A stretch of DNA of 20,229 nucleotides from a virus: positions 1 through 20,229 of the IMG/VR virus record IMGVR_UViG_3300005529_000582; one strand, 5' to 3'. The notes under the pieces are model-generated. The model saw only the letters and a list, made by a program, of their open reading frames with translations, ran no database searches and was not told where the DNA came from. Position 1 is the stretch's first letter. Every line of letters begins with the position of its first letter. A program made the position numbers and the translations under genes. This document shows positions 1-20,229 of the stretch, piece by piece.

Positions 1-487
1 ACGGCCGACGCGCATATTTCGCAGCTCGGTACAAGCGCGAACTCGATAAATCGAATACCACAAGCCAGAGGCTGTCTGCCGGCGTGCACGGTGTGCTGTC
101 CCCGATGTTGCCGACAAGGGGACCCCGGACCACCACGATAAGTAAGGGGTGGCTAGCGTCAGCGGCAATTGCACGGCACGGAGTCGACCAGCAGCCTCAA
201 CACGTAACCGCCCCGCCGTCTGGTGCTCCAGCGGCGGGTGCGGCTCGGGCTTTCCATTTCGTCGATACACATAGGGCCTCGGGCCGGGAGCGGACTGATC
301 AACCGCAAACCGGTGCTCAAGTCATACGCGACACGGCGTCCGGAAGCGTCCGTGTCCCAGTAGCGGACCCGGCTGCGACGGCAGCGGACACCCGGCCGGC
401 TTCCGGGAGCGAGGCCCGCCATAGCGAGAGCAACGTCACTGCGGGCGTGGGGTGCTCCCCCGCCCGCGGCGGCGAGGTTAGGCGCTG
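1..487. other. Left edge, no confident gene
   Basis: No recognisable domain is encoded here. On the + strand a frame is open from the left edge (base 3) to a TGA at 486-488 that overlaps the ATG of the next gene as TGATG. That would fit translational coupling, but its product is Ala/Pro/Thr-rich and low in complexity. On the - strand a competing frame (separate entry) gives a more protein-like product. The region is GC-rich, so long open frames arise by chance. If the - strand frame is real, the 65 bases before 488 would be a divergent promoter region; I see no convincing -35/-10 pair there. Confidence 0.5.
159..422 (-). CDS. Possible small protein of unknown function (doubtful)
   Basis: An 87-residue frame from an ATG at 422. 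The central part (RVRYWDTDASGRR, then a stretch with VAYDLSTGLRL) has a varied, soluble-protein composition with high G/C at third positions, better than the opposing + frame. The C-terminal third is Arg-rich and ends near CNCR. I do not recognise the family and see no strong ribosome binding site. It would run divergently from the DUF5131 gene. It may be a genuine phage gene or a chance open frame; the evidence is weak either way. Confidence 0.27.
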   Translation of the reverse strand: MAGLAPGSRPGVRCRRSRVRYWDTDASGRRVAYDLSTGLRLISPLPARGPMCIDEMESPSRTRRWSTRRRGGYVLRLLVDSVPCNCR

Positions 488-1348
488 ATGGGCGAGCACA
501 CGACAATCAGTTGGACGCACCACACTTTTAATCCCTGGTGGGGTTGTACAGAAATCAGTCCTGCGTGCGACAACTGCTACGCGCGCGAATGGGCAAAGCG
601 CTTCGACGTGAAGTGGGGCACCGGTCAGCCCCGCCGCCCAGCGAGCGAGCGCACGTGGGCCGAGCCGCTGCGCTGGAATCGTGCCGCTGAGCGCGCCGGC
701 GAGCGTCGCCGTGTGTTCTGCGCGAGCATGGCCGACGTCTTCGACAACGAAGCACCCGACGACCTTCGCGAACGGCTGTGGGCACTGATCCGCGCGACTC
801 CACACCTCGATTGGCTATTGCTGACGAAACGCATCGGCAATGCGTTGAAGATGCTGCCGGCCGACTGGTGGTTCAACTATCCGAACATCTGGATCGGCGC
901 GACGGTCGCCACGCAGGAGGAAGCGGATCGCGATGTCTGTAAGTTGATCCAGACGCTCGCGCGCGTGTGCTTCTTATCGATCGAGCCGATGCTCGGGCCT
1001 ATCGATCTATCGCAATGGATGGGCATAGAGCACGGCACCGGCTTCCCGCTCCCGTGGAATGCAGGAATAGATTGGGTCATCGCTGGCGGCGAGAGCGGTC
1101 GCCACGCGCGGCCGGCACAGCTCGACTGGGCGCGTTCACTTCGCGATCAGTGTGTCGCTGCGCGCGTCCCTTTTCACTGGAAGCAGTGGGGCGAATGGGT
1201 GCCGCCCTCCGCTTTGCCCGACCACCCTTTTAAAGATTTGCCGCCCGAGATCGCGAATCCGCACGCGATGATGCGCGTCGGCAAGGAAGTCGCCGGCCGC
1301 TCGCTCGACGGCCGCATCTGGGATGAATTTCCGAGGCTCGCGCAATGA
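488..1348 (+). CDS. DUF5131 (phage Gp37/Gp68 family) protein
   Basis: This 286-residue protein has the family hallmarks of Gp37/Gp68 proteins: the N-terminal ISWTHHTFNPWWGC segment, then Cys20, Cys27 and Cys30 (C-X6-C-X2-C) followed by YARE, a central WLLLTKR segment, a late IAGGESG motif near residue 200, WKQWGEW near 230, and a C-terminal GRSLDGRIWDEFP. The three-cysteine cluster resembles a radical-SAM iron-sulfur binding site with unusual spacing. The family is common in phages and mobile elements, and as far as I know its reaction has not been shown. It heads the left operon and its stop overlaps the next start as ATGA. Length is near the family norm and no residues look missing. Family assignment is firm; any enzymatic role is inference. 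Confidence 0.92.
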   Translation: MGEHTTISWTHHTFNPWWGCTEISPACDNCYAREWAKRFDVKWGTGQPRRPASERTWAEPLRWNRAAERAGERRRVFCASMADVFDNEAPDDLRERLWALIRATPHLDWLLLTKRIGNALKMLPADWWFNYPNIWIGATVATQEEADRDVCKLIQTLARVCFLSIEPMLGPIDLSQWMGIEHGTGFPLPWNAGIDWVIAGGESGRHARPAQLDWARSLRDQCVAARVPFHWKQWGEWVPPSALPDHPFKDLPPEIANPHAMMRVGKEVAGRSLDGRIWDEFPRLAQ

Positions 1349-1557
1349 GCAATGGCTCGCCCCATCACCACGATCGCATCGACATCAGCGTGTGGCTCGA
1401 TCGCGAGGCCGCGGATTGCATCAAGTCGGCCCCTGAGCGCGCACATCGATTGCGCGAGGCCGCCACGCTCATTCGCACTCAGCGCGCCAACCTCGTCGCA
1501 GCGCGCTTCCAAGGGCAACGTTTGGCACCGCGCAGAGCCTCGGAGCGCAGGAAATGA
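1345..1557 (+). CDS. Small unknown protein
   Basis: A 70-residue basic protein whose ATG overlaps the stop of the DUF5131 gene (ATGA) and whose own stop overlaps the next start in the same way, so it is very probably translated as part of the operon. The N-terminus is His-rich (SPHHHDRIDISVWLD), followed by an Arg/Ala-rich helical part. No domain is recognised. A nearly full-length competing frame starts at 1352, but it lacks the overlapping start and stop. Function unknown. Confidence 0.62.
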   Translation: MSNGSPHHHDRIDISVWLDREAADCIKSAPERAHRLREAATLIRTQRANLVAARFQGQRLAPRRASERRK

Positions 1558-1832
1558 TCGACGACGCAGTCATCGAATCCTTCCGCATGAAGCGGGAAGA
1601 ATGCCGCGAACGACGCGCGGCGAATCGCGAGGCATCGCCGCAACTGCTGCGCGAAGCCGGTATCGCGTTCACGGTACATAGCCACGGCGTCCATCTGATC
1701 GTCGACAAGCGATACGACTTCTGGCCAGGGACCGGCAAATGGAAGCCGCGCAGCGGCGGTGCCGGCGGACGCGGCGTCCGCAATCTGATCGCGCGTATTC
1801 GGGCGCTTGCGAATGAGCGAGGCTCAGCATGA
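1554..1832 (+). CDS. Small unknown phage protein
   Basis: A 92-residue protein joined by ATGA overlaps to both neighbours. The first 35 residues are a charged, probably helical segment (FRMKREECRERRAANRE). The middle is a compact beta-like part with the pattern GIAFTVHSHGVHLIV, then KRYDFWPGTGKWK and a Gly-rich RSGGAGGRGVRNLI tail. This alternation of hydrophobic strands, aromatic residues and a Gly loop is typical of small phage proteins that condense substrates or nucleic acids, but I do not recognise a named family. The context gives only an accessory/early role. Confidence 0.72.
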   Translation: MIDDAVIESFRMKREECRERRAANREASPQLLREAGIAFTVHSHGVHLIVDKRYDFWPGTGKWKPRSGGAGGRGVRNLIARIRALANERGSA

Positions 1833-2575
1833 AAGTCGTGCTCACGCGTCCGCAGATCGACGACATGAGTGCCCCACTTTCCCCCACTGCGCGGCCAATC
1901 TTGATGAGCGCGCCGATGGTGCGCGCGCTGCTCGCCGGTACGAAGTCTCAAACGCGCCGCGCGTTGAAGTACCAACCAATCGACATCATTCCGATGCCGA
2001 AGGCGCCCGATCGCGAGTGGGTCATTCTTGAGCAACGAGAACCGGAGCCCAAAGGCAAGCTCATTCGTTGCCGATTTGGCGTGCCCGGCGATCTGCTGTG
2101 GGTGCGCGAGTCATGGCAGCACGCTCCGCAGAAGTATTGCTCGTGCCCGCAGCCATCCGAGGCCTCGCCCTGCGATGACTGGAGCGAGGGGACCGGCTGC
2201 CAATCGAATCGCGGCGAAGTGATCTACGCGGCGGATGGAGTGACCGCGCCGCGCTGGCGCCCTTCGATCCATATGCCCCGCCGGGTCTCGCGTCTCACGC
2301 TGACGATTACGAGCGTACGCGTCGAACGATTGCAGGACATCAGCGAGGCGGATGCGAAGGCCGAAGGTATCGAGCGTTGCGAAGGCGAAGACGGCTGGAA
2401 GCTGTACGGGCCGCTCGGTCGGGCCATCAAATGCCTCGACGCCCGATCCTCCTATCGCTCGCTTTGGGAAGAGATCAACGGCAAGGGGTCATGGGCGGCG
2501 AATCCTTGGGTATGGGTCATCGCGTTCCGCCCCGAGCTGCGCAACGTCGATGAAGTGCCGAGGGCTGCGGCATGA
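1829..2575 (+). CDS. ASCH-like phage protein
   Basis: A 248-residue protein of a type widespread in phages, resembling ASCH-domain (PUA-like) proteins. Visible landmarks are RPILMSAPMVRALLAGTKSQ followed by TRR (residues 22-44), GDLLWVRESW (77-86), a Cys-rich insertion at about 104-124, the IHMPRRVSRLTLTITSVRVE block (147-166), and a C-terminal block ending NPWVWVIAFR (225-234). ASCH folds are thought to bind RNA or modified nucleotides; that is family knowledge, not shown here. I kept the ATG at 1829 because it has a GAGG six bases upstream and overlaps the previous stop; an internal ATG at 1865 would give a start more usual for the family. The Cys cluster could hold a metal. Confidence 0.78.
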   Translation: MKVVLTRPQIDDMSAPLSPTARPILMSAPMVRALLAGTKSQTRRALKYQPIDIIPMPKAPDREWVILEQREPEPKGKLIRCRFGVPGDLLWVRESWQHAPQKYCSCPQPSEASPCDDWSEGTGCQSNRGEVIYAADGVTAPRWRPSIHMPRRVSRLTLTITSVRVERLQDISEADAKAEGIERCEGEDGWKLYGPLGRAIKCLDARSSYRSLWEEINGKGSWAANPWVWVIAFRPELRNVDEVPRAAA

Positions 2576-2760
2576 ACACTCGCCCGCTCTGCGTCGACAT
2601 CTGCGAGGACGGCCTGCGGTGCGCGCCTGAATGGCCACATTGCGCGAACACGCATCTGTGCACTCAAGAACGGCACTGCTTCTGGCGAGCATTCCATCAG
2701 ATTCCAAGCAATCAGATGCGCGCGACGGAATCGTCTGCGCAGTGCGCGCTGCCGCTGTGA
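2572..2760 (+). CDS. Small Cys-rich unknown protein
   Basis: A 62-residue protein starting on an ATGA overlap with the preceding gene. It contains seven cysteines, including CVDICEDGLRC and CANTHLC, with a CFWRAF segment and a final Cys near the end. This density suggests a metal-binding or disulfide-stabilised mini-protein. No family is recognised. It is the last gene before csrA, from which it is separated by 39 bases. Confidence 0.6.
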   Translation: MNTRPLCVDICEDGLRCAPEWPHCANTHLCTQERHCFWRAFHQIPSNQMRATESSAQCALPL

Positions 2761-2770
2761 CCAGCATTCA

Positions 2771-2799
2771 CGCGGCCAGACAGCCGCAAGGGGGATGAC
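2771..2799 (+). promoter_or_regulatory. csrA leader: hairpin and strong ribosome binding site
   Basis: This is the only real gap inside the first half of the operon. A short inverted repeat (GCGGC at 2772-2776, GCCGC at 2783-2787, six-base loop) lies directly before a strong purine-rich ribosome binding site, AAGGGGGA at 2788-2795, four bases before the csrA ATG. The GGA in this site is the core of known CsrA binding sites, so binding of CsrA to its own leader is possible. I see no clear -35/-10 promoter. Confidence 0.4.
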
Positions 2800-3027
2800 A
2801 TGTTGATCCTGACCAGGAGAACAGGCGAGACGGTAATGATCGGAAACGAGATCACCCTGACCGTGCTCGGCGTCAAAGGCAATCAGGTCCGCATCGGCAT
2901 CAATGCGCCGAAGAGCGTGCCGGTGCATCGTGAGGAGATATACGAGCGCATCAAGCGCGAGCTGCAGGGCGATGTGAATGGCAATGTCGACGAGGCGGCG
3001 ACGCGCAAGGTGGAGTTCGCGCGGTGA
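2800..3027 (+). CDS. csrA: Carbon storage regulator CsrA (phage-borne)
   Basis: A 75-residue homologue of CsrA/RsmA, the dimeric RNA-binding protein that binds GGA motifs in leader hairpins and changes translation or mRNA stability. The whole core is present: [10 protein letters not shown] at the start, [18 protein letters not shown] in the middle, and [10 protein letters not shown] with Arg44, which together with Leu4 and Arg6 forms the RNA-binding surface in characterised members. The tail after residue 55 is longer than in many chromosomal proteins ([17 protein letters not shown]) and acidic in part. The start is fixed by a strong ribosome binding site. Its stop overlaps the GTG of the ATPase gene, so the two are translationally coupled. 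Phage copies of csrA are known and are thought to redirect host gene expression; the target here is unknown. Confidence 0.97.
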
Positions 3028-4733
3028 CGAAGCTCGCCATTCCAGACGCCGCCCTAGCTCAGCACGTCATTGCCCTCGGCAAAACAGGCTCGGGCAAAAG
3101 CTCGAAGCTGCGCTTGATCGTCGAGAAACTGCTCGATCTGCAGGTACCGACGTGCATCGTGGATCCGAAGGGCGATTGGTGGGGTCTCAAATCCTCGGCC
3201 GACGGCAAGCACGCCGGGTATCCGGTCGTGATTTTCGGCGGCGAGCACTGCGACGTGCCGCTCAATTCACACGCCGGCGCGCACGTCGCCGAGCTCGTCG
3301 CGACTGGCAACCGTCCCTGCATCGTCGATCTCGGCGGCTGGATGATCGGCGAGCGCACGCGCTTCTTCATCGACTTCGCGGCCGCACTCTTTCGACTCAC
3401 GCGCGGCCCGCGGCATCTGGTGATCGACGAAGTCCACAACTTCGCGCCGCAAGGAAAGGTGCTCGATCCGGACGCGGGCAAGATGCTGCATTGGGCGAAT
3501 CGGCTAGCGAGCGAGGGGCGCGGCAAGGGACTGACGATCATCGCGGCGAGTCAACGCCCGCAGAAAGTTCATAAAGACTTTCTCACTTCATGCGAGACAT
3601 TGATCGCAGGCCGAGTGATCCACAAGCTCGACCGGGATGCGATACGGGATTGGATCGACGGGTGCGCTGATCCGACGCTCGGCAAGCAGGTGCTCGGCGA
3701 GCTCGCAAACATGAAGCGCAACGAGGCCTGGGTCTGGTCGCCAGAGATCGATTTCGGCCCCGAGCGCATTGCGTTTCCGATGTTCAAGACGTTCGACTCG
3801 TTCCAGCCGCAGGCGGCCGATGCCGCGAAGCTCAAAGGCTGGGCCGAAGTCGATCTCGAGGAAGTGAAGACGAAGCTAGCGGCGGTGGTCGCAGAGGCTG
3901 AAGCGAACGATCCCGCCGTGCTGCGCAAGCAACTAGCGGAGCTTCAGCGGCAGTTGAAGGCAAAAGGCGCGCCCACGCCCGAGGATCTGAAGGCAGCCGA
4001 GCAGCGCGGCTTCGAGCGTTCCAACGCACTCGCCATCGAAGCGCAGAACGCCCTGCTCTCGAAATTGCAGCTCGACTTCGAGTCCGCGCTGGATGGTCTG
4101 CGCAAAGCGTTCCTAGCCACGCTTGGCGGCGCCCGCTCGGAGAACCCGGTACGCAGAGTCGAAGGACGCCGCCCGGCGGAAGCCTTTCAGGAGCGCCGAA
4201 CCGGAACTGCGCCGAGCCTTCCTCGTGCACGGCAGATTGACGGGCGGGCGCCGATCAACGGCGCGAGCGAGGACATCGGCTCAGGCGGAAAACATCGCAT
4301 CCTCGTCGCGCTGGCTCAGCAGGGCCGGCCAACCGATCAGCGCCGACTCTCGCTGCTGACGGGCCTCTCATCGCGCAGCGGAACGTGGAGTACCTACCTC
4401 TCGTCGCTTCGACAGTCTGGCTACATCGAAGGCCGTGAGGCGCTGTCGATCACGCCGGCGGGACTCGCGGCGCTCGGCTCGTTCGAGCCATTACCGACCG
4501 GGCCAGAGCTCATCGAATACTGGCGCCGCCGTCTCGGCGAGAGTGGCAAGCGCGCGATCTTCGATGCGGTCATCGACGCTTATCCTAGTCACATCGATCA
4601 GGAGGCTGTCGCATCAGCCGCAAGCCTATCGGCGCGAAGTGGCACATGGAGCACCTACCTCAGCGAGCTTCGCGGACTCGGATTGATCGAAGGGCGCGGT
4701 GAACTGCGCGCGAGTGAGGACTTGTTCGCATGA
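3024..4733 (+). CDS. HerA/FtsK-like P-loop ATPase with duplicated C-terminal module
   Basis: A 569-residue protein starting at GTG (overlap with the csrA stop). Residues 1-250 are a P-loop ATPase of the HerA/FtsK/DUF87 type: Walker A GKTGSGKS (19-26), DPKGDWWGL (47-55), Walker B HLVIDE (131-136) followed by VHNF, and the conserved TIIAASQRP (171-179) after GRGKGL. Residues about 270-360 look like a coiled coil. A Pro/Arg-rich linker leads to two copies of a winged-helix-like module (about 421-485 and 507-569), each with [10 protein letters not shown] and IEGR. Such ATPases pump or translocate DNA or proteins as hexamers. No nuclease or effector partner of the known HerA defence types lies next to it. 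Its role could be DNA processing, packaging or conflict with the host; this is open. Confidence 0.85.
4374..4697 (+). repeat. Duplicated winged-helix-like segment inside the ATPase gene
   Basis: Residues 451-471 and 538-558 of the ATPase match at 17 of 21 positions (bases 4374-4436 and 4635-4697), sharing [12 protein letters not shown] and IEGR. The segments before them are also comparable: a helix, Leu/Ala-rich turn, then the shared recognition-helix-like part and a strand pair. The codons differ between the copies, so the duplication is old or selection acts on the protein. The arrangement suggests two DNA-binding units in one chain. Confidence 0.75.
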
Positions 4734-4954
4734 GCACCGACGAGTGCCTCAAGCCGCCGAGCGGATTCGCTCACGGACTACGCACGCGAAAGGTGCGTGT
4801 CGAGATCGATGTCCCTATCGACCTGATGCCGGATGAGCACGGGCATCCGAGCCTATTCATCATTCAGCAGTGCCTCGGCGTGGCGTGCAAGGCGCTCGTC
4901 GAGCACATCGCGGGCGAGCACACCGAGTGGTACATGGAGAACTGCGGTGACTAA
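4730..4954 (+). CDS. Small unknown protein
   Basis: A 74-residue acidic protein whose ATG overlaps the ATPase stop (ATGA). A beta-like segment (RKVRVEIDVPIDLMP) is followed by a helix (PSLFIIQQCLGVACKALVEHIAG) and a tail ending WYMENCGD. Three cysteines are present, without a paired metal motif. No family is recognised. The next gene starts within its last codons, so it is probably cotranslated with its neighbours. Confidence 0.66.
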   Translation: MSTDECLKPPSGFAHGLRTRKVRVEIDVPIDLMPDEHGHPSLFIIQQCLGVACKALVEHIAGEHTEWYMENCGD

Positions 4955-5519
4955 CAGTCCCACTGACCTTGACCTCGCCACTCGCCTGCACAACTACGGC
5001 ACGGCCGAATGGATTCGGCGCGATCAACCGGACGAGAAGCTGCGCGTGGCTCAGGCGTGCGTCGATGCGCTCGATGCGATCCAGAAGCGCGACGCCGAGA
5101 CCGAGCGTCTGCGCGATCTGCTGCGTTCATGGAGCGTCTACAACGTCGGTTCGCGCGAACTGATGGAACAGACGAAGGCCTATCTGGCGTCCATTCCAAT
5201 GCGCGAGGCTCGTTCCTCAAATGAGCAGGGCAACGAGCGCTGGCTGCGCGAGACGTGGGAGATGATCGAGGCGAACGCCAAGGAAACCGATCAGGGACAC
5301 CGTATTAGTCTTTCCCCGCTGGGATGCGCCGCGCTGATTGAGGAGCGACGCCATACTCACGAGACGTCGGCAAGGCATCCGGACTGCGCGGCCGGGTGCT
5401 TCCTGAAAAACGCCGACCGCATTACGCGCGAGAACGCCGAATTGCTGGCACAGATGGCGCGTGATTCGCAGTCGAAAACAACCGACGAGCCTGCGGTCAC
5501 CAAGAGGCGAATCACTTGA
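4947..5519 (+). CDS. Unknown charged helical protein
   Basis: A 190-residue product from a GTG at 4947 preceded by GGAGA. The frame is open further upstream, but that part lies inside the previous gene and reads as Ser/Arg-rich low-complexity sequence, so I reject the longer form. The protein is mostly helical and strongly charged: an N-terminal half with a heptad-like DALDAIQKRDAETERLRDLL stretch, a middle with RWLRETWEMIEANAKE, and a C-terminal half with a Cys pair in HPDCAAGCF followed by another helix. No domain is recognised. It overlaps the next gene by four bases (TTGA). Confidence 0.68.
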   Translation: MTNSPTDLDLATRLHNYGTAEWIRRDQPDEKLRVAQACVDALDAIQKRDAETERLRDLLRSWSVYNVGSRELMEQTKAYLASIPMREARSSNEQGNERWLRETWEMIEANAKETDQGHRISLSPLGCAALIEERRHTHETSARHPDCAAGCFLKNADRITRENAELLAQMARDSQSKTTDEPAVTKRRIT

Positions 5520-5758
5520 CGCGCGTGCTCGAAACGATCGAGTGGTTCGATCCGCGCGAGCAGCTGCCCGACGCCGACGCGGTCGTGCTCGTGCGCGCTC
5601 CAGCGAAGGACGAGCCGGTGTGGCTCGGCTGGTACGACGGCGTGTACTGGTTTTGCGTCGACGGCAGCGAATACGAGGAAGGCACCGTTACGGGATGGGC
5701 CGCGATACCGTCGGGCGAGCCGGATTCTGATTCAGCCCCTGCGAGGCGCGCGCCGTGA
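5516..5758 (+). CDS. DUF551-like small phage protein
   Basis: An 80-residue protein from a TTG start that overlaps the previous stop and has GAGG about nine bases upstream. The layout matches DUF551-type phage proteins: an opening WFDPREQLPDADAVVLV, a central LGWYDGVYWF (37-46), and a closing VTGWAAIPSG (58-67) before a disordered Ser/Ala/Pro tail. The family is common in phage accessory regions and has no known activity. The pattern match is by eye, so membership is likely rather than proven. Confidence 0.68.
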   Translation: MTRVLETIEWFDPREQLPDADAVVLVRAPAKDEPVWLGWYDGVYWFCVDGSEYEEGTVTGWAAIPSGEPDSDSAPARRAP

Positions 5759-5952
5759 TCGCTTGGCTGCGCTCCTTATTCAGCAGTTCGTCGCCGAAGC
5801 CGCGCGAACTGATCAAGGTTTCGTATCTCGATGCGGACAGACTGATTCGCGAGGATCCGCGGTGGCGGATCGCGCCCGAGGAAGATCACAACGCCAACCG
5901 CGCGTGGGTCTATCTGGAGCGAGACGCGGAAACCGTGACGGGTGATGCATGA
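5755..5952 (+). CDS. Small unknown protein with possible N-terminal hydrophobic helix
   Basis: A 65-residue protein from a GTG overlapping the previous stop (GTGA), with GAGG eight bases upstream. It opens with a short amphipathic or hydrophobic stretch (MIAWLRSLFSSS) and continues with a soluble part containing a PRWRIAPEEDHNANRAWVYL block. The same bases carry a second frame of almost equal length starting at 5763, which lacks the overlapping start and is rejected. Family unknown. Confidence 0.62.
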   Translation: MIAWLRSLFSSSSPKPRELIKVSYLDADRLIREDPRWRIAPEEDHNANRAWVYLERDAETVTGDA

Positions 5953-6140
5953 CGAAGGGTGAACTGCTGCGCGTGCTCGATCCATTCATGGACGAAACCG
6001 AGATCGTCGTATGGGTACAGGGTCAGGGCGAAGCGGAGATTCTGAAGACGTCCTACGTTCCGGCGAAGGATAAAGCCGCATTCGTGCATCTCGTCGCGCG
6101 ACGCGCTCACCCCACGACTGGTGAATCACATGGCGAATGA
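5949..6140 (+). CDS. Small unknown protein
   Basis: A 63-residue protein from an ATG overlapping the previous stop, with GGTGAT just upstream. The pattern LLRVLDPFMDETEIVVWVQ followed by a strand-rich middle resembles small phage proteins with one helix and a beta hairpin. I do not recognise it. It ends eleven bases inside the next gene. Confidence 0.62.
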   Translation: MTKGELLRVLDPFMDETEIVVWVQGQGEAEILKTSYVPAKDKAAFVHLVARRAHPTTGESHGE

Positions 6141-6315
6141 AGTCGAGCGGCCGATCTGGAAGGCCGCCGTCGCCGCTACGAAGCGTTACTTCAAAGGCGA
6201 TTGGCACTCCGTGTACGCGCAGCACTACCGCACGGGCTACATCATGGGCTATCGCGCCGGATTGCGGCTCGGCAAGAAGCGACCCGCTGAACCACAGTCG
6301 GCGGAACCGCGATGA
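6130..6315 (+). CDS. Small basic unknown protein
   Basis: About 61 residues from the ATG at 6130; a GTG at 6121 would add three residues. It contains an aromatic, basic core (KRYFKGDWHSVYAQHYRTGY) followed by IMGYRAGLRLGKK and a polar tail. The alternation suggests a helix pair that could bind nucleic acid or another protein. No family is recognised. Its stop overlaps the next ATG as ATGA. Confidence 0.58.
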   Translation: MANEVERPIWKAAVAATKRYFKGDWHSVYAQHYRTGYIMGYRAGLRLGKKRPAEPQSAEPR

Positions 6316-6491
6316 GCGGCACTCCTGCGAAATCAAAAGGTCGCCAACAACCCCGCTTGCGGGCGCTACCGTCCATTGGCGTGCCCGATCCGGCGGCCGT
6401 GCTACCCTTGCTCAAGGGGCTTCTGCAAAAACGGCAAGAACGTGAACGCGAACAAGAACGCCGCGACCTATCGCAGGTCATCAAAGGATAG
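6312..6491 (+). CDS. Short protein before the recombinase
   Basis: A 59-residue frame whose ATG overlaps the preceding stop (ATGA). The product begins MSGTPAKSKGRQQPRLRALP, continues with a Pro/Ala-rich hydrophobic stretch (PDPAAVLPLLKGLLQ), and ends in a highly charged helix (KRQEREREQERRDLSQVIKG). It overlaps the recombinase start by 50 bases. The coupling and the sensible helical ending argue that it is translated. It could be an accessory factor of the recombinase, but only position supports that. Confidence 0.6.
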   Translation: MSGTPAKSKGRQQPRLRALPSIGVPDPAAVLPLLKGLLQKRQEREREQERRDLSQVIKG

Positions 6492-7971
6492 GAACGACGT
6501 CTCGCCGGCTGCGCAGCAGCGCAAGCTGGAAGACCTCGCGCGCGAACGCGGTCTCATGACCGTCGCGGACTTCGTGGACGTATTGGAGTCGGCATCGGAA
6601 GAAGAAGAGGATCGCTCCGATTGGCCAGGATGGGTTGAGCTGACAACGGCATTGCAGAATCCTCGACGCGGTTGGAATCACCTCCTGATCTACGATACGT
6701 CACGCGTTGCGCGACGGCGGCACATCGCAGCCGCATTCAAGCATCGCGCGAAAAAGCTCGGCGTCACGATCCACTTTGCGACGATCCCGCAAGACCTTGA
6801 CCCGATTGCGGAGGTATTCCTCGAGTCGATGTTCCATGCGTACGACGAGGCCCACTCGCTGATGTGCCGGCAAAAAGGCCTCATGGGGATGGCGGAGAAC
6901 GTGAGGCGGGGTTGGCGGGCGGGCGGCCGGGCGCCGATGGGGTATCGGCTCGAACATCAATCGACTGGCGTCATTCGAGACGGTCGGCCCGTGATGAAGT
7001 CGAAGCTCGCGCTCGGCCCCGATGCGGAGCGGATCCGCGCGTATTTGAAGGGCCGCGCAGTAGGCCTACCGCGCGCGAAACTTGCGCGCGACATCGGGCT
7101 CAAATGCAATCCATCGAGCCTGATCGGTATTGAATGGAACGCGTTGACCTACGCAGGTCACGCAGTCTGGAATGTTCACGCAGAACCAGGCAAGGGAGCG
7201 AAGCGACGCCCGCGTGAGGAATGGATCATCCAGCGCAACACGCACGAGGCATTGATCACGGATGTCGAAGCGGAAGCGATCCTCACCGCGCTGACGAATA
7301 GCCGAGTGGGCCAGGCGGTTTCGAAAGCGAAAGCCGCGATGTCCGACTATCTCCTAACCGGCATTCTGTTCACCTCGGACGGTAGACCTTGGACGGGCAA
7401 GAGCGGCGTGTACTACAAGTTACGTCGCTCGGAGCAAGGGCCAGGTCGTTTAGTGAAATGCGAGCTCGTCGATCAGGCAGTGCTCGCTCAGGTGACGTCC
7501 GACATGCGATCCGACGCCTTCCTTGAAAAGCTCATCTCGATGAGTCGCGAAGCGGGACTCATGACCGATCCCGGGAAACCGATCCGCGAACAACTTGCCA
7601 AGCTGGAACGCGAGAAGCATCGAGCGGCAGAGCTCGCTCTGACGGTTGAAGATGGCGGGACGTTCACCAGGATCATTGAGGAGCGATCTCGCCAGATCGA
7701 GGCGCTGCGCGCCGAGTTGGCCGCCATCAAAGCAGACTCGACCCTCAGCGAGATGATCCGCGCCCTCACGCCGGCGAAGCTCCGCGAACTGCTGATGGAG
7801 CTTGGGGGGCCTCGGGCGGCGCTATCTCACATGGCCGAACGAGTAGTGCTCGAGCCCGATCTGAACACGTTCCAAGTGCACTATCGCGCCGCTTTGGGCC
7901 TATCCGTGGTATCGCCTTGGGGACGCCAAGGATTGGCCCCGGTGTTTGTCAAGGCGTTGCGCATCGCCTGA
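6442..7971 (+). CDS. Large serine recombinase (phage integrase)
   Basis: From the GTG at 6442 the product is 509 residues. The catalytic domain begins at once with AATYRRSSKDR, in which Ser14 sits where the nucleophile of serine recombinases lies (YxRxS), followed by AAQQRKLEDLARERG and LLIYDTSRVARRR (about 81-93). The linker helix and recombinase domain follow (RGWRAGGRAPMGYR, 156-169; TYAGHAVWN near 236). The part usually forming a Zn ribbon (303-340) keeps LLTGILFTSDGRPW but has lost the cysteine pairs; only Cys340 remains. A coiled coil lies at about 378-433. Such enzymes cut and rejoin attP and attB. A TTG at 6376 would add a Cys-rich tail and is unlikely. It closes the left operon. Confidence 0.93.
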   Translation: MNANKNAATYRRSSKDRNDVSPAAQQRKLEDLARERGLMTVADFVDVLESASEEEEDRSDWPGWVELTTALQNPRRGWNHLLIYDTSRVARRRHIAAAFKHRAKKLGVTIHFATIPQDLDPIAEVFLESMFHAYDEAHSLMCRQKGLMGMAENVRRGWRAGGRAPMGYRLEHQSTGVIRDGRPVMKSKLALGPDAERIRAYLKGRAVGLPRAKLARDIGLKCNPSSLIGIEWNALTYAGHAVWNVHAEPGKGAKRRPREEWIIQRNTHEALITDVEAEAILTALTNSRVGQAVSKAKAAMSDYLLTGILFTSDGRPWTGKSGVYYKLRRSEQGPGRLVKCELVDQAVLAQVTSDMRSDAFLEKLISMSREAGLMTDPGKPIREQLAKLEREKHRAAELALTVEDGGTFTRIIEERSRQIEALRAELAAIKADSTLSEMIRALTPAKLRELLMELGGPRAALSHMAERVVLEPDLNTFQVHYRAALGLSVVSPWGRQGLAPVFVKALRIA

Positions 7972-8079
7972 GCGCGGAATCCACGCGTTACCAGACAATG
8001 CTGCAACTTCTACAAGGAGCGCTTCAGCTAGGCTCCGACGGCTCGGGCATTTGCGCCCGTCCGGCAGCCTGGCGATAGG
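7972..8079. other. Gap between convergent genes; candidate attP or terminator region
   Basis: No gene fits here. Two short dyads are visible: GGAGC at 8016-8020 with GCTCC at 8032-8036, and CGGGC at 8044-8048 with GCCCG at 8055-8059 around a six-base loop. Neither is followed by a T run, so a classical terminator is doubtful. Large serine recombinases often have attP next to their gene, which makes this a candidate site, but no crossover core can be identified from one sequence. Confidence 0.3.
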
Positions 8080-8379
8080 TCATTCGCTATCGGCGATGTG
8101 ATCGCGATCGTCCCCGCCCGCGTCGATGCTTTTCCACTCAGCCTCGCCGCGTGGATTACACGAGCACGGCACACCCGGACCCGCACAGCCGTCGTGCCCG
8201 AACGGGCGATCCGAATGCTCCTCGCATAGCCAGCCAGTTCCCTGGCAACGTTGGTGCCCTCGGACGAGCTCAGACACATCGCTGCTTTGCTTGGCCACTC
8301 GCCGAGTGTTGCATCGAATCGGCCGCCGCGCCGGGCCGGAGATGATTGCCTTCAGGTCCTCATCAGGTATGCGCGACAT
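8080..8379 (-). CDS. Cys-rich small phage protein, probable metal binder
   Basis: A 99-residue product from an ATG at 8379, beginning MSRIPDEDLKAIISGPARRP. Its second half carries CQGTGWLCEEH, then SDRPFGHDGCAGPGVPCSCN, a Cys/His spacing typical of a small zinc-binding protein found in proteobacterial genomes and phages. The frame is open upstream to 9021, but that part is the shadow of + strand genes. The gene stands alone on the - strand between rightward genes, so it needs its own promoter, which I cannot identify. An overlapping short + frame at 8369-8494 competes only with its first codons. Function unknown. Confidence 0.72.
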   Translation of the reverse strand: MSRIPDEDLKAIISGPARRPIRCNTRRVAKQSSDVSELVRGHQRCQGTGWLCEEHSDRPFGHDGCAGPGVPCSCNPRGEAEWKSIDAGGDDRDHIADSE

Positions 8380-8494
8380 ACAAGGTCTGACTGCCGTGGC
8401 GCGGAAGGTTCCGGTGTTCAAGATCGGCAACGCCTTCTGGATCGCGGCGGTTCCCGCGCGCGGCATGACCGCTCGGCGCGTACAGGGCTGTTGA
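8369..8494 (+). CDS. Possible very short protein (doubtful)
   Basis: A 41-residue frame starting inside the first codons of the opposite gene. The product (MRDIQGLTAVARKVPVFKIG, then NAFWIAAVPARG) looks protein-like, but there is no clear ribosome binding site and no known family. It fills most of the 168-base space between the divergent genes at 8379 and 8548, so the same bases may instead be promoter sequence. Confidence 0.22.
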   Translation: MRDIQGLTAVARKVPVFKIGNAFWIAAVPARGMTARRVQGC

Positions 8495-8547
8495 ATTTCC
8501 TCACTGGATGGACGTAAGGCGCCGGGATAAGGAACGATGCAACACGC

Positions 8548-8784
8548 ATGGAAACGCACGGCCAAATCATCATCGACACGATTCGGCAGACGCTGGAACA
8601 CCGACACACGATCGAGACGTGGTGCCCGCGATGCGCGACTTCGCGACCGGATCTGGACCTGCCGCGGCTCGTGCGAGAAGGCCACGGCAACCAACGCGCC
8701 CGCGATCTGTTCATCCACTGCGAGCAGTGCCAGACGCGGTTGCTTTACACGCTGCGGCCGCCGAGCCGGCATGCGAAGTCCTAA
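8548..8784 (+). CDS. Small zinc-ribbon-like protein
   Basis: A 78-residue protein from ATG 8548, with AAGGA about 13 bases upstream. It has one helix (GQIIIDTIRQTLEHRHTIET) followed by two CxxC pairs: CPRC at 26-29 and CEQC at 58-61, joined by a basic linker (LVREGHGNQRARDLFI). Two such pairs normally hold one zinc ion. A related task would be DNA or RNA contact, but no family is recognised. A frame on the other strand and one at 8537 overlap it and are less plausible. Confidence 0.72.
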   Translation: METHGQIIIDTIRQTLEHRHTIETWCPRCATSRPDLDLPRLVREGHGNQRARDLFIHCEQCQTRLLYTLRPPSRHAKS

Positions 8785-8825
8785 GAGGCTCGCGCTCGCG
8801 ATGCGACTCGGAGCAGAATCTGCTG

Positions 8826-9059
8826 ATGACGAATCTCGAACTCGCTCGGCGCTACATTCAGGACCACAACGCAAATGAGCGGTGGTCGCCATTTGATGGC
8901 CCGGAGTGGCGGGCCATCGAGATGTTCGCCAACTGGCTGGACTCGCGCAATTCGGACGAACCGTCAGTCGAACTGCCCGCAACTCTGACACCTGAGCAGG
9001 CTGAAAAGATCGCTGATCCAAGAAGCCCGATAGGCTGGGCGCGCGACCACTATAAGTGA
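8826..9059 (+). CDS. Small unknown acidic protein
   Basis: A 77-residue protein from the ATG at 8826. The frame is open to 8508, but the upstream part covers the previous gene. The product starts MTNLELARRYIQDHNANERW, continues FDGPEWRAIEMFANWLDSRN, and ends in an acidic Pro-containing segment and WARDHYK. It is likely helical and soluble. No family is recognised; the position in a small-gene cluster suggests an accessory role. Confidence 0.62.
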   Translation: MTNLELARRYIQDHNANERWSPFDGPEWRAIEMFANWLDSRNSDEPSVELPATLTPEQAEKIADPRSPIGWARDHYK

Positions 9060-9075
9060 ACCGGACGGGTAACTG

Positions 9076-9384
9076 ATGTGCTCAGTGAAGAAGCTGGTGA
9101 AGTGCGGCGACCCAGGTACGAGGTTCGCGGGCTACGCGTTGACCAAACCACAAGACGGACCGCACGCCGTATGGGTCGAGTTTCAGTGCACCCGCGCCGA
9201 CGCGCATCCTGTCAACGGTAGCGAGCACTGGTACGAGCATGACGGAGTGCGGGTGACATGGTCGATCCCGGCTGACGCTGTATGGATGGCGGAAAGCAAC
9301 GCAGAGAGAACCGAGCCGAACCGGAACGATGACGAAGAACGCTGCGGCGTGAACCAGCTCGCCGACATCCATCTCTCGAAGTGA
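9076..9384 (+). CDS. Small unknown protein
   Basis: A 102-residue protein from ATG 9076, sixteen bases after the previous stop. A beta-rich middle (GPHAVWVEFQCTRADAHP, then HWYEHDGVRVTWSIPADAVW) is followed by a polar, charged tail. Three cysteines lie at positions 2, 10 and near 38. I recognise no domain. Its stop codon forms part of the base of the long hairpin at 9383-9451, so its mRNA end is probably defined by that structure. Confidence 0.62.
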   Translation: MCSVKKLVKCGDPGTRFAGYALTKPQDGPHAVWVEFQCTRADAHPVNGSEHWYEHDGVRVTWSIPADAVWMAESNAERTEPNRNDDEERCGVNQLADIHLSK

Positions 9385-9451
9385 ACGGCGCTCGCTGGGC
9401 GGGAATGCCGCTCCCACTTCCGTCGGCGTTCCGGCCTGGCGGGCGCCGTTC
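9383..9451 (+). other. Long RNA hairpin, 28-bp stem
   Basis: Bases 9383-9410 pair with 9424-9451 around a 13-base loop (9411-9423). Of 28 positions, 23 are Watson-Crick, four are G-U and one is a G-G mismatch (9401/9433). The outermost nine pairs are perfect (GAACGGCGC with GCGCCGTTC). All four wobble pairs (9392/9442, 9396/9438, 9397/9437, 9406/9428) are G-U only in the + strand RNA; on the other strand they are A-C mismatches. The structure therefore belongs to rightward transcripts. It lies between convergent genes, so a transcription end or RNA-stability element is likely. No T run follows, so it is not a standard intrinsic terminator; a small structured RNA is an alternative. Confidence 0.72.
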
Positions 9452-9456
9452 GGATA

Positions 9457-9732
9457 TCAGGTCGTGAGGAACATCGAGTAGCGCCGGCAGAACTTCAGGA
9501 AGGTCGTCTTCAGCGCCTTCGCCATCGCCGGCACTTCGGTTAAGTCGAGTCCGCGGCCGCCGGTCTCGAGCGCAGACATCGTCTGCTGATCCCAGCCCAT
9601 TGCCTTGGCCACCTGCTCCTGAGTCAGCCCAGCTTCCTTTCGGCAGGCGATAACCGTCAACTTCAGGGCGACATGAGCCTTGCTTCGTAAGACCGCGGGC
9701 ACGTTCCGACGCTTCCAAACGGGGAGCGTCAA
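9457..9732 (-). CDS. XRE-family helix-turn-helix repressor
   Basis: A protein of up to 91 residues with a clear XRE/Cro-CI helix-turn-helix: LKLTVIACRKEAGLTQEQVA (23-42) followed by KAMGWDQQTMSALETGGRGL, then a helix pair (EVPAMAKALKTTFLKF). It is short, with no oligomerisation or peptidase domain like that of lambda CI. The TTG at 9732 is the longest start; a GTG at 9702 with GGAA motifs upstream would give 81 residues and may be the true one. It is transcribed away from the operator-like dyads at 9749-9788, as expected for an autoregulated phage repressor that also controls the rightward cluster from 9880. Confidence 0.86.
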   Translation of the reverse strand: MTLPVWKRRNVPAVLRSKAHVALKLTVIACRKEAGLTQEQVAKAMGWDQQTMSALETGGRGLDLTEVPAMAKALKTTFLKFCRRYSMFLTT

Positions 9733-9748
9733 TGCTCGCGAATGCCGT

Positions 9749-9788
9749 GTGAGACACGATTAACGTGTGGCTCACAAGAGTTTCTTGT
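9749..9788. promoter_or_regulatory. Operator-like pair of dyads between divergent genes
   Basis: A 27-base dyad (9749-9775) has arms GTGAGnCAC and GTGnCTCAC separated by nine bases; only one position within each arm fails to match. A second, perfect 15-base dyad, ACAAGA-GTT-TCTTGT, follows at 9774-9788 and overlaps the first by two bases. They lie between the leftward XRE gene and the rightward gene at 9880, where repressor operators sit in temperate phages. The two arms are different in sequence, so they may bind different proteins. No convincing -35/-10 pair could be fixed for either direction. Confidence 0.6.
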
Positions 9789-9879
9789 ATCTTAGTTCGC
9801 AACCCTGACACCCGCACCTTTCGGCGTACGAAGCACCGAGGGGCGGCCACGACTTATATGAACAACGGGAGAGGCGAAG

Positions 9880-10341
9880 ATGCTGAGGCTGTTCCAACGA
9901 GACGGGACGATCGTTGAGGTGCGCGAGCCGATAGTGCTCGCACCGGAGAAATTGAGAGAAGACGCTTCACGCGAACCGCGCAGCGCCACACGCTCGAATG
10001 GAAAGAGGCGCGCCGGGATCGGATGCAGTAAGGCCTGGATCAGGCGGGCAAAGAAGGCGGTCGCGAAGGTGATGGTCGGCGGGATCGCGCTGGCCACGCT
10101 GCTCAGCGCGCGCCCCGCGGCGGCCGACAGCCTGCAGAGCGTTCCGGAGACGTTCAACGAACGTTATTTCATCGCGATTTTCTGTGATGCGACGATCGGT
10201 CTTCAGGCATCGGATGCGGCACGCGCAGCTGCGGCCCGTTTCATCGCGCGCTACAAGCCCAATCTCGATTGCGAGAAGGAATACGTGCCCTCGCTCGTGA
10301 GCACGTACGGCGATCGGCGCGACGGCGCAAAGAAGAAATGA
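9880..10341 (+). CDS. Unknown protein with internal export-like segment
   Basis: A 153-residue protein with a good ribosome binding site (GGGAGAGGCGAAG before ATG). Residues 1-60 are basic and polar. Residues 61-83 (VAKVMVGGIALATLLSARPA and the following residues) form a hydrophobic segment ending in AxA-like Ala residues, as in a signal peptide, with basic residues before it. The remainder is a small domain with two cysteines (FCDATIGLQ and NLDCEKEY) and a basic tail. It may be anchored or exported with an unusually long N-terminal extension. It is the first gene right of the operator, so it may be under repressor control. Family unknown. Confidence 0.62.
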   Translation: MLRLFQRDGTIVEVREPIVLAPEKLREDASREPRSATRSNGKRRAGIGCSKAWIRRAKKAVAKVMVGGIALATLLSARPAAADSLQSVPETFNERYFIAIFCDATIGLQASDAARAAAARFIARYKPNLDCEKEYVPSLVSTYGDRRDGAKKK

Positions 10342-10604
10342 AGTGGTGGAATGTCGCCACGATGCTCATCGTCGTGGCGCTACTGGGAATAGTGTGGCTG
10401 GCGATGCGCCCGGTGGACTGGGCGCGTCGATGGTGCTCGCATGATGGAACTGAGCAACTTCACGCTTCTTGCATTCCTCGGCGGACGGCGCAAGCAATGC
10501 CGAACACCAGCGAAGGCAATGGCCACGCGCTCGATGGTGATCCTCGGAATCATTCTGATTCGGCGCGGGTCGGCATTCAGGGCAGCGGTCGCTGGCGAGA
10601 TTAA
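10338..10604 (+). CDS. Small membrane protein
   Basis: Its ATG overlaps the previous stop (ATGA). The 88-residue product begins MKWWNVATMLIVVALLGIVW, a single transmembrane helix with positive residues after it (DWARRW), then a polar, low-complexity part. From 10441 on, another frame of the same strand is open and has higher G/C at third positions, so the second half of this gene is less certain than the first. A shift from this frame into the other cannot be excluded. Function unknown. Confidence 0.5.
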   Translation: MKWWNVATMLIVVALLGIVWLAMRPVDWARRWCSHDGTEQLHASCIPRRTAQAMPNTSEGNGHALDGDPRNHSDSARVGIQGSGRWRD

Positions 10605-10647
10605 TGCGGAGGAATATTTGCGGCTGGAGGGTCTGTGGGGCCACTAA
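10441..10647 (+). CDS. Overlapping small protein
   Basis: A 68-residue frame from ATG 10441, lying in a different frame inside the end of the previous gene. The product has a hydrophobic N-terminus (MMELSNFTLLAFLGG), a basic loop, a second hydrophobic segment (MVILGIILI), and a well-formed ending (AGEINAEEYLRLEGLWGH). Third-position G/C is better than in the overlapping frame. There is no strong ribosome binding site. The nesting recalls Rz/Rz1 gene pairs, but no lipobox is present, so I do not call it a spanin. Confidence 0.42.
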   Translation: MMELSNFTLLAFLGGRRKQCRTPAKAMATRSMVILGIILIRRGSAFRAAVAGEINAEEYLRLEGLWGH

Positions 10648-10659
10648 GGGAGGTGTGCG

Positions 10660-11004
10660 ATGGCAAGGGCCGAACAGATGGGAGGCATGGCGGGCGCACC
10701 GCTGGGCGTGATGCTCGCGATGGTGGTGGCGTCGGTGACTTTGTGGGGAGCTGCACAGCCCGCGAATCGGACGCGACCCGCAGCGGCGCGACCTGCAGCT
10801 CAGAAGGAACTCGTCGCTTTTGGTTGCCAATGCGACGACGGCACCACATGCATCGTTGTGCCGCATGCCGAGCGCGTGCCGTGGCCGCCGGTCGGCGCCA
10901 GAGCCGCGAGCACGATAGAGGACGACGATGGTCATCCGATCGGGCTCGTATGCTGGCACGCCGATCATCTGGTCATTTGGAAGATACCGGCGCAACAAAC
11001 GTGA
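10660..11004 (+). CDS. Unknown exported or membrane-anchored protein
   Basis: A 114-residue protein preceded by GGGAGG. Residues 14-32 (PLGVMLAMVVASVTLWGAA) are a hydrophobic segment, either an anchor or a signal peptide. An Ala/Pro/Arg-rich linker leads to a compact domain with three cysteines early (FGCQCDDGTTCIVVP) and one later (IGLVCWHADHLVIW). The pattern suggests a small disulfide-bonded periplasmic domain. The gene ends the rightward cluster and faces the leftward late genes. No family is recognised. Confidence 0.62.
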   Translation: MARAEQMGGMAGAPLGVMLAMVVASVTLWGAAQPANRTRPAAARPAAQKELVAFGCQCDDGTTCIVVPHAERVPWPPVGARAASTIEDDDGHPIGLVCWHADHLVIWKIPAQQT

Positions 11005-11068
11005 ATGTATCGGGCCGCTCGCCTTCCTCACCCCTATCGCGCTTACCTGGCACGGAACGCGATGAGTC

Positions 11069-11085
11069 GGGCGGGCGGCCCGTCC
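11069..11085. terminator. Possible hairpin between convergent genes
   Basis: A seven-pair hairpin with a three-base loop (GGGCGGG, CGG, CCCGTCC; one G-U pair) lies two bases beyond the stop of the leftward gene at 11088 and 65 bases after the rightward gene ending at 11004. The + strand after it is only moderately T-rich and the - strand has no T run, so termination in either direction is a guess based mainly on position. Confidence 0.3.
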
Positions 11086-11087
11086 TT

Positions 11088-11294
11088 CTAGGCTCCTTTC
11101 GCCTTGGCGATCGCCGCGACGAGCTCTTCGCGCGCCCTGTCGTCATCGGATTGGATCGCCGCCCATTCTTCCGGAAGCAGATCGCGACTCTCGCTTTGCG
11201 CACGAGCGACTAGGCTTGAGATCGCGGTAGCGCGGTTGAGCAGTGCCAACGTCAGATCGATCGCAGCGAGTACGCCTTGTGTAGTGCTCGTCAT
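11088..11294 (-). CDS. Small helical phage protein at the end of the late operon
   Basis: A 68-residue protein from ATG 11294, with a clear AAGGAGC site upstream. It consists of two or three helices (TQGVLAAIDLTLALLNRATA and LLPEEWAAIQSDDDRAREEL). Its start overlaps the stop of the lipoprotein gene, so the two are coupled. Small helical proteins of this kind are frequent beside phage lysis genes. No activity can be assigned. Confidence 0.7.
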   Translation of the reverse strand: MTSTTQGVLAAIDLTLALLNRATAISSLVARAQSESRDLLPEEWAAIQSDDDRAREELVAAIAKAKGA

Positions 11295-11629
11295 GTTTGC
11301 TTGCTCCTTAGATAGGCCTGGAGATTGGTCAGAATCGCCGTCGCGAGTAGGAGCTTCGAGTCGGCGCCTTTCGGATCGGAATCTAGCAACGACTTCGACG
11401 CATCCAGTAGCGTTCGCGCCTGGTCAGTGAGCTTCAGAGCCTGCTCAGCGTCCGAGGCGCTCAACGTGCCGGCCGTCAGCTCCTGAGTCGCGGTCTGGCG
11501 GATGGCGGTCATCACGCCGTAGCCGTACGCGAGTCGATCGGACAGGCTTTTCGCCGGAGCGATGCCGAGCGAAGAGCATGCGGTCACAAGGACACAGAGA
11601 GCGAATGCGAGGACGTAGCGAGGTTTCAC
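11291..11629 (-). CDS. Phage lipoprotein
   Basis: A 112-residue lipoprotein from a GTG that overlaps the stop of the holin-like gene (GTGA). The signal is MKPRYVLAFALCVLVTAC, with VTAC as lipobox and Cys18 as the lipidated residue. The mature part is almost fully helical (DRLAYGYGVMTAIRQTATQE, LKLTDQARTLLDASKSLL, LLLATAILTNLQAYL). Similar lipoproteins occur next to holin genes in proteobacterial phages. An outer-membrane role in lysis is possible, but the protein is not Pro-rich like Rz1-type spanins, so I leave the role open. Confidence 0.82.
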   Translation of the reverse strand: MKPRYVLAFALCVLVTACSSLGIAPAKSLSDRLAYGYGVMTAIRQTATQELTAGTLSASDAEQALKLTDQARTLLDASKSLLDSDPKGADSKLLLATAILTNLQAYLRSKQT

Positions 11630-11889
11630 TTGGGTGTCTCCGGTGCAGGGGCGGGAATCGGTGGTGTGTCGGCGGGCGTCTCGCGCTGCCGCTGATAGAA
11701 GAAGCCGGCCTGTTGCGTGACGATCGTTCCGAGCACGCCGAGCATCGTGTAGGCGAGCTTCTCGGAGGTGCCGTCGAGGTGCGCCCATCCGAGCACGATC
11801 ACGAACAGCAGGCCGATGAAGCCCGCGAGTGCGAGCGTGAAATGCAGAATCTGTGCGAGGGCGAGATGCCCCGCGAGCTTCGTACTCAT
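11626..11889 (-). CDS. Holin-like membrane protein
   Basis: An 87-residue protein with two predicted membrane helices: about 12-35 (LHFTLALAGFIGLLFVIVLG) and about 45-64 (AYTMLGVLGTIVTQQAGFFY), then a charged turn (QRQRE) and a Pro-rich tail. This size and topology, with a ribosome binding site GGAGAAAG and a position four genes after the lysozyme, fit a phage holin, which forms holes in the inner membrane so that lysozyme reaches the wall. No strict sequence signature exists, so the call rests on topology and context. Confidence 0.66.
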   Translation of the reverse strand: MSTKLAGHLALAQILHFTLALAGFIGLLFVIVLGWAHLDGTSEKLAYTMLGVLGTIVTQQAGFFYQRQRETPADTPPIPAPAPETPK

Positions 11890-12053
11890 GGTTCTTCTTT
11901 CTCCGCAGGAATTCGGAATCGCACTTCGAACCAGACGCCTTCGCAGGGCGGCTTCTCGGGATCGGTGATCGGGCCGTGGCAGATGGGATGCGCACAGAAG
12001 AGCGCGCCGTCCGCTGTCTCATCCATGTGGCGACAGGCGGCGCAGTCGTTCAC
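11886..12053 (-). CDS. Cys-rich mini-protein, probable zinc binder
   Basis: A 55-residue protein from a GTG at 12053, six bases after the preceding TAG. It carries CAACRHM at residues 4-10, FCAHPICHG at 19-27 and a further Cys at 37 (PPCEGVWFEVRF), a spacing that suggests one zinc site. Its stop overlaps the holin-like ATG (ATGA), which supports translation. The frame is the same as that of the upstream gene, with a single TAG between them, so a rare readthrough product is conceivable. No named family. Confidence 0.68.
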   Translation of the reverse strand: MNDCAACRHMDETADGALFCAHPICHGPITDPEKPPCEGVWFEVRFRIPAEKEEP

Positions 12054-12059
12054 GAGCGG

Positions 12060-12674
12060 CTACGCGGTCGGATCGTATTTCGCTTTCAGTCGCGCGAGCT
12101 CGGCGCGCTCTCGCCGCTCGAGTTCTGCGGCGGCATCCGCCCGCGCCTGCTCTTCTTTGGCTGCACGTTCCTGGTGCCACGCTTCTTGTAGCGACGGGCC
12201 CATCGGTTCGCCGTCGGGCTCCCAGGTGAATTCCTTCAGATCGAAGTGCGCGCCGCAGCGGCAACAGAATGTCCCACTGTAGAAGCGAGGATTGCGCGCG
12301 TAGGTCTCAGCGATCGACAGAGCCATCGTCGTGACGGCTCCGCATCGCTTGCCGGCGCGCTCGACTTCTTCCTTCGTGAAGAATCGACCAAGCGACTTGC
12401 TCCCCGGTGGAAACTCGACGTATTTGATAAACGGCGGCTCGTCTGCTGCCCACCCGTATCGCTTCAAATCCTCCGGCGTAAGGTCGCGTGTGCCGGCGGG
12501 CAACGGCGATGCTCCAACGTGGAGATAGCTGCGCCGAACCGGCTTCACGAATCCCTTCGCGCGCTCCTCCGGAGTCAGCACGACGTAACCTTCCTGTTGG
12601 CCATCCGCGCGGATCTTCGTGTGGCTGCGGTCGTCCGGCACCGGGCGGCCGTCGGTGAGTTGCACGCTGCTCAT
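12060..12674 (-). CDS. Conserved phage protein with Cys cluster
   Basis: A 204-residue protein of a type often seen in proteobacterial phages beside lysis genes. It starts MSSVQLTDGRPVPDDRSHTK and has a Thr/Pro-rich N-terminal part with the typical GFVKPVRRSYLH (41-52). The middle contains a variable insert and then KRCGAVTTMALSIAETYARN (109-128) and GTFCCRCGAHF (134-144). Cys111, Cys137, Cys138 and Cys140 could hold a zinc ion. The C-terminus is a charged coiled coil (about 160-200). Function is not known. Its ATG overlaps the stop of the upstream gene (ATGA). Confidence 0.78.
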   Translation of the reverse strand: MSSVQLTDGRPVPDDRSHTKIRADGQQEGYVVLTPEERAKGFVKPVRRSYLHVGASPLPAGTRDLTPEDLKRYGWAADEPPFIKYVEFPPGSKSLGRFFTKEEVERAGKRCGAVTTMALSIAETYARNPRFYSGTFCCRCGAHFDLKEFTWEPDGEPMGPSLQEAWHQERAAKEEQARADAAAELERRERAELARLKAKYDPTA

Positions 12675-12895
12675 GACTTCTTTTTCAGTTCGAAGTGGAA
12701 GACGCCGTCGCGGACGGCGAACATCACGATGTCGTGGCCGGTCGCATCGACTTCTGCCACGGGGATATCGACGGCGCCGTTTACGGCCAACCGCTTGAGC
12801 AACACGATCATCAGCTGATCGCGGAAGTTCTCGAGCACATCGTGATGAGGCACGCCCGGATCAATAGCGCGCGCCATGTCTCTGCCTTGGCCCAT
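12671..12895 (-). CDS. Small conserved phage protein
   Basis: A 74-residue protein from ATG 12895, with GGAGG eight bases before the start. It combines a helix (HDVLENFRDQLMIVLLKRLA) with a beta part (VDIPVAEVDATGHDIVMFAV, then RDGVFHFELKKKS). The pattern of a helix and two or three strands suggests a small globular protein. The family has no known activity as far as I can tell. It lies twenty bases after the lysozyme gene. Confidence 0.72.
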   Translation of the reverse strand: MGQGRDMARAIDPGVPHHDVLENFRDQLMIVLLKRLAVNGAVDIPVAEVDATGHDIVMFAVRDGVFHFELKKKS

Positions 12896-12915
12896 GATTC
12901 AACCCTCCGCGAATC

Positions 12916-13395
12916 TCATGATGCGAACTGCCCGCTGCGCAGCTGCTCAGCAACCTTCTCTGCGCGCACCGGCGTCTGCTTATGCCAGGCGGAATCAAGC
13001 GCCTCATCGTGCGCGGTCTGCCAATCGCCCGCCCGAATAGCGGCGAGCATCTTGCGAAACCCGGAGAGCTTGTCGAAGCCCATCTGATAGGCCATCTCCA
13101 CGACCGCGTTCTGACGCGCGTCGTTGAGCGAGGGCCAAAAATCGAACGCCTGCGCGCACTGTTCCTCGACCTCGAGCAGGCCTTTTCTCATCAGCCAGGT
13201 CGCTCCGTCCTCGCTGATCGAGACGGCGATCAGGCCTTCATCGAGCAGATGACGCCACTCCATCGCGCTCAGCGGATTCGTTTCGAGACAGCGCCCTTTG
13301 CCGAAGGTCCAGAGGTTCCGCGTATCTTTGTAGGGATGCGGTTCGAAGCCCTCATGTCCTGATGTTGAGGCGGCAAGGCGTGCATCGTCGGTCAT
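12916..13395 (-). CDS. Endolysin, T4-type lysozyme (GH24)
   Basis: A 159-residue lysozyme that cleaves the glycan backbone of peptidoglycan. The catalytic triad of T4 lysozyme is in place with exact spacing: Glu15 in SGHEGFE, Asp24 in PYKDT and Thr30 in LWTFGKG (9 and 6 residues apart, as Glu11, Asp20 and Thr26 of T4). The family's GxGH after the Thr reads GKG-R here, a modest change. AVVEMAYQMG and a C-terminal ALDSAWHKQTPVRAEKVAEQ match the helical domain, including a typical W-x-K-x-T-P-x-R-A. There is no signal peptide, so release should depend on a holin. It is coupled to the upstream membrane gene by ATGA. Confidence 0.95.
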   Translation of the reverse strand: MTDDARLAASTSGHEGFEPHPYKDTRNLWTFGKGRCLETNPLSAMEWRHLLDEGLIAVSISEDGATWLMRKGLLEVEEQCAQAFDFWPSLNDARQNAVVEMAYQMGFDKLSGFRKMLAAIRAGDWQTAHDEALDSAWHKQTPVRAEKVAEQLRSGQFAS

Positions 13396-13787
13396 GAGCC
13401 TCGCTCCCGCCGCCAGCTGCCGCTGGCATCCTTCAATGGGTCATCGCCCATGCGATCGCGGATCACGGCGACCTGCGTTCGGATCGTTGCCAGCGCATCC
13501 CCGACCAAAGTTCGGTGCAACTGCGTCTGCTCGCTCTGTCGCTCCATCATGTCCTTCAGGGCGTCGAGCTTCTCGCTGTGCTCACCGGAGCGTCGCTCGA
13601 TATCGCCACGCACATCATCGATCGACCTTTCGACGCGCTTATTTCTCTCCATGCAAATGCGCTCGTGCTCATCGCGTGTGAGCATTGAGCCGAGCTTGCG
13701 CTCGATCCTTCGAACCCATGCGTAAATTGCACCCAGGATTGGCACTGCGATACCTCCGCCGAGTGCGATCCAGTCGCCTGTATTCAC
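13392..13787 (-). CDS. Membrane-anchored coiled-coil protein of the lysis region
   Basis: About 131 residues from a GTG at 13787, preceded by GGGGTCAACGAG. An open frame continues upstream to 13964, but it runs into the divergent gene and its leader, so I reject the longer form. Residues 5-25 (DWIALGGGIAVPILGAIYAW) form one membrane helix, followed by a long charged coiled coil (VERSIDDVRGDIERRSGEHS, LDALKDMMERQSEQTQLHRT) and a basic tail. One helix plus a periplasmic or cytosolic coiled coil is seen in i-spanins, in some holin-associated proteins and in XhlA-like proteins. Location directly before lysozyme supports a lysis role. Confidence 0.7.
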   Translation of the reverse strand: MNTGDWIALGGGIAVPILGAIYAWVRRIERKLGSMLTRDEHERICMERNKRVERSIDDVRGDIERRSGEHSEKLDALKDMMERQSEQTQLHRTLVGDALATIRTQVAVIRDRMGDDPLKDASGSWRRERGS

Positions 13788-13836
13788 CTCGTTGACCCCA
13801 TCGCGCCTTATGTAGTTGTGCAGAGGAAAGCTCCTA

Positions 13837-13857
13837 CGGGATGCAGGTATGCTCCCG
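13837..13857. other. Small hairpin in the divergent leader
   Basis: CGGGA-T-GCA pairs with TGCTCCCG around the loop GGTA: eight pairs with one bulged base (13842). It lies 18 bases upstream of the + gene at 13876 and 50 bases upstream of the - gene starting at 13787, in the 88-base space between divergent starts. It may affect the leader of either message. I see no clear promoter; a TTGACC at 13792-13797 lacks a good -10 partner. Confidence 0.35.
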
Positions 13858-13875
13858 CACCTGAATGGAGGCACC

Positions 13876-14205
13876 ATGAAAAGGACGACGATCCTTATCG
13901 CCGCGCTCGCGGCATCGAACGTTGTGCTCGCGGGCGTTCTGATATGGCAGCAGCTCGCGCCCAAGCCGGAGATCTACGTCGACCACCTGGAGGACCTACG
14001 CCTCTCCGTTGAGACGGACGGTTTGCTACGCGCGCAGTTGGGCGACTCTCGAAACCACACTGCTGTGCATCTCGCGTTCACGCCTCACGGCGCGCTGCAG
14101 TTTCATCACGAGATGGGCCGCATGTTCGTGCTGATCGAGCAGGAAGCAGCGAAGAGAGCTAGAGATCGGCGCGGAGTGCCGCGATCTCCTGATCGATCGC
14201 TTTGA
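13876..14205 (+). CDS. Moron-like gene: N-terminally anchored or exported protein
   Basis: A 109-residue protein with a strong ribosome binding site (GGAGG five bases before ATG). It starts MKRTTILIAALAASNVVLAG, a typical anchor or signal segment, followed by LIWQQLAPKPEIYV, a beta-rich middle (LRLSVETDGLLRAQLG, TAVHLAFTPHGALQFH), and a basic tail. It is read against all surrounding late genes, with its own leader, and its last 47 bases overlap the end of the convergent gene at 14159. This placement is typical of morons, genes carried by prophages and expressed independently. Family unknown. Confidence 0.72.
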   Translation: MKRTTILIAALAASNVVLAGVLIWQQLAPKPEIYVDHLEDLRLSVETDGLLRAQLGDSRNHTAVHLAFTPHGALQFHHEMGRMFVLIEQEAAKRARDRRGVPRSPDRSL

Positions 14206-14563
14206 GGCGCGGGTCGGAGTCGGCGAGCAGCTCGCGCACACGACGCGCCTGAGCGGCTTCCAGTTCTTGGATTCGCGCCAACGCTACGAGCCGCTTGCGT
14301 TGCTTCTCTGCCGCTGCCGCAGAGAGCTGCCACCGCCGTGTCTTGTCGTTCCACTCGTGATCGCCGGTGGGCTGTGGTGGTTGCCAATCCACCACCTGTT
14401 TTGTGTCCGTATCTACTCGGCGCGATAAATGGTCATGTTCGCCCTCTATCGCTCCATGTCCTTCTGGGATATTGCGGTCGATGGCAGACGCATCAGTGGC
14501 CGAGAACGCCCGGCCTGCGAACTGCCCGTTATCTAGGCGATACAGTGACCACGTTCTGATCAT
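14159..14563 (-). CDS. Tail-fibre-associated small protein
   Basis: A 134-residue protein whose ATG overlaps the stop of the tail-tip gene (ATGA), with GGAGG ten bases upstream. It opens MIRTWSLYRLDNGQFAGRAF, continues with PEGHGAIEGEHDHLSRRVD and VVDWQPPQPTGDHEWNDKTR, and ends in a helical coiled-coil-like part (LARIQELEAAQARRVRELLA). This layout is shared by small proteins encoded just after phage tail-fibre or tip genes, some of which assist fibre assembly. No biochemical role is shown. Its 3' end overlaps the convergent gene at 13876-14205. Confidence 0.68.
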   Translation of the reverse strand: MIRTWSLYRLDNGQFAGRAFSATDASAIDRNIPEGHGAIEGEHDHLSRRVDTDTKQVVDWQPPQPTGDHEWNDKTRRWQLSAAAAEKQRKRLVALARIQELEAAQARRVRELLADSDPRLKAIDQEIAALRADL

Positions 14564-17500
14564 TTCTTGATCGCCTCCACCTGGAGGCTGGCTTCCGAGA
14601 TGGTGAGATGCGTCCCAACCGTATCCGCAGAGTTGGCGAAGAGCTGAAAGGTGGGCGTATCACCCACCGCCACCGCGTATTCTTTCTGAGCTGAGCATCG
14701 CAACTTGCCCTGAGTGGCCGTCACATTCGCGTTGCCCGTGCCACTGCTGTATGTGGGCGAGTAGATGAACGCAGCGCCGCCGAAGGATCCTGAGTTCACA
14801 TTCAAATCGAATATCGCGGTTACGATCGCGGTGTATGCGAACTTCGCGGTGGGCATGTTGATGGTGATGACCGCAGTCGGCGAGAACCCCACGTCCTGTG
14901 TGGTTAAAGTAGAGAGCGTCACATCCGTTGCGGCATGGTCGCCAATCTGCGCCGTGTCGGCCACCGCCAAATTTGTGGTGGGGCCAAAGCGTAGCGAGTT
15001 GACGCCGCAGCCGGGCTGATAGAAGGACGAGTCCATGAAGAGCGTAAGACCAGCCACCGCAACCGTACGGATGAGCACGCCATCCACGTAATAGCGCACG
15101 TTGCTCCCGTCATAGGTAATCGCAAAAACCGTACTCGTCGTGTAGTTGCCACTGGTGATAGCAGATCCGCTTTCTCGAATGTCGTACACCCCGCCTGCCG
15201 CCGCATAAAAGGCGTAATCCAGACTGGTGTAATTGCTGTCAGCAGTGGGGTCGGTGTTGAGGCCGACCATCAGATAGCCTGTGTCCTGATTTGATTTAAA
15301 GGACACATGGCAAGTTGGATAGCCAACGATCGAATAGACGTCGCTGTCCCAATTCGCACTGCCCCCTTCTTTGATGACGTTGGCGTCGCTGACCTTGCAG
15401 TTTCCGCGCGCAATGAAGGGCGAGGGCGTGGCGCTCGTCAACTGACCGAACGATACGTCGAGCGCCGTCGACGGCGTATCGCGGAATGACGAATCCATAA
15501 AAAATGTCTTGCCCGGATCGAACCGTTCCAACATCAGTGCGCCGTCACGGTAGAAACGCACCCACTGCCCGTCGTACTTGATGCTGAATACGGTCGCCGA
15601 CGTGTACTGCGACCCGCCGAAGTCGACCAAACTGCTGCCATCTTTATAGATCAGCAGCCGACCAGGACCCGTCTGCGGTCCCGCGATATACCAAGCGTAG
15701 TCGAGCGACGTGTAGTTCTGATCGGTGGTCGGATCGGAATTCAATCCGAGCATGAACACGCTCTGATTGGTGTCCGCCGCCCGGAAAGAGAGCTGGCATC
15801 CGCCCGGAAAAGACTCGGCGCTGTAGCAGTCCGAATCCCACGTTCCAGCCGAGCCGTTGGGCTTCTGAATACTGTTGCCCACGACGATGCAATTGCCACG
15901 CGCGATCAACCTCGACGTCGCCTGACTGTTGAGCGCGCCGAAGTACAGGTCGGTGAGTGTGCTGCCCGGCGTGTTGAAGCTGGAATCGAAGAAGAACACC
16001 TTGCCGGGTGCGGCCACTTCGCGCTTTAGAACGCCATCGAGGTAGTAGCGAACAACGTTGCCGTCATAGGTGATGCTGAAGACGGTGCTCGATGTGTAGT
16101 TGCCAAACGAGGCGCCGCCATTCGCCGCGGTGCCGCTCTCATAGATGATCGCATGACCAGTGGCGTTCTCCGCGTACCAGCAGAAGTCGAGTGACGTGTA
16201 GTTTTGGTCAGTCAGTGGGTCGGAATTGAGTCCCGCAAGGAAACGGCCATCCGTGGCGCATCTGAATTTGACGACACAGCCGCCCGAGTACGCCTCGATC
16301 GAGTAGCAGTCCGAGTCATACGCCGCGGAGCCGCCCCCTTTGAAAATCTTGTCGCCGACGATGACGCAATTCCCGCGCGCGACGAATGTCGCGTTTCCCG
16401 GCAGGTTCTGGCCACCGTTCGCAAGTGCGAGCACCTTCGAGTAAGAGGAGATGGTGCTGATGTCCTCCTGTGCGCCCCCATAGATGTTGTGGCTCGGGAA
16501 CTTGAAGTACAGCGTTTGCCCAATGCGGCCGGGGTCAATGCGAATGCGGAACAGCGCGTCATCGAAGCGCGCCCAGCTCGTTCCGCTCGCGTGAGACGCG
16601 ATGGTCGAGCCGTATTTGCCGCGTCGGATGCGCGTGCCGAGGTTGTACTGACCAGTGCCAACGAGGGTCACCGCGCTATACGCGATGAACTCGCCATCGA
16701 CGTACATCAGCGTGCTCAGATTGTCGGCATCAGTGGCAGATGCAGAAACGAGTTGCAGGTTCGTGTTCGTGAGCTGAAGTTGCAGCGTGTTCGTCGTGTC
16801 AGGGTCCGTGCCGGATGCGAACGTCGATCGCAGAGTCCCGTAGCGAGCCGATCCGGCGATCCGGCCGACGCGGAAGAAGTTGACGTTGTCAGTCGACCAG
16901 TAGACATCGCAGCCGCCCCAATTGGCATTGAGGCCGGTCACCGCGATCGCGAGCTCGTAACCGCCGTTCGCGTCGACCAGCAGCGGCGGCACGGCGAAGA
17001 TCAATGGAGTCTGGATGCTGCCCGGAGAGACGAAATAGTTCGCGGCATACCCCTGCGCGGCCTGCCAGTCGTAGAGAGGCGCCGACGCGGTGCCGACGAG
17101 CACTTCTTCGGCGACGATGGTGAAGAAATCTTCTTCGTCGTCATCAGTCTCGATGATGCGGACGAGCTTGTTCGAGATGCCGAGGCCCGAGTCGGTGATC
17201 GAGACAAGATCCATCGCTTCCAAGAGCGAATAGTCGGCGCGCACGCGAAAGGTGTACTCATTACGCACGTACAACTGCCGCTGCAGGATGAGCTGAGCGA
17301 TCTGGCGCGCGACGTCCTTGGACGTGATCGCATGCAGATTGATGGTCTGCATGGGCCTCTCGCCATTGAACCGGATGTCGTTTTCGTCCTTGGCCTCGGC
17401 GATATCCGTGTTGTACTGATTCGACCTATTGAGGAACTCGATCCGAATGATGTTGTAGGTCTCGCTCGGCGCTCGCCGATCGACCTGGACAGGCTCTTCA

Positions 17501-18372
17501 CCTTCCTGCGGGCAGTAATCGTCATCGGTGAACGCGAACAACGGCGTCAGGTCCGGCGTGTACGTCCTGCCGTTGCCGGTCACGGATGCATCCGCGTAGG
17601 GAACCATGCGCAGACCGATTCCCGGCGACCACACGGGCGCCGAATTGGTCATCTGCGCAAGCTCTTTGATGAAGTCGACCGCGGCGCGCTGCTGTGTCTC
17701 CGCCGGGCTGAAAAAGAAGCCCATAGCGATGCAATAGCTCTCATAGGTCGTGACGCCGACGCCCTGCAGGCCGCTATCGAGGAAGCTGAAACCCGCACCG
17801 TGATTCGCATCGGTGCAGTAGTCGATGAGGATATTGCTGGCTTCGGCGTCGTAGTTGTAGGCGCTGCCGGCGTTGAGTCCGTAAACCTCGAAGGTGAGAT
17901 TCGGCAGACCCGCGGAGCCGCCGAGTTGGAAGTTGCCGGCGGCAACGTAGGCGGTGTGATCGTACGGGATGGCCTGCGACGGGAAATTCGTCGTCAGGTA
18001 GCTCCAAACCGCTTGCCCGCCGGCGCCGGTGAAGAGCGTAAAGCCGAGATCAGAGAGCGTCCGCTGTTCTTTGTCGGACCAGATCGTTCCGATGCCGACC
18101 GCGTTGATCTGACCTTCGCAGAGGATGCCGATCAGCGCGGCGCTGTAGGTGAACGTCGTGTTTCCGCCGCCGCCGCCTCCGCCTTTGCCGCCGCCCTGCT
18201 TCTGCGTGTGAGGCGTCGCTGTGAAACTGCCATACCAGCCGAGCGTCATCGGAATGCGCGTGCGCCCATACACGAGCGGCACGCAATTCCCGTAGGCGCT
18301 CTGATTCACCTGAATCGCATTCAGACGCTGGTCGGTCGTCGACTGCGTTTTTCCGCCGAACATGCCGCTCAC
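14560..18372 (-). CDS. Tail-tip attachment protein (GTA g15 / J-like) with triple C-terminal repeat
   Basis: A 1270-residue protein from GTG 18372, preceded by GGAGC and overlapping the NlpC/P60 stop. Residues 1-60 match the start of GTA g15/J-like tip proteins (QSAYGNCVPLVYGRTRIP), followed by a Gly-rich linker (60-70). Residues about 70-620 are the conserved tip body, with an Asp-rich turn (ETDDDEEDFFTIVAEEVLVG) and DVARQIAQLILQRQLYVRNE. Three tandem repeats follow (about 663-821, 822-985, 986-1133), then a beta-rich end domain (1134-1270). The repeats should be host-contacting, by analogy with variable C-terminal regions of tip proteins. The GTA TIM-barrel region seems absent. A 728-residue antisense frame covers the gene and is a shadow. 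Confidence 0.9.
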   Translation of the reverse strand: MSGMFGGKTQSTTDQRLNAIQVNQSAYGNCVPLVYGRTRIPMTLGWYGSFTATPHTQKQGGGKGGGGGGGNTTFTYSAALIGILCEGQINAVGIGTIWSDKEQRTLSDLGFTLFTGAGGQAVWSYLTTNFPSQAIPYDHTAYVAAGNFQLGGSAGLPNLTFEVYGLNAGSAYNYDAEASNILIDYCTDANHGAGFSFLDSGLQGVGVTTYESYCIAMGFFFSPAETQQRAAVDFIKELAQMTNSAPVWSPGIGLRMVPYADASVTGNGRTYTPDLTPLFAFTDDDYCPQEGEEPVQVDRRAPSETYNIIRIEFLNRSNQYNTDIAEAKDENDIRFNGERPMQTINLHAITSKDVARQIAQLILQRQLYVRNEYTFRVRADYSLLEAMDLVSITDSGLGISNKLVRIIETDDDEEDFFTIVAEEVLVGTASAPLYDWQAAQGYAANYFVSPGSIQTPLIFAVPPLLVDANGGYELAIAVTGLNANWGGCDVYWSTDNVNFFRVGRIAGSARYGTLRSTFASGTDPDTTNTLQLQLTNTNLQLVSASATDADNLSTLMYVDGEFIAYSAVTLVGTGQYNLGTRIRRGKYGSTIASHASGTSWARFDDALFRIRIDPGRIGQTLYFKFPSHNIYGGAQEDISTISSYSKVLALANGGQNLPGNATFVARGNCVIVGDKIFKGGGSAAYDSDCYSIEAYSGGCVVKFRCATDGRFLAGLNSDPLTDQNYTSLDFCWYAENATGHAIIYESGTAANGGASFGNYTSSTVFSITYDGNVVRYYLDGVLKREVAAPGKVFFFDSSFNTPGSTLTDLYFGALNSQATSRLIARGNCIVVGNSIQKPNGSAGTWDSDCYSAESFPGGCQLSFRAADTNQSVFMLGLNSDPTTDQNYTSLDYAWYIAGPQTGPGRLLIYKDGSSLVDFGGSQYTSATVFSIKYDGQWVRFYRDGALMLERFDPGKTFFMDSSFRDTPSTALDVSFGQLTSATPSPFIARGNCKVSDANVIKEGGSANWDSDVYSIVGYPTCHVSFKSNQDTGYLMVGLNTDPTADSNYTSLDYAFYAAAGGVYDIRESGSAITSGNYTTSTVFAITYDGSNVRYYVDGVLIRTVAVAGLTLFMDSSFYQPGCGVNSLRFGPTTNLAVADTAQIGDHAATDVTLSTLTTQDVGFSPTAVITINMPTAKFAYTAIVTAIFDLNVNSGSFGGAAFIYSPTYSSGTGNANVTATQGKLRCSAQKEYAVAVGDTPTFQLFANSADTVGTHLTISEASLQVEAIKK
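14974..16386 (-). repeat. Three tandem protein repeats in the tail-tip gene
   Basis: The repeats begin at bases 16386, 15909 and 15417 (residues 663, 822 and 986), each with ARGNC within the first seven residues. Shared landmarks, in order, are the segment around WDSDCYSIE, LNSDPTTDQNYTSLDY, a TVFSITYDG block, a VRYYxDG turn and a FFMDSSF segment. Strand-rich composition and paired Y-DG turns suggest a lectin-like beta sandwich, but I cannot name the fold. Copy lengths are about 159, 164 and 147 residues and the copies have diverged clearly. Confidence 0.85.
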
Positions 18373-18821
18373 GGAAACACGCTCCAGTAGCTATCGAGCC
18401 GTGGGCGGCCCTTCTGATCGAGGAACACCGCGGAGCGCATCTCGCACAGCTCGACATTCCCGTGCGGGCGATACGCGTGGATCACGAGCTCGTCGGAGAC
18501 GACGATCGCGCCGTGTGAAGCCGTGCGGCCCATGCGATAGAGCGCGATGTCACCGAGGCCCGGTTTCTCAACGCGGCGGCAGTACTTTTCGAGGCCCGCC
18601 ATATAGCGTTCCTCGTCCTGATGTAAAAACCACTCCGGTTCGTACGGGCGCGGATCAAAGTCGGGGACGAGCCCGACAGTCTGATAGGTCCGTACCAAAA
18701 TCATTGCGCAGTCCACGCCGACACCCTTGATGTCGCCGAGATGGACGTATGGCGTGCGCAGCCAGGAGTAAGCCTCCGCGACCACTGCTGCGCGGAGCTC
18801 GTCGACCGTTCGTTCCGTCAT
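18369..18821 (-). CDS. NlpC/P60 tail peptidase (GTA g14-like)
   Basis: A 150-residue cysteine peptidase of the NlpC/P60 fold, placed in the tail tip to open the peptidoglycan during DNA entry. The catalytic Cys38 lies in GVGVDCAMILVRTY, His103 in ASHGAIVV and the third polar residue is His115 in LVIHAY. The N-terminal helix (AAVVAEAYSWLRTPYVHLGD) is typical of phage members. I chose the ATG at 18821, which overlaps the DUF2163 stop as ATGA; the frame is open much further upstream, but that part is a shadow of the neighbouring gene. The order DUF2460, DUF2163, NlpC/P60, tip protein is the same as g12-g15 in gene transfer agents. Confidence 0.94.
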   Translation of the reverse strand: MTERTVDELRAAVVAEAYSWLRTPYVHLGDIKGVGVDCAMILVRTYQTVGLVPDFDPRPYEPEWFLHQDEERYMAGLEKYCRRVEKPGLGDIALYRMGRTASHGAIVVSDELVIHAYRPHGNVELCEMRSAVFLDQKGRPRLDSYWSVFP

Positions 18822-19813
18822 GGCGTGTAGGTGCTCGGTCCGACCACGCCTGAGAATGCGGAGCCCGCTCCTGCCCCGCCTTGAGAGCCCTGCGTCGGCG
18901 CGGGGTCGCTCACGGCGCCGCCGTCGTACAGCGTTTCGGGCACGGGCACGTACGGCATGCCACGGAAGTGCGACAGATTGTTGAATGCGGGCCCGTTCGC
19001 TACGTTCGTGTTGCTGCACGCGGCCTGCGTTTTCTTGCAGCTTGGGATGATCGTGAAGGTGTCGCCGGCAACTAGCGGCGATAGCAACGGCTGGATGAGC
19101 GTCACTTGGCCGCTCCCGTTCAAGTACGCCTTCAGCACGCGCTTCACGCCGGAGTTGGCGCCGCTCGTGAAGGTGATCGTCCCGAGATCCCAGTACCCGT
19201 TGGCTTGCGTGAGGTTCGTGTTGAACTGGGTGACCGTGGGCGAGCCGCTGATGGTTCCGCTGACCTGGAATGCAGATGACAGCAGCGTGCAGCCCGCATC
19301 GAAGACGGTGTGAATACAGCCGGTCTGAATCAGGTTTCTCGGCATCGCGATGTTGAGGATTTCGGGGTCGGAGTTGACCGTGATGTCGGCGTAAAGACGG
19401 CCGGCGCGCCCACGGTTCATTCGCCCCTGAAACCACGGCACCAGGCCGGGTGATGTATCCGCCCAAGATGAAAGGAATATCTTCGACATCGTGGTACGAC
19501 ATCCGTCGAAGACGCCCCGGTCCACTGCGACCAAGAAGCTCGCACCGCCGAACGTTGGCGGCCCACCCGGCGCATCGGCTTGCGGGACGATTGTTAGATC
19601 GAGGCTCTGCACTTCGAGCCCGACCTTCTGCGTCACCTGGCCTCTCATGATGATGAGGCCGGTCTGATAGGTGTGCCCCGCGACGGTCAGCGCATCCTCC
19701 GCGCTCGTGAAGTACATCGTCGTGCCGCCGACGAGATCGAACTGATAGAGCTCCGCCTTGAAATATTGGCCCGTGGCGAGAATCGCCTTCGTAGCCGCCG
19801 ATGCCGTTTTCAT
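18818..19813 (-). CDS. DUF2163 / BR0599-type tail hub protein (GTA g13-like)
   Basis: A 331-residue baseplate hub protein. N-terminal features are GQYFKAELYQFDLVGG and an ALTVAGHTYQTGLI block; QDP-type hub landmarks follow (GLEVQSLDLTIVP, WFQGRMNRG). The conserved Cys pair in TGCIHTVFDAGC (166 and 175) and a C-terminal pair (259 and 266), then FRGMPYVPVPET, match the BR0599 domain. Four cysteines in this arrangement recall the iron-sulfur cluster of lambda gpL and GTA hub proteins; that is family knowledge, not shown here. The tail after residue 300 is Gly/Ala-rich. The stop of the previous gene directly touches its ATG. Confidence 0.93.
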   Translation of the reverse strand: MKTASAATKAILATGQYFKAELYQFDLVGGTTMYFTSAEDALTVAGHTYQTGLIIMRGQVTQKVGLEVQSLDLTIVPQADAPGGPPTFGGASFLVAVDRGVFDGCRTTMSKIFLSSWADTSPGLVPWFQGRMNRGRAGRLYADITVNSDPEILNIAMPRNLIQTGCIHTVFDAGCTLLSSAFQVSGTISGSPTVTQFNTNLTQANGYWDLGTITFTSGANSGVKRVLKAYLNGSGQVTLIQPLLSPLVAGDTFTIIPSCKKTQAACSNTNVANGPAFNNLSHFRGMPYVPVPETLYDGGAVSDPAPTQGSQGGAGAGSAFSGVVGPSTYTP

Positions 19814-20229
19814 TTACAGCTTGATCGTTCGCAGAACGACGGTCTGCGTTTTCCACAGTTGCGACATGAATTGCATCAGAGGCATCTCGTCATCGTCGAA
19901 GCGACACCGGTAATAGAACGATCCGGTCCACGTGAGCGCATGCCCGGAAGTCGGAGCGGTGATGAAGTGCACGAGCCCAGTCGGGCCGAGCGTGTAGTCC
20001 GTCGTCAGCGTCTTCGTGACGCCGTTGTCCTTGATGACTGGCGAGCCATTCAGGTTCTGAATGATCTCCGAGATACCAGGTCCGCCTGCATTCTGATACG
20101 TCGCGACGAGCTGAAAGTCGTGCGTCGATCCGTCGCCTGTCCCGAAGGGCTCGTTCGTCACCGAGTTGAAGTGCGGATCCGTGTAGAGAAACGTGTCGTA
20201 CTTTCCCTGCACGGCGTTGAATAGGCCCC
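19814..20229 (-). CDS. DUF2460 distal tail protein (GTA g12-like), 5' end outside the window
   Basis: The C-terminal about 138 residues of a DUF2460 protein. The frame is open through the right edge, where it reads GLFNAVQGKYDTFLYTDP, so the true start lies beyond base 20229; a GTG at 20212 is internal. The family pattern is clear: a GDGSTHDFQLVATY block, a VIKDNGV segment, the TDYTLGPTGLVHFITAP-type turn and a C-terminal FYYRCRFDDDEMPL followed by WKTQTVVLRTIKL. These proteins form the distal tail ring and bind the hub. It is the first gene of the visible late block. Confidence 0.92.
   Translation of the reverse strand, partial: GLFNAVQGKYDTFLYTDPHFNSVTNEPFGTGDGSTHDFQLVATYQNAGGPGISEIIQNLNGSPVIKDNGVTKTLTTDYTLGPTGLVHFITAPTSGHALTWTGSFYYRCRFDDDEMPLMQFMSQLWKTQTVVLRTIKL

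Follow-up and report, generated by a model that had tools for sequence, protein, structure and literature searches.

Bacterial transcripts may end at hairpins that have no U-tract behind them. In E. coli, GC-rich hairpins without a U-tract and with C-rich, G-poor sequence downstream have been associated with transcripts that Rho terminates farther on and that exonucleases then trim back (PMC13289151), and trimming by exonucleases back to a hairpin has also been described in B. subtilis (PMC12350095). In Streptomyces, structured 3′ ends that lack a U-tract form a defined class, and genes for XRE regulators often have bidirectional ends (PMC8269248). Among phages, poly-U-less terminators have been reported from the early region of phiC31, as given in a title cited in PMC8355165.

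The window analysed here is the whole of IMG/VR record IMGVR_UViG_3300005529_000582, a stretch of 20,229 bases that may itself be a fragment. Its source is a temperate tailed phage. The rightward genes start at 488 and include csrA and the gene for a serine integrase, int (6376–7971), while the leftward tail and lysis genes run from 20212 to 11088. The csrA gene also precedes int in the related loci L012, L031, L037, L041 and L049, and 85 phage records contain a match. A HerA/FtsK-like ATPase (DUF87, 3024–4733), similar to a PHROG labelled terminase large subunit, adjoins csrA among the rightward genes and is not grouped with the leftward structural genes. Searches of bacterial genomes with the integrase and tail proteins confirmed no relative. 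The features that concern us lie at two junctions between convergent genes:

9076 to 9384, + strand: open reading frame of 102 amino acids, function unassigned, at the end of the rightward block, with a TGA stop codon (9382–9384) that overlaps the base of the stem
9383 to 9410, + strand: 5′ arm of the hairpin
9411 to 9423, + strand: loop of 13 nt, CTCCCACTTCCGT on the + strand and ACGGAAGTGGGAG on the − strand, where it contains ANGGANGU at 9423–9416
9424 to 9451, + strand: 3′ arm of the hairpin
9457 to 9732, − strand: gene for an HTH_3 (Cro/C1-type) regulator that converges on the hairpin (Pfam PF01381, E 3.9e-11; PHROG transcriptional regulators)
9210 to 9309, − strand: C-rich, G-poor stretch ahead of − strand read-through, ordinary for that strand
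9565 to 9664, + strand: C-rich, G-poor stretch (38 C, 22 G, 22 YC) ahead of + strand read-through, rut-like by composition only
11011 to 11082: second hairpin without a T-tract, unrelated in sequence to the first, filling the convergent junction 11005–11087

The first hairpin fills the 72-nt gap between the end of the + strand gene and the end of the HTH gene, and its stem starts inside the stop codon of the former. The initial annotation had described a 28-bp stem with one mismatch, placed between convergent genes directly behind a stop codon and lacking a T tract, and this description holds: there are 28 paired positions, the sole mismatch is G-G at 9401–9433, the flanking genes end at 9384 and 9457, and neither the + strand tail (GGATATCAGGTC) nor the − strand tail (ACTTCGAGAGAT) contains a T-run. 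The upstream gene has a coding score of 0.17 bits/codon, compared with 0.23 for int, and the searches found no relatives of it. Folding of both strands, one of the checks that the annotation had proposed, gave strong structure on each. The + strand 83-mer containing the hairpin has a minimum free energy of −56.5 kcal/mol (z −6.51) and the − strand hairpin one of −42.4 kcal/mol (z −3.72), with 0 of 200 shuffles equally stable in either case. The ungapped hairpin score of 63.5 is the best in the window. In sixty first-order Markov sequences as long as the window the best score averaged 35.0 and never exceeded 56.5, which corresponds to a Gumbel p of approximately 2e-4 for a 20-kb sequence of the window's composition.

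Some other origins for such a palindrome could be set aside at this point. An assembly artefact is unlikely, as the Watson–Crick complementarity between the arms is only 82%. A protelomerase-type telomere was rejected in view of the 13-nt unpaired loop at the centre and of the serine integrase that the phage encodes, and an integron attC was rejected from the sequence since the GTTRRRY/RYYYAAC ends are absent.

Four of the five non-Watson–Crick positions in the stem are G·U pairs on the + strand (9392–9442 U-G, 9396–9438 U-G, 9397–9437 G-U and 9406–9428 U-G). These pairs had been taken to reveal the RNA strand, and while all four do fall on the + strand RNA, that claim is overstated and the bias is not significant. 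Under the neutral expectation a transition in a stem leaves a G·U pair in one RNA strand and A·C in its complement, and either strand is as likely as the other to receive the G·U. The two-sided probability that all four land on the same strand is thus 1/8, which is weak as strand evidence. The − strand hairpin is likewise strong. The distribution of G·U pairs gives a hint that the + strand RNA is under selection, without revealing which strand is used.

We consider it likely that the hairpin is a bidirectional 3′-end element common to two converging transcription units. It would most likely set the ends of rightward mRNAs carrying the genes up to 9384, and would probably set the end of the leftward HTH-regulator mRNA too. 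This reading is based on the exact fit of the hairpin between two stop codons, on the strong structure of both strands (z −6.5 and −3.7), on a similar U-less hairpin at the window's second clear convergent junction, on the C-rich, G-poor sequence that + strand read-through would meet, and on the presence of U-lacking hairpins in published 3′-end maps of other bacteria. Counted against it are the lack of conservation of the hairpin in relatives and the lack of enrichment of such structures at the junctions of relatives.

One way in which such an element could work is that RNA polymerase passes the hairpin and enters the opposing gene, where it would be halted, most plausibly by Rho acting on untranslated C-rich antisense RNA; 3′-to-5′ exonucleases would then trim the RNA back until the stem blocks them. 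On the + side the stretch at 9565–9664 is antisense to the HTH gene and its excess of C over G is matched in just 3.3% of 300-nt stretches, while the C-richness on the − side (9210–9309) is common, with 21% of stretches attaining it. It is Rho binding, not composition, that defines a rut site. Alternatively, the stem alone may terminate transcription, as an “I-shaped” intrinsic terminator. Both are candidate mechanisms and we do not choose between them, Rho termination followed by trimming being a likely one.

Comparison with the described systems places the hairpin most probably among ordinary 3′-end hairpins of the U-lacking kind that is already known. Of the features of a canonical intrinsic terminator, the GC-rich stem-loop is present and the U-tract directly 3′ of the stem is not, the tails being GGATATCAGG on the + strand and ACTTCGAGAG on the − strand. 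A terminator scan missed the hairpin, although its loop limit of 8 would have excluded a 13-nt loop in any case. The initial annotation had concluded that this was not an ordinary terminator, which is correct in the sense of a hairpin plus U-run but not beyond it, since 3′ ends with U-less hairpins form an established class. Its suggestion of a transcript end formed by another mechanism, or of a stabiliser of the message, is supported by the anatomy, by the second hairpin and by the published maps. With the Rho-terminated, trimmed ends (PMC13289151, PMC12350095) our hairpin shares the GC-rich stem, the absent U-tract and the position after a stop codon, and on the + side it may share the C-rich, G-poor downstream sequence; its RNA end and Rho dependence are predictions. 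With the I-shaped or HS-U-lack ends of GC-rich bacteria (PMC8269248, PMC8355165) it shares a GC-rich genome and a single strong hairpin that follows a stop codon and has no U-trail, although here termination is a prediction. The phiC31 terminators are alike in being phage hairpins without U-tails, a likeness of description, taken from the cited title, rather than of sequence, and the phage of the window is not known to be an actinophage. As described where they are cited in PMC8269248, the bidirectional terminators of Ju, Li and Liu (2019) are also single elements between convergent stops, stable on both strands; the window hairpin lies between convergent genes and is structured on both strands in the same way but has no U-tract on either, and its use in both directions is predicted.

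The second convergent junction separates the leftward block from an open reading frame that ends at 11004, and folds over nearly its whole length. The hairpin within it has a free energy of −44.1 kcal/mol (z −4.26) on the + strand and −45.4 kcal/mol (z −4.70) on the − strand. We are less sure of this junction than of the first, as the open reading frame ending at 11004 scores weakly as coding (0.04 bits/codon). When we ranked 29 convergent junctions of 40–200 nt from the window and its relatives by z, using rough gene calls and a Markov null that is wider than the shuffle null used for single folds, the two hairpins of the window came first and second. Strong hairpins were not found to be enriched at the convergent junctions of the relatives compared with other junctions (Mann–Whitney p 0.41). 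The lowest z of all junctions scanned belonged to a tandem intergenic stretch in L037 (1796–1935; −64.1 kcal/mol, z −5.1).

To judge conservation we used tail relatives (L003–L009 and L058–L066) and integrase relatives (L010–L055). No recognisable copy of the hairpin was present in any of the fetched relatives L003–L066, and in their total of approximately 0.9 Mb no ungapped hairpin scored above 50.5, compared with 63.5 in the window. A search of phage records at blastn sensitivity gave no match to the hairpin, and the two-arm pattern was not found in IMG/VR. The relative nearest in layout, in which both tail and integrase match, is L005, and its corresponding junction contains no inverted repeat. 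Elsewhere, on the − strand of L005 (20949–21018), a 28-pair hairpin followed by TTATTTT lies upstream of a phrog_874 relative and resembles a more conventional terminator.

Several other functions could be proposed for a hairpin of this kind. The long, almost unbroken stem on the + strand could be an RNase III processing site that separates or matures transcripts, or the source of a stable small RNA. A 28-bp stem is long enough for RNase III cutting, and in the early RNA of phage T7 the RNase III sites are in intergenic positions. Here, however, the HTH gene is convergent and there is no close downstream gene on the same strand to separate. Rfam gave only sub-threshold matches for the hairpin, with no family reaching its gathering score, and the conservation expected of a regulatory RNA was not seen among the relatives and databases searched, so we regard this explanation as unlikely. 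Absence from every relative examined would suit instead a REP- or MITE-like palindromic repeat, recently gained from a host between the two stops, with any stabilisation of 3′ ends being secondary. REP elements are GC-rich hairpins too, and they stabilise 3′ ends (PMC13289151); weak similarity was found to stretches of Sinorhizobium and Rhizobium plasmids (E 0.2–0.8). These matches are at chance level and fall in records almost without annotation, the window contains one copy (a count made over the viral record), and neither phage records nor IMG/VR returned a further copy, which makes a mobile repeat quite unlikely.

The loop suggests a different function, as on the − strand it displays ACGGAAGU and the phage has a csrA gene of its own (2800–3027; PF02599, E 6.3e-26), as do the relatives named above in which csrA precedes int. 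A second site, AUGGAUGU, lies 51 nt from the loop motif at 9372–9365 on the − strand. This proposal is post hoc, with 11 occurrences of the motif over both strands of the window, and the second site falls in coding sequence of the opposing gene. Known CsrA sponges carry far more than the two sites present here, and there is no conservation. A CsrA-binding element is thus very unlikely, and it is highly improbable that the − strand hairpin is an element of this type in the 3′ UTR of the HTH regulator; if it were, the phage's own CsrA would control the regulator message. The hairpin was also considered as the attP of the serine integrase, with half-sites as inverted repeats, because several integrase relatives have strong palindromes near the end of int. 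In those relatives the repeats flank GGCGTCCCCA, a core complementary to a tRNA 3′ end. No core of this type lies in the hairpin, and one with inverted arms is already present 1.4 kb away at 7897–7938, inside the 3′ end of int. The probability that the hairpin is attP is therefore negligible and we reject it. Read as a shared 3′-end element, the hairpin is a clear instance of convergent transcription units in a phage being closed by strong hairpins without a T-tract; terminator scans that depend on a U-run miss such structures, and beyond annotation the interest is modest.

The likely attachment site itself is more unusual than the hairpin and may merit separate work. In nearly all integrase relatives the core starts within the last 18–143 bp of int, often with inverted arms, and in the window it is on the reverse strand between arms GGCCTATCC and GGATTGGCC. 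From core and arms, 7897–7938 is likely to be attP, and the attachment site of this serine-integrase family probably lies inside the 3′ end of int. At a minimum of 12 loci, examples being L018, L024, L031, L035, L037, L038, L040, L041, L043, L044, L046 and L049, the int reading frame continues into a complete tRNA T-arm and ends 40 bp beyond the start of the core, an arrangement which suggests that integration would swap the last codons of int.
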